Source: Gammaproteobacteria bacterium SG8_30 (GTDB lineage Bacteria > Pseudomonadota > Gammaproteobacteria > Steroidobacterales > Steroidobacteraceae). From it: 64,000 nt of DNA. The position numbers and the translations under genes are program-made. Below the pieces are notes generated by a model, which saw nothing but the letters and a program-made list of their open reading frames with translations, made no database searches and was not told the DNA's origin. The DNA lies in NCBI GenBank assembly GCA_001303245.1, contig LJNS01000034.1, positions 1-64,000 on the forward strand, read 5' to 3'. This document shows positions 1-64,000 of this stretch, piece by piece; within the stretch, counting starts at the first letter, position 1; each line of letters opens with the position of its first letter.

Positions 1-2
1 CC

Positions 3-77
3 TCCGGCTGGATCGACGCCACCGCCGAGGCCGGCGACCGTCTCACGATCTACGCCGACGGCCGCACCGAGAAATAG
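3..77 (+). CDS. C-terminal end of a CDS entering from the left edge (SGWIDATAEAGDRLTIYADGRTEK*)
   Basis: Open frame from the window edge to TAG at 75-77; too short to assign a function. Confidence 0.4.
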   Translation, partial: SGWIDATAEAGDRLTIYADGRTEK

Positions 78-247
78 GGGACATTCCTATTTTCCTTTTG
101 TCGCCAACTGATTGATTCATATGGCAAGGCTCCGTTTCCGAACGGGCGCAGACGACGGCACTGTTTCCCGCGCTCGCTTTCGAGCGTGGTCATCCGCTCC
201 CCAAATCAATGGCTTGCGGAGAAGAGAAAAATAGGAATGTCCCCTAT
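74..247. mobile_element. MITE/REP-like element of 174 bp with 20-bp perfect terminal inverted repeats
   Basis: 74-93 ATAGGGGACATTCCTATTTT is the exact reverse complement of 228-247 AAAATAGGAATGTCCCCTAT; no convincing ORF inside. Confidence 0.65.
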
Positions 248-526
248 GCTGCTCAAGGGCCGCCTCGCGCGTGAATTCCTGACCATGCAACACATGGTCG
301 CGCTCTACTGCCAGGCGCATCATGTCCCTACGGCCAGGACAAGCCGACCTGCGCAAACTGCCCGATCCACTGCTACAAGCGCGAGCCGCGCGAGTTCGCC
401 AGGACGGTGATGCGCTACGCCGGCCCGCGCATGATGACGCGCCATCCCTGGCTCGCGCTCATGCACGTCGTCGACGGACGCCGCAAGGTCGAGCACCCGA
501 TGGCGTCGCGTCGCCGCCGCGGCTGA
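246..526 (+). pseudogene. ygbA: Remnant of a YgbA-like (nitrous oxide-stimulated promoter family) small Cys-rich protein
   Basis: Frame 246: MLLKGRLAREFLTMQHMVALYCQAHH; then from 329 in another frame: YGQDKPTCANCPIHCYKREPREFARTVMRYAGPRMMTRHPWLALMHVVDGRRKVEHP. Middle Cys-containing part missing and frame changes. Confidence 0.55.
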
Positions 527-578
527 CCTTCGACCGGGACCCTCGCCGCCCGGTGTAGGCTCTGCAGTCTGCGCCGCC

Positions 579-1583
579 ATGAGCGTGAACACGTTGCGAG
601 GATCTGCGATGAACGAGCAACCGGACCTGATCTGCGCCTACGCGCTCGACGGCCGGGGCGGCGGTCGCCGTCTCGACTGGGACGGCGTTCGCGCCCACCG
701 GCCCGAGGACGGCGGGCTCTGGGTCCACCTGCAACGCGAGGCGCCGGGCAGCCGGGCCTGGCTCGAGCAGGCCGCGGGGCTCGACGAGATCCTGGTCGAG
801 GCGCTGCTGTCCGGCGAGTCCCGACCCCGCTGCGAAGCCTACGGCGACGGCCTGCTGGTCAGCCTGCGCGGCGTCAATCTGAACCCGGGCGCGGAACCGG
901 AGGACATGATCGCACTGGTGCTCTGGGTCGAGCCCGGCCGGGTGATCTCCGTGCGACGACGCCCGGTCGTCGCGATCAACGCGATCCGCCAGTCCATCGA
1001 GTCGGATCGCGGCCCGACCGGCGTCGGCGACTTCCTGGCGACGGTCTCGGAGGGACTCGTGGAGCGCATGGGGCCGGTGATCGACCAGCTGGAGGAGCAG
1101 GCCGCGGACCTCGAGGAAGCGGTACTCGCAGGCAATACGACGGCCCTCAGGCACCGGCTGGTCGAACTCCGGTCCACCGCCATCGCACTGCGCCGCTACA
1201 TCGCTCCCCAGCGCGAGGCCATGTCCCGGCTGCTGACCCAGCAGGTCGAATGGCTCACTCCCACGGACCGGCGCTGGCTGCGCGAGGTCGCCGACCGGAT
1301 CACCCGCTACGTCGAGGATCTCGACACTGCACGGGAGCGCGCGCAGATCGTGCAGGACGAGCTCGCCGCGCGGATCTCGGAGCAGATCAACCGCAACATG
1401 TACCTGCTGTCGCTCGTCGCCGCGGTCTTCCTCCCGCTCGGCCTCGTGACGGGCTACCTCGGCATCAACGTCGGAGGCATTCCGGGCACCGACTGGCGCT
1501 GGTCATTCGCCATCGTGGGCGTCGTGCTGCTGGCCATCGCGGCCGTCGAGATATGGCTGTTCCGAAGGCTCCGGTGGATCTAG
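579..1583 (+). CDS. zntB: CorA-family divalent cation transporter, ZntB-like
   Basis: 334 aa; two C-terminal TM helices with GYLGINVGGIPG loop typical of ZntB-type CorA proteins; a later start at ATG 609 is possible. Confidence 0.85.
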   Translation: MSVNTLRGSAMNEQPDLICAYALDGRGGGRRLDWDGVRAHRPEDGGLWVHLQREAPGSRAWLEQAAGLDEILVEALLSGESRPRCEAYGDGLLVSLRGVNLNPGAEPEDMIALVLWVEPGRVISVRRRPVVAINAIRQSIESDRGPTGVGDFLATVSEGLVERMGPVIDQLEEQAADLEEAVLAGNTTALRHRLVELRSTAIALRRYIAPQREAMSRLLTQQVEWLTPTDRRWLREVADRITRYVEDLDTARERAQIVQDELAARISEQINRNMYLLSLVAAVFLPLGLVTGYLGINVGGIPGTDWRWSFAIVGVVLLAIAAVEIWLFRRLRWI

Positions 1584-1620
1584 CCGCTGCCCGCGCGCGG
1601 GACGGTCGCGCCGTCTGCGC

Positions 1621-2403
1621 CTACCCCGCGTCGGCGAGGTAGTCCAGCACCGCGCGCGCAAACGCCGCCGGATTCTCGTTGGCCACGAAGACGCCCGCGT
1701 CGACCGTGACCTCGCGGCAGGGCCGGAAGGCCGCGCGCAGCGCAGCGGCTCGCTCCGGACTCGCGAAGGGATCCTCCGAGGCGTAGAGCAGCAGCGCGGG
1801 GCAACGGACGTCGGGCAGGCGATCCTCCATGCGGTACTCGGCCACGGCGAAGTGACCCTGCTCGCTGACCTCGCCCGCCACCAGCAAGTCCACGAGGAAG
1901 CGTTGCACGAGGTCCGGCCGCGGCAGCCACTCGTGCATCTTGCGCCACTTCTCGAGCAGGTGGCTGCCGTCCGGCTGCACGTGCCACTGCCGGAAGAACG
2001 GCGCGAGCTCGGCGCGGCCGGCCGCATCGGTGTAGACGGGACCGGAGAGCACGACGCGCTCGACCCGCTCGGGGGCGGCTGCGGCCAGCTCGACGGCGAT
2101 GACCGCGCCGGTGTGGTGCCCGACTGCCACCACGCGCTCGACTCCGAGCGCGTCGAGCACCTGCACCATGGCGCCGGCATAGTCGCCCACCGTCGGCTGG
2201 CCCTCGACCGGGTCGGAACAGCCATAGCCGGGCGTGTCGACCGCGATCACGCGGTGGGAGACCGCCAGCAGCGGAATGACTTCGCGGAACTCGTCGATGG
2301 AACGCGGCGTCTGGTGCATGAGCAACAGCGGCGTGCCGGCACGATCGCCCGCAGTCACACAGTGCACCTGTCCCAGGGACGTGTCGCAGAACGCTCTCTT
2401 CAT
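1621..2403 (-). CDS. Alpha/beta-fold hydrolase
   Basis: 260 aa; GHHTGA nucleophile-elbow region, hydrolase fold pattern. Confidence 0.8.
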   Translation of the reverse strand: MKRAFCDTSLGQVHCVTAGDRAGTPLLLMHQTPRSIDEFREVIPLLAVSHRVIAVDTPGYGCSDPVEGQPTVGDYAGAMVQVLDALGVERVVAVGHHTGAVIAVELAAAAPERVERVVLSGPVYTDAAGRAELAPFFRQWHVQPDGSHLLEKWRKMHEWLPRPDLVQRFLVDLLVAGEVSEQGHFAVAEYRMEDRLPDVRCPALLLYASEDPFASPERAAALRAAFRPCREVTVDAGVFVANENPAAFARAVLDYLADAG

Positions 2404-2966
2404 CTCGGCGCCTCGAGGATCTCGACCAGGTAGCCGTCGGGATCGAAGACGTGGAACACCCAGCCCTTCATCGGCTTGCCGGACGCATCGACCTGGCGGG
2501 ACGTGTAGGAGACGGGCTCCTCGACGATCGATGCTCCGGACTGCGCCAGGCGCTCGTGCTCGGCACGCGCATCGGGGACATCGAGGACGAAGACGATGTC
2601 CCCGAGGCCGATCTCGTCACGCGTCGCGTTGCGCGTCGGGGCAGGTGCCTCGGCTGCAAACGAGAGCAGACCGATCCGGCCGCCGTCGGCGCGCCCGCTC
2701 CTCAGGACCACGAGCCGCCATAGGGAGGAGCGGCTGTTGAGCGGAAAGGCGCTGTCCGGGTTGCGCTCACCGCCCATCTCCGATTCGGTACCGAAGCCGA
2801 GCAGCGCGTAGAAGGCGCGCGAGCGCTCGACGTCGGCGACGATGATCGTCGTGCGCAGCAGCGATGCTTCCGCCCCGGCCGGCCGCACGGCGTCGCCCGC
2901 GACGAGCAGGAGGCCGGCGGCAGCCGCCAGGCGGAGGCAGGCCACGCCTTTCCGCGATCGAGTCAC
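2400..2966 (-). CDS. VOC (glyoxalase/bleomycin resistance) family protein with N-terminal signal sequence
   Basis: 188 aa; VFDPDGYLVEILE motif; 4-bp overlap with downstream hydrolase. Confidence 0.8.
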   Translation of the reverse strand: MTRSRKGVACLRLAAAAGLLLVAGDAVRPAGAEASLLRTTIIVADVERSRAFYALLGFGTESEMGGERNPDSAFPLNSRSSLWRLVVLRSGRADGGRIGLLSFAAEAPAPTRNATRDEIGLGDIVFVLDVPDARAEHERLAQSGASIVEEPVSYTSRQVDASGKPMKGWVFHVFDPDGYLVEILEAPR

Positions 2967-3122
2967 GCGTCCGTCCCCGTTGCCTGGGTAGACCGCAAGG
3001 ATAGCCCGCCGCGCTGCTTCGTGTATCCTCTGGCCGACCCGACCGGCAACCGGAGTGGCACGCTTCGCCTATACTGCGGGCCGCAATCCCGGCGTCCGTC
3101 GCCCCCTCATTCCGGAGCCCCC

Positions 3123-3809
3123 GTGCACGACTCTCAGCAAACCCGGCGCATCGACCCGCGCCGCGCCGTGCTCACCGCCATGTCCGCACTCATCGCCGCC
3201 GCCTCACTCGCTGGCTGCAGCGTCCCGATCCGGTCCGACGGCCACTGGGCCGAGGGCGTGCCGCGCGACGCCACTTACTCCCGCGTGCTGGTGGTCGGCG
3301 TGAGCCCCAACGTGAACCAGCGCTGCGCCTTCGAGGAGGCGCTCGCCGCCAACCTGCGCGATGCATCGATCGTGGCCCGCTCGAGCTGCCGCGAAATGGG
3401 CACCGAGCCGCCGCTGACGCGCGAGAGCGTCGACAAGGCGGTGGCGTCTTTCCAGGCCGACGCGGTGCTGGCGACACGCCTCGTCGAATCCAGCATGGAG
3501 CTCGCCGAGGGCGGCACGCGGGAGACACGGGGCGACGCCTACTACAAGCCGATCGGCTTCGGCTGGGGCTGGGACTACTGGGGCGTGTACGGCGTGCCGG
3601 TGGTCTACGGGCAGTTCCAGACCTCGCCCTCGGTGTTCTCCCTGCAGGGAACCGTGAAGATCTCGAGCGCGCTGTTCGAGACCCGCAGCGCCCAGGCCGT
3701 GTATTTCGTCGAGACCACCGCGACGGACCTTAGCTCGCGGGAGCAGGCGTTGACCGACGTCACGCCGGTCATTGCGGAGCGGCTCCTGAAGTCCGGCCTG
3801 CTGCGCTAG
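3123..3809 (+). CDS. Lipoprotein, DUF4136-like
   Basis: Lipobox SLAGC after a hydrophobic leader; GTG start at 3123 or ATG at 3180. Confidence 0.65.
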   Translation: MHDSQQTRRIDPRRAVLTAMSALIAAASLAGCSVPIRSDGHWAEGVPRDATYSRVLVVGVSPNVNQRCAFEEALAANLRDASIVARSSCREMGTEPPLTRESVDKAVASFQADAVLATRLVESSMELAEGGTRETRGDAYYKPIGFGWGWDYWGVYGVPVVYGQFQTSPSVFSLQGTVKISSALFETRSAQAVYFVETTATDLSSREQALTDVTPVIAERLLKSGLLR

Positions 3810-3841
3810 CCGCCGCGCCGCGACCCCTTCCGGCCGGCCGG

Positions 3842-4882
3842 TCAGTGGAGGTAGCGCGCGGCCATCTTCTCGAGCGGCACCGCCTGGATGCGGGAAGCCT
3901 GCCCCGCCGTGCCGAAGGCCTCGTAGCGCTGCCGGCAGAGCTCGGTCGCGGCGGCGACCGCTGCCTTGAGGAAGGCGCGCGGGTCCGTCTCCGAGGGCTT
4001 CTCGGCCATTGCGCGGCGCATCGCCCCGGTCATCGCCAGGCGTATGTCGGTATCGATGTTGACCTTGCGCACGCCGTGGCGGATGCCCTCCTGGATCTCC
4101 TCTACCGGCACGCCGTAGGTCTCGGGAATCTCGCCGCCGTAGCGCCGGATCACCTCGAGCCACTCCTGCGGGACGCTCGAGGAGCCGTGCATGACCAGGT
4201 GCGTGTCGGGAATCTTCGCGTGGATCTCGCGGATCCGGTCGATGGCCAGCACGTCGCCGGTCGGCTTGCGGCTGAACTTGTAGGCGCCGTGCGAAGTGCC
4301 AATGGCGATGGCCAGCGCATCGACGCCGGTCGCGGCCACGAACTCGGCAGCCTGGTCCGGGTCGGTGAGCAGTTGCTCCCGCGAGAGCTTGCCTGCCGCG
4401 CCGGAGCCGTCCTCCTCGCCGGCCTCGCCCGTCTCGAGCGATCCCAGGCAGCCGAGCTCGCCCTCGACGGACGCACCCACGGCGTGCGCGAACTCGGCGA
4501 CCCGGCGCGTGACCTCGACGTTGTAGCCGTACTCGGCCGGCGTCTTCATGTCGGGCAGCAGCGAGCCGTCCATCATCACGCTGGTGAAACCCGAGCGGAT
4601 CGACGCCGCGCACACGGCGGGGCTCGCCCCGTGGTCCTGGTGCAGCACGATGGGGATCTGCGGCCAGGACTCCACCGCCGCCTCGACCAGCTTGCGCAGG
4701 AACGGCTCGCCTGCGTACTTGCGGGCCCCGGCGGAGGCCTGGAGGATCACGGGTGCGTCGCACTCCGCGGCGGCCCGCATGATGGCCTGCACCTGCTCCA
4801 TGTTGTTCACGTTGAAGGCCGGCACGCCGTAGCCGTTCTCTGCGGCGTGGTCCAGCAGTTGCCTCAGCGAAACCAGTGGCAT
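3842..4882 (-). CDS. cbbA: Class II fructose-1,6-bisphosphate aldolase
   Basis: 346 aa [30 protein letters not shown]..., HQDHG and HGSSS motifs. Confidence 0.95.
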
Positions 4883-4908
4883 GTCGTCCTCCCGTCGGTC
4901 GTGTCTGC

Positions 4909-5784
4909 TCAGTAAGCCCTTTTCTTGGTGTCCATCATCCTCAGGATCAGGGGCGTCAGGATGATCTGCATGGCCAGCGGCAGCTTTCCGCCGGGCACCA
5001 CCAGCGTGTTGGGCCGCGACATGAACGAGTCGTGGATCATGGACAGCAGATAGCGGAAGTCGATGCCCTTCGGATTCGCGAAGCGGATGATGAGGAAGCT
5101 CTCGTCCGCCAGTGGAATGTCCTTGGCGATGAACGGGTTGCTGGTGTCCACGGTGGGCACGCGCTGGAAGTTGATGTGCGTGCGCGAGAACTGCGGACAG
5201 ATGTAGTTCACGTAGTCCGGCATACGCCGCAGGATGGTGTCGACCACGGCCCCGGTGGAATAGCCGCGCTTGGCCTTGTCGCGGTGCAGCTTCTGGATCC
5301 ACTCGAGATTGACGATCGGCACCACGCCGATCAGCAGGTCCACGTGGCGGGCCACATCGTGCTCCGGCGTGACGATCGCCCCGTGCAGCCCCTCGTAGAA
5401 CAGCAGGTCGGAGCCCTCGCCGATCTCCTTCCAGTCGGTGAACGTCCCGGGCGGGGTCCCGTGGATCGCCGCCTCCTGCTCGTCGTGCACGTAGGCCCGC
5501 GAGCGCCCGATGCCGCCGAGCGCGTAGCTCCTGAACAGTTCCTCGAGCTCGCCGAACAGGTTGGACTCGGGTCCGAAGTGGCTGAAGTGCTGGTTGCCCG
5601 CTGCGCCGGCCTCGGCCATCTTCTGGCGCATCTCCGCGCGATCGAACCGGTGGAACGCATCGCCCTCGACGACCGCGGCGTCGATCTTCTCGCGACGGAA
5701 GATCCACTCGAAGGTCGTCTTGACGGTCGTGGTGCCGGCCCCCGAGGAGCCCGTGACGGCGATGATCGGATGCTTGGCCGACAT
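4909..5784 (-). CDS. cbbP: Phosphoribulokinase
   Basis: 291 aa; P-loop [28 protein letters not shown]. Confidence 0.95.
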
Positions 5785-5803
5785 GTGTCCGTTACTCCAT
5801 GCC

Positions 5804-6865
5804 TCAGGTGTTGATGAACAGCGACCTGTCAGCGAACAGGGGCGAGGTGTAGGGCTCGTCGTCGCCGCTGTCGTACTCGGCGTGGTAGCGCGCGACCCGC
5901 TCTACCTCCTCGCTCGAGCCGATGATCACCGGGATCCGCTGGTGCAGGCTCTCGGGCTCGACTTCCATGATCCGGCTGCGGCCGGTGGAGGCCAGCCCAC
6001 CGGCCTGCTCGATCAGGAAGGCCATCGGGTTGGCCTCGTACATCAGGCGCAGGCGGCCTTCGCGGTGCGCCTCCTTCTGGTCGCGCGGGTACATGTAGAT
6101 CCCGCCGCGCATCAGGATGCGGTGCACGTCGGCGACCATCGAGGCCACCCAGCGGGTGTTGAAGTCGCGGCCGCGCGGGCCCTCGCGCCCGGCCTTGCAC
6201 TCCTCGACGTAACGGAAGATGGGCGGCTCCCAGAAACGGCGGTTGGCCGCGTTGATGGCATACTCGGAGGTGCTCGCGGGAATGCGCAGGTCCTCCTTGG
6301 TCAGCACGTAGTTGCCGATCTCGCGGTCGAGCGTGAAGCCGTGGGTGCCGCTGCCGACCGTCACGACCAGCTCGGTCGACGGGCCGTAGATGGCGTACCC
6401 GGCGGCGACCTGCCGGCTGCCGGGCTGCAGCACGGCCTTCAAGTCCCGGGCGCCCTCCGGCAACTCGAGCACCGAGAAGATCGAGCCGACCGCGACGTTC
6501 ACGTCGAGATTGCTCGAGCCGTCCAGCGGGTCGAACACCAGCGCCAGCCGGCCGGGACCGTCGACGATCTGCACGTCGTCCATCTCCTCGGAGGCCAGTG
6601 CGCCCACGAGCCCGCTCCACTCCGTGCCGCGCACGAACAGCTCGTCGGCGAGCACGTCGAGCTTCTTCTGCTCCTCGCCCTGTACGTTCTTGCTGCCGGC
6701 CAGCTTGGACAGCCCCAGCAGCGGCCCCTTGCCCACGGCCGCCGAGATCGCCTTGGTCACCGCGGCCACGTCCACGAGCAGGGCGGCGAGGTCGCGGGCG
6801 TGGGGGCCGGGCGGAATCTGCTCGATCGCGAACTTCGATACGGTCGTGTAGCCCGGGTTCAGCAT
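5804..6865 (-). CDS. fbp: Fructose-1,6-bisphosphatase class I
   Basis: 353 aa; [22 protein letters not shown]; start ATG at 6865 inside a longer ORF; overlaps cbbX by 7 bp. Confidence 0.95.
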
Positions 6866-7758
6866 GCGGCTTTCTCCTTGTCCTTTGCAGCCGGCGCGGC
6901 GTCGAACACGCGGCTCGCCCTGATGTCGGCCTCCTCGATCGTCGTCAGCGACGCCGCGTCCACCTCGCCGGCCTCGATCAGCCTGCGCGCCTGCCTGAGG
7001 CGGGCGCGGTCGAGTGCGTTCCTGAGCGAGCGCGCGTTGGCGAAGTTGGGCTGCTTTCGCCGGATCGACAGGTACTCGGCGAGCGCCTTGCGCGCTCCTT
7101 CCGCAAGCTGCAGCCCGAGACCATCCACCATGCGGTCGGCGATCTGCAGGAGCTCCCCGTCCGAGTAGTCGGGAAAGTCGATGTGGTGGGCCACGCGCGA
7201 GGACAGCCCGGGATTGCTCTCGAAGAAGCGGTCCATCCTCGACTTGTAGCCGGCGAAGATGACCACGAGATCCTCGCGCTGGTTCTCCATCACCTGCATC
7301 AGGATCTCGATGGCCTCCTGGCCGTAGTCCCGCTCGTTCTCGGGCCGGTAGAGGTAATAGGCCTCGTCGATGAACAGGACGCCGCCCATGGCCTTCTTGA
7401 GGACTTCCTTGGTCTTGGGCGCCGTGTGGCCGATGTACTGGCCCACGAGGTCGTCGCGGGTGACGGCCACGAGGTGGCCCTTCCGCACGTGGCCGAGCCG
7501 GTGGAGTATCTCGGCCATGCGCATCGCCACCGTGGTCTTGCCGGTACCGGGATTGCCCGTGAAGCACATGTGCAGCGAGGGCGGGGCACTCGTGACGCCG
7601 AGCGCCTCGCGCGCCTTCTCGACGACGAGCAGCGAGGCGATCTCGCGGATCCGGGTCTTGACGGGCTTGAGGCCGACGAGCTCCCGGTCGAGCTCGTCGA
7701 GCACGTCCGAGACGTGCGACTCGTCGAGCATCCTCTTCAGGTCGACGGTGTCGGCCAT
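6859..7758 (-). CDS. cbbX: Red-type Rubisco activase CbbX (AAA+)
   Basis: 299 aa; [36 protein letters not shown]. Confidence 0.95.
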
Positions 7759-7770
7759 CGCAGGCGCCCG

Positions 7771-8163
7771 TCAGGACCGGACCGTCTCGAGCTCGTAGCG
7801 TATGTTGCGCCCGCTCGTGTCAGTGCGCCGCAGGTTGAATTCCGGCTCCCTTGCAGGTCGGTCGACGATGAACGACAGCCGCATCGTCTCGAAGCCGAGC
7901 GTGGAATCGAAGGCATTGACCTTGATGTAGCGGTCCGGGAAGACCTTGCGGCACTCCTTCAGCTCGGTCATGAGGCCCGCCGCGTCCTTCAGGTCGAACA
8001 TCGGCATGCCCCACATCTCCCAGTAGGTATTGCGGGGGTGCGGGTCGTCGGTGTGTTCGATCGACACCGCCCAGCCCTGGTCGAGCGCGTACTCGACCTG
8101 CTTGGCGATCTGCTCGTCCGTCAGGTCCGGCAGGAATGAGAACGTACCTTGCGTGATGCGCAT
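7771..8163 (-). CDS. cbbS: Ribulose bisphosphate carboxylase small subunit
   Basis: 130 aa [58 protein letters not shown]. Confidence 0.97.
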
Positions 8164-8174
8164 GATCTTGCTCC

Positions 8175-9761
<1,587 letters not shown>

Positions 9762-9763
9762 TT

Positions 9764-10747
9764 ATGAACGTGGCCCACCTGACCCTTCGCCAGCTTCAGG
9801 TGCTGGAAGCGGTCACCGCAGGGGGATCCATGGCAGAGGCCGGGCGGCGGCTGTTCATGACGGGGCCGGGTGTCACCCAGCAGGTCCAGCAGCTGGAGAA
9901 GGCGCTCGGCGCGCCCGTGTTCGACCGTCTCGGCCGGCGCCTGAGGCTCACGGCGGCCGGCGAGCACGCGCTCGCCGCCGCGCGCGACGTCCACGCCCGG
10001 CTCGCGACCCTCGCCAGCGACATGGACGCGCTCACGCAGCGGGACGAGGGCGTGCTGCACCTCGGCATCCTTGCCACCGGCACCCACATCCTGCCGCCGC
10101 TGCTGGCCGAGTTCCGCCGGCGCGCCCCCGGGATCGCTGTGCACATGGTGGTGTCGACCCGCGAGGAGCTCGTGGAGCACCTGCTCGAGGGCGAGGTCGA
10201 CCTCGCGCTGATGGGGAGGGTGCCCGGCCGGGAGGACGCCGCGGGCGTGGGCAGCGTCGAGCAGCTGATCCGTGAACCCATCGCCGACAATCCGCACGTC
10301 GTCGTAGCCTGGATCGGCCATCCGCTGGCCGGCGAGCGACAGATCCCGCCCATCGAACTCAGGCACGAAACCTTCGTGCAGCGCGAGCCCGGGTCGGGGA
10401 CGCGGGCGATGCTGGATGAATTCCTGCGGATTCATCGCATCGCGCCGAGGGAGCGGCTGACGGTGTTCGGCAACGAGATGGCCAAGCACGCGGTCATGTC
10501 GCAGCTCGGCATCAGCCTGACGTCCATGCACACGCTGGGGCTCGAACTGACGAGCGGGGCGCTCGTGCGCCTCGACGTCGAGCATACGCCCATCGTGCGC
10601 AAGTGGTATCTCGTACATCACGCAGATCGCTGGCTGCCGCCGGCTGCTAGCGCGTTCCGGGACTTCCTCGTGACGGACGGCGCCGCCCGCGTCCGCGCCT
10701 CGACCGAGGCGCTGCTGGCCATGCAGGAAGCGCAGCCGCCTTCCTGA
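9764..10747 (+). CDS. cbbR: LysR-family regulator CbbR
   Basis: 327 aa; HTH LTLRQLQVLEAVTAGGSMAEAGRRLFMTGPGVTQQVQQLE; divergent from cbbL. Confidence 0.92.
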   Translation: MNVAHLTLRQLQVLEAVTAGGSMAEAGRRLFMTGPGVTQQVQQLEKALGAPVFDRLGRRLRLTAAGEHALAAARDVHARLATLASDMDALTQRDEGVLHLGILATGTHILPPLLAEFRRRAPGIAVHMVVSTREELVEHLLEGEVDLALMGRVPGREDAAGVGSVEQLIREPIADNPHVVVAWIGHPLAGERQIPPIELRHETFVQREPGSGTRAMLDEFLRIHRIAPRERLTVFGNEMAKHAVMSQLGISLTSMHTLGLELTSGALVRLDVEHTPIVRKWYLVHHADRWLPPAASAFRDFLVTDGAARVRASTEALLAMQEAQPPS

Positions 10748-10899
10748 GTCGCCGGGATACAGGCCCAGGCTGGACGGCGCGCATCCGCCGCGCAGGGTTT
10801 TCTGCGGTGCAGGATTGCTTCCGCAAGGTGGCGGCGTATGCTCGCCGGCAGGACCTGCCATCCGGCGGTCCCCGACTTCATTTCCGAGGGGGAAACGAC

Positions 10900-11175
10900 A
10901 TGCCCAAGTTCGTGGTGGAACGTGACATGCCCGGCGTCGGCGCACTCGGCCCGGGCGAACTGCGTGGCGCATCGCAGAAATCGAACGAGGTGCTCGACGG
11001 AATGGGACCGCAGATCCAGTGGGTCGAGAGCTACGTGACCGGCGACAAGATCTACTGCATCTACATCGCGCCCGACGAGGAAGCCATCAAGGAGCACTCG
11101 CGCCGCTCGGGATTCCCGGCCAACCGCATCAGCAAGGTGGTGCGGCGGATCGACCCGACGACGGCAGAGGCCTGA
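10900..11175 (+). CDS. DUF4242 family small protein
   Basis: 91 aa MPKFVVERDMPGVGALGPGELRGASQKSNEV... Confidence 0.75.
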   Translation: MPKFVVERDMPGVGALGPGELRGASQKSNEVLDGMGPQIQWVESYVTGDKIYCIYIAPDEEAIKEHSRRSGFPANRISKVVRRIDPTTAEA

Positions 11176-11198
11176 CGCCGCCCTTCCCGCCGCCGGCC

Positions 11199-11792
11199 TC
11201 AGGCGCCGGCGAGCGGGAAGAAATGGCGTAGCAGCCGGTCGGTCGGCAGGAAGAGCAGCAGCACGAAGCCGAGGTACAGGCCCGCGACATACGCCGCGGG
11301 GCGGAGGCGCTGCTGCACGAGGCCGGGCCCGTAGGTCCAGTTGATGTTGGCCTCGGGCGAGCCGAACACGCGGCTCGCCGGCAGGACGATCGCGGCCAGC
11401 AGTGTCGCGCCGGGCAGCGCGATGTCGGCCGCATACCCGTACTCCCAGACCATCCACAGCAACACGGCCGGCAGCGGCACGTGAAACAGCGACAGCAGCC
11501 GCAGGAACCGAGGCCGGTCCCGCTCGAACATGTATTCCGTCAGGCCGATGATGCGCCGGCGCAGCGCGAGGCGCAGCACCAGGTCGACGTTCCACAGCAG
11601 CTCGGGAACGAGTACCGCCACCGTGAGCACGCTCGCGAGCGACGCACTTTCGAGCCACAGCGCCGGCACGGCACCGAGCAGCGCGACGTCCGAGAACCAC
11701 ATCAGGTTCCGCCAGCCGTAGTGCTTCAGCCAGATGACCAGGATCACCAGCACGAAGGCCGTGTAGGCCAGCTTGAACCACACCGGAATCAT
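11199..11792 (-). CDS. Multi-pass membrane protein of unknown function
   Basis: About 197 aa, MIPVWFKLAYTAFVLVILVIWLKHYGWRNLMWFSD; several hydrophobic segments. Confidence 0.7.
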   Translation of the reverse strand: MIPVWFKLAYTAFVLVILVIWLKHYGWRNLMWFSDVALLGAVPALWLESASLASVLTVAVLVPELLWNVDLVLRLALRRRIIGLTEYMFERDRPRFLRLLSLFHVPLPAVLLWMVWEYGYAADIALPGATLLAAIVLPASRVFGSPEANINWTYGPGLVQQRLRPAAYVAGLYLGFVLLLFLPTDRLLRHFFPLAGA

Positions 11793-11900
11793 GCCTTCCC
11801 CGCGATGGACGTTCCCGCGTCGGCACTCTACACCGCCGGCGCGGCCACGCCGCATGCGCTGCGCTAGAATTCGTCGACTCCGCACCGACACGGCTGATCC

Positions 11901-13325
11901 ATGACCGGCTCATCGCGCGCTCGCGGGCCGCGCACCCTCTTCGACAAGATCTGGGAAGCCCACCTCGTCAGCGAGACGCCGGGCAGGGCGTCCCTCGTCG
12001 CGATCGACCGTATCTTCCTGCACGAGCGCACGGGCTCCGTCGCTCTCAAGGGCCTGAAGCAGGCCGGGCGCCCGATCGCCGATACGGCCCGCGTGTTCTG
12101 CACGATGGACCACATCGTGGACACGTTTCCCGGCCGGAGCGACGAGACCCGCATGCCGGGCGGCAAGGCCTTCATCACGGAGACGCGCGAGGCCGCGCTC
12201 GAGGCCGGCATCCGCCTGTTCGACGTGCGCGACCCGGACCAGGGCATCGTGCACGTGATCTCCCCCGAACTCGGCATCGTGCTGCCCGGCGCCACGCTGG
12301 TCTGCCCGGACAGCCACACCTGCACTCAGGGCGCGCTCGGGGCGCTCGCCTGGGGCATCGGCTCCACCGAGGCCGAGCACGCGCTCGCGACCGGCACCCT
12401 GCGGGTCAACCGCCCGAGTACCCTGCTCGTGCGCTTCGAGGGGACGCTCGCGCCGGGCGTGACGGCCAAGGACCTGAGCCTCGCACTCGTCAGCCGCCAC
12501 GGCTCCGCAGGCGGCAACGGCTGTGCGATCGAGTACGGCGGCAGCGCCGTGCGGGACATGGACATCGAAGCCCGGCTGACCCTGTGCAACATGGCGACCG
12601 AGTTCTCCGCCATGACCGGCATCGTCGCCCCGGACGAGAAGACCTTCGCCTACCTCGAGGGCCGTCGCTACGCCCCGCGCGGCGAGCTCTGGGAGCGGGC
12701 CGTGGCCTCGTGGCGCAGGCTCGCCTCCGACGAGGGTGCCCGGTTCGACCGCGAGATCGATGTCGACGCGGGCGGGCTTGCGCCCATGATCACGTGGGGC
12801 ACGAGCCCGCAGCACGCCATCCCCGTGACGGGCGCCGTCCCGGCGCTCGAGGCCAGCGGCCTGCCGCGGGAGTCCTACGACCGCGCGCTTGCCTACATGG
12901 GGCTCGAGCCCGGCACGCCGCTGGGAGAACTGCCCATCGACGCGGCATTCATCGGCTCCTGCACCAACAGCCGCCTTTCCGACCTCAGGCGTGCGGCTGC
13001 CTTGCTCCGCGGCCGGAAAGTGGCGCCGGGCGTCCGGGCGATCTGCGTGCCAGGCTCGATGCACGTCAAGCGGGAGGCCGAGTCCGAGGGCCTGGACGAG
13101 GTGTTCAAGGCGGCCGGCTTCGAGTGGCGCGAGCCGGGCTGCTCGATGTGCTTCTTCGCCGGCGGCGAGAGCTTCGGCCCGCGGGAACGGGTCGTGTCGT
13201 CGACGAACCGCAACTTCGAGAGCCGCCAGGGACCCGAGACGCGCACTCACATCGCGAGCCCCGAGACCGTGGCCGCCAGCGCGGTCGCGGGGCACATCGC
13301 GGACGCGCGGCGGCTGGCATCCTGA
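11901..13325 (+). CDS. leuC: LeuC-like 3-isopropylmalate dehydratase large subunit (aconitase superfamily)
   Basis: 474 aa; GSCTNSR, PGCSMC, SSTNRNFESRQG Fe-S/active-site motifs. Confidence 0.88.
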   Translation: MTGSSRARGPRTLFDKIWEAHLVSETPGRASLVAIDRIFLHERTGSVALKGLKQAGRPIADTARVFCTMDHIVDTFPGRSDETRMPGGKAFITETREAALEAGIRLFDVRDPDQGIVHVISPELGIVLPGATLVCPDSHTCTQGALGALAWGIGSTEAEHALATGTLRVNRPSTLLVRFEGTLAPGVTAKDLSLALVSRHGSAGGNGCAIEYGGSAVRDMDIEARLTLCNMATEFSAMTGIVAPDEKTFAYLEGRRYAPRGELWERAVASWRRLASDEGARFDREIDVDAGGLAPMITWGTSPQHAIPVTGAVPALEASGLPRESYDRALAYMGLEPGTPLGELPIDAAFIGSCTNSRLSDLRRAAALLRGRKVAPGVRAICVPGSMHVKREAESEGLDEVFKAAGFEWREPGCSMCFFAGGESFGPRERVVSSTNRNFESRQGPETRTHIASPETVAASAVAGHIADARRLAS

Positions 13326-13334
13326 GGAGACCCG

Positions 13335-13979
13335 GTGGAACCGTTCCGCAAGCTGACTGCCGTAGCCGCGCCGATCCTCCGCGCAAACGTCGACACCGAC
13401 GCGATCATTCCCTCGCGCGAGATGAAGAGCGTCTCCAAGTCGGGGCTCGCCGACGGGCTGTTCGCCGGCTGGCGCTACACGCAGATCGGCGGGCGCGAGC
13501 CCAACCCGCATTTCGTGCTGAACCAGCCCGCGTACCGGGGAACGCGCATCCTGCTCGGCGGCGAGAACTTCGGCTGCGGGTCGAGCCGCGAGCACGCGGT
13601 CTGGGCGCTCGCGGAGTACGGCATCCGCGCGATCATCGCGCCGTCGTTCTCGCCCATCTTCTTCAACAACTGCGTGCGCAACGGCATCCTGCCGGCCAGG
13701 CTGCCCGAGGGCGCAGTGCAGTCGATCGCCGAGGACGTCGCCCATGATCCGCAGTCGAGGCCTGTCTCGGTCGACCTCGAGTCGCAGGCGGTCGTCGCGC
13801 ACGGCGGCGCGTGCTGGCGCTTCGAGCTAGACTCCGAGGCGAAGCAGATGCTGCTCGAGGGTCTCGATGCCGTCGACCTCACGCTCAGGCAGCGGGAGGC
13901 CATCGAGCGCTTTCTCTCGCGGGACACCGCGGAGCGTCCGTGGATCTACCTCGAGCCGACCGCCGGAGGAGACCGATGA
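13335..13979 (+). CDS. leuD: LeuD-like 3-isopropylmalate dehydratase small subunit
   Basis: 214 aa; DTDAIIP, GGENFGCGSSREHAVWAL. Confidence 0.88.
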   Translation: MEPFRKLTAVAAPILRANVDTDAIIPSREMKSVSKSGLADGLFAGWRYTQIGGREPNPHFVLNQPAYRGTRILLGGENFGCGSSREHAVWALAEYGIRAIIAPSFSPIFFNNCVRNGILPARLPEGAVQSIAEDVAHDPQSRPVSVDLESQAVVAHGGACWRFELDSEAKQMLLEGLDAVDLTLRQREAIERFLSRDTAERPWIYLEPTAGGDR

Positions 13980-14923
13980 CCATCGACCTGCTCGTCAGCG
14001 AGGTAGGTCCGCGCGACGGCCTGCAGAGCATCGAGTCCATCATGCCCCTGGCCGCGAAGAAGGCATGGATCTCGGCCGAGGCCGCAGCCGGCGTGTCGGA
14101 GATCGAGGTCGGCAGCTTCGTGCCCGCCAAGATCCTGCCGCAGCTTGCGGACACGGCCGAGGTCGTCGCCCACGCACGCACCGTCCCCGGGCTCACCGTC
14201 GCGGTGCTCGTGCCGAACCTGAGGGGCGCCCAGGACGCGGTCGCCGCCGGGGCACACAAGATCACGGTTCCGCTGTCCGTGTCCGAGACCCACAGCCTGA
14301 AGAACGTCCGCCGCACCCACGCCCAGATGCTCGAGGAGGTCCGCGCCATCGTCGAGTTGATACGGTCGCAGCCCGAGGGGCGGCGGCCGAAGTTCGAGGG
14401 CGGCCTGTCGACGGCCTTCGGCTGCACGCTCGAAGGCCCCATTCCCGCCGACAAGGTGGTGGAACTCGCGGGGCGCCTCATGGACTGCGGCTGCGACGAG
14501 GTGGGCCTGTCGGACACGACCGGCTACGCGAATCCGTCGCAGGTCAAGGACCTGGTGCGGCGGGTCCGGGCCGAGGTGGGCGAGGAAGCCTTTGCCGGCC
14601 TGCACCTGCACAACACCCGCGGCCTGGGGCTCGCGAACGTCGTGGCCGGCCTGGAGGTCGGCGTGACCACCTTCGACAGCTCGCTCGGCGGTCTGGGCGG
14701 CTGCCCGTTCGCGCCGGGCGCCTCCGGCAACATCGTCACCGAGGACCTCGTATTCATGCTCGAGTCCATGGGCCTCAGCACCGGCATCGACCTGCCGCGG
14801 CTGCTCGAGGTGCGCCGGATCGTGGCCGAGGCCGTCCCCGGCGAGGAGCTCTACGGCTTCACGCCCGACGCCGGGCTGCCGCTCGGCTTCGCGCCGGCCG
14901 GGCGCAAGGCGGACGCGGCATGA
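13976..14923 (+). CDS. Hydroxymethylglutaryl-CoA lyase-like enzyme (HMGL family)
   Basis: 315 aa; VSEVGPRDGLQS, GLGGCPFAPGASGNIVTED; ATGA overlap with leuD-like gene. Confidence 0.88.
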   Translation: MTIDLLVSEVGPRDGLQSIESIMPLAAKKAWISAEAAAGVSEIEVGSFVPAKILPQLADTAEVVAHARTVPGLTVAVLVPNLRGAQDAVAAGAHKITVPLSVSETHSLKNVRRTHAQMLEEVRAIVELIRSQPEGRRPKFEGGLSTAFGCTLEGPIPADKVVELAGRLMDCGCDEVGLSDTTGYANPSQVKDLVRRVRAEVGEEAFAGLHLHNTRGLGLANVVAGLEVGVTTFDSSLGGLGGCPFAPGASGNIVTEDLVFMLESMGLSTGIDLPRLLEVRRIVAEAVPGEELYGFTPDAGLPLGFAPAGRKADAA

Positions 14924-16122
14924 GCGATCCGGGAAGCGCCAGCGGGCTGCCCCTCGAGGGGCTCCGTGTCGTCGAGTTCACGCACATGGTGATGGGTCCG
15001 GCCGTCGGCGCGATCCTCGTCGAGCTCGGCGCGGACGTGGTCAAGGTGGAGCCGGTCGGGGGGGACGCCACGCGCAAGCTGCTCGGCTCGGGCGCGGGTT
15101 ACTTCTCGATGTACAACCGCAACAAGAAGAGCATCTGCCTCGACCTCAAGCACCCGCGCGGACTCGAGGTGGCCCGCAGGATGGCGACCCACGCCGACGT
15201 GGTGATCGAGAACTTCCGTACCGGCGCGATGGACCGGCTCGGCCTGGGCTACGAGGCGCTCGCCGACCTGAACCCCCGGCTGATCTACTGCTCCGAGAAG
15301 GGCTTCCTGGCCGGCCCCTACGAGCACCGAACGGCGCTCGACGAGGTCGCGCAGATGATGGGCGGACTCGCCTACATGACGGGCCCGCCGGGCCGGCCCC
15401 TGCGGGCCGGCAGCTCCGTCATCGACGTGACCGGCGGGATGTTCGGAGTCATCGGCATCCTGGCGGCGCTCGAGCAGCGGCACCGCACCGGCCGCGGCCA
15501 GAAGGTCTCGAGCTCGCTGTTCGAGACCACCGTCTACCTGGTCGGCCAGCACATGGCGCAGAAGGCCGTCACCGGCGAGGCCGCCCGGCCGATGCCGGTG
15601 CGGATCTCGGCCTGGGCGATCTACGACGTCTTCGAGACGGCCGACGGCGAGCAGGTCTTCGTGGGCGTGGTCTCCGACTCCCTGTGGGAGAAGTTCTGCA
15701 AGGCGTTCGGGCTCGCAGAGCTCGCCGCCAGCGAGGAATTCAGGACCAACTCGCAGCGCGTGCTGGCCCGGGACACCCTGCTGCCGCAGGTCCGGGACCT
15801 GTTCAAGCGCTACACGAAGGCCGAGCTGGTCGAGAAACTCGAGCGCACCGGCCTGCCCTTCGCCCCCATCGGCAGGCCGGAGGACATGTTCGAGGATCCC
15901 CACCTGCTCGCCAGCGGAGGCCTCGGCGACGTCACCCTGCCGGACGGGCGCGAGACCCGCTTGCCGCTGCTGCCGGTCGAGCTCGGCGGCAACCGGCCGA
16001 GCCGCGGCGGCGCGTTGCCGCGGCCGGGAGAGCACACGCTGGAGGTGCTTCGGGCGCTGGGATATTCCGGGACGGAGATCGACGCCCTGACCGCCGGCAG
16101 GGCGGTCGGCGGCGAGGCCTGA
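14920..16122 (+). CDS. Family III (CaiB/BaiF) CoA-transferase
   Basis: 400 aa; LPLEGLRVVEFTHMVMGPAVGAILVELGADVVKVEP; overlaps preceding gene. Confidence 0.9.
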   Translation: MSDPGSASGLPLEGLRVVEFTHMVMGPAVGAILVELGADVVKVEPVGGDATRKLLGSGAGYFSMYNRNKKSICLDLKHPRGLEVARRMATHADVVIENFRTGAMDRLGLGYEALADLNPRLIYCSEKGFLAGPYEHRTALDEVAQMMGGLAYMTGPPGRPLRAGSSVIDVTGGMFGVIGILAALEQRHRTGRGQKVSSSLFETTVYLVGQHMAQKAVTGEAARPMPVRISAWAIYDVFETADGEQVFVGVVSDSLWEKFCKAFGLAELAASEEFRTNSQRVLARDTLLPQVRDLFKRYTKAELVEKLERTGLPFAPIGRPEDMFEDPHLLASGGLGDVTLPDGRETRLPLLPVELGGNRPSRGGALPRPGEHTLEVLRALGYSGTEIDALTAGRAVGGEA

Positions 16123-16269
16123 CCTCCCCGGAAGTCCATCCTCCGAAAGTGGAAGCCGTCAAGGCCCCGGGCTTGCGGCTTTCCGTGATTTGTACTCGAT
16201 CCCAAGTTGGTAGAAACCTGAGCAGTTGTGCTCACGGACGAGCGGCCGGCGCTCCCCTATAGGGCCGCG

Positions 16270-16635
16270 ATGAACGAATACGCGATCTTCCTGCTGTACC
16301 TCGCCGCGATCCTGGGTTTTGTCGGCTTCACGCTTTTACTTAACCGGGTTCTCGGGCCGAAGCCAGCGCCGACGGCCGTGAAGCTCGAGCCCTTCGAGTG
16401 CGGCGCCACGGCCGTGCAGCGCGTGAACGTCAAGGCCCTCCCCATCAAGTACTACGGCGTCGCGGTCGTGTTCATCCTCTTCGACCTGGAGACCGTGTTC
16501 CTGTTCATCTGGGCGCTCGGCGCGAAGCCGCTGGACGGCCTGATGCTGGCGGTGTTCGGCATCTTCGTCGGGCTCCTCGTGCTGATCCTGCTCTACGTCT
16601 GGAAGTCCGGGCTCGTCGAGGACGTCAGGAGGTAG
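16270..16635 (+). CDS. nuoA: NADH-quinone oxidoreductase subunit A
   Basis: PFECGATAVQRVNVKALPIKYYGVAVVFILFDLETVFLF. Confidence 0.95.
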   Translation: MNEYAIFLLYLAAILGFVGFTLLLNRVLGPKPAPTAVKLEPFECGATAVQRVNVKALPIKYYGVAVVFILFDLETVFLFIWALGAKPLDGLMLAVFGIFVGLLVLILLYVWKSGLVEDVRR

Positions 16636-16641
16636 CCCGGC

Positions 16642-17139
16642 ATGAACGCGGACCCGAGGCGGCCGGCGCCGACGCTGGACTTCCTCACCACGAAGAAGGA
16701 CGAACTGATCGGCTGGGCCCGCAAGTTCTCGCTGTTCCCGTATCCGTTCGTCACCGCCTGCTGCGCCATGGAGTTCATGTCGGTGAGTTCGACGCTCTAC
16801 GACACCGACCGCTTCGGCGCGGCGCTGCCGCGGTTCTCGCCCCGGCAATCGGACCTGCTGATGGTCGTCGGCACGGTCAACCACAAGCAGGCCCCGATCC
16901 TGAGGAAGATCTACGAGCAGATGTGCGAGCCGAAGTGGGTGATCGCCTTCGGGGTATGTGCCACGAGCGGTGGCTTCTACCAGAATTACGCGGCCGTCGC
17001 CGGCATCGACCGGATCATCCCCGTCGACGTCTTCATCCCCGGCTGCCCGCCGCGGCCGGAGATGGTCATCGACGGCATCATGAAGCTGCAGGACAAGATC
17101 GCGGGCTCGAAGCACCCGATCGTGAACGAGAGGTTCTGA
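16642..17139 (+). CDS. nuoB: NADH-quinone oxidoreductase subunit B
   Basis: 165 aa; [20 protein letters not shown]. Confidence 0.96.
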
Positions 17140-17141
17140 CA

Positions 17142-17630
17142 GTGAGCGCCCCGATCCAGGCCACTATCCGGGAGCAGCTCGGCGGGGAGGACGTCGACGT
17201 CTCGGTCTCCCACGGGATGACCGTGCTCGATCTGCCGCCGGCGCGGCTGCTGGCGACCGTGCGGCGCCTCAAGGAGGAGCTCGGCTTCGACCTGTTCCTC
17301 GACGTCACCGCCGTCGACTGGCCGCAGCGCGAGCCTCGCTTCGATGTCGTCTACCACTTCTACTCCACCGCGCAGCGCGTGCGCGTCCGGGTCCGGACGC
17401 GCGTGACCGAGGCGGAGCCCGCCGTGGACACGCTGACGGGACTGTACGGCTCGGCCCGCTACATGGAGCGCGAGTGCCACGAGATGTACGGCATCGATTT
17501 CCGTGGCAACTTCGACCTCCGGCCGATCCTGCTGTACGAGGGCTTCGTCGGGCATCCCCTGCGCAAGGACTACCCGAAGCGCCGCGAGCAGTGGCTGATT
17601 CCCGAGCGCAAGCCGGAGCCTGCGTCGTGA
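17142..17630 (+). CDS. nuoC: NADH-quinone oxidoreductase subunit C
   Basis: 162 aa from GTG start; REPRFDVVYHFYS, ERECHEMYGIDFRGNFDLRPILLYEGFVGHPLRKDYP. Confidence 0.95.
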   Translation: MSAPIQATIREQLGGEDVDVSVSHGMTVLDLPPARLLATVRRLKEELGFDLFLDVTAVDWPQREPRFDVVYHFYSTAQRVRVRVRTRVTEAEPAVDTLTGLYGSARYMERECHEMYGIDFRGNFDLRPILLYEGFVGHPLRKDYPKRREQWLIPERKPEPAS

Positions 17631-18844
17631 GCGCAAGCCTGCCCAACCCGATCCGCCCGGCCTTCAACGAGCCCCTGGACCCGGCCCACGTCATCGTCAA
17701 CATCGGGCCATCGCACCCGGCGACGCACGGCACCATCCAGATCGTGGCCGAGATCGACGCCGAGAAGGTCGTGCGCACCGACGTGCACTGCGGCTACCTG
17801 CACCGCGGCTTCGAGAAGGAGTGCGAATCGCACACCTGGCACACACTGATCCCCTACGTCGACCGCCTGAACTACTGCTCGGCGCTGATCAACAACTTCG
17901 CCTACTGCGAGGCGGTCGAGACGCTGATGGGCATCGAGATCACGCCGCGCTGCCGCTACCTGCGCACGCTGCTCTCCGAGTACTCGCGGGTCGCAGATCA
18001 CCTGACCTGCGTGGCGGCCTCGCTGATGGAGCTCGGCGCGATGACCGCGTTCCTCTACCTGGTCACCATCCGCGACTACATCTACGAGCACCTCGCGGAC
18101 CTGACGGGCGCGCGCGTTACCTACAGCTACGGTCGCATCGGCGGGCTCGCCAACGACCTGCCCGAGGGCTGGCTGAAGCGGCTCGAGGAGATCTTCGGCG
18201 AGTACGAGGAGTTCGTCGGCCGCGTGCACGGGCTGATAGACCGCAACCGGATCTTCATCGACCGCACCCGCGACGTCGGCGTGATCTCGACCGCCGACGC
18301 CATCAACTGGGGTTACACGGGGCCGATCCTGCGCTCGACGGGCGTGCCGCGCGACCTGCGCAAGGACACGCCCTACCTCGCCTATGGCGAGCTCGACTTC
18401 GAGGTGCCGGTCGGCATCAAGGGCGACAACTACGACCGTTACTTCGTGCGCATGCGCGAGATGGACGAGTCGATGCACATGATCCGCCAGCTGGTGGACA
18501 TGCTGCCGCCCGGGCCGGTGACGGTCGACGACCGGCGCTGCACGCTGCCGCCCAAGCGGCTCGTCTACGACGAGATCGAGTCGCTGATCAACCACTTCAA
18601 GCTCATCATGGACGGGCCGCAGGTTCCCGCCGGCGACGCCTACGTCGCCCACGAGTCGGCCAACGGCGAGCTCGGCTTCTACGTCGTCAGCGACGGCACG
18701 GGCCGGCCGTGGAAGGTGCACGTGCGCGCGCCGAGCTTCGTGCACATGGGCGGGGCGCACCTCATGCTCGACGGAGGGCAGCTCGCCGACATCATCCCGA
18801 CCTTCGGCTCGATCAACATGATCGGAGGGGAGTGCGACAGGTGA
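17627..18844 (+). CDS. nuoD: NADH-quinone oxidoreductase subunit D
   Basis: 405 aa; NIGPSHPATHGTIQIVAEID; GTG start overlapping nuoC stop. Confidence 0.96.
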   Translation: MSASLPNPIRPAFNEPLDPAHVIVNIGPSHPATHGTIQIVAEIDAEKVVRTDVHCGYLHRGFEKECESHTWHTLIPYVDRLNYCSALINNFAYCEAVETLMGIEITPRCRYLRTLLSEYSRVADHLTCVAASLMELGAMTAFLYLVTIRDYIYEHLADLTGARVTYSYGRIGGLANDLPEGWLKRLEEIFGEYEEFVGRVHGLIDRNRIFIDRTRDVGVISTADAINWGYTGPILRSTGVPRDLRKDTPYLAYGELDFEVPVGIKGDNYDRYFVRMREMDESMHMIRQLVDMLPPGPVTVDDRRCTLPPKRLVYDEIESLINHFKLIMDGPQVPAGDAYVAHESANGELGFYVVSDGTGRPWKVHVRAPSFVHMGGAHLMLDGGQLADIIPTFGSINMIGGECDR

Positions 18845-19311
18845 GGCACCTGATCCCCGAGTTCGAGAAGCTCAAGGAGCGCCTGCCGAAGGGTCTCGAC
18901 TCGACGCTGGTCCTGCCGTGCCTGCGCCGTATCCAGGAGGACCGGGGCTACATCGCCGACGAGGACATCGACGGCCTCGTCGAGTACCTCGACGTGCCGC
19001 GCATCCAGATCGAGGAGGTGCTGACCTTCTACTCCATGCTGCGGCGCAAGCCGATCGGCCGCTTCCACCTGCAGGTGTGCCACAACGTCTCCTGCACCAT
19101 GCGCGGCGCCGAGCGGATGATCGACAGCCTGTCGCGGCGCCTCGGCGTGCAGCCGGGCCAGACGACGCCGGACGGCCGCTTCACGCTGTCGCGCGTCGAG
19201 TGCCTCGGCTCCTGCGGCACCGCGCCGGTGGTCATGGTCAACGAGCGTTACCACGAGCTGCAGAGCGAGGAATCCCTCGAGCAGCTCGTCGCGGAGCTGG
19301 AGCGGTCATGA
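18841..19311 (+). CDS. nuoE: NADH-quinone oxidoreductase subunit E
   Basis: 156 aa; VCHNVSCTMRGAE, CLGSCGTAPVVMVNERY; GTG start. Confidence 0.95.
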   Translation: MRHLIPEFEKLKERLPKGLDSTLVLPCLRRIQEDRGYIADEDIDGLVEYLDVPRIQIEEVLTFYSMLRRKPIGRFHLQVCHNVSCTMRGAERMIDSLSRRLGVQPGQTTPDGRFTLSRVECLGSCGTAPVVMVNERYHELQSEESLEQLVAELERS

Positions 19312-20631
19312 CCGGGCGCAAGGTGATCATGAACTTCGAGGTGACGCCCACCTCGCACACGCTCGAGAGCTATCTCGCGCGCGGCGGATACAAGACACTC
19401 GAAAAGGTGCTGAAGGAGCTCAAGCCCGAGGACGTCACGAACGAGATCGTGGCCTGCGGCGTGCAGGGCCGCGGCGGCGCCGCCTTCCCGGCGGGCCGCA
19501 AGTGGCAGGTGGTCAACCCGCACGACGGCCAGCCGCACTTCCTGATCGCCAACGCCGACGAGGGCGAGCCCGGCACGTTCAAGGACCGCTGGGTACTCGA
19601 GCACACGCCCCACACGCTGCTCGAGTCCATGCTCATCGCGGCCTACGCGCTCGCTGCCCGGAACACCTTCGTGTACATTCGCGGCGAGTTCGACCAGCCC
19701 TACCGGCGCCTCGCAGCGGCGGTGGAAGAAGCCTATGCCGCCGGGTTTTTCGGCGAGAACATCCTCGGCAGCGGTTTCTCCTGCGATGTGTACGTGTTCC
19801 GTGGCGCCGGCGCCTACGTCTGCGGCGAGGCCTCCTCGCTGCTCGCCTCCATCGAGGGCACTCGAGGCTACCCGCGCAACCGGCCGCCGCGCCTGACCGT
19901 CAAGGGCCTGTACCAGTACCCGACGGTGGTCAACAACGTCGAGACGCTGTCGAACCTGGCCTGGGTCATGGCCCACGGCGCCGAGGAGTACCGCAAGATC
20001 GGCACCAAGACCAGTCCCGGCACCCGGCTGATCTCCATCTCGGGGCACGTCCGGCGGCCGGGCGTCTACGAAGTGGAGATGGGCTATTCCTGGGCGAAGT
20101 TCCTGCACGAGGACTGCGGCGGCATCCTGTACGAACGCGGGCTCAAGGCCGTGATCCCGGGCGGCATCTCCTCGCAGATCCTGACCGCGCGCGACGCCAA
20201 GGTGCTCACCGCGTACGACGTGGAGTCACTGACCCTCGACCACGACGCACTGTGGAACGTGGGCTCCTCGCTGGGCTCGGGCGGCATGATCGTCATCGCC
20301 GAGGGCACCTGCATGGTGAGCCTGCTGCGGGTGATGCTGCGCTTCTACCACCACGAGTCCTGCGGCCAGTGCACCCCCTGCCGGGAGGGCATGGGCTGGG
20401 CGCACCGCATCCTCGACCGGATCTGCGCCGGGCAGGGCCGCCCCGAGGACATCGACCGGCTGGTGCACATCTCCAAGTTCAACGACGGGACGACCATCTG
20501 CGGGCTCGGCGACGCCGCCGGCTACGCGACCGTGGCCATCATCGACCACTTCCGCGACGAGTTCGAGTACTTCATCGAGAACAAGCGCTCGAAATACGAC
20601 GGCCGCCTCGAGTGCCTGCCCGGTGGCGCAC

Positions 20632-20639
<8 letters not shown>
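19308..20639 (+). CDS. nuoF: NADH-quinone oxidoreductase subunit F
   Basis: 443 aa; GRGGAAFPAGRKW, NADEGEPGTFKDR, CGQCTPCREG. Confidence 0.97.
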
Positions 20640-22054
<1,415 letters not shown>

Positions 22055-22058
<4 letters not shown>

Positions 22059-23212
22059 TGCAGGACCTCGTGGTGCACGGTGCCTTCATCGTCTACGCGA
22101 TCGGGCTGCTGATGACCTTCGGGCTCATCCTCACCTGGGTGGAGCGCAAGCAGGCGGCCATCATGGCCGACCGCATCGGGGCCAACCGGGCATACCTGCG
22201 CATCCCCTTCACACAGATCAAGCTCGTCTGGTGGGGCCTGTTCCACGGGCTCGCCGACGGCCTCAAGATGCTGCTCAAGGAGGACTTCAAGGCGGCCTCC
22301 TACGACCGCGTGGCCTACGCCATCGCGCCGTGGATCGTGTTCACCCCCGTGCTGCTGGTGTTCGCGGTCATTCCCTTCGGCGGGACGCTGGTGCCGGCCG
22401 AACTGTTCTCGGGTTCGCCCGACATCGCCTCGTGGTTCGGCGACCGGACCTACGCCATGCGGATTGCGCCGCTCGACGCGGGCCTGCTCGTGGTGCTCGC
22501 CTTCGGCAGCATCACGGTCCTCGGCAGCATGCTGGCCGGCTGGTCTTCCGACAACAAGTTCTCGATGCTCGGCGCGATCCGCTCGGCCTCGCAGATGATC
22601 TCCTACGAGCTGGTGATGGGCCTGACGGTCCTCGGACTGATCCTGATCTACGGCACCGTGGACCTCGTCGACATCGTCGAGCAGCAATCGGGCACCCTGC
22701 TCGGCTTCCTGCCGGCCTGGGGGATCTTCCTTCAGCCGGTCGGCGCGGTGCTGTTCATTGCCGCGGCCCAGGCTGAGAACCGGCGCATCCCCTTCGACCT
22801 GCCCGAGGCCGAGTCCGAGCTGATCGCCGGCTACTTCACCGAGTACAGCGCCATGAAGATGGGGCTGTTCATGTTCGCCGAGTTCATCGAGATCGCGATC
22901 ATCGCGGCGCTGTTCACGACGCTGTTCCTCGGCGGCTACAACCTGCCGTGGATGTCCGATGCCGGTTTCACGCTCCCCGGCGGGCACTTCGTGCCGATAA
23001 GTCACGGGGCCGCGGTCGTCATGCAGATGGTCGTCTTCCTGGTCAAGGTCATGCTGATCTGCAGCTTCCTGATCCTGGTGCGCTGGTCGCTGCCGCGCTT
23101 CCGCTACGATCAGGTGCTGCGCTTCGCCTGGCGCTTCCTGCTGCCGCTGGCGCTGGCCAACCTGGTGGTGACGGTGGTCGCCGTGTGGGCGATCCAGGGG
23201 GCGGGCGCATGA
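22055..23212 (+). CDS. nuoH: NADH-quinone oxidoreductase subunit H
   Basis: 385 aa; WVERKQAAIMADRIGANRAY, RIPFDLPEAESELIAGYFTEYS. Confidence 0.96.
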
Positions 23213-23781
23213 GCCGCAAGCCATTCGTGCGCCGCGTCTACTGGAACGAGCCGGCCATGAACTGGTGGGAGCGGTTCTACCTGTTCGAGATCCTGCGCGG
23301 GCTGTCGATCACCGGCGGCGTCTTCACGCGCAACATGTGGCGCTGGATCACCGGCCGCAAGGGCGCGCTGACGGCCTACTACCCCGAGGAAATCCGCCCC
23401 GACTACGCCCGGCACAACCGCGGCAAGCACATCCTCACGCAGCGCCCCGACGGCCGGCCGCAGTGCATCGCGTGCAACATGTGCGCGACGGTCTGCCCGG
23501 CGCGCTGCATCGAGATCGAGGCCGGCCTCGATCCCGACGACACACCGCACCCGAAGTACGCCAAGCGCTTCGAAATCGACTACTCGCGCTGCATCTTCTG
23601 CGGCTTCTGCGTCGAGGCCTGCCCGGAGGACGCCATCCGGATGGTGCCGGAAACGCCGGGCCTGCCCGCGCAGGACCGCTGGCACATGTGGATAGACCGG
23701 GACGCGCTGCTCAACTGGAACCCGCAGCGTGACGTGGCCAAGCCCTACCCGCCGAAGCCCGGCAAGGGGGTGCCGACGTGA
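23209..23781 (+). CDS. nuoI: NADH-quinone oxidoreductase subunit I
   Basis: 190 aa; two CxxCxxCxxxCP motifs. Confidence 0.96.
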   Translation: MSRKPFVRRVYWNEPAMNWWERFYLFEILRGLSITGGVFTRNMWRWITGRKGALTAYYPEEIRPDYARHNRGKHILTQRPDGRPQCIACNMCATVCPARCIEIEAGLDPDDTPHPKYAKRFEIDYSRCIFCGFCVEACPEDAIRMVPETPGLPAQDRWHMWIDRDALLNWNPQRDVAKPYPPKPGKGVPT

Positions 23782-24284
23782 TCGGGCAGGCGCTCCTCTG
23801 GTTCTTCGCGGCGGGCGCGCTCGCCGGCGGCGTGGCGATGCTCGTGCTGCGGCACCCGATGCACGTAGCGCTCTCGCTCATCGGCACCATGCTGTCGCTC
23901 GCCGGCATCTATGCAGCACTCGGCGTTCACGTGGTCGCAGTCTTCCAGGTGCTGATCTACGTCGGCGCGGTGATGGTGTTCATGGTCTACGCGATCATGC
24001 TGCTCGACGTCCGGGACACGTCCTTCACCAGCCGGTACTCGGGACTGCTGATCCCGGGCGTCGCGGGCCTCGCGCTGTTCATCGGCGCACTCGTCTACGT
24101 GCTGCGCCGCGAAGGGCCAGTCGGCGACATCGCGCCCGGCGCAACCGCCTTCCGCGTGGAGCGCTTCTCCGTCGACTTCCTGCACGAGTACTGGCTGCAC
24201 TTCGAGCTCACCTCGGTACTGCTGCTCGCCGCCGTCGTGGCCGCGATCGCCATTCTCAAGGCGAAGAGGAGGGGCGATGGATAA
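23778..24284 (+). CDS. nuoJ: NADH-quinone oxidoreductase subunit J
   Basis: 168 aa; HPMHVALSLI, QVLIYVGAVMVFMVYAIMLLD. Confidence 0.95.
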   Translation: MIGQALLWFFAAGALAGGVAMLVLRHPMHVALSLIGTMLSLAGIYAALGVHVVAVFQVLIYVGAVMVFMVYAIMLLDVRDTSFTSRYSGLLIPGVAGLALFIGALVYVLRREGPVGDIAPGATAFRVERFSVDFLHEYWLHFELTSVLLLAAVVAAIAILKAKRRGDG

Positions 24285-24579
24285 CGGCCAGCTGCTGGTC
24301 GCACTCGGTGCCGTGCTGTTCGCGCTCGGCTTCGCAGGTCTCGTGTTGCGGCGCAACGTGCTGGTGATGCTGATGTGCATGGAGCTGATGCTGAATGGCG
24401 TCACGCTGTGTCTCGTCGTGTTCGCGCAGCAGGCGGCCTCCACGGCGGCGACCGTGCTCGTTTTCCTGGTCTTCGTGGTCGCCGCGGCCGAGATCGCCAT
24501 AGCCGTGCCGATCGTGCTGCTGCTGGCGCGCCACAAGCACACGCTCGACCTCGGCGCCTATACGGACCTGAAGGGATAA
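24277..24579 (+). CDS. nuoK: NADH-quinone oxidoreductase subunit K
   Basis: 100 aa; LVMLMCMELMLNGVTL, AAAEIAIAVPIVLLLARHK. Confidence 0.95.
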   Translation: MDNGQLLVALGAVLFALGFAGLVLRRNVLVMLMCMELMLNGVTLCLVVFAQQAASTAATVLVFLVFVVAAAEIAIAVPIVLLLARHKHTLDLGAYTDLKG

Positions 24580-24583
24580 CGCG

Positions 24584-26461
24584 GTGTCGAACCTGCTCAC
24601 CCTCATCGTCGTCCTGCCGCTCGCCGGGTTCCTGCTGAACGGCCTCGCCGGCAACCGGCTGGGCAAGGCCTTCGTGAGCGCCGTCGGCTGCGGCCTGCCG
24701 GCGCTGTCGTTCGCGGCGGCCGTGGCCGCCTTCCGCACGCTCGAGGCCACGGGCGAGCCGATCGTCGACGTCGTGTTCCGCTGGGCGCTGATCGGCGATT
24801 CCGCGTTCGAGGTGTCCTTCTACCTCGACCGGCTGAGTGCCGTCATGACGCTGATCGTCACCGGCGTCGGCTCGCTGATCCACGTCTACTCGACCGGCTA
24901 CATGAAGGACGATGCCAGCTACGCGCGCTACTTCGCGTACCTCAACCTGTTCCTGTTCTTCATGCTCTCGCTCGTCCTCGGGCGCTCGCTGCTGGTGCTG
25001 TTCGTGGGCTGGGAGGGCGTGGGGCTCGCCTCCTACCTGCTGATCGGCTTCTGGTTCGAGGACCCGGCCAAGGCGCAGGCGGGCAAGAAGGCCTTCATCA
25101 CCAACCGCGTGGGCGACGCCGGCTTCCTGCTCGGCATGTTCCTGATCTACACGGCGGTCGGCACGCTCGAGATGGACCGCGTGAACGCCGCCTTCATGGG
25201 GCCCGAGCTGCCGGCGGTGTCGGCGAGCCTCGTCGGGATCCTGCTGTTCATCGGCGCAACCGGCAAGTCCGCACAGATCCCGCTGCACGTCTGGCTGCCG
25301 GACGCCATGGCCGGCCCGACGCCCGTCTCGGCGCTGATCCACGCCGCAACCATGGTGACTGCGGGCATCTACCTCGTGGCGCGGCTGTCGGGCGTCTACC
25401 TGCATGCGCCGGAGGCTTCGGAGGTCGTCGCCGTGATCGGCATCCTGACTGCCTTCTTCGCCGCGACCATCGCCGTCGTGCAGACCGACATCAAGAAGGT
25501 GCTTGCCTACTCCACGATCTCCCAGCTCGGCTTCATGTTCCTCGCGCTCGGCGTCGGGGCCTACGGGGTCGCGGTGTTCCACCTCTACACGCACGCCTTC
25601 TTCAAGGCCTGCCTGTTCCTGGGTGCGGGCAGCGTGATCCACGCGCTGGGCGGTGAACAGGACATCCGCAGGATGGGCGGGCTGGCCAAACGGATACCCG
25701 TTACCTTCATCACCTTTGCCGTCGCGACGGCGGCCATCGCCGGGCTGCCGCCGCTGGCCGGGTTCTTCTCCAAGGACGAGATCCTGTGGTTCGCCTTCGC
25801 GAGCGAGGCCGGCGGGGCCCCCTGGCTCTGGGCGCTCGCCAGCCTGACGGCGCTGCTGACGGCGTTCTACATGTTCAGGCTGCTGTGGCTGACGTTCTTC
25901 GGCCAGCCGCGGATGGACGCGGAGACGGCGCACCACATCCACGAGTCGCCGTGGAGCATGACCGGCATCCTCGTCGTGCTGGCGTTCCTGTCGACCGTGG
26001 GCGGGTTCGTCTCGATCCCGCACTTCCTCGAGCCGATGCTGCCGCTGCCGGCCACGGACGAGCACCTGCACCACTTCGAGGTGCCGCTGATCGTCGTCGC
26101 GGTGCTGATCGGGCTCGCGGGCCTCGCGGCGGCCGCCTGGCTCTACGGGGGAGACGCCTCGCGCGCGGCGCGACTCGGCGCGCGCTTCACCGGCCTGCAC
26201 CGGCTGCTGTCGGGCAAGTACTACGTCGACGAGCTCTACGAGGCCGTCCTCGGCCGGCCGCTGTGGTGGATCTCGGACCGGATCTTCCTGCGCCTCGGCG
26301 ACCGCGCGCTGATCGACGGCACGCTCCACGGCCTCGCCGGCGTGGCGCGCCTCGGCGCCGCGGCGCTTGCGCGGATCCAGACGGGCAACCTCCACCTGTA
26401 CGTGTGGCTTGCGCTCATCGGCATCTTCGCACTGCTGTGGTGGAGCTTCGGCCATGTCTGA
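24584..26461 (+). CDS. nuoL: NADH-quinone oxidoreductase subunit L
   Basis: 625 aa; WEGVGLASYLLIGFW, PLHVWLPDAMAGPTPVSALIHAATMVTAGIYL; GTG start. Confidence 0.96.
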   Translation: MSNLLTLIVVLPLAGFLLNGLAGNRLGKAFVSAVGCGLPALSFAAAVAAFRTLEATGEPIVDVVFRWALIGDSAFEVSFYLDRLSAVMTLIVTGVGSLIHVYSTGYMKDDASYARYFAYLNLFLFFMLSLVLGRSLLVLFVGWEGVGLASYLLIGFWFEDPAKAQAGKKAFITNRVGDAGFLLGMFLIYTAVGTLEMDRVNAAFMGPELPAVSASLVGILLFIGATGKSAQIPLHVWLPDAMAGPTPVSALIHAATMVTAGIYLVARLSGVYLHAPEASEVVAVIGILTAFFAATIAVVQTDIKKVLAYSTISQLGFMFLALGVGAYGVAVFHLYTHAFFKACLFLGAGSVIHALGGEQDIRRMGGLAKRIPVTFITFAVATAAIAGLPPLAGFFSKDEILWFAFASEAGGAPWLWALASLTALLTAFYMFRLLWLTFFGQPRMDAETAHHIHESPWSMTGILVVLAFLSTVGGFVSIPHFLEPMLPLPATDEHLHHFEVPLIVVAVLIGLAGLAAAAWLYGGDASRAARLGARFTGLHRLLSGKYYVDELYEAVLGRPLWWISDRIFLRLGDRALIDGTLHGLAGVARLGAAALARIQTGNLHLYVWLALIGIFALLWWSFGHV

Positions 26462-28019
26462 GCCCGCCATGCTGAACCTGGTCCTGTTCCTGCCCGTCCT
26501 CGGCATGGTCATGCTGCTGCTCGTGCCGCGCGACGCCCACGGCACCGTGCGCGGCCTGGCGCTCGCCGTCATGCTGCTCCAGCTGGCGCTCACCGTCGTG
26601 CTCTACCAGGCCTTCGACCCGCAGGTCGCCGGACTGCAGTTCGAGACCCGGCTGCCGTGGATCGCAGACTGGGGCGTCTACTACCACATCGGTCTCGACG
26701 GACTGAACGTCCTGCTCGTGCTGCTCACCGCGTTCCTCGGCCCGCTCGTGGTCGCCGGCGCGTTCAGCGCCATCGACAAGGACGTGAAGCTCTTCTACGC
26801 GATGGTGTTCCTGATCCAGTTCGCGATGCTCGGCACTTTCGTCGCCCAGGACCTTTTCCTGTTCTACGTCTTCTGGGAGACGATGCTCATCCCGATGTTC
26901 CTGATCATCGGCATCTGGGGCGGCGAGCGGCGCATCTACGCGACCCTCAAGTTCGTGCTGTACACGGCCTTCGGCAGCATCCTGATGCTCGCGGCCGTGA
27001 TCTACCTGGTGCTGTCGCTGCAGGCGACCTCCGGAATCACTTCCTTCGCCTTCACGGACCTGTACGGCTCGCGGCTGCCGCTCGACATACAGGTCTTGCT
27101 GCTCGGAGCGTTCGCCCTGTCCTTCGCCATCAAGGTGCCGGTGGTGCCCTTCCACACCTGGCTGCCCGACGCCCACGTCGAGGCGCCGACGGCAGGTTCC
27201 GTCATCCTCGCCGGCGTGCTGCTCAAGATGGGAACCTACGGTTTCATCAAGCTCGGATTCCCGCTGTTCCCGGACGCGGCGCGGGCCCTCACGCCCGCGG
27301 TCATGGTCCTGGCGGTGGTCAGCATCGTCTATGGCGCGTGCCTGGCGCTCGTGCAGGACGACATCAAGAAGATCATCGCCTACTCGTCGATCAGCCACCT
27401 GGGATACGTGATGCTCGGCCTGGCGAGCTTCGAGCTGATCGGCATCCAGGGCGCGATCATCCAGATGGTCAGCCACGGCCTCACGGCCGGCGGACTGTTC
27501 CTCATGGTCGGCATGATCTACGAGCGCTGCCACACGCGCGACCTCGCGGCGTACGGCGGACTGGCCAGGATCCTGCCCGTCTACTCGGTCTTCTTCATGA
27601 TCCTGACGCTGGCGGCCATCGGCCTGCCGACCACCAGCGGCTTCACCGGCGAGTTCCTCGTGCTGCTCGGCGCCTTCGACGCCGCCTGGCCGCAGTACGC
27701 GAACGGCGCGGCCACCTGGCCGCTCGTGCTCGCCTGCACGGCAGTGCTCGGCGTCGTGCTCGGCGCGCTCTACATGCTGCGGCTCGCACAGAAGTTCCTG
27801 TTCGGCGAGTCGCGCGCTCCGCACGCTCCGCTCACCGACCTGAACCTGCGGGAGAAGCTCATTCTCGTGGCGATCGTCGCCGCGGTGTTCGTCCTCGGGC
27901 TGTTCCCCGACTCCTTCATGCAGAAGACCGAGCTCGCGGCGCGCGAGTACCAGCAGCAGGTACTGGTGGAACCGGAGTCCCGCTGGGTCAGGGCAGCGCC
28001 TGACGGAGGCTCGCCGTGA
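26454..28019 (+). CDS. nuoM: NADH-quinone oxidoreductase subunit M
   Basis: 521 aa; FWETMLIPMFLIIGIWGG, VPFHTWLPDAHVEAPTAGSV. Confidence 0.96.
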   Translation: MSEPAMLNLVLFLPVLGMVMLLLVPRDAHGTVRGLALAVMLLQLALTVVLYQAFDPQVAGLQFETRLPWIADWGVYYHIGLDGLNVLLVLLTAFLGPLVVAGAFSAIDKDVKLFYAMVFLIQFAMLGTFVAQDLFLFYVFWETMLIPMFLIIGIWGGERRIYATLKFVLYTAFGSILMLAAVIYLVLSLQATSGITSFAFTDLYGSRLPLDIQVLLLGAFALSFAIKVPVVPFHTWLPDAHVEAPTAGSVILAGVLLKMGTYGFIKLGFPLFPDAARALTPAVMVLAVVSIVYGACLALVQDDIKKIIAYSSISHLGYVMLGLASFELIGIQGAIIQMVSHGLTAGGLFLMVGMIYERCHTRDLAAYGGLARILPVYSVFFMILTLAAIGLPTTSGFTGEFLVLLGAFDAAWPQYANGAATWPLVLACTAVLGVVLGALYMLRLAQKFLFGESRAPHAPLTDLNLREKLILVAIVAAVFVLGLFPDSFMQKTELAAREYQQQVLVEPESRWVRAAPDGGSP

Positions 28020-29401
28020 ACGCCCAGACCATCCTGACCGCCATGTTGCCGGAGCACCTGCTGCTCGTCGGCATCCTGCTGCTGCTCGTGCTCGAGATGG
28101 CCTCGAGACGGGAACGCGAGTTCCTCGGCGTGACCGTGCTCGTGCTGTTCGCGGCGGCGTTCGCCGCCGCGCGGCTGGCCGTCGCCGACTATGCCGGCGT
28201 GCCGTTCCCCGGCCAGTTCTCGGTCGATCCAGCCGCTGCGCTCGGCAAGGCGGTGCTGCTCGCGCTGTCCATCCCGGCGGTGCTCGTCGCGCGCGGCGAG
28301 TTCGGCGGAACGCGCTTCGCGATCCTGTTGCTGTCGTCCCTGTACGGCGCCTGCCTGATGCTGTCCTCCGACAGCTTCCTCACGCTGTTCCTCGGCATCG
28401 AGCTGATGTCCATGCCTGTCTACGCCCTGGTGCTGCTGGCCATGGCCCGGCCGGAGAGCCTCGAGGGCGCGCTCAAGTACCTGATCCTCGGTGGCGCGGG
28501 TACCGCGACGCTGCTGCTCGGCATCTCCTTCGTATTCGGGGCCACGGGCTCGTTCGCGCTGCCGGCCTTCGCCGAGGCGCTCGACTCGGCCGACCCGATT
28601 GCGCAGGCCGGCGTCGTCCTCATCACGGTCGCCTTCTTCCTGAAGGCTGCCGTCGTGCCGTTCCACGCCTGGGCGCCCGACGCCTACGAGGGAGCCACGG
28701 TCCCCGTGACGGCCTACATGGCCACCGTCGTGAAGTCGGCCGTGCTGCTAGCAGCCGTACGGCTGTTCGACGGGGCCGAGCTGCCGGAGGGCAACGCAGC
28801 CCTGCTCGCGGCCCTGCCGCTCGCGTCGATGGTCTGGGGCAACCTGACGGCCATGCGGCAAGCGGGATTCCGGCGCATGATCGCCTACTCGTCGATCGCG
28901 CACGCGGGCTACCTGTTCTTTGCGTTCCTCGGACCCGCTGCCGGGAGGTTCGAGGCGGTGCTGTTCTACGTGGTGGCCTACGGCCTGATGAACCTGCTGG
29001 CCTTCGTCAGCCTGCCCGCGGCGGGGCGGGATGCCGACCGCGATCGCCTCGACAACCTGAAGGGGCTTTTCCGGCGAAGCCCGTATGCCGCAATCCTGAT
29101 CGGCGCGGCGATGCTCTCGCTCGCCGGGATTCCCCCGTTCCCGGGATTCGTGGCCAAGTTCCTGATCTTCAGGAACGTCATCGAGGCCGGCTACACCGGC
29201 TGGGCCGTGGCCGGCCTGCTCGGCAGCTACCTCGGCATCTACTTCTACCTGCGGGTGATCCAGTTCATGTTCATGAGCCCGGGCGCCGAAGGAGCGGCCG
29301 AGGAGCCGCCGAGGCTCGCCGCGTTCGCCGCGAGCCTGTGCTGCCTGTTGCCGGTGGTCCTGCTGACCCTCTTCCCGGGCTGGGTGATCGACCGCCTCTG
29401 A
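28016..29401 (+). CDS. nuoN: NADH-quinone oxidoreductase subunit N
   Basis: 461 aa; VPFHAWAPDAYEGATVPVTAYMATVVKSA; GTG start. Confidence 0.96.
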   Translation: MNAQTILTAMLPEHLLLVGILLLLVLEMASRREREFLGVTVLVLFAAAFAAARLAVADYAGVPFPGQFSVDPAAALGKAVLLALSIPAVLVARGEFGGTRFAILLLSSLYGACLMLSSDSFLTLFLGIELMSMPVYALVLLAMARPESLEGALKYLILGGAGTATLLLGISFVFGATGSFALPAFAEALDSADPIAQAGVVLITVAFFLKAAVVPFHAWAPDAYEGATVPVTAYMATVVKSAVLLAAVRLFDGAELPEGNAALLAALPLASMVWGNLTAMRQAGFRRMIAYSSIAHAGYLFFAFLGPAAGRFEAVLFYVVAYGLMNLLAFVSLPAAGRDADRDRLDNLKGLFRRSPYAAILIGAAMLSLAGIPPFPGFVAKFLIFRNVIEAGYTGWAVAGLLGSYLGIYFYLRVIQFMFMSPGAEGAAEEPPRLAAFAASLCCLLPVVLLTLFPGWVIDRL

Positions 29402-29461
29402 CGCGCCTTGCCTGCCCGCCGCCGAGGGCGGCCGCGGCCCGTGCGTGCATGACCTTCGCGC

Positions 29462-29926
29462 TCAGCCGGGCCTCGCGTCCTGCACCCGGAGCTTGGCGGC
29501 GATGAAGGCCGAGTGCGGCACGTGGAGCAGGTCGGCCACCTTGCGGATCACGTGCTCCTCGTGGCGGTGCAGGACGTCGTCCGTGTAGGCCACCCGCCAG
29601 AGCTCCTCGATGAGCCGCAGCTTCTGCTCGGCCGAGAAGGTCTGGTTGATCTGCGAGGTGAACTGGTAGAGGTCGTGCGCGTCCCGGACCTCGGCCTCGG
29701 CGAGATCGATGAGCTGCCTCGATTCCTCCTCGCCCAGGCCGAACTTCCTGCGGGCAGACGCGAGCACCGCCGCCCGCTCCGCCTCGGAGAACTGGCTGTC
29801 CGAGCGCACGACCTCCACCAGCAGCGCGGCCGAGGCGACCCGCGCGCGGCGCTCGGCGGCCGCTGCGTCCGCCGCCGGGTCGGGCGCCATGTGCTGCTGG
29901 AAGAACTGGCGGATCGACTTGAGCAT
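29462..29926 (-). CDS. TerB/DjlA-N-like protein
   Basis: 154 aa MLKSIRQFFQQHMAPD...; helical TerB pattern DDVLHRHEEHVIRKVADLLHVPHSAFIAAK. Confidence 0.8.
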   Translation of the reverse strand: MLKSIRQFFQQHMAPDPAADAAAAERRARVASAALLVEVVRSDSQFSEAERAAVLASARRKFGLGEEESRQLIDLAEAEVRDAHDLYQFTSQINQTFSAEQKLRLIEELWRVAYTDDVLHRHEEHVIRKVADLLHVPHSAFIAAKLRVQDARPG

Positions 29927-30076
29927 GGCGGTACCCCGTTGTTCGCGCGAGGGAGGTGACTTCCCTCCGGAGGGGAGGATCGGTCCCCCGACCCGGAATT
30001 TACTCTTGACAACCCGGGGGGACATAACGTTCTCTGTGCCGAGTCTCGGGAAAATAATAACGGGGAGTAACCAGAA

Positions 30077-32134
30077 ATGACCCTCTCTGATCGGCGACTC
30101 GCCGGCCTCGTGACCCTGTGCCTGTCGACCTCCGGTGCGGCCGTTGCGGCGGCGGAAGATGCCCTGCCCGTCTATCGCCTGGGCGAGACTCTGATGGTAG
30201 TCGGTGAGCGCCCGCGCGTCGCCGACACGGCGGCGACCGTGGACGTCGTCACGTCCGAGGAGATCGCGCGGCGCGGCGTGCGCACCCTCGACGAGGCGAT
30301 CGCGCTCCTGCCAGGCGTCTACGTCCGCTACGGCGCGGACGGCGTCCCGCGCGTGGACATCCGCGGCCTGCGCACGCGCAACGTCCTGCTGCTGCAGGAC
30401 GGCGTGCCGCTCAACTCGACCTACGACGGGCAGTTCGACCCCTCTGCCATCCCGGTGGACAACATCGCCGCCATCAAGGTCACCCGCGGCGCGAGTTCGG
30501 TGCTCTACGGGCCCGGCGGCAACGCGGGCGTGATCGAGATCGTCACCCGGTCGGCCGGACGGTCGGCCGAGGGGGGTGTGCTCACCGAGTCAGAGGTGTC
30601 GCAGTCCTGGCTCGCACGCGGGTCGGTGAGCGGCCGGATCGGCCCGGCCGGAGTCTCGCTGTCGGGCTCGTGGTACGACCGGGGCTCCTTCGAGCTGTCC
30701 GATGATTTCGAGCCCACGCGCCTGCAGCCGGACGAGGAGCGCGTCAACAGCGACCGCGAGGATCGCGCCATGCAGGCGAACCTCACTTTCGGGGAGCAGG
30801 GCCGGGAGCTGGGGCTCAGTCTCGCCTGGCGCGACGGCGAGTACGGCAAGCCGCCGACAACGGTCGACAACCGGGACTCCGACTTCGCAAACCGTGCCCG
30901 GTACGAGCGCGTCGGGTTCGACACGCTCTCGGTGCAGGCTGCGGGGGAGTACGTCACCGGCGGCGGACTGATGCTGCGACCCTCCGTGTACTTCAACCGG
31001 GGCAACGAGCTGACCGACGGCTACGACAACGCCGACTTCGACAGCCAGGAAGCCGCCGGTGCATTCCGTGAGGACGCCACCACCGAGGTGCTCGGGGCCG
31101 GCCTGCTGGCTTCCGTGGCCTTCGGCGAACGGGGACTCGTGTCGTTCTCGGTGAACGGTCGCGACGAAAGCTGGAATGCCGAAGGCTTCACCGTGGAAGC
31201 CTCCTCCGGCGGTGGCGGAGGTGGCGGAGGTGGCGGCGGCGGCGGCGGCGGCGGAGGCGGCGGAGGCGGCGGCACCACGGCCGTGGTCACCCCCTTCGAC
31301 CAGGACGAGTCGCTCAAGGTCTACTCGCTGGGCGCCGAGGCCCAGTACGAGTTCACCGAGAGGTTCGAGGCCCTGGCTGGCGTCGGCTACAGCCGCCAGG
31401 AGCGCGCCGACGGGCCGAACGACGACGGCGTCTCGGCGAACCTGGGCGGTCGCTTCGCCTTCACGGAAGCGACCGCGCTGCGCGCATCGTTTGCACGGCA
31501 GATCCGGTTTCCGACGCTCAGGGACCTGTATGCCGTCGACCGCGGGAACCCGGAGCTGTCGGCCGAGACCACGGAGTCCTACGACCTGGGCCTCGAACAT
31601 CGCCTCGCGGCCTCGGGAGTGGTGCTGGAGGCGGTACTGTTCCGGATCGACGCGGAGGACTTCATCGAGCGTCCTCCCGGCGGCGGCGTCACCCAGAACT
31701 ACGACTCCTACCGCTTCCAGGGCGTGGAGCTGACCGCCGGCCGGCGCGGCGAGGGCCGTCTCGACTTTTCGATCGGCTACACGTACATGGACTCGGAGAA
31801 CCGCTCCCCCGGCGCCGACACGACGACCCTGCAGAACCGGCCGGAGCACAAGGCGACGCTGCGGCTCGACTACGGCGTGACGCCCGAGCTGCGCGTCGGC
31901 GGCTCCTGGGTGTACGCCGCCGGCAGCTATGCGCTTTCGCGGAGCACGCCCACCACGGCGCTCGAGCTCGACGCCTACCACGTCGTCGACCTCGACCTGT
32001 CCTGGACCGTGCTCGACGGTCGCGGCCGCCTGTTCGGTCGTGTCGAGAACGCGCTCGACGAGAACTACCAGGAGTCCTTTGGCTTCCCGCAGCCGGGCAG
32101 GCGGTTCGTGCTGGGTGTCGAGCTGCGACTCTGA
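30077..32134 (+). CDS. TonB-dependent outer membrane receptor with internal poly-Gly tract
   Basis: 685 aa; plug domain (LPGVYVRYGADGVPRVDIRGLRTRNVLLLQDGVPLN), C-terminal barrel. Confidence 0.9.
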   Translation: MTLSDRRLAGLVTLCLSTSGAAVAAAEDALPVYRLGETLMVVGERPRVADTAATVDVVTSEEIARRGVRTLDEAIALLPGVYVRYGADGVPRVDIRGLRTRNVLLLQDGVPLNSTYDGQFDPSAIPVDNIAAIKVTRGASSVLYGPGGNAGVIEIVTRSAGRSAEGGVLTESEVSQSWLARGSVSGRIGPAGVSLSGSWYDRGSFELSDDFEPTRLQPDEERVNSDREDRAMQANLTFGEQGRELGLSLAWRDGEYGKPPTTVDNRDSDFANRARYERVGFDTLSVQAAGEYVTGGGLMLRPSVYFNRGNELTDGYDNADFDSQEAAGAFREDATTEVLGAGLLASVAFGERGLVSFSVNGRDESWNAEGFTVEASSGGGGGGGGGGGGGGGGGGGGGGTTAVVTPFDQDESLKVYSLGAEAQYEFTERFEALAGVGYSRQERADGPNDDGVSANLGGRFAFTEATALRASFARQIRFPTLRDLYAVDRGNPELSAETTESYDLGLEHRLAASGVVLEAVLFRIDAEDFIERPPGGGVTQNYDSYRFQGVELTAGRRGEGRLDFSIGYTYMDSENRSPGADTTTLQNRPEHKATLRLDYGVTPELRVGGSWVYAAGSYALSRSTPTTALELDAYHVVDLDLSWTVLDGRGRLFGRVENALDENYQESFGFPQPGRRFVLGVELRL
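31208..31273 (+). repeat. GGN microsatellite encoding 22 consecutive glycines
   Basis: Run of GGC/GGT/GGA codons in frame of the TonB receptor. Confidence 0.95.
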
Positions 32135-32173
32135 GACGGCGTCGGGCAGGTCCGGTCCCGACGACGCGGCATC

Positions 32174-32785
32174 TCAGCGGCGCGCGGCGGCCCTCTCGGT
32201 CGCGCGCCAGAGCAGCACCGCGGCGGCCCTCTCGGTCGCGCGCCAGAGCAGCACCGCGGCGAGTGCCCCGGCAAAGCCGAATACGAGGTGCGTCAGGATC
32301 GGGTAGACCGGCCCCGCCCGCAGCGAGCCGAACTGCATGCCGAAGAGCTCGTGCGCGAGGACGCGCATGACCGGTTTCGTCGCAAACGCCAGCGCTGCCA
32401 CGACGGGCAGGAACACCAGGAAGCGCCCGAGCGCCGGTCGCAGCCCGTACCCCAGGTCGATCACGAGGCCCGGCAGCAGGTAGAACAGTGGCGCGAGCAC
32501 GCCGTGATCGGCCCCGAGAGCCGGCGCGGCCACGGCCGCACTGCTCGCCACGAGCGTGGCCGACCAGCGGTGGCTGCAGCTCAACCTGCCGATTACGAGC
32601 AAAGCCATTGCCTCGAGCCCGTGGTGCCCGGGCATCTGCAATGGCCAGCGGAAGGCTTGCTCCAGCACGACGACCGCGACGCCGAGCGAGACAAGCCACA
32701 AGAGCCTGCCGATGCTCAGTCCGCCCGTCAGCTCAATAGCGCCGAATAGCTTCCTTGGGGAGGAGTTCCCAGTCGTTGTTGGCAT
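32174..32785 (-). CDS. Multi-pass membrane protein, unknown (start uncertain)
   Basis: Up to 203 aa with several hydrophobic segments; C-terminus contains AAVLLWRATERA twice. Confidence 0.6.
   Translation of the reverse strand: MPTTTGNSSPRKLFGAIELTGGLSIGRLLWLVSLGVAVVVLEQAFRWPLQMPGHHGLEAMALLVIGRLSCSHRWSATLVASSAAVAAPALGADHGVLAPLFYLLPGLVIDLGYGLRPALGRFLVFLPVVAALAFATKPVMRVLAHELFGMQFGSLRAGPVYPILTHLVFGFAGALAAVLLWRATERAAAVLLWRATERAAARR
32185..32256. repeat. Perfect 36-bp tandem duplication
   Basis: CGGCGGCCCTCTCGGTCGCGCGCCAGAGCAGCACCG at 32185-32220 and again at 32221-32256. Confidence 0.97.
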
Positions 32786-33493
32786 GATTCTCTTCCAGGC
32801 ACTCCCTTACCAACAAGATGGCCCGGTCGTTCAACAAGACGGGCCGTGGCCACGGATCCACGCGTATGCGAGCTTCCCCCGGCACGCCCCGGCCGTCAAC
32901 CGTTTCCACCGCAGCGATGCCGGTATGGGCCAGGAGCCAGCTCGCGGTGGCCGTCCCGGTGAGTTCGCGGACGCCCGCGAGCCAGATGAAGCGGCCGTCG
33001 TGGCCGCCGCGCCGCAGGCCCACTGCGGCGAGCGCACCGATGACGCCCATCTCGTCGCCCGTGACCCCTTCGAGGTGCACGCCGACTCGCGCCGCGAGGT
33101 CCCGCGCCGCGTCCCGGACCAGTATCTCGCGCTTGGCGGCCCGGGCAAATTCCACCATGGTCGCGGACACCGACTCGAATGCCGCGACGCACAAACCTGC
33201 ATCCGACCCCGGCGCCCTGCATCCGACCCCGGCGCGCTCTCCTCCGCCAGGTACTGCCGGCAGAAGCCGACGATCGCCTCCAGCGATCCGTCCTCGAGCC
33301 AGATGTCGAGGCAGGCAGCGCTGTTGTGCGACGTGTAGGGAATGTCCGGGTGGACGTAGAGTTGGTGCCGCGTGATGCCGGCAAGACGGCCGAGTTTCGC
33401 CTCCCCCAGCCGCGCACCGAGCTGTCGCGCCCGGAACCCCGTACCGCGCGACTCGGCGTTGTCAGTGTCGTCGATCCCGATGAGGCAGCGCAT
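32733..33493 (-). pseudogene. TiaS-like 'GIDDTD' domain protein, split by tandem duplication
   Basis: N-part MRCLIGIDDTDNAESRGTGFRARQ...HPDIPYTSHNSAACLDIW; C-part MGVIGALAAVGLRRGGHDGRFIWLAG in another frame; removing one 20-bp copy restores the frame. Confidence 0.65.
33196..33235. repeat. Perfect 20-bp tandem duplication
   Basis: CCTGCATCCGACCCCGGCGC at 33196-33215 and 33216-33235. Confidence 0.97.
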
Positions 33494-33504
33494 GAAATCA
33501 AGAC

Positions 33505-33535
33505 AAAAAGACCGGGGGCGTCTGCACGCCCCCGG
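33505..33535 (-). terminator. Rho-independent terminator of the formate dehydrogenase operon
   Basis: CCGGGGGCGT-CTGC-ACGCCCCCGG perfect 10-bp stem (33512-33535), followed on minus strand by CTTTTTG. Confidence 0.88.
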
Positions 33536-33564
33536 CCACTCCCTCTCTCAACAACCGTCGTTCT

Positions 33565-34626
33565 TCAGGCCGACGCAGGCGCCGATCTGCCGGACGACTC
33601 CCCCTCGCCATGTGCCTGGCCGTGCTTCTTGACCTCATCGAGCCAGAGGTTGTGGTGCTGCTTGGCCCAGCCCTCGTCCACCTCGCCGGACACCATGCCC
33701 TCGAGGGCACCCTCGCTTCCGAGGGTTCCGAGGTAGATGTGCGCGCAAACCGCCGTGATCACGACCAGCGAACCGATGCCGTGTACCACGTTCGCGATCT
33801 GCATGGCCTCCCGCTCGAAGCCCAGGTTCGGGAACAGCAGGAAGAACCCCGAGGCCACGATCGCGAAGCCGCCGACCACGAGCAGCCAGTAGTAGGCCTT
33901 CTCGCCGGCATTGCAGAAGCCGGCCGGCGGGTGCGAGCCGTCGAAGAAGCCACCGAGCTGCTTGAACCACTGCCGGTCTTGCGCCTCGAAGACGTTGTGC
34001 TTGAACCACTTGACTACCATCACGACGAGGCCCGCGGTAAAGAACAGCGCCAGGTAGTCGTGCACCGGCTTCGCAAAGTTCGCCCAGGCCGCAAAGCCTT
34101 CCGCACCCATGATCGGAATCAGGGCATACCGGCCCCAGAGCAGCGACAGGCCCGTGATCGCCAGGATGATGAACAGTATCGCCGTGTACCAGTGCAGCAC
34201 GCGATCGAACATTGGCCAGCGCAGCACCGTGCGCCCGGTGCGATGCTCGAGCTTGGCGCCGCCCTTGGTGACCTGGAAGACCACCAGCGCCACGATCATG
34301 CCCACGACCATGATCGCACCGAGCGTCGTGACCGGTCCGTTGCGCACCTCGCGCCAGACCTGCCCGCCACTCTGCACCAGTACACCGGTCTCCTGGCCGG
34401 TCACCGCCGTGTAGCCGGCGGTCCCCTGCCTGACCTCACGCCAGTACTCGGCGCGCGGGTTGGCTTCCTCCGCCTTCTGCTCCTGGGCCTGCGCGCTCGC
34501 CGCGTAGACGTAGCCGGCCAGCGGCGCGACCATCGCCCCGACGGCGATCACGAGCATGCTCCACAGCATCGCCTTGACGCGCCGGCTCAGCTTTGCCGGC
34601 TTGCCCCGTGCTTGGCTCTCGCTCAT
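33565..34626 (-). CDS. fdhC: Formate dehydrogenase gamma subunit (cytochrome b556-type)
   Basis: 353 aa; KGGAKLEHRTGRTVLRWPMFDRVLHWYTAILFIILAITGLSLLWGRY. Confidence 0.9.
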   Translation of the reverse strand: MSESQARGKPAKLSRRVKAMLWSMLVIAVGAMVAPLAGYVYAASAQAQEQKAEEANPRAEYWREVRQGTAGYTAVTGQETGVLVQSGGQVWREVRNGPVTTLGAIMVVGMIVALVVFQVTKGGAKLEHRTGRTVLRWPMFDRVLHWYTAILFIILAITGLSLLWGRYALIPIMGAEGFAAWANFAKPVHDYLALFFTAGLVVMVVKWFKHNVFEAQDRQWFKQLGGFFDGSHPPAGFCNAGEKAYYWLLVVGGFAIVASGFFLLFPNLGFEREAMQIANVVHGIGSLVVITAVCAHIYLGTLGSEGALEGMVSGEVDEGWAKQHHNLWLDEVKKHGQAHGEGESSGRSAPASA

Positions 34627-34669
34627 CAGCTTCTCTCCCGGCCGCCGCCCACCGGGCGGCGACACACAG

Positions 34670-34873
34670 TCAGCGGTCCGTCTGGCTCATCGCGAAGCGT
34701 TCCTGCAGCGCCTCCTTGGCCTCGGGTGTCGCGTGCTTCGCAAGCAGTGGATCGCGGTCACCCTTGTACACGCCCGGCTCGTAGACCGTCGGCGTGACCG
34801 ACTCCCCGCAACCGGCCAGGGCCACCACAGCCACGGCCAGGCAGGCCGCTCCCATCACTCTCAGGCTCTTCAT
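34670..34873 (-). CDS. Small lipoprotein in FDH operon
   Basis: 67 aa; lipobox ALAGC. Confidence 0.65.
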   Translation of the reverse strand: MKSLRVMGAACLAVAVVALAGCGESVTPTVYEPGVYKGDRDPLLAKHATPEAKEALQERFAMSQTDR

Positions 34874-34895
34874 GAGTCTCGCTCCGTTGCGACGG

Positions 34896-35486
34896 TCAGA
34901 CGTCCTCCTGGTAGGCCTTTTCCCAGCCCCAGCTCTGCGGCCGCGTGCCGCGCTTCATGATGCGCTCGCGGTAGATGTCGGCCACCATGTCGCCGTCGCC
35001 GGCGAGCAGCGCCTTGGTCGAGCACATCTCGGCACAGAGCGGCAGCTTGCCTTCCGCGATGCGGTTGCGGCCGTACTTCTCGATCTCCTGCTCGGAGTTG
35101 TCGGCCGGTGGGCCGCCCGCGCAGAACGTGCACTTGTCCATCTTGCCGCGGACGCCGAAGGCCTCCTTCTGCGGGTACTGCGGCGCCCCGAAAGGACAGG
35201 CATAGAAGCAGTAGCCGCAGCCGATGCACAGGTCCTTGTCGTGCAGCACGATGCCGTCGTCGGTCGTGTAGAAGCAGTCGACGGGACACACCGCCGAGCA
35301 GGGCGCGTCGGTGCAGTGCATGCAGGCCACCGAGATCGACTTCTCGCCCGGAACACCGTCCTCGAGCGTCACCACCCGCCGGCGGTTCACGCCCCACGGT
35401 ACGTCGTGCTCGTTCTTGCACGCCGTCACGCAGCCGTTGCACTCGATGCAGCGCTCGGAGTCACACAGGAATTTCATGCGGGCCAT
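34896..35486 (-). CDS. fdhB: Formate dehydrogenase beta subunit (4 [4Fe-4S])
   Basis: 196 aa; CIECNGCVTACKNEHDVPWGVNRRRV, CMHCTDAPCSAVCPVDC. Confidence 0.93.
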   Translation of the reverse strand: MARMKFLCDSERCIECNGCVTACKNEHDVPWGVNRRRVVTLEDGVPGEKSISVACMHCTDAPCSAVCPVDCFYTTDDGIVLHDKDLCIGCGYCFYACPFGAPQYPQKEAFGVRGKMDKCTFCAGGPPADNSEQEIEKYGRNRIAEGKLPLCAEMCSTKALLAGDGDMVADIYRERIMKRGTRPQSWGWEKAYQEDV

Positions 35487-35499
35487 GATCGATCGCCTC

Positions 35500-38388
35500 C
35501 TAGGCTGCAGTGATCTTGCACAACGAGGCCTTGGTTTCCTGCATCGCGGTCACCGAGTCGTAGCCATAGGTGAACGCGGTGTTGGCAGCCTCCCCTCGCA
35601 CGTAGGGCGCAGCGCCCTCCGGATACTTGTCTAACAGGTCCTTGCCCTCGTACCAGCCGCCGAAGTGGAAGGGCGTGAACACCACACCCTTGCCCACGCG
35701 GCGGGTGAGCATGGCCTTCACCTTGATCCGCGCGCCTTCCGGGCTCTCGAGCCAGACCCACTGTCCGTCCTTGACGCCCACGTCGTTGGCGTCCTTGGGA
35801 TTGATCTCGACGAACATGTTCTGCTGCAGCTCGGCGAGCCACGGGTTGGAGCGGGTCTCCTCGCCGCCCCCCTCGTACTCGACCAGCCGCCCGCTGGTGT
35901 GAATCAGCGGGAACTCGCCCGAGTAGTCCTTCGCCTGGATCGACGCGTAGCGCGTCGGCAGGCGCCAGAAGCGCTTGCGGTCCTCGTAGGTCGGGTACTT
36001 GGCCACGAGGTCGTAGCGGGCGGTGTAGAGCGGCTCGCGGTGAATGGGCACCGGGTCCGGGAAGTTCCAGACGATGCAACGGGCCCGGGCGTTGCCGAAG
36101 GGTGCACAGCCGTGCTTGATGGCGACGCGCTGGATACCGCCCGACAGGTCGGTCTTCCAGTTCTTGCCCTCGGCGGCCTTCTTTTCGTCGTCCGTCAGGT
36201 CGTTCCACCAGCCGAGCTGCTTGAGCATGTCGGCGGTGAACTCCGGGTACCCGTCCTTGATCTCCGAGCCCTCGCTCCACGAGCCGTCGGCGAGCAGGTT
36301 CTTTCCCTGGTACTCGACGCCGAACCGCGCGCGGAAGGTCAGGCCGCCCTCCGCCACCGGCTTGCTGGTGTCGTAGAGCACCGGCGTGCCGGGGTGTTTC
36401 ATCTCCGGCGTGCCCCAGGCAGGCCACGGCAGTCCGTAGTAGTCGCCGTCGCAGGGCCCGCCCTCGGCCTTCAGCGTGGTCGTGTTGAAGGTGTGCTTGT
36501 TCTCCATGTGGAGTTTCAGCCGCTCGGGGCTCTGGCCCGTATAGCCGATGGTCCACATGCCGCGGTTGATCTCGCGCAGGATGTCCTCGATCAGCGGCTC
36601 CTCGCCGTTCACCTGGATGTTCTTGAAGAGCTCCTTCTCGAAGCCGAGCTTCTTCGCGAACTTGTACATGATGGTGTGGTCCGGCAGCGACTCGAACAGC
36701 GGGTCGATGACCTTCTCGCGCCACTGCAGCGAGCGGTTGGAGGCCGTGACCGAGCCGTAGGTCTCGAACTGCGTGCAGGCCGGCAGCAGGTAGATGCCGT
36801 CCTGGCGGTCCGGCAGCACGGCCGTGTGCGTCGGATAGGGATCGACGACGACCAGCAGCTCGAGGGCCTCCATGGCCTTCTTCATCTCCGGGCCGCGGGT
36901 CTGGCTGTTCGGCGCGTGGCCCCAGAGGAACATCGCCTTGATGGAGTCCTTCTGCGCGATGTTCTCGCCGGGCTCATTCACGCCGTCGATCCAGCGCGAC
37001 ACCGTGATGCCGCGCAGGAACATGGACGGGGTCTCGGCGCCGCCTTCCTCGTAGCTCGCCTGGTCGAAGCGTGACTTGACCCAGTCGAAGTCGAGGTCCC
37101 AGACGCGCGCCCAGTGCTTCCAGGAGCCTTCCGCGAGGCCGTAGTAGCCCGGCAGCGTGTCGGCCAGCACCCCGAGGTCCGTCGCGCCCTGCACGTTGTC
37201 GTGGCCGCGGAAGATGTTGGCGCCGCCGCCCTCCTTGCCGACGTTGCCGAGCGCCAGCTGCAGCACGCAGTAGGCGCGGGTATTGTTGTTGCCGATGGTG
37301 TGCTGGGTCCCGCCCATGCACCAGACGATGGTGCCCGGCCGGTTCTCGGCCATGGTCTGCGCCGCGCGCTTGACCTCGGCCTCCGGCACGCCGGTGACGT
37401 CCTCGACGACCTTCGGCGTCCAGTTCGCCACTTCCTTGCGGACTTCGTCGAGGCCGAACACGCGCTGGTTGACGTACTCCTTGTCGACCCAGTCGTTCTC
37501 GAAGATGTGCCACAGCATGCCCCAGATCAACGGGACGTCGGTGCCGGGCCGGATCCGCAGGTACTGGTCGGCGTGGGCGGCCGTGCGCGTGAAGCGCGGG
37601 TCGACCACGATCAGCTTCGAGCCGTTCTCCTTGCCGCGCAGCACATGCTGCATCGAGACCGGGTGCGCTTCGGCGGCGTTGCTGCCGATGAAGAACATGG
37701 CCTTGCAGTTGTGCATGTCGTTGTAGGAGTTGGTCATTGCGCCGTAGCCCCAGGTGTTCGCAACACCGGCCACGGTGGTCGAGTGGCAGATGCGCGCCTG
37801 GTGGTCGACGTTGTTCGTCCCCCACATCGCCGCAAACTTGCGGTACAGGTAGGCCTGCTCGTTGTTGAACTTGGCCGAGCCGAGCCAGTAGACCGAGTCC
37901 GGGCTCGCCTTCTCGCGGATCTCGAGCAGCTTGTCGCCGATCTCGTCGATCGCGGTGTCCCAGGACACCTTCTGCCACTTGCCGCCGACGAGCTTCATCG
38001 GGTACTTGAGCCGCCGCTCGCCGTGGCCGTGCTCGCGGACCGAGGCGCCCTTGGCACAGTGCGCGCCGAGATTGAACGGCGAGTCGAAGTCGGGCTCCTG
38101 GCCCGTCCAGACGCCGTCCTGGACCTCGGCAACGACGCCGCAGCCCACGGAGCAGTGGGTGCACACGGACTTCTTGAGGACGGTGTCGCCGTCCGCGGCC
38201 GCAGCAGTGGCCGCGTCCGCGCGGCGCATCATGCGCGTCGGTAACCCGACCGCGATCGCGGCGCCGCCTGCCGCCAGGCCCGTGCCCTGCAGGAAGGCGC
38301 GACGGTCGACCGTTCGTCCGAGCAGCCCTCGCTTCTCGGTAGCAACCGGCTCATGGGTGTCGAGGTTTCTCTTCTTGACCAGCTTCAT
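35500..38388 (-). CDS. fdhA: Formate dehydrogenase alpha subunit, molybdo/tungsto-bis-PGD, cysteine type, Tat-like leader
   Basis: 962 aa; CTHCSVGCG, RICHSTTVAGVANTWGYGAMTN. Confidence 0.95.
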   Translation of the reverse strand: MKLVKKRNLDTHEPVATEKRGLLGRTVDRRAFLQGTGLAAGGAAIAVGLPTRMMRRADAATAAAADGDTVLKKSVCTHCSVGCGVVAEVQDGVWTGQEPDFDSPFNLGAHCAKGASVREHGHGERRLKYPMKLVGGKWQKVSWDTAIDEIGDKLLEIREKASPDSVYWLGSAKFNNEQAYLYRKFAAMWGTNNVDHQARICHSTTVAGVANTWGYGAMTNSYNDMHNCKAMFFIGSNAAEAHPVSMQHVLRGKENGSKLIVVDPRFTRTAAHADQYLRIRPGTDVPLIWGMLWHIFENDWVDKEYVNQRVFGLDEVRKEVANWTPKVVEDVTGVPEAEVKRAAQTMAENRPGTIVWCMGGTQHTIGNNNTRAYCVLQLALGNVGKEGGGANIFRGHDNVQGATDLGVLADTLPGYYGLAEGSWKHWARVWDLDFDWVKSRFDQASYEEGGAETPSMFLRGITVSRWIDGVNEPGENIAQKDSIKAMFLWGHAPNSQTRGPEMKKAMEALELLVVVDPYPTHTAVLPDRQDGIYLLPACTQFETYGSVTASNRSLQWREKVIDPLFESLPDHTIMYKFAKKLGFEKELFKNIQVNGEEPLIEDILREINRGMWTIGYTGQSPERLKLHMENKHTFNTTTLKAEGGPCDGDYYGLPWPAWGTPEMKHPGTPVLYDTSKPVAEGGLTFRARFGVEYQGKNLLADGSWSEGSEIKDGYPEFTADMLKQLGWWNDLTDDEKKAAEGKNWKTDLSGGIQRVAIKHGCAPFGNARARCIVWNFPDPVPIHREPLYTARYDLVAKYPTYEDRKRFWRLPTRYASIQAKDYSGEFPLIHTSGRLVEYEGGGEETRSNPWLAELQQNMFVEINPKDANDVGVKDGQWVWLESPEGARIKVKAMLTRRVGKGVVFTPFHFGGWYEGKDLLDKYPEGAAPYVRGEAANTAFTYGYDSVTAMQETKASLCKITAA

Positions 38389-38442
38389 CGCTGTGTCTCC
38401 TGGTGGCAGTGTTCCGGACGCGGCAAGTGCGCCCGCGTTCCG

Positions 38443-38649
38443 TCAGAAACGGGCCTTGTCGTAGTACTTCGAGACGTGGGGAGTCACGCGGTAGCCTTTC
38501 GGCTGGACTTCCGCCACGGTCTCGGCCACGGCTGTCCCGGAGGCCCCGGCTGCCGCCGTCCCCGTCGCGGCCGCGACGCCGCCCGCGATGGCGACATTGC
38601 GCAGGAAGCTGCGCCGGCTTTGGTCAAGATCGCGCGATTTACGACTCAT
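38443..38649 (-). CDS. Small Tat-signal protein of formate dehydrogenase operons
   Basis: 68 aa; SRRSFLRNVAIAGGVAAATG Tat motif. Confidence 0.8.
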   Translation of the reverse strand: MSRKSRDLDQSRRSFLRNVAIAGGVAAATGTAAAGASGTAVAETVAEVQPKGYRVTPHVSKYYDKARF

Positions 38650-38711
38650 CTGTCTGCTTCCTCTGTGTGCGCCCGAAGTCGCATGCCCGGGCGATTGCTC
38701 CCAAACTTCTA

Positions 38712-39383
38712 TCAGGAATCCCTCGCCGGCGTCGTGCCGGCCGCCGGGACGGAAATGTCGAACGCGCGCCGCTCCACCTCGACGAACTGCTCGCCGAGCT
38801 GACCGACGGCCCGGTAGAAATGCGCGGCACCCGACTGCTGCAGGTCACGGAAGAACCGCCCGACCCAGGGCTCGAGGTGGTGCGCGAAGAACTGTTGCTG
38901 CCGTGGCAACGGCACGGACGACTCGCCTGCGATCAGCAGGGACATGACATCGCACAGCGCGGCCGCGTGATCCTCGGGCTCGCTGACGCCCGGCTGCCGC
39001 TCGATGCCCAGCTCGCGCAGGTCCGCACGCAGCCGGGCGAGAGGTTGTTCCATCAGGAACCCCGTCACGTACCAGGAGCCGTAAGGGACCACCTCGCCCC
39101 GGCCGAGGCCGATGAAGAGGTCCTGGTATTCCCCCGCCACGGCTGCCGGCGCCGCGCGCGTCGCGGCGTCACGCAGCATCGTCCAGGAAGCGGCGAGCAG
39201 GGTGCCATCCGCAGGCGCGGGGTCGATGGCCGCCAGGGCCGCCAGCAAGGCCTCGTCCGGCGGTGCAGCCAGGAGGTTGCCCAGCAAGGCATAGACGTTG
39301 GCACGGACCCGGTCCTCCTCGGCCACGACGGTCATGGGCGTCGAGGCCTGGAGGTGTTCCCGGTCGTCGCCGGCCACGAGCAT
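38712..39383 (-). CDS. TorD/DmsD-family molybdoenzyme chaperone
   Basis: MLVAGDDREHLQASTPMTVVAEEDRVRANVYALLGNLLAAPPDEALL; GGGGGAAG Shine-Dalgarno before ATG at 39383 (an upstream ATG at 39413 is also in frame). Confidence 0.82.
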   Translation of the reverse strand: MLVAGDDREHLQASTPMTVVAEEDRVRANVYALLGNLLAAPPDEALLAALAAIDPAPADGTLLAASWTMLRDAATRAAPAAVAGEYQDLFIGLGRGEVVPYGSWYVTGFLMEQPLARLRADLRELGIERQPGVSEPEDHAAALCDVMSLLIAGESSVPLPRQQQFFAHHLEPWVGRFFRDLQQSGAAHFYRAVGQLGEQFVEVERRAFDISVPAAGTTPARDS

Positions 39384-39418
39384 GCGCTTCCCCCGCTGGA
39401 ATCCAACGGACATAACAA

Positions 39419-39434
39419 AGCAAGCTTCGGGCCA
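39419..39434 (-). promoter_or_regulatory. Sigma54 (-24/-12) promoter for torD-fdh operon
   Basis: Minus strand TGGCCCGAAGCTTGCT against consensus TGGCAC(G)N4TTGC(W), correct GG/GC spacing. Confidence 0.75.
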
Positions 39435-39540
39435 TGCCTGCAGGCGAGTAGATCTGACAGATTCCGGAATTGACCGTAGACAGACCCCGTACACGCCAGA
39501 GAGTGAGACATTCTGTCCCAATCAGAGGGCAAAACGTCTC

Positions 39541-41211
39541 TCATTGGCGCCCCTTTCGGGCTTCCTCTGCGAAAAGGTCGCGGACCCGGCAGTCCTCGCA
39601 CATCTGGAGCCGCCGGCGCGACTCCTCGGTCTGGAACATCCAGTGACCGGCCAGCTTCCGGCTCAGGACTTCGAGCATCGACCGCGTCGCGAATGGCTTG
39701 CCGCAGGAAACGCAGCACACGGGCTGCTCCTCGTGCAGCACCCGCGGCTTCTCGCGGGCCTCGACGTCGTAGAGGAACCGGGGGTGCAGCGAGATCGCGG
39801 ACTCGGGGCAGCTGCGCTCGCACAGGCCGCACTGCACGCAGCTCCACTCCCGGAAATTGAGCTGGGGCAGTCCCCTGCCGTCCTGAAGGGCGTTGGTCGG
39901 GCACACCGACACGCAGGCCATGCACAGGGTGCAGGCTTGCGGGTCGGCGCGCACCTCACCGAAGGGCGCGCCGGCGTGCAGGGGCACGCTGCGCTTGTGC
40001 GCGGTCGCCTGGGACCGCAGGTGCTCGATCGCCATGCGCAGGCGCCCGCGTTTGTCGGGCGGCGCGACGCTGGACGCCGGTCGTCGGATCGCATCGCCCG
40101 GCGGGAGCGCGAGCGCCTCGATGGCGTCGCCCGTTCGGTCGGCGTTGACCAGGCGCACGCGACGCTCCTCGAAGCCCATGCCGGCGAGGATCTCGCGCGC
40201 CGTCAGCAGCTCGTCCTGCATGCCCTCGACCACCTGCGCGGGCGTCGCGTCGGTGGTCAGCACGACGGCCGAGTCCGCACCGTAGGCGAGGACCGTGAGC
40301 CACGCGTCGAGGCCGACGGAGCCTGCTTCCTCCACCTGTACCGGCAGTACGCGCTCCGGCATGCGCGCCCCGAGCTCGCCGGCGAGCGCCTGCACCGCGG
40401 AGTCGTCGTGGAACAGGACCAGCGGCGCGCTGCCCCCTGCCTCGCGGTAGGCCTGCAGCATCCGCCGCAGCGCCGCCAGCAGGTCGCTCGCCCGCGGGTA
40501 CGCGTAGGTGATCGCCCCTGTCGGGCAGACGGTGGCGCAGGCACCGCCCCCCTGGCACAGGTAAGGATTGACCTCGACGCGCTCGCCGCGCGACACGATC
40601 GCCTCGGCCGGGCAGGCATCGATGCAGCGGGTACAGCCGCGCTTGCCGCTGCGGCCGTGTGCGCAGATGTCCGGGTCGTACTCGAAGTAGCGGGGTTTCT
40701 CGAACTCGCCCTGCATCTCAGGAAGCGCCTCGAGCACCGGCCCGAGCGCGGCCTCGTCCGGCCCCGGCGCGTAGTAGCCGAGCGGCTTCATGGCCTGCCG
40801 GAGAAGCGGCGTCCGGCCGAGATCGACCACGAGATCGAATCGCTCCACCGGCGGGGCGAGCATCGAGCCCAGCTCGCGGCTGCCATCATCCGAGTCGAGC
40901 GTCGCCACGAAATCGCCGAGCGCCCCGGCGAGGCGCAGGCGTCCGCCGTGCACCACCGGCACCCCGTCGTTCCAGACGACCGACGGCGCGCCGTCTCCGG
41001 GCAGGGCGACAACGGCCGTCATTCCTTCCGGCAGCGAACGGGCTGCCGCGAGCAGCCCCGGTTCGTCCTCGCCGAGCATCAGGCAACGGCCTTGCGAGAC
41101 GAAGCCGACGACGGCGGTCGGCGCCGCGTCGTCGAGCGCGGCATCCGCGAGCGCGACGGCTCGCGCCCGCCCGTCGGCCGTCGCCTCAGGCAGGCTCGGG
41201 TCGGTCGTCAT
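39541..41211 (-). CDS. Multi-4Fe-4S ferredoxin-domain protein of formate dehydrogenase loci
   Basis: 556 aa with several CxxCxxCxxxC clusters. Confidence 0.85.
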   Translation of the reverse strand: MTTDPSLPEATADGRARAVALADAALDDAAPTAVVGFVSQGRCLMLGEDEPGLLAAARSLPEGMTAVVALPGDGAPSVVWNDGVPVVHGGRLRLAGALGDFVATLDSDDGSRELGSMLAPPVERFDLVVDLGRTPLLRQAMKPLGYYAPGPDEAALGPVLEALPEMQGEFEKPRYFEYDPDICAHGRSGKRGCTRCIDACPAEAIVSRGERVEVNPYLCQGGGACATVCPTGAITYAYPRASDLLAALRRMLQAYREAGGSAPLVLFHDDSAVQALAGELGARMPERVLPVQVEEAGSVGLDAWLTVLAYGADSAVVLTTDATPAQVVEGMQDELLTAREILAGMGFEERRVRLVNADRTGDAIEALALPPGDAIRRPASSVAPPDKRGRLRMAIEHLRSQATAHKRSVPLHAGAPFGEVRADPQACTLCMACVSVCPTNALQDGRGLPQLNFREWSCVQCGLCERSCPESAISLHPRFLYDVEAREKPRVLHEEQPVCCVSCGKPFATRSMLEVLSRKLAGHWMFQTEESRRRLQMCEDCRVRDLFAEEARKGRQ

Positions 41212-41704
41212 CGGGATGCCGTTCGTCTGGGGACTCCGGTTCCGCCGCGGAAACGTCGGCGTCGCTGCTGCTGCCTCGCTCCGCGGATTCCGCCATCTGC
41301 TCGAGGCGCCGCGCAGCGCGCTCGAGCTGGTGGCGCATGTCGGCCGTCACGATGTCACCGAGCTTGTCGAAACGGGTGAAGTCCTCGCAGTAGTCGTCCA
41401 GCCCGTCGCACACGTTGAACTTCGGGCTGCGGAACAGCCTGCGCAGCGCCTGCCGACGGAGCACCTCGTCGACGCCCGGGGCAAGAAAGGCGCTGTAGTC
41501 GGAGCTCTCGTCGAGCGAGTCCAGGTCCGGCAAGGGCGGGGGCGCAGCCGCCTCGCCCGGCGGCGGGTCGGCGTCCGCCCGCTCCAGCGCCTGTGCCTCT
41601 TCAGCCTCGGCAAGCGCGGACCGCGCCTCGACCTTGCGCCGCGACCATCGCTCGAGGAATGCCTCCGCCTCAGCCGACCCGGCAGTCTGGTTGTCGTCCT
41701 TCAA
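41186..41704 (-). CDS. DUF3306 family protein
   Basis: 172 aa; FLERWSRRK, DSLDESSDYSAFLAPGVDEVLRRQALRRLFRSPKFNVCDGLDDYCEDF. Confidence 0.85.
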   Translation of the reverse strand: MKDDNQTAGSAEAEAFLERWSRRKVEARSALAEAEEAQALERADADPPPGEAAAPPPLPDLDSLDESSDYSAFLAPGVDEVLRRQALRRLFRSPKFNVCDGLDDYCEDFTRFDKLGDIVTADMRHQLERAARRLEQMAESAERGSSSDADVSAAEPESPDERHPDDDRPEPA

Positions 41705-42225
41705 TCTTCTTTGCTCCCGGTCCAGTCGGTGCGCTTGCGCTTGCGCTTCACTTCCGGCTTGTGGTGCTCGACCACGAAGCGCTCCAGTTGATGGTACACC
41801 TCGGCTGGAATCGCTGCGGACAGCACCTGGTCGTCACCCTCCATGCTCGAGCCGGCTTCGTGCATGTCGGCGGTGACGGATCGCGGCTCGAGCATGCCGT
41901 CCTCCTTGTGGCTGCAGAGGATGAACAACGCGGGCTGACGTCCGACCAGGTTGCTCCAGTAGGCCTCCGTGGCGTCGCGGTAGAGCTCGACGTTCAGCCC
42001 GCCCCACAGGAACTGTTCCTCGTCGTCGGACTTGAGCACCGGCACCGCGCGCGTGTCGCGCCCCGGCAGGTTCTCCCCCGCCACCACGCCCACGGCGTGC
42101 CAGCTCGGCACGTTCCAGCCGCCGCGCGCCACCGTGCGCCGGCCGAGGATGACCGCTACCGGTATGCTGACCCGCGGTCCCGCCACCATGATCGCCGCCT
42201 CCGCCACTGGCCGTTCCGGAATCAT
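41701..42225 (-). CDS. DUF3305 family protein
   Basis: VSIPVAVILGRRTVARGGWNVPSWHAVGVVAGENLPG; overlaps DUF3306 by 4 bp. Confidence 0.82.
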   Translation of the reverse strand: MIPERPVAEAAIMVAGPRVSIPVAVILGRRTVARGGWNVPSWHAVGVVAGENLPGRDTRAVPVLKSDDEEQFLWGGLNVELYRDATEAYWSNLVGRQPALFILCSHKEDGMLEPRSVTADMHEAGSSMEGDDQVLSAAIPAEVYHQLERFVVEHHKPEVKRKRKRTDWTGSKED

Positions 42226-42343
42226 TCTGCACGAGTCGCAACGGCATTGAAGCCCTGATTCGAGTTGAGCGGATGAGCCGGAATGAAATTTGCAGGTCAG
42301 ATGATCGGGGACGCCCCTGGCGAACGGAAGGGAGAGCCGGACC

Positions 42344-43300
42344 ATGGTGACCAGACGAGCCAGCACGACCACCGTCGACGACGCCCGCGGGCTCGCGGCA
42401 GCGGCGCCGGAGCCCCCGCGCTTCATGTCCGTGCGGGAGGTCGCGCGCTACCTCCAGGTCAACGAAAAGAAGGTCTACGCGCTGGTCAACGAGGGCCGCA
42501 TCCCTGCCACGCGCCTGACGGGCAAGTGGCTCTTCCCGCGCGACCTCCTCGACCAGTGGCTGCTCGAGTCGAGCCACGGCGGCCTGCTCACCGACCGCAT
42601 GGTGATCGCGGGCAGCGACGACCCGCTGCTCGCCCGCGCGGTCAACCTGATGGCGGCGGACCTTCAGGGTCGCGCCATCGTGAGTCACGCGGCGACCGGC
42701 ACGCAGCTCGGGCTCAAGCTGCTGGCCGGACGCCGCGCAGACCTCTGCGCGCTGCACTGGGGCCCGGACACCGAGAGCACCCAGCGGCATCCCGCGCTGT
42801 TGCGACCGTACCCCCAGCACCGTGACTGGATCCTCGTCCGCCTGTTCCGGCGGGAGCAGGGACTGATCGTCTCGCCGGGCGTGTGGAGCGCGGAACGCCG
42901 CCTCGAGGAACTGCTCACGCCCGCCGTGCGCTGGGCGGCGCGCCAGGGAGGCGCGGGCTCGAACCGGTTCCTGCAGGAGCTGTTCGCCGAGCACCGGGCC
43001 GATCCGGCCGACCGGCGGGTCACGGCACGGGCGTACTCCGAGCGCGACGCCGCGGCGGCCGTCGCCATGGGCCAGGCGGACGTCGCACCGGGCGCGCGCG
43101 CCGCTGCGACGGAGTTCGGGCTCGAGTTCCGGCCGATCGGCTGGGAGGCGTTCGACCTGGCGCTTTCGCGCGGAATCTTCTTCCGCACGTTGTTCCGCAC
43201 CTTGCTCGAGCAGCTCGGCGGCGACGAGTGCCGCCGCATGGCGCAGCTGCTCGGCGGCTACGATCTCGCGGACCTCGGCAAGCTCGTCTGGTCGCCCTGA
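42344..43300 (+). CDS. One-component regulator: excisionase-type HTH plus PBP-like (substrate-binding) domain
   Basis: 318 aa; FMSVREVARYLQVNEKKVYALVNEGRIPATRLTGKWLFPRDLLDQWL, then PBP-like region. Confidence 0.85.
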   Translation: MVTRRASTTTVDDARGLAAAAPEPPRFMSVREVARYLQVNEKKVYALVNEGRIPATRLTGKWLFPRDLLDQWLLESSHGGLLTDRMVIAGSDDPLLARAVNLMAADLQGRAIVSHAATGTQLGLKLLAGRRADLCALHWGPDTESTQRHPALLRPYPQHRDWILVRLFRREQGLIVSPGVWSAERRLEELLTPAVRWAARQGGAGSNRFLQELFAEHRADPADRRVTARAYSERDAAAAVAMGQADVAPGARAAATEFGLEFRPIGWEAFDLALSRGIFFRTLFRTLLEQLGGDECRRMAQLLGGYDLADLGKLVWSP

Positions 43301-43306
43301 GGCCCC

Positions 43307-43528
43307 CTAGCGCAGCGCGAGGCGGTGCCGGATCTCGTGCTTCAATCCGACTCCCGGCACCTCCAGCACGACCCGGGCCTCGAGCGGCTGGCTCGTATCG
43401 ACGCCGCCACGCTCGAGCGCCGCGCGAACGGCGTTCTCGATCTCGATCTGCGAGGTGATGCCGACTTTCTTCAGGAACTTGCGGATCTCGCCGTTGAGTT
43501 TCTCTTCGTCGAAGTCGTCCGCACCCAT
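43307..43528 (-). CDS. Small conserved protein (DUF6494-like)
   Basis: 73 aa MGADDFDEEKLNGEIRKFLKKVGITSQIEIENAVRAALERG. Confidence 0.7.
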   Translation of the reverse strand: MGADDFDEEKLNGEIRKFLKKVGITSQIEIENAVRAALERGGVDTSQPLEARVVLEVPGVGLKHEIRHRLALR

Positions 43529-43566
43529 GACGTGTGTCTCCTGCAGTGGATGAACTCCAAGCGCCC

Positions 43567-44892
43567 TCAGGCCTCGGGCCTGCCGCCGGCCGGCCCGAGC
43601 TTGCGCTCGAGCGTCTTGCGCGAAAGCCCGAGCTGCCGGGCGGCCGCGGAGCGATTGCCCTCGTTGGCCTCCAGCACGCGCTCGATGTGCGCCTGCTTCA
43701 CCTGCTCGAGCGTCCACTCCAGCGGATAGGCCGGCACGACCGGGGCTACGGCCAGTTCGGAGGACGGTTGCGAGTCGGGCAGCGAGCCCATGAGCACCGT
43801 CCGCTCGATGACGTTGCGCAACTCGCGCACGTTGCCAGACCAGGACTGCTCGCGCAGCCAGGCGATCTCTTCCGTCGCCAGCGCCACTGGCGGCAAGTCG
43901 AAATCCGCGGCTACGCGCGCCATGAAGTGTCGTGCCAGGCTCTCGATATCGTCCGGTCGCTCGCGCAGCGGCGGCAGCTTCACGTGGATCACGTTCAGGC
44001 GATAGAAGAGGTCCTCGCGGAAGCGGCCTTCGCGCACACGCGCCTCCAGACCGGGACGCGTGGAGGCCACGATGCGGACTTCGATGGGCAGCTCGCGGTC
44101 GGTGCCCACCGGCCGGATCGCGCCTTCCTCCAGCGCCCGCAGCAGCTTGACCTGCAGGTCGAGGCGCATCTCGCTGATCTCGTCGAGAAACAGCGTGCCC
44201 TCGTTCGCGGCGACGAACAGGCCCTCGCGCTGCTGGTGCGCGCCCGTGAAGGCGCCCTTGGAGTGGCCGAACAGCTCACTCTCCATGAGCTCGGGCGCGA
44301 TCGCGCCGCAGTTGACCGGCACGAAGGGCCCGCGCCGGCCGCTGCGCTCGTGCAGCAGTCGTGCGACCAGCTCCTTGCCCGTTCCCGTCTCGCCGTCCAC
44401 CAGCACCGTCGCGGGCGTCGGCGCGATGCGGGCGATCAGGCCGCGCACGGCCCGCATGGACGCGCTGTCGCCCACGACCAGCGAGCGCGACGGGGGGCGC
44501 GCAACCGCGCCCCCCGTGCCCCTCGTCCGCCGGGCACGGTCGCGCAGGGCGCGCAGCACGGCCCCCGATTCGAGCGGCCGCGGCAACACGTCCAGGGCTC
44601 CCGCCCTGCGCACGGCCGCCGCGACGTCCGGGTCTCCCGGCGCAGCCACGAAGATCGCCGGACGCTCGCCGTCGGTGGGCAGGGCCTCGAGCCAGGTCAG
44701 CGCCGGGTCGGTGGCCGAGTCGACCTCGGTGAGAATGCAGTCGAAGTGGCACCTGGGCAGCAGCTGCTCCGCCTCGTCTGCGCCCTCGGCGAACTCCACC
44801 AGCGCAAAGCGTCGCCGCAGGGTCCGGCGTAGACGGTCATCGGCATTGGCGTTCGAGCCCACGACGAGCAGCGACAGGTTCTCGGGCGACAT
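43567..44892 (-). CDS. NtrC-family sigma54-dependent activator with degenerate receiver
   Basis: 441 aa; GETGTGKELVARLLHERS, ELFGHSKGAFTGAHQQ, Fis-type HTH at C-terminus. Confidence 0.93.
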   Translation of the reverse strand: MSPENLSLLVVGSNANADDRLRRTLRRRFALVEFAEGADEAEQLLPRCHFDCILTEVDSATDPALTWLEALPTDGERPAIFVAAPGDPDVAAAVRRAGALDVLPRPLESGAVLRALRDRARRTRGTGGAVARPPSRSLVVGDSASMRAVRGLIARIAPTPATVLVDGETGTGKELVARLLHERSGRRGPFVPVNCGAIAPELMESELFGHSKGAFTGAHQQREGLFVAANEGTLFLDEISEMRLDLQVKLLRALEEGAIRPVGTDRELPIEVRIVASTRPGLEARVREGRFREDLFYRLNVIHVKLPPLRERPDDIESLARHFMARVAADFDLPPVALATEEIAWLREQSWSGNVRELRNVIERTVLMGSLPDSQPSSELAVAPVVPAYPLEWTLEQVKQAHIERVLEANEGNRSAAARQLGLSRKTLERKLGPAGGRPEA

Positions 44893-44959
44893 GCGGCGCG
44901 GGGCTCCCCTTCCGACCGGGCCGCTCGGTTGGCCCGGGATCTTGTGTGCGCGACAGGAT

Positions 44960-44984
44960 GACTCATTTCGACAGGAAATGGGTC
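44960..44984. promoter_or_regulatory. Inverted repeat upstream of the NtrC-like gene / mobA
   Basis: GACTCATTTC-GACAG-GAAATGGGTC, 10-bp arms with one mismatch. Confidence 0.45.
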
Positions 44985-45123
44985 AATTTGTCGCAGCCGA
45001 TACGTATAAACCGAAGCGGCGGCCGGAGGCGGCTGGATTCTCTTGCCGGGCGCCGCGGGCCTTGCCGGGCCGACGGTGCCGTCTCATGATCGCCACTCCG
45101 TCCTCGATCCGACCACAGCGCCC

Positions 45124-45759
45124 ATGAGCCTCGCCGATCCCCACGCCTACCGTCAGGAGTCCGTCACCGGGCTCGTGCTGGCCGGCGGGCAGGCGCGGCG
45201 CATGGGCGGCATCGACAAGGGCCTGGTCGAGATCGCGGGCAGACCGATGATCGAGCACGTCCTCGAGGCGCTGCGGCTGCAGGTGGGAACCGTGATGATC
45301 AACGCCAACCGCAACCTGGAGGCCTATCGTCGCTACGGCTACCCGGTCGTGCCCGACGCGCTCGGCGGCTTCCTCGGTCCGCTGGCCGGCACCCTGACCG
45401 CCCTCGAGCGGATCGACACCGAATACCTGCTGACCGTCCCCTGCGACTCGCCGCTGCTGGCGCCCGACCTCGCGCAGCGCATGGCCGCGGCCGCGGCCGT
45501 GGACGACGCCGAGGTGACCGTCGCCCACGACGGCGAGCGGCAGCAGCCGGTCTTCCTGCTGCTCCGGCGCGACCTGGCCGGCAGCCTGCGGGCCTTCCTG
45601 GCCGCGGGTGAGCGCAAGATCGACCGCTGGTTCGCAGGTCACCGGCTCGCCGAGGCGGACCTCGCCGATCGCGCAGCGAGCTTCGTCAACGTCAACGATC
45701 CCGCCGAGCGCGGGCGCGTCGAGGCGCTGCTGCTTCAAAGCCGGCCGTCGCCTGTTTAG
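45124..45759 (+). CDS. mobA: Molybdenum cofactor guanylyltransferase MobA
   Basis: 211 aa; GLVLAGGQARRMGGIDKGL. Confidence 0.93.
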   Translation: MSLADPHAYRQESVTGLVLAGGQARRMGGIDKGLVEIAGRPMIEHVLEALRLQVGTVMINANRNLEAYRRYGYPVVPDALGGFLGPLAGTLTALERIDTEYLLTVPCDSPLLAPDLAQRMAAAAAVDDAEVTVAHDGERQQPVFLLLRRDLAGSLRAFLAAGERKIDRWFAGHRLAEADLADRAASFVNVNDPAERGRVEALLLQSRPSPV

Positions 45760-45790
45760 CATGGGCACCGGTAAGCCCCCGGAAGCCCGC

Positions 45791-47074
45791 ATGAAGCACA
45801 CCACCCAGCCCCTGCCCGCGGACGTCGATCCCTGCGACGTCGTCGGCCACGGCCACCGGACGCTGCAACTCGACGAGGCGCGGGAGCTGATCCTCGCCAA
45901 CGTCGCGCCCGTCGACGGGCACGAGACGCTGCCGCTGCGCGATGCGCTGGGCCGGGTGCTCTGCACCGCCGTTCGCTCGACGGTCGACGTGCCCGCGCAC
46001 ATCAACTCGGCGATGGACGGCTACGCGCTCGCGGGCGCAGACCTGCCCGCCGAGGGCGAGCGCGCCTTCGAGGTGCTCGGGACGTCGTGGGCCGGAAGAC
46101 CCTTCGAGGGGGCCGTCGCGGCGGGCCAGTGCGCGCGCATCATGACGGGCGCCACGCTGCCGGCCGGCACGGACACCGTCGTGATGCAGGAGCACGTCCG
46201 CATCGAGGACGGCCGCGCCGTCATCGCGGGCGGTCACCGACCCGGCCAGAACCGCCGCGAGGCCGGCGAGGACATCCGGGCGGGCGAGGTCGCGGTCGAG
46301 GCGGGCACCCTGCTGCGTCCGGCACAGCTCGGCCTGATCGCGTCGGTCGGCGTGGGCCGGGTCGACGTTCGGCGCAGGGCGCGCGTCGCGATCTTCTCGA
46401 CCGGCGACGAACTGAGGGGCGTCGGTGAGACGCTCGGGCCCGGCCAGATCTACGACAGCAACCGCTACAGCCTGTACGGCATGGTGGCGCGGCTCGGCCT
46501 CGAGGTCGTCGACCTCGGCGTCGTGCGCGATACGCCCGAGGCGACCCTCGCCGCCTTCGAGGAGGCCGCAGCGAGGGCCGACGCCATCGTGACGTCGGGC
46601 GGGGTGTCGGTCGGCGAGGCCGACTTCGTCGTCGAGACGCTCGAGCGCTTCGGCCGTGTCGGCTTCTGGAAGGTCGCCATGAAGCCCGGCAAACCGATCG
46701 CCTTCGGACACGTGCGCGACGCCCTGTTCTTCGGCCTGCCGGGCAACCCGGTCTCGGCGATGGTCACCTTCTACCAGCTGGTGCAGCCCGCGCTGCAGGC
46801 GCTCTCGGGCGCCGTGCCGAGGGATCCGCCGCTCCTGCTCGACGCCACCTGCCAGACCAAGCTCAAGAAGAAGGCCGGCAGGCTCGAGTTCCAGCGAGGG
46901 ATCCTGGAGCGCGGGCCGGACGGACGCTACCTCGTGCGCGGCATGGGCCACCAGGGCGCCGGCGTGCTCCGCTCGATGGCCGAGGCCAACTGCTTCATCG
47001 TGCTGCCACTCGAGCAGGAGACCGTCCAGCCCGGCGCAGACGTCCAGGTGCAACCTTTTGCGGGGCTGATCTGA
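45791..47074 (+). CDS. moeA: Molybdopterin molybdenumtransferase MoeA
   Basis: 427 aa; NSAMDGYAL, TGATLPAGTDTVVMQE, TSGGVSVGEADF. Confidence 0.95.
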   Translation: MKHTTQPLPADVDPCDVVGHGHRTLQLDEARELILANVAPVDGHETLPLRDALGRVLCTAVRSTVDVPAHINSAMDGYALAGADLPAEGERAFEVLGTSWAGRPFEGAVAAGQCARIMTGATLPAGTDTVVMQEHVRIEDGRAVIAGGHRPGQNRREAGEDIRAGEVAVEAGTLLRPAQLGLIASVGVGRVDVRRRARVAIFSTGDELRGVGETLGPGQIYDSNRYSLYGMVARLGLEVVDLGVVRDTPEATLAAFEEAAARADAIVTSGGVSVGEADFVVETLERFGRVGFWKVAMKPGKPIAFGHVRDALFFGLPGNPVSAMVTFYQLVQPALQALSGAVPRDPPLLLDATCQTKLKKKAGRLEFQRGILERGPDGRYLVRGMGHQGAGVLRSMAEANCFIVLPLEQETVQPGADVQVQPFAGLI

Positions 47075-47098
47075 GGGCCCCTGGCGGGAGAAGATCCG

Positions 47099-47635
47099 AT
47101 GAACCATGCACACGGCGGCGGCGAAAGGGAGTTCCTGCCCATCGGGATAGCGGTCCTGACGGTGTCCGACTCGCGCGACGAGCAGAGCGACAAGTCCGGC
47201 CGGTTGCTGGCCGGGCGGCTTGAGAAGGCCGGCCATCGCCTGGCCGACAAGGTCATCGTGCCCGACGACGTCTACCAGATCAGGGCGGTGGTCTCGCGCT
47301 GGATCGCCGATCCCGCGGTGAATGCCGTCATCACGACGGGCGGGACCGGCGTCACGGGACGCGACGGGACGCCGGAGGCCGTGCGGCCGCTGCTCGACAA
47401 GGTCATCGACGGCTTCGGCGAGATGTTCCGAAATCTCTCCTACGGCCAGATCAGGACCTCGACGCTGCAGTCGCGCGCGCTCGCGGGCGTCGCCAACGGC
47501 ACCTACGTGTTCTGCGTCCCGGGCTCCTCGGGCGCCTGCGCCACCGCGTGGGACGAGCTCATCGAGGCACAGCTCGACTTGCGCACGCGACCCTGCAATC
47601 TCGTCGAGCTGATGCCGCGCCTGCTCGAGAAGTGA
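47099..47635 (+). CDS. moaB: Molybdenum cofactor biosynthesis protein MoaB
   Basis: 178 aa; [33 protein letters not shown]. Confidence 0.93.
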
Positions 47636-48738
47636 CCGCCTCGTCCGGAAGCGGCCCCGGCCCTGTGCGTCTCCTCGTCGGCACCGACAAGGGGCTCTTC
47701 CTCGTGCATTCGCCGCGCGCGGGAGCCTGGCGCATCGAAGGGCCCCGGCTGCCCGGCCACTCGGTGCTGCACGCGGCGGTCACGCCCGGCAGGACACGGG
47801 AGATCACGGTTGCGGCCCGGCACAACGTCTGGGGCGCACACCTCTATCGCAGCACGGACGGCGGCGGCAGCTTCGCGAGCCTGGATTCCGTACCGCACCA
47901 TGCCCCCGGCCGGCATGCCACGGCGCTCAAGGCCATCTGGAGCCTCGCCTGGACGCCCGACGGGTCGCGGCTCTACGCAGGCATCGACCCGGCCGGGCTG
48001 TTCCTGAGCGACGACCGCGGCGCCAGCTGGGCGCCCGTCGAGTCGCTGAACGACCACGGGACGCGCAGCGCCTGGGAGCCCTCGCGCGGCCTCTTCGCGG
48101 TCCACTCCCTCTGCATCGACCAGGCGCGACCCGGGCACATGGTGGTCGCCATCTCGGCCGGCGGGGCCTATCGCAGCGAGGACGGCGGCGCGAGCTGGCT
48201 CCCGGCGAACGTGGGCGTACGCGCGGAGAACCTGCCGGAGCGCTACCCCGTCGCCGGTCACAACGTCCACCGCATCGTCATGCACCCGGCGGACGGCGGG
48301 CGGCTGTACCGCCAGTGCTACAACGGCACCTATCGCAGCGACGACGGCGCGGCCAGCTGGAGCGAAGTCAGCGCAGGGCTGCCGAGCGACTTCGGCTACG
48401 CCATCGCCTGCGATCCGCACGACTCCGATACCGTGTTCCAGGTGCCCGAGTCGGGTGCGGACCTGCGGGTGACCGTCGACAGCAAGCTCCGGGTGTTTCG
48501 CAGCCGCGACGGCGGGCGGCACTGGGCGTCCGCCTCGGACGGGCTCCCCCAGCAGGACGTCTACGTCACGGTGCTGCGCGAGGCCATGGACTGCGACGAT
48601 TCCTCGCCCTGCGGCGTCTACTTCGGAACCTCCAGCGGCCACCTGTTCGCAAGCCGCGACGGCGGAGCGTCGTGGGTGTGCGTGGCGGCGTTCCTGCCGC
48701 GCATCCTGTGCGTGCAGGCCTTGCCGGCAGACGGCTGA
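47632..48738 (+). CDS. BNR-repeat / sialidase-like beta-propeller protein
   Basis: 368 aa from GTG; repeated YRSxDGGxSW and SRDGGASW motifs. Confidence 0.85.
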   Translation: MTASSGSGPGPVRLLVGTDKGLFLVHSPRAGAWRIEGPRLPGHSVLHAAVTPGRTREITVAARHNVWGAHLYRSTDGGGSFASLDSVPHHAPGRHATALKAIWSLAWTPDGSRLYAGIDPAGLFLSDDRGASWAPVESLNDHGTRSAWEPSRGLFAVHSLCIDQARPGHMVVAISAGGAYRSEDGGASWLPANVGVRAENLPERYPVAGHNVHRIVMHPADGGRLYRQCYNGTYRSDDGAASWSEVSAGLPSDFGYAIACDPHDSDTVFQVPESGADLRVTVDSKLRVFRSRDGGRHWASASDGLPQQDVYVTVLREAMDCDDSSPCGVYFGTSSGHLFASRDGGASWVCVAAFLPRILCVQALPADG

Positions 48739-48742
48739 GCGG

Positions 48743-49501
48743 ATGACGGAGTCGCTGCTCGAGCTGCTGGAGGCCGAAAGCGGCATCGTCTGCGCCGTCG
48801 GCGCGGGCGGCAAGAAGACCGTCCTCAACCTGCTCTGCGCGCATCATCCCGGACGGGTGGCGCTCACGGCCTCCGTCGGCACGACCCGCTTCCCGCCCCT
48901 GCCCGGGCTGGAGGTCGTCGTGGAGGAGGACGAGCAGGCCCTGACGGACCGGATCCGCCAGGCACCTGGCACCGCGAAGGTGGCTTACGCCCGGCCGACC
49001 GACAAGCCCGGCCGACTGGGCGGGGTCTCCATGCAACTCATCGAACGGGTCCACGCCGAAGGCGGCTTCGCGGCCAGCTACGTCAAGGCGGATGGCGCGC
49101 GCATGCGGTGGATCAAGGCACCGGCGCCCGACGAGCCCGTCATCCCGCCGGCCTGCACGACGCTCATCGGCGTGGTCTCGGCACGCGCCATCGGCCAGCC
49201 GTTCGACGAGCGTGTCGCGCACCGCCTCGAAAGGCTCTCCCGGGTGACGGACATCGCCCGCACCGAGCCCATCTCCCCCTCACACGTCGGCCGGCTGATC
49301 GCGCACCCGGAGGGACTGATGAAGCGCGCGGAAGGTCGCGCCATGGTGGCGGTGATCAACATGGTCGACGACGCAGTGCGCGAGGTCCTCGCCCGCGAGG
49401 CGGCGGAGGCCGCCCTCGACCTGGCGCCCCGGCTCAACCGCGTCGTCCTCGCGCGCCTCAACCACCCGGAAGCGCCGGTCGTCGCCGTGATCCGGCGCTG
49501 A
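48743..49501 (+). CDS. yqeC: YqeC-like putative selenium-dependent hydroxylase accessory protein
   Basis: 252 aa; GAGGKKTVLNLL P-loop, KADGARMRWIKAPAPDEPVIP. Confidence 0.85.
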   Translation: MTESLLELLEAESGIVCAVGAGGKKTVLNLLCAHHPGRVALTASVGTTRFPPLPGLEVVVEEDEQALTDRIRQAPGTAKVAYARPTDKPGRLGGVSMQLIERVHAEGGFAASYVKADGARMRWIKAPAPDEPVIPPACTTLIGVVSARAIGQPFDERVAHRLERLSRVTDIARTEPISPSHVGRLIAHPEGLMKRAEGRAMVAVINMVDDAVREVLAREAAEAALDLAPRLNRVVLARLNHPEAPVVAVIRR

Positions 49502-49568
49502 GCGCCAGCGCACCCGGGCCGGCACGCAGCCGGCTGCAGGATCCCGGCCGCGGACCTACAATCCGGAC

Positions 49569-49847
49569 ATGGCCGAAGTCACCGTGCGAATACCGGCGGC
49601 GCTGCAGGACTTCACGGGGGGCGCCCGCGAGTGCGCCGTCACCGCGGCCAGCGTGGCCGACGTGGTTGCCCGCCTCGGCGAACGACATCCGCAGCTGGCA
49701 TCCCGCCTGCTGACTCCCGACGGTACGCTCCGTCCGTTCGTGAACGTCTTCGTCGGAGCGGACAACGTCCGTGACCTCCAGGGCCTGGACACGCGGATTC
49801 CCGAAGGCACTCCCGTCACGATCCTGCCCGCCGTTGCCGGCGGGTGA
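49569..49847 (+). CDS. MoaD/ThiS-family sulfur carrier
   Basis: 92 aa ending in VTILPAVAGG* (C-terminal Gly-Gly). Confidence 0.92.
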   Translation: MAEVTVRIPAALQDFTGGARECAVTAASVADVVARLGERHPQLASRLLTPDGTLRPFVNVFVGADNVRDLQGLDTRIPEGTPVTILPAVAGG

Positions 49848-49992
49848 CCGACCGGCCGCGGGACCTTCGGCCGGCAATGCGTGGCGGACGACGGTACCCG
49901 GTGACGGGATCCTCCGGCCCGTCTAGACTCCCGCGCACGACGACGAAGGGGGATCGCATGGCCGCCACCTGCGGCGGACAGGAGGGGCTCGC

Positions 49993-51840
49993 TTGAGCGC
50001 GGTCGCCGTACCGGCGGCGGCGCCCTCGATGTTCGCCGTCTTCCGGAAGCGCGACTTCCGGCTGCTGTGGCTCGCGCAGCTCATCTCGACCGCGGGCTCG
50101 GCGCTCACCGACCTGGCCGCCGGAATCTACGTCTACCGGGTCACCGGGTCGGCCCTCGCGGTCGGGCTGACGCTGATGGTCACGGCCATCCCGACGCTGG
50201 TCGTGGGCCTGCTGGCCGGCGTCTTCGTCGATCGCCACGACCGCAAGCGCATCATGTGGACGACCTGCCTGATCCAGGCCATCGTCGTCGCCGGCATCGC
50301 GATGGTGATCGAGTTCGACTCGATCGCGCTGCCCGGTCTGTTCCTGCTGCTGCTCGCGAATGCGGGCATCAAGCAGTTCTTCGATCCGGCCTACGACAGC
50401 CTGATCCCGGAGCTGGCCTCGGAGGAGGAGCTCGCTGCGGCGAACTCCTTCCTGTCCATCGCCTCCTTCGGCTCGACCGCGATCGGCTTCGCCGCGGCCG
50501 GGCTGCTGGCCAGCACCGTGGACCTCTACTGGGCGTTCATGATCGACGCCGCCTCGTTCGTCTTCTGCGCGGGGCTGATCGGGCTCATGGGCCGCTATCC
50601 GATGCCGAAGCCCGAGGACGAGGCCAGCGTCCGCGTCATCCTCGCGAACCTCCGCTCCGGCCTCTCGACGCTGTGGCACACGCCCATCATCCGCTCGCTC
50701 TTCTACGTGGGCGCGCTGGTGTTCTTCTCTTTCGGGCTGTGGAACGTGCTGCTGCTGCCGTTCTCGATCAGCACCCTCGGGGCCACGGAGTTCGAGTACG
50801 GCCTGCAGGAAGGCCTGACGTCGGTCGGTTTCGTGCTGGGCTCGTTCTTCATGGCCCGCTTCGCCCAGCGGATGCCGGAGCCGGTGTGGGTCATCGTCGG
50901 CAACGTCGGCATGGGCCTGGCCGGGCTCGTCTATGCGCTCGCGACCAGCATCCCGCTCGCCATCGCGATGGTCATGGTCTCCGGGTTCTTCAACTCTCCC
51001 ATGTCCGTAGCGAGGCAGACGCTGCTGCAGCGGAACATACCGCGGGACAAGCGGGGCCGGGTATTCTCCGCCTACTACGTCATGCGCGACATCATCTTCC
51101 TCGCCGGAATGGGCGGCGCCGGGCTCGCGGACGTGTTCGACATCCGCCTGATGCTCGTCTTCTCCTCGCTGCTGCTGTTCGCCTCGGCCCTCCTCACGCT
51201 GTTCGCACCCGGGCTCGGCATCGCGACCTGGCGGGCCGTCTCCGCGCGGCTCGCCGCGGCCGAAGCGGCACCCCCGCCCGAGGTCCTGCCGACACGGCCT
51301 GCGACACCCGCCGACTTCGACCTGCTCGCTTCGCGCATCGGCCCGCTGGCGCAGCTGTCGCCGGAACAGCGCGCGTCCTTCCTGGGCGATGCGACCGTCC
51401 GCCGGCTACCGGCCGGCACCCGGATCGTCGAGCATGGCTCGACGGCTTCCTCGGCCTACTTCGTCCTCGACGGCAGCGCCACGGCCGGCGTGCCCACCGA
51501 GGTGGGCTACCGCGGCCTGTCGACCATGGGGGCCGGCGACTTCTTCGGCGAGATCGCGGCGCTCACCGGAAGTCCGCGGACCGCGGACGTGGTGGCCGAT
51601 GCCGACACGACGCTCCTCGAGGTACCGGCATCCGCCCTGCGCGCCGTCATGGTCGTGCCGGAGGTCCAGAAGCTGCTGCTGTCTACGCTGACGACGCGAC
51701 TGCTGCGGACCGAGTCGGCGGACCTGCCCCGACTTGCCGGTCTCGACCCGGACGCGTTGCGTGATCTGCGCGTTGCGCGACCGGACGCGGACCCCGACGA
51801 CCGGCCGCCCGGCGGCGGCCCGACGTCGGCGGCCCGCTGA
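49993..51840 (+). CDS. MFS transporter with C-terminal cyclic-nucleotide-binding domain
   Basis: 615 aa; MFS N-part, then LSPEQRASFLGDATVRRLPAGTRIVEHGSTASSAYFVLDGSA...GAGDFFGEIAAL; TTG start with GGAGGGG RBS. Confidence 0.88.
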   Translation: MSAVAVPAAAPSMFAVFRKRDFRLLWLAQLISTAGSALTDLAAGIYVYRVTGSALAVGLTLMVTAIPTLVVGLLAGVFVDRHDRKRIMWTTCLIQAIVVAGIAMVIEFDSIALPGLFLLLLANAGIKQFFDPAYDSLIPELASEEELAAANSFLSIASFGSTAIGFAAAGLLASTVDLYWAFMIDAASFVFCAGLIGLMGRYPMPKPEDEASVRVILANLRSGLSTLWHTPIIRSLFYVGALVFFSFGLWNVLLLPFSISTLGATEFEYGLQEGLTSVGFVLGSFFMARFAQRMPEPVWVIVGNVGMGLAGLVYALATSIPLAIAMVMVSGFFNSPMSVARQTLLQRNIPRDKRGRVFSAYYVMRDIIFLAGMGGAGLADVFDIRLMLVFSSLLLFASALLTLFAPGLGIATWRAVSARLAAAEAAPPPEVLPTRPATPADFDLLASRIGPLAQLSPEQRASFLGDATVRRLPAGTRIVEHGSTASSAYFVLDGSATAGVPTEVGYRGLSTMGAGDFFGEIAALTGSPRTADVVADADTTLLEVPASALRAVMVVPEVQKLLLSTLTTRLLRTESADLPRLAGLDPDALRDLRVARPDADPDDRPPGGGPTSAAR

Positions 51841-51918
51841 ACATCCGGCGGCCGCACGGACCGGAGATCGCATGCTGCCTTCGGGGTATGATCACGTAGC
51901 GCGCCGGCGCCGTGGAGG

Positions 51919-52359
51919 ATGCAGATGTTCAGCAAGAAAGACAGGGTGGGGAAGCTCGGCCAGGTGAGGCTCTTCAAGGAGCTGTCGAAGTCCGACCTGA
52001 AGGAGCTCGAGGACATCGGCAGGGTGGTCCCGCACGCCGCGGGCCACACCATCATCGACCAGGGGGAGTCCGGCGCGGGCTTTCACATGATCCTGACCGG
52101 CGAGGTCAAGGTCGTGCGAGGAGGCAGGACGGTCGCGCGCCTCGGCCCGGGCGAGGTCTTCGGCGAAATGGCGCTCATCGACGGGGGGCCGCGCACCGCG
52201 ACGGTCGTCGCCGAGACGGAAACGACCACCTTCGCCATCGCCACCTGGGATTTCCGCGCGCTGGTGAAGAAGCGCCCCGGCATGTCCTGGTCGCTGCTGC
52301 TCAGCATGACCGAGCGCCTGCGCGAGGCTCAGCGGAAAGAGGACGAGATACGCGCCTGA
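51919..52359 (+). CDS. Stand-alone cyclic-nucleotide-binding domain protein
   Basis: 146 aa; GHTIIDQGESGAGFHMILTGEVKVVRGGRTVARLGPGEVFGEMALIDGGPRTATV. Confidence 0.9.
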   Translation: MQMFSKKDRVGKLGQVRLFKELSKSDLKELEDIGRVVPHAAGHTIIDQGESGAGFHMILTGEVKVVRGGRTVARLGPGEVFGEMALIDGGPRTATVVAETETTTFAIATWDFRALVKKRPGMSWSLLLSMTERLREAQRKEDEIRA

Positions 52360-52422
52360 TGCGAGGCCAGTGAGCGGCCGGCCGGCTGCCCCGCTCCGTC
52401 GGTCGGCGGGCGCGGCTGCCGC

Positions 52423-53484
52423 TCAGCCGCTTCCCTGTGTGCGAACCTTCTGGCCGTCCTCGAGCCTGTCGGCTCCGCGAACGACGATGCGCTCCCCTAC
52501 CTTCAGTGCGCCGTTGACGGCCACCCGGTTGCCGCTTCCTTCACCGAGCTTGACGGTCACGCGCTCCGCGACGCTCTCGGCATTCACCCGGTACACGAAA
52601 TTACCCTCGCGCCGCACGACCACCGCGTCGCGCGGCACCACCAGCGCCACCCGGCGCTCCTCGAGCGGCATCTCGACCTTGACCAGCTGGCCTGGCATCA
52701 CTCTCCCGGCCGCGCCCTTGGACAGATCGATGCGCAACTCGAAGGTCTGCGACACCGGGTCGCCCGACGGCACCAGCGTCCTGACCACGCCTTCTTCGCG
52801 CGTCGTCCCGTCCAGCGCGACCTGCAGGCGGTCGCCGGCCTCGAGCTTCGACTGGTAGGCGATGGGCGCGGCGGCGCGGACCTCGAGGTTCTCGAGGTCC
52901 ACGAAGCGACCCACGACCTCGCCGGGGACGACGTACTCACCGGCCTGCTTGTGACGCTCGGCGACCAGGCCGTTGAACCGCGCCTTCATGGTCGAGCGCA
53001 CGATCTCGTCGTCGACCTGGCGGATCCGGGTCTCCAGGATGGCCATGTCCCCGCGCGCGGTGTCGCGCCGCGACACCGCCTCGTCGAGCTGGAACTCGGA
53101 GACGTTCTGCGCCTCGCGCAGCTTGACGTAGCGCTCGGCCACCGACGCCTGGTGCGCCTCGTTGACTGCCTCGCGCTCGAGCAGCCGCTGCAGTTCCTCG
53201 CGCCGCAGCCGCAGCGGTCCCGTGTCGAGCCGCGCGATCGGCTGCCCGGCCCGCACGCGCGTACCGGGCTCCGCCACCCAGTCGAGCTCGCCCGCGACCG
53301 ACGCCGTCACGGCGACGTCGTTGCGGCTGAAGACCGTGCCGTTGAGCGGCAGCTGCGAGGTCATGTCCATGCTTTGGACGAGCGCCGTCTCGACGATGGC
53401 ACCCTCCTCCTCCTGGCCGGCCACCACGACCGGAACCAGCGCCAGCGTCAGCAACACCACCCGTGAACGGACTTCCCTGTGCAT
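52423..53484 (-). CDS. RND efflux periplasmic adaptor (membrane fusion protein)
   Basis: 353 aa; VTASVAGELDWVAEPGTRVRAGQPIARLD lipoyl-like; signal peptide. Confidence 0.9.
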   Translation of the reverse strand: MHREVRSRVVLLTLALVPVVVAGQEEEGAIVETALVQSMDMTSQLPLNGTVFSRNDVAVTASVAGELDWVAEPGTRVRAGQPIARLDTGPLRLRREELQRLLEREAVNEAHQASVAERYVKLREAQNVSEFQLDEAVSRRDTARGDMAILETRIRQVDDEIVRSTMKARFNGLVAERHKQAGEYVVPGEVVGRFVDLENLEVRAAAPIAYQSKLEAGDRLQVALDGTTREEGVVRTLVPSGDPVSQTFELRIDLSKGAAGRVMPGQLVKVEMPLEERRVALVVPRDAVVVRREGNFVYRVNAESVAERVTVKLGEGSGNRVAVNGALKVGERIVVRGADRLEDGQKVRTQGSG

Positions 53485-56400
53485 CACGCCTCCGAGATCC
53501 TCGCCCGCGCCAGCGCCGCGATATCCTCGCGCCGGCGCCTGAACGCCACTCCCATCCCGAGCAGGCTCGGCATCAAGAGCAGCGTCAGCGCCGCGCTGCA
53601 GGTCATGCCGCCCACGATCACCGCCGCCAGGCCGCGGTAGATCTAGCCCACGCCGGGCATCAGCATCAGCGGCAGCATGCCGAAGATGCTCGTCAGGGTG
53701 CTCATGAAGATCGGCCGCGCCCTCATCCGCACGGCGTCACGGATGGCCTGCCGCTGCTCCACGCCCTCGCGCTCGAGCTGCCGGGTCCGGTCGACCAGCA
53801 GGATCGCGTTGTTGACCACGAGGCCCAGCAGGATGATGAAGCCGATCATGGTCAGCATGTCGAGCGACTGGTAGCTGAACAGGTTGAAGATCTTGAGCGC
53901 GATGATCCCGCCGGCGATCGCGGGCGGCATCACCAGCAGGACGAGCAGGCTGTCCCAGGCCGAGCGGAAGATGGCCGCCATGATCGCGAACAGGATCAGC
54001 ACCGCGATGACGAAGTTGACGAGCATGCCGTTGACCGCCTGCTCGAGGCGGTCGGCGCTGCCGCGGTAGCGGATCGAGGCGCCCGGGGGAAGCAGCGCCT
54101 GGATCTCGGGTCCGAGCTCTGCCCGGAGCCGCTCGAGGGCCTCCTCGAGCGTCACGTGCTCGGGCGGCAGGAGGTTGATGGTCACCGTCCGCAGCCCGTC
54201 GACCCGCTGCAGCTGCACGGGACCCACCGTGTAGTCGATGTTTGCCAGTTCCCCGACCTTCTGCACGCCGGCCAGGGGCGTTGCGATGGGCATGCTCGCG
54301 AACTCCTCCGGCGTGCCCCAGCGCGGACCGTGGACGATCACGTCGTAGCGGCGGTTGCCGTCGAAGTACTCCCCCGCGAACAGGCCATCGGTCAGCGTTC
54401 GCACCGCATCCGCGAGCTGTGCCCGGTCGATGCCCGCCTGGCCGAGGCGCTTGTCGTCGGGGAGGATGCGCAGCTCCGGCTGGTTCATGGCCAGTGCCGG
54501 CTGCGCCCAGGAGGTTGCGTCGTCCCACATGCTGCGCAGCTTGTCCATGCCGGCCGAGGCGACCTCCATCAGCGTCTCGAGGTCCGCACCGCGGATGTCG
54601 ATGGCGATGCTGCGCCCGCCGCCGGCGTCGACCTGGATCATGGACGCCCGCTGGACGTAGGGCTCGACACCGGGCAGGTCCGCCAGGATCTCCTCGCGCA
54701 TCAGGTCCATCATGGGCTCGACGCCCTCGGGCTTTGCAGGGTAGAGGAACACGACGGCCCAACCGGGTCCGACGCCCACGTTGTAGCCGCGCACGCCCGG
54801 CTCCTTCTCGCCCTTGTAATGCGGCTCGAGTCGCTTCTCGATGACTGCGAAGATCTCCCTCTCGACCATGTCGAGGTTGGTGCCGGGCGGCAGCTCGAGA
54901 TAGCTCTCGATCGCATCCACGTCGGCTCGCGGCAGGAAGTCCACCTTGGGCATGAACAGCACGCTCGCGAGCACCGAGAAGCCGAGGATCGACACGATCC
55001 ACATGCGCCGGTCCTTGTAGGTGAGCGTGCGCTCCCCCAGCCAGTCCGAGAGCCGGTCCCAGAAACGGCTCAGGGGATCGTCCGGCGCGTCCGAGGAGAC
55101 GAAGTGCGCCGTGGCGGCGGGCAGGATCGTCAGCGAGACGACCAGCGAGGTGATGACGGCCACCGAGAGCGTGATGGCGAGATCCTGGAACAGCTGCCCT
55201 TCCACGCCCTCGATGAACAGGATCGGCATGAAGATCGCGACCGTCGTGAGCGTGGAGGACAGGAGCGCCATCGCCACCTCGGCGGCACCTTTCTCCGAGG
55301 CCTCCATGCGGCTCATCCCCTGCTGGCTGAGACGCATGACGTTTTCCTGGACGATGATGGAGGCATCCATGGCCAGGCCCACGGCGAAGGCGAGCCCCGC
55401 GAGCGATATCACGTTCAGGCTGTGCCCGGTGGCCGACAGCGCCAGGAACGCCCCCATGAGCGACAGCGGGATGCTCAGCGCGATCACGAGCGTCGCCCGC
55501 ATGATGCGCAGGAAGTAGAAGAGCACCATGCTCGACAACGCGAGGCCGAGCAGGAGGTTGCCCTGCACCAGCGCGATCGCCCGGCGGATGTGCAGCGAGG
55601 CGTCGAAGCTCAGCTCGAGCTTCAGGTTCTGGCGCGCCAGCGGCCCGGCGTTCAGCTCATCGAGCGCCACCTTGAGGTTGTCGAGCAGCTGCACCGTGTT
55701 GGCGCCGTTGCCCCGCTCGAGGCGGATGTAATACGAGGGCTGGCCGTTTCGACGCGAGAAGCTGTTGCGCTCCATCCAGCCGGTCCGGACTTCCGCCACG
55801 TCGCGCAGGTAGACCGGCTGGCCGTTGCGCCAGCCGACGACCAGCGCACCGAGCTCGTCGATGCCGTAGCTGCCGGCGAAGCGCACCGTGTACTGGCGCG
55901 CGCCGACCTCGGCGAACCCGCCCGACACGTCGGTCGCACGGCGCAGCGCGCGGGCGACCTCCTCGATAGCGATGCCCATGCCCGCCAGCCGGTAGGGATC
56001 GATGTTGACGGCGATCTCGCGCTGCCTCTGGGACTCGAGCCGGACGCGGGCGACCCCCGGGATGCGGGCAAGCCGCGGCTCCACGACGGTCTCGACCAGA
56101 TCTTCGTAGACGACCATGTCCATGGTCTTGTCGCCGTCGGGCCGGTATAGCTGTAGCGTGGCGGCGGCGTTGTTGCCCGTGGTCCCTGCCCCGGCCGCAA
56201 CGATTGGCTCTTCCGCGTCGCCGGGCAGTGGCGGTGCCTGGTTCAGGTTGGTGATGACGTCGATGAGCCCCTTCTGCATGTCCCAGCCGATCTCGAAGTT
56301 GAGCTCGATGTAGCCCTCGTCCCGGGAGATCGAGCTCACCATGCTGGTGACGCCCTCGATGTTGCGCAGCACCCGCTCCTGGGGCTGGATGATCTGTTCC

Positions 56401-56579
56401 TCGATCTCCTCGGGGGCCGCTGCCCGCCAGGCGGTGTAGATCCCTATCCTCGGCGGGGTGAGCTCCGGCAGCAGCTGGATCGGCAACCTGAACAGGGCCA
56501 GCGTCCCGAATCCCAGCAGCAGCAGCGAGACGACCAAGGTCGCCGCCGGGTTGCGGACCGCCATCCGGGTGATGTTCAA
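53484..56579 (-). pseudogene. RND (HAE1-type) efflux permease with in-frame TAG
   Basis: 978 aa to TAG at 53643-53645; reading on in frame gives IYRGLAAVIVGGMTCSAALTLLLMPSLLGMGVAFRRRREDIAALARARISEA* ending at 53484-53486 and overlapping the adaptor start. Confidence 0.9.
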
Positions 56580-56906
56580 GTGATCCCCTCCGTGGGCTGC
56601 CGTTCGTCGTCGGCTGCGCCCGGCGTCGATTTAGCGTGAAAGATTGCGCGAGTGCAACAGCGCGTCATCGTAGGCCGCGGGCACGATGGGCGAGAGTCGA
56701 CCGGGAGACCAACTGGGACCCGCGGCGATAGGCCCTTCCGGACCCGCGGAGACCGCGTGACGCCGTCCACTGGTTGGTCGGCGGCGTCACTCGTGCTGCA
56801 CTGCAAGACGAAACGTCGCCCAGGAGCGACAAAGCCGGCTCGCGACGTCGTGGCCCGAACCGACACACTCCGTTCAGAAGGCCTCGACACGAATCTAGGA
56901 GGACGC

Positions 56907-57560
56907 ATGTCACGTGCATGGCTCGGCGCCGGATTGGCGCTGCTCGCAAGCCCGGCGATCGCCGCGGACAACGGTTTCTACCTGGGCGCCGGTATCGGCC
57001 AGGCGAACGTGCAGTTCGAGCCGGGCGAAGGATTGCCCGCATTCGACGAGGACGACACCGGCTACAAGGTGATTGCCGGCTTCCGCCCGCTGGACTGGCT
57101 GGGTGCGGAAGTCAACTACGTCGACCTGGGGTCGCCCTCCGGCGAGGTGGCCGGAACGACCGTCGAGACCGACACGAAGGGTCTGTCGGCCTTCGGCATC
57201 GCGTTCCTCGAGCTGCCGCTCGTCGACCTATACGGCAAGCTCGGCGTCGTCCGGTGGGACGCCAGCGCGAGCGTCCCGTCCATCGACTTCTCCGGCGACG
57301 AGTCGGGCACGGATCTCGCCTGGGGAGCGGGAGTCCAGGTCCGGTTCCTGAGCTTCGGCGTGCGCCTGGAATACGAGCGCTTCGAGATCAGCGATCTGGA
57401 CGAGTCGAGCTTCCTGTCCCTGTCGCTGACCTACACCCACTCGGCGAGGGCCGAGGCCGCGCCGGTGCCGGCGGAGGCCGGAGGACGGGGCGCCGCCGAC
57501 GGCGTGCGCGAGAAACGGGGCGCCGGGGCCGGCTGCACGATCCCGTCCACCTCGACGTAG
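56907..57560 (+). CDS. Outer-membrane beta-barrel protein (OmpA/OmpX-like barrel)
   Basis: 217 aa; signal peptide MSRAWLGAGLALLASPAIAA, amphipathic strands NGFYLGAGIGQ... Confidence 0.8.
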   Translation: MSRAWLGAGLALLASPAIAADNGFYLGAGIGQANVQFEPGEGLPAFDEDDTGYKVIAGFRPLDWLGAEVNYVDLGSPSGEVAGTTVETDTKGLSAFGIAFLELPLVDLYGKLGVVRWDASASVPSIDFSGDESGTDLAWGAGVQVRFLSFGVRLEYERFEISDLDESSFLSLSLTYTHSARAEAAPVPAEAGGRGAADGVREKRGAGAGCTIPSTST

Positions 57561-58525
57561 GTGCCCCGCGCCACGTTGTGCGGGTGGCGGGTCGCCTCGC
57601 TGAGCGACAGCACCGGCGCGCAGCACGCATCCGATCCTTCGAACGCCTCGACCCACTCCGCGCGCGTGCGCGACCTGAAGACCTCCGCGAGGCGTCGCTC
57701 GATCTCGGGCCAGCGCCGGCGATCGTACTGCCAGGCCGGATCGAGGTCGTCGATGCCGAGCCGGTCGAGCAGCTCACGGAAGAAACGGCCCTCGAGCGCA
57801 CCGACCACGACGTGCCCGCCATCGGCCGTCTCGTAGGGCCTGAGGAACGGCGCCCCTCCATCCAGCACGTTGCTGCCGCGCTCGTCCTTCCACAGGCCGG
57901 CGGCCGCCAGCCCGTGGAACAGTGTCATCAACGAGGCGGCCCCGTCGACCATGGCGGCATCCACCACCTGGCCCTGGCCGGACCGTGAGGCCTCGAGGAT
58001 CCCGGCCAGCAGGCCGAGCGCCATGTATGCGCCGCCGCCGCCGAAGTCGCCGACCAGGTTCAGCGGATACACGGGCGGCCCGCCGCGCTCGCCGATGCTG
58101 CCGAGCACCCCGGCGAGCGCGATGTAGTTCGGGTCGTGCCCGGCACGCTCAGCGAGGGGTCCGTCCTGTCCCCAGCCGGTCATGCGCCCGTAGACCAGCC
58201 TGGGGTTGCGCGCCATGCACTGCTCCGGGCCCAGACCCAGCCGCTCCATGACGCCGGGTCTGAAGCCTTCGAACAACGCATCTGCGCCCGCGCAGAGATC
58301 GAGCACGAGTTCCACGCCCTCGGGACGCCGCAGGTCCAGCGGCACGACCGGGCGGCTGCGGTTCATGAGGTTGTAACGGGGCGGCATGGCCACGCCAAGG
58401 TCCGCGGGCTCGAGCCGGTCGATGCGCAGCACGCTCGCGCCCATGTCGGCGAGCAGCATGCCGCAGAACTGGCCCGGGCCGATCCCGGCGATTTCGACGA
58501 TGCGGATGCCGTTCAGCGGCCCCAC
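57431..58525 (-). CDS. CaiB/BaiF CoA-transferase (alpha-methylacyl-CoA racemase-like)
   Basis: 364 aa; MGPLNGIRIVEIAGIGPGQFCGMLLADMGASVLRIDR. Confidence 0.92.
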   Translation of the reverse strand: MGPLNGIRIVEIAGIGPGQFCGMLLADMGASVLRIDRLEPADLGVAMPPRYNLMNRSRPVVPLDLRRPEGVELVLDLCAGADALFEGFRPGVMERLGLGPEQCMARNPRLVYGRMTGWGQDGPLAERAGHDPNYIALAGVLGSIGERGGPPVYPLNLVGDFGGGGAYMALGLLAGILEASRSGQGQVVDAAMVDGAASLMTLFHGLAAAGLWKDERGSNVLDGGAPFLRPYETADGGHVVVGALEGRFFRELLDRLGIDDLDPAWQYDRRRWPEIERRLAEVFRSRTRAEWVEAFEGSDACCAPVLSLSEATRHPHNVARGTYVEVDGIVQPAPAPRFSRTPSAAPRPPASAGTGAASALAEWV

Positions 58526-58551
58526 GGCGCGCCTCCGTGTCGGGACTCTGG

Positions 58552-59528
58552 TCAGAGGTCGAAGTGGCAGGCCACCGCGTGCGCCCCGCGGCCGGAGCCC
58601 GCGACTTCCCTGAGCGGCGGCTTCTGCTCCCGGCAGACCGGCTGGACGTGCGGGCAGCGGGTCTGGAAAGGGCAGCCGGGCGGCGGGTGGATCGGCGAGG
58701 GCACCTCGCCCGTCAGCACCTGCCGGTGCCGCGCACGCCCCGGCACCGGCTGCGGGATCGCCGAGATCAGCGCCCGCGTGTAGGGATGCCGCGGGTGGCG
58801 GTGCACTTCCTCGCCGTCGCCGGTCTCCACGACGTGCCCGAGGTACATGATCGCGATGCGGTCCGAGACGTGCTTCACGACGGCGAGGTCGTGGGCGATG
58901 AACAGGTAGCTCAGGCCGAGGCTCTGCTGCAGGTCGAGCAGCAGGTTGAGTATCTGGCTCTGGATGGAGGCGTCGAGCGCGGAGACGGGCTCGTCGCAGA
59001 TGATGAGTTTCGGGTTGAGCGCGATGGCCCGGGCGATGCCGATGCGCTGGCGCTGCCCGCCGGAGAACTCGAACGGGAAGCGGTCGACGGCCGAGGGCTG
59101 CAGGCCCACGGTCTTCAGCAGGTCCTGCACGCGCTCACGCCGCGAGTCCTCGTCGCCGATGCCGTGGATCAGGAACGGCTCCTCGAGCATGTGGCCCACG
59201 GTCAGCCGTGAGTTCAGCGAGTCGGCGGGATCCTGGAAGATCATCTGGATCTCCCGGCGGTACGGCTTCAGCTGCCGCATCGACAGGCCGGCCAGGTCCG
59301 TGCCCTCGAACAGGATGCGCCCCGAGGTCGGCTTGACGAGCCGCACCACCGACTTGCCAAGCGTGGACTTGCCACAGCCCGACTCGCCCACGAGCCCCAG
59401 CGTCTCCCCCGGCCAGATGGACAGCGACACGCCGTCCACCGCGCGGCACTGTCCGCGGGCCGCCAGGAACACGCCGCCGCGAACGGGAAACCAGGTCCTG
59501 AGGTCCTCGATCTCGAGCAGCGGCCCGC

Positions 59529-59532
<4 letters not shown>
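58552..59532 (-). CDS. Oligopeptide ABC transporter ATP-binding protein (OppF-like)
   Basis: 326 aa from GTG; GESGCGKSTLGK, FSGGQRQRIGIARA, C-terminal oligo_HPY region. Confidence 0.93.
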
Positions 59533-60534
<1,002 letters not shown>

Positions 60535-60557
<23 letters not shown>

Positions 60558-62589
60558 ACACCTCGACCTTGGGCGGGTAGGTCTTGCCGGCCTTGCGTGC
60601 CTCCTGGACCTCCTTCTTCAGATCCTGGTCGATCCAGCCCAGGTAGTACTCGCCCACCGTCGAGCTCAGCTTGACGTTGAAGTCCTCCGGCCAGCTGATC
60701 CAGCGCCAGTAGCCGGTGCGGTAGAAAGGCATGACGAAGCCCGGCGAGAACGAGGCGTCGTCGTAGAGGGTCTTCTCCATCTCGAAGGCGAGCCGCTTCA
60801 TCTCGGCAACGTCCTCGGAGGCGCGATAGGCCTCGATCCGGGCGTCGAGCTCCGGAATGGCGATGCTCTGCAGGTTGTTGGTCTGCGTCTTGGGCTTGCG
60901 CGCCGGGTTCACGCTGCCGTCGGGCAGGAACGCCTGGTCCCAGGCATTGACCGAGTGATAGGTCTCCCAGTAGCGCGGATACATCTCGGGCGACACCGAG
61001 AACGCCGTGAGCGTGATGTCGTGCTGCTTTTCCTGGACCTTCTTCCAGGCCGCGGTCCCGTCCAGCACCTCGAGGCGGAACTCGAGCCCGGCCTTGGCCG
61101 CCTGCTCCCGCAGGATGGTGAGCACGTCGCGCAGGTTGTCGTAACCGGTCGTCAGGGTGAAGGACAGCCTCTGGCCGGCGTCGTTGACCAGGATGCCGTC
61201 GTCACCCCGCTTCGTGAACCCGGCCCTGGCGAAGGCGTCGAGCGCCTTGTCGACCGAGTACTCGCGCGGCTGCAGCGTCGGATCGGTGAACTCGCCGTAA
61301 CCGTCCGCCGTCGTGCGCATGCGCACGTAGTCGCCGCGGAAATATTCCTTGATCACGAGGTCCCAGTTGGTGGCGTACTGGATGCCCACGCGGATGTCGC
61401 GGTTGTCCAGCAGCGGCTTGGCCTCGTTCATCCACAGGCCGTAGGTGGGCCTCGGTATCTGGTTGTAGAAGACGGTCTTGGCGATGTAGCCGTCGCGCAC
61501 CAGCGGGTCGTCGTCGGGGAGTTTCTCGTACCAGTACTCCGGCAAGGTGAGGCCGAAGCGGTCGATCTCGCCCTTCTTGAAGGCCTCGAAAGCCTTCGAG
61601 GTGTCGCGGATCACGGTCAGGTGGATGCGGTCGTAGTTGAAGCGGTAGCGCCAGAACTTCTTGTCCCTGGCCCACCAGTCCTTGTTGCGGGTGAGCGCGA
61701 TGGAGACGCCTTTCTTGATGTCCTCGTCGCGGACGACGTAGGGACCGGAGGTGGGCTTGAAGCGCCACTGGTAACGCTCGGGAAAGTCGTCGCCGAGCTC
61801 CTTGAAGAAGTGCTCGGGCATGGGCTCGAGCTCGAGCAGCCGCGAGACGATGTCCGGCTTCATCTCGGGCATGCCGAGCGCGAAGGTGTGGTCGTCGTAG
61901 CGGGTGACGTGCGTGTAGTTGCGGGTGTAGAAGTTGTTGTACCAGGGAGCGCGCACATAGGGGCTCTGGTACAGGAAGAACATGAAGAAGACGTCGTCCA
62001 CGGTGATCGGCTCGCCGTCCGACCAGCGAGCGTCAGGGTCGATCCGGGCGAACACGCGCTTGCCCTCGCGGTCGACCGCCCAGGCCTCCGCGACGCCCGG
62101 GAAGTAGCGGAAGCCGTAGGGCCCGATCGAGGTGTCGTTCGGATGCCGGCGCCCGAACCGAACTGCATGACCGTGTCGTCGAGGATGTACGGCCGGAAGC
62201 TGCCGTTCGAGTCCGGGCCGATGGTGCGAAGCGTCCGCGGGAAGTCGTCGATCGAGCCGTAGAGCGTGCCGCCCTTGACCGCCTGTGGCGAGCCGATCTC
62301 CGGCAGGTCGCTGCCGTCCTCCCACGCCAGGTCCGCCGGGATCTCTTCCGGGGTGGCGTAGCGGAAGAACTTGGGGAACTCCCCTTCGGCGGACCGCCGG
62401 TCGAGCTCCTCCTGGGTGATCTCGCCGCGCTCGAAGGCCTCGCGGACCTTGGGCGGGATGGACACCTTGGTGCGGTAGTACTCCTGCACCTCGGCGGTGA
62501 TGTCGCGCGGCGGGAGCCCCGCGTCGTCGGCCTGCCCGCACGGCAAGCGCGGGAATCAGTACGAGCAGTGCCTGGGTCAGCCTGGTCAT
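60535..62589 (-). pseudogene. Peptide ABC transporter substrate-binding protein (SBP_bac_5, YejA-like) with two compensating frameshifts as read
   Basis: MTRLTQALLVLIPALA leader in frame 1; CGQADDAGLPPRDITAEVQEYYRTKVSIPPKVREAF...DDTVMQFG in frame 2; RHPNDTSIGPYGFRYFPGVAEAWAVDREGKRVFARIDPDARWSDGEPITVDDVFFMF... back in frame 1. Confidence 0.85.
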
Positions 62590-62603
62590 GGTTGGATCGA
62601 GCC

Positions 62604-63677
62604 TCACTGGTAGACGGTGAATTTCCTGGGATCGAAGGCCTCGCGGATCGACTCGCCGATGAAGGTGACGACGGTCAGGATGAACACGAGCGCGACGAAG
62701 GCCGAGCTCACGATCCACGGGGCGGTGGTCAGGTTGGCGGTGCCCTGCTTGAGCAGCTCGCCGATGCTCGGCGTGGGTGGCGGCAGCCCCCAGCCGAGGA
62801 AGTCGAGCGCCGTGATGTAGGTGATCGCCGCGATGACCGTGAAGGGAATGAAGGTCACGACGGTGGAGATGGTGTTCGGCAGGATGTGGCGGAAGATGAT
62901 CCGCGCGCTGCCCGCCCCGAGGACGCGGGCCGCGGCGGCGTAGTCGCGCGCCTTCTCGCGGTAGGTCTCGGTGCGCATGTAGTAGGTCATGAAGGTCCAG
63001 GAGAACAGCACCATGATCGTCAGCAGGATCATGATCCGCGCCGTGATGCTGTAGGTCCCGGGAATGACCGAGAACACGATGATCACCATGTACAGGAAGG
63101 GGATGTTCGACCAGATCTCGATCAGCCGCTGGAACAGGAGGTCGAACATGCCGCCGAAGTAGCCCATCATGCAGCCGAGGGTGATGCCGATCAGGTAGGT
63201 CAGCGCGGTGAAGGCGGCCGCGAACAGGATCGCGGTCCGGAAGCCGTAGAAGAGCCGCGCGAGAATGTCGCGGCCGGTCGTGTCCGTGCCGAGGTAGTGG
63301 CCGCGCTCGACGCTCGGCGGTATTGCCCGCAGGATGCCGTCGTAGGCGTTGTTCTCGTACGGCCCGAAGGGCACGACCGGCATGATCACCCGGTTGCCGG
63401 CGCCCCCGGCCTCGAAGCGCGACTTGAGCTGGCGGTAGTCGACCGGCGCGCGCGCGGCCTCGCCCTCGAGCCCGAACTCGCCGCCGAGCCTCACCGCCGA
63501 GTAGGTCGGGAAGGACCACTCGCCCTCGTAGCGGACCGCGAGGGCCCTGTCGTTGATCAGCAGCTCGGCGAACAACGACAGGACCGTCAGGCCGACGAGG
63601 AGCCAGAACGAGTAGTAGCCGCGCTTCAGGGCGCGGAAGCGGCGCAGCTTGCGCAGGGTGAGCGGGTTCAGCCTCAC
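62604..63677 (-). CDS. Peptide ABC transporter permease (YejE/OppC-like)
   Basis: 357 aa; LGTDTTGRDILARLFYGFRTAILFA. Confidence 0.92.
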   Translation of the reverse strand: MRLNPLTLRKLRRFRALKRGYYSFWLLVGLTVLSLFAELLINDRALAVRYEGEWSFPTYSAVRLGGEFGLEGEAARAPVDYRQLKSRFEAGGAGNRVIMPVVPFGPYENNAYDGILRAIPPSVERGHYLGTDTTGRDILARLFYGFRTAILFAAAFTALTYLIGITLGCMMGYFGGMFDLLFQRLIEIWSNIPFLYMVIIVFSVIPGTYSITARIMILLTIMVLFSWTFMTYYMRTETYREKARDYAAAARVLGAGSARIIFRHILPNTISTVVTFIPFTVIAAITYITALDFLGWGLPPPTPSIGELLKQGTANLTTAPWIVSSAFVALVFILTVVTFIGESIREAFDPRKFTVYQ

Positions 63678-64000
63678 GTGAACCTCACGCGCGGGTCGAC
63701 GAAGGCGACCAGGATGTCGGACAGGATGTTGCCGATGAGCAGCAGGAAGCTCGATAGCAGCACCACGCCCATCACGATCGGGTAGTCGCGGTCGAAGATG
63801 GCCGAGAGGCCGAGCAGCCCGAAGCCGTTGATGTCGAAGATGGTCTCGATCAGGAACGAGCCCGTCACCAGCAGCGTGACGTTCTGCCCGAAGGTGGTCG
63901 CGATCGGGATCAGCGAGTTGCGCAGCGCATGCCCGGTCACCGCCCGGCGGAAGGACACGCCCTTGGCGATGGCCGTGCGGACGTAGTCGGCGGCCAGGTT
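63674..64000 (-). CDS. Peptide ABC transporter permease (YejB/OppB-like), N-terminus beyond window
   Basis: Partial; DYVRTAIAKGVSFRRAVTGHALRNSLIPIATTFGQNVTLLVTGSFLIETIFDINGFGLLG. Confidence 0.9.
   Translation of the reverse strand, partial: NLAADYVRTAIAKGVSFRRAVTGHALRNSLIPIATTFGQNVTLLVTGSFLIETIFDINGFGLLGLSAIFDRDYPIVMGVVLLSSFLLLIGNILSDILVAFVDPRVRFT

Follow-up and report, generated by a model that had tools for sequence, protein, structure and literature searches.

What does a gene that resembles an archaeal tRNA-modifying enzyme do in a bacterium, beside a TonB-dependent receptor and a membrane protein, and is the 20-bp tandem duplication that breaks its frame a regulatory device or an accident? 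The gene, referred to here as TiaSL, lies on the minus strand of the window, by which we mean the whole stretch of DNA analysed: 64,000 nucleotides of contig LJNS01000034.1 from Gammaproteobacteria bacterium SG8_30 (genome G000). In what follows, G001 and G005 are genomes of the same genus, numbers beginning with L denote homologous loci, and mmp11 stands for methanogenesis marker protein 11. The features of the window on which the argument draws are these:

30077-32134 (+): TonB-dependent receptor, convergent neighbour of the cassette (Pfam and NCBIfam); G001, G005 and L016 have the same neighbour, and 46 loci hold a receptor of this family
31207-31273 (+): poly-glycine loop of the receptor, 22 Gly, encoded by a CGG-type repeat; a Gly-rich loop lies at the same place in most cassette receptors
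32174-32785 (-): membrane protein with a predicted ECF S-component fold and a PGHHG motif (by alignment); 53-bp overlap with the end of TiaSL
32183-32261 (-): 36-bp unit repeated in tandem (2.2 copies), exact and in frame, at the 3' end of the S-component gene; G005 and G001 lack it
32733-33493 (-): TiaS/mmp11-like gene TiaSL, frame broken; intact homologs at L006:1482-2219:- and L007/L008
32733-33194 (-): shifted-frame C-terminal 153 codons of TiaSL (LCVAAFESV ... EAIRRY); dN/dS 0.24-0.28
33196-33235 (-): exact 2 x 20-bp tandem duplication, frame-shifting; one copy in relatives
33215-33493 (-): native-frame N-terminal 93 codons of TiaSL (GIDDTD ... GSDAG); 73-76% identity to G001/G005
33565-34665 (-): formate dehydrogenase gamma subunit, cytochrome b (TIGR01583, 1.8e-53)
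34896-35486 (-): formate dehydrogenase FDH3 beta subunit (NF038355, 1.5e-104, above cut-off)
35500-38388 (-): formate dehydrogenase alpha subunit, a Mo/W-pterin enzyme (Pfam and NCBIfam scans)
42344-43300 (+): regulator with HTH_17 and PBP_like domains; 41% identity to L084:304-1209:-

Inspection of the sequence confirmed that CCTGCATCCGACCCCGGCGC is present as two exact head-to-tail copies at 33196-33235, a repeat that is not a chance similarity. The minus-strand gene, 33493-32733, starts with MRCLIGIDDTDNAESRGTGF; as read, its frame encodes about 93 native residues and after them 127 that are frameshifted, the shift of +20 having moved the remaining 153 native codons into another frame. The TiaSL gene of G005 carries a single copy, with AAESAPGSDAGLCVAAFDEV at the duplication site, and has an open frame of 245 aa. 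A sequence-only reading of the window had described a TiaS-like GIDDTD gene broken by a perfect 20-bp tandem duplication, and had calculated that deletion of one copy would join the 33493 and 33194 frames; the join in G005 reads ESAPGSDAGLCVAAF, as had been predicted. G001 has a single copy as well, in a gene interrupted where one contig stops; contigs C42 and C114 (L007 and L008), which carry the parts, share an exact 99-bp overlap and together form an open TiaSL gene, and the split is an assembly break and not a mutation. In the sampled sequence, the window copy of TiaSL is a null allele by virtue of the 20-bp duplication.

The same reading had suggested that the repeat could be a reversible ON/OFF switch. 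Slippage could indeed return two exact copies to one, the frame is shifted by the repeat, and TiaSL is otherwise intact and under constraint; however, there are two copies only, where phase-variable genes are marked by a tract of many short units or by alleles in both states among relatives, and the closest relatives, G001 and G005, both lack the repeat. A comparable repeat in the TiaSL gene was found in none of 68 homologous genes, one of which has an unrelated 10-bp repeat. Exact duplications with a unit of at least 18 bp numbered 5 in 354 kb of the window's own genome (sampled as 20 contig stretches), 2 in the window, within about 1 kb of each other, and 17 in the homolog loci, which total 1.24 Mb; several of those in G000 have units that are not multiples of three. 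Duplications of this size thus occur at a background rate, and the 20-bp duplication is an ordinary type of event. We regard phase variation of TiaSL as highly improbable. That the duplication is an artefact of assembly or strain mixture, with an intact gene in the organism, is by comparison a possibility to be entertained seriously, if tentatively. G000 is a draft in 113 contigs with a completeness of 74.6%, and a second exact duplication lies about 1 kb away; against this, exact duplications are no more frequent in G000 than in other genomes. Downstream of the break, TiaSL shows a dN/dS of 0.24-0.28 against its relatives, equal to the value for two intact relatives compared with each other (0.29), from which we infer that the break arose recently, is rare or does not exist in the organism. 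For four other duplications with units not divisible by three, reduction to a single copy gave a longer longest stop-free stretch, but the test is blunt, as it counts either strand and any frame, and it was set aside as evidence of an artefact. The duplication is most likely either a mutation that arose recently and has no regulatory role or a mistake of assembly, and the frameshift itself is of minor interest. The interesting part of the locus is the TiaSL family, whose novelty lies outside the interval 32733-33493 with which the sequence-only reading was concerned.

Scans of the separate halves of the window TiaSL against Pfam and NCBIfam gave only marginal matches to TiaS and mmp11; single halves are too weak, and alignment-level searches were needed to show the relation to TiaS. 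All 33 of the aligned TiaSL members match TIGR03280 (best 2.6e-15) and the TiaS model NF040849 (best 1.6e-13), and 21 of the 33 match Pfam TiaS_TCKD. When the family profile was compared with the PDB, TiaS structures were recovered at E 1.7e-7 to 3e-6, collinear from residue 1 to about 155. An AlphaFold model of intact TiaSL had a pLDDT of 92.4, and its top PDB folds were again those of TiaS (E 3.7e-10, about 155 columns, 24-26% identity). Invariant in the TiaSL alignment are IDDTD, G17-T18-G19, RHQL, YTSHNS and G146-A147, and residue 18 aligns to Thr18 of TiaS with no gap. The earlier proposal of a resemblance to the TiaS core, for which HMM and AlphaFold comparisons had been suggested as checks, is thus borne out by the HMMs, the PDB profile matches and the predicted structure alike; so is the remark that an RNA-binding C-terminal part is missing, since the fold and sequence alignments to TiaS both end near residue 155 and are followed by a tail of about 90 aa that is TiaSL's own. 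Weak fold matches to HPPK, a pterin pyrophosphokinase, were also returned; these are matches of a ferredoxin-like fold and were not used as evidence.

With TiaS, the archaeal tRNA(Ile2) 2-agmatinylcytidine synthetase (PDB 3AMT/3AMU/4RVZ/5XOB, NF040849, PF22641), TiaSL shares the TCKD fold over residues 1-155, GIDDTD, Thr18 and GxIGALAAVG. It is, however, about half as long (245 aa against ~420), its own tail standing in place of the later tRNA-binding domains, and the G005 protein scores 24.3 bits against NF040849, whose curated cut-off is 600. The G005 protein likewise aligns to positions 134-284 of the 292 in TIGR03280 with 36 bits (cut-off 255.8), mmp11 having some 130 additional N-terminal positions; a search for mmp11 by name, in literature that includes few subscription journals, found nothing. 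The bacterial hosts of TiaSL keep TilS, the enzyme that TiaS replaces in decoding AUA; among 19 TiaSL genomes, 18 have a TilS above cut-off, and only that of the window, which is incomplete, does not. Judged by alignment and modelled structure, TiaSL has a TiaS-like catalytic domain and is not a TiaS orthologue, because the later TiaS domains are missing and TilS is kept; by its profile scores it is not mmp11 either. The shared catalytic domain and conserved Thr18 are what could be said for a bacterial TiaS that modifies tRNA, replacing or supplementing TilS. Replacement was rejected on the TilS count, and TiaSL also stands in transport operons with Mo/W-type riboswitches and not among translation genes, so that together with the loss of every TiaS domain beyond residue ~155 a tRNA-modifying role is very hard to credit. 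The suggestion that TiaSL may act on another substrate is supported both by the retention of TilS and by its transport and tungsten/Mo-cofactor context.

A scan of one genome per species, across about 85,000 species, returned some 495 relatives of TiaSL, a number at odds with the earlier impression that such a gene is unusual in a bacterium. The best 80 of these ~495 come from Shewanella, Ferrimonas, Marinobacter, Oceanospirillum, Geobacterales, Desulfuromonadales, many Clostridia, some Bacillaceae and one Kiritimatiellales genome. At the loci examined, TiaSL usually closes a transport operon or lies close to its end; the operon in Proteobacteria runs TonB receptor, fused EcfA, EcfT, S-component, TiaSL, and in Firmicutes runs secreted Ig-like (Big_5) protein, often Gly/Ser-rich, FecCD permease, ATPase, Peripla_BP_2 binding protein, TiaSL. 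Across 83 loci, its neighbours included an ABC ATPase in 75, EcfT in 48, a TonB receptor in 46, an S-component in 45, FecCD in 22 and a periplasmic binding protein in 21. The sequence-only reading had proposed to look for homologs with an intact frame next to the same two neighbours, TonB receptor and membrane protein; these exist in the genus and far beyond it.

Several smaller features of these loci were also recorded. In a Syntrophomonas MAG (L086, ~6184-8452), a FecCD-type ABC transporter and a Moco riboswitch are followed by three consecutive TiaSL paralogs. A small Cys-containing protein of about 95 aa (CYNCxYRRW ... C in several) follows or adjoins TiaSL at 12 loci from several phyla (L018, L019, L020, L032, L033, L049, L056, L058, L063, L076, L080 and L094). 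An amino-acid-kinase-family protein, possibly similar to molybdenum storage proteins, lies near TiaSL in L046, L047, L070, L093 and L095; its best NCBIfam match is pyrH_arch, below cut-off.

The membrane protein that overlaps TiaSL in the window matches no Pfam or NCBIfam family. An AlphaFold model of its relative in G005 (73% identity to the window protein) had a pLDDT of 85.9, and the top 12 PDB folds for that model were all ECF S-components (TM 0.46-0.67, probability 0.93-1.00, best E 5e-3); the predicted fold is that shared by ECF transporters with vitamin-type S-components such as RibU, ThiT, PanT and others. An EcfA-EcfT-S operon, as in ECF transporters, is present at the TiaSL loci of Shewanella, Desulfuromonadales and relatives. 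In contrast, a search for EcfT (PF02361) found none in G000, G001, G005 or a further genome, G370, while G298 and G348 do contain it; the explanation that we favour below does not account for import through the S-component, in the absence of this energising module, in these genomes, and this counts against it. The 36-bp repeat of the window's S-component gene adds extra LLWRATERAAAV units that G005 and G001 do not have.

On the receptor side, most cassette TonB receptors carry a Gly-rich loop at about residues 370-400, either poly-G or GGGX (L016:10313-12370, L015, L019-L055). The run of straight glycines counts 20 in L016, and Shewanella receptors have (GGGS/GGGN/GGGT)n at this place; loop length differs even between close relatives, with 22 glycines in the window and 17 in G001.

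Because the neighbours of TiaSL suggested molybdenum/tungsten metabolism, the loci were compared with Rfam. The Moco riboswitch, RF01055, is present at 20 of the 40 non-gammaproteobacterial TiaSL loci scanned, against an expectation from whole-genome counts of about 0.03 per locus of such size, a value that is inflated if anything, as most of the genomes counted had been chosen for having matches. Most of these riboswitches stand at the head of the operon that contains TiaSL, and in L073 and L094 one directly precedes the TiaSL gene. All 30 matches were 116-122 nt long against a model of 135 positions, and none of the alignments inspected retains the part of the model that forms stem P3. Regulski et al. 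2008 (PMC2408646) report that, of 19 organisms whose RNAs lack P3, 17 have genes indicative of tungsten-cofactor metabolism; the TiaSL operons of Firmicutes and Geobacterales are headed or adjoined by this tungsten-associated form and so resemble the Moco/Tuco regulon treated there. The passages considered mention unnamed genes without assigned function in an S. wolfei operon and name neither the TiaSL family nor the TonB/ECF proteins that accompany it. For P. carbinolicus, the genome paper remarks on TonB-type channels near molybdopterin riboswitches and suggests metal transport (PMC3543383); beyond this remark, a literature search that covered few subscription journals found no link between TonB/ECF uptake and Moco/Tuco riboswitches, and no role for TiaSL.

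Individual loci and whole genomes gave a similar picture. The Geobacter locus L094 has three P3-less riboswitches, before AOR, before TiaSL and before MoaE, and L082 has one before MoaE and another before the TupA-like gene of an ECF operon. Genes of molybdenum or tungsten metabolism (moaA, moeA, moaE, mobB, tupA-like, AOR and others) lay within about 8 kb in 12 of 43 non-gammaproteobacterial loci. AOR, a tungsten enzyme, was present in all 16 of the non-gammaproteobacterial TiaSL genomes tested and in none of four gammaproteobacterial ones. In a sample of 194 Bacillaceae genomes the association is modest: the six with TiaSL all have AOR, which occurs in 107 of the 194 overall. RF01055 was found neither in the window, G000, G001 and G005 nor in the four gammaproteobacterial loci and the Bacillus loci scanned. 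In Firmicutes and Geobacterales, genomic context thus gives good support to a link of TiaSL with tungsten or molybdenum; in Gammaproteobacteria, the window included, the link is weaker.

In the window, TiaSL directly follows the genes of an FDH3-type formate dehydrogenase (33565-38388), and among six genomes of the window's genus TiaSL and FDH3 occur together in three and are both missing from three, a co-occurrence of linked genes that may represent a single event, in a set that includes incomplete genomes. A specific dependence of TiaSL on FDH3 across Pseudomonadota was considered and dropped: FDH3 occurs in 61 of 399 Pseudomonadota genomes, mostly without TiaSL, and is far commoner than TiaSL, so that FDH3 does not require it, and G370 has TiaSL without FDH3. 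Homologs of the HTH_17/PBP_like regulator encoded at 42344-43300 stand beside the TiaSL operon in six Shewanella loci.

We consider it likely that TiaSL is the catalytic-domain enzyme of an uptake-and-processing cassette that supplies tungsten/molybdenum-pterin enzymes, and that the window holds a copy mutated by the 20-bp duplication. The TCKD of TiaS spends ATP on activating the C2 carbonyl of a cytidine, which agmatine then attacks. TiaSL appears to keep only this ATP-using catalytic domain (TCKD, GIDDTD, Thr18) with its own C-terminal part of ~90 aa, and by its homology to TiaS it probably phosphorylates or activates a small molecule at the expense of ATP. From operon context, the likely candidates are a Mo/W-related import or an intermediate of the tungsten/molybdenum cofactor. 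In Proteobacteria, a Mo/W-related compound would enter through the TonB receptor with its glycine-rich loop and the ECF-type S-component, with EcfA/EcfT in most; in Firmicutes, it would enter by way of the secreted Ig-like protein and the FecCD-type ABC transporter. TiaSL would then act in the cytoplasm, in an ATP-driven activation or modification of the imported compound or of a cofactor intermediate. What the analysis demonstrates is the homology with the predicted fold, the linked operon, the tungsten-type riboswitches and the connection to AOR and FDH3; from these we infer that the imported compound would be tungsten-related and the chemistry kinase-like.

The cargo may be narrowed further, if with less assurance. 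ECF importers under riboswitch control generally carry the ligand of the riboswitch or its precursor, as in the thiamine, riboflavin and folate systems, a rule that fits import of tungsten in some complexed form; the TupA- or TupC-like genes near several loci suggest an imported form other than free tungstate. It is conceivable, though we would not yet call it probable, that the cassette is a dedicated route for complexed tungsten, as a chelate or as the pterin cofactor itself, from the TonB receptor to the ECF or FecCD transporter, with TiaSL unlocking or activating the import at the expense of ATP. A different metal complex or a vitamin, for instance a corrinoid or a siderophore, would make the Mo/W link a regulatory coincidence. 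Such a cargo is hinted at by the best-scoring models for the receptor, which are siderophore and vitamin-B12 receptors, and by the likeness of the Firmicutes binding protein to heme, siderophore and B12 binders, yet the scores of receptor and binding protein alike fall far below the family cut-offs, and a cobalamin riboswitch was found at none of the scanned loci, whereas RF01055 was found at 20 of them; we think such a cargo unlikely.

How tungsten, or a complex of it, crosses the bacterial outer membrane is poorly understood, and the cassette is a concrete, testable candidate. The TiaS/mmp11 superfamily has one assigned function, tRNA modification, and a methanogen member that has none assigned; the several hundred bacterial homologs offer a candidate for another role, based on their association with a transport operon and tungsten-type riboswitches as well as with AOR or formate dehydrogenase. 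If the cassette is indeed a route for complexed tungsten, it would give this superfamily a non-tRNA function, and would suggest a role in the tungsten/molybdenum cofactor for methanogenesis marker 11.
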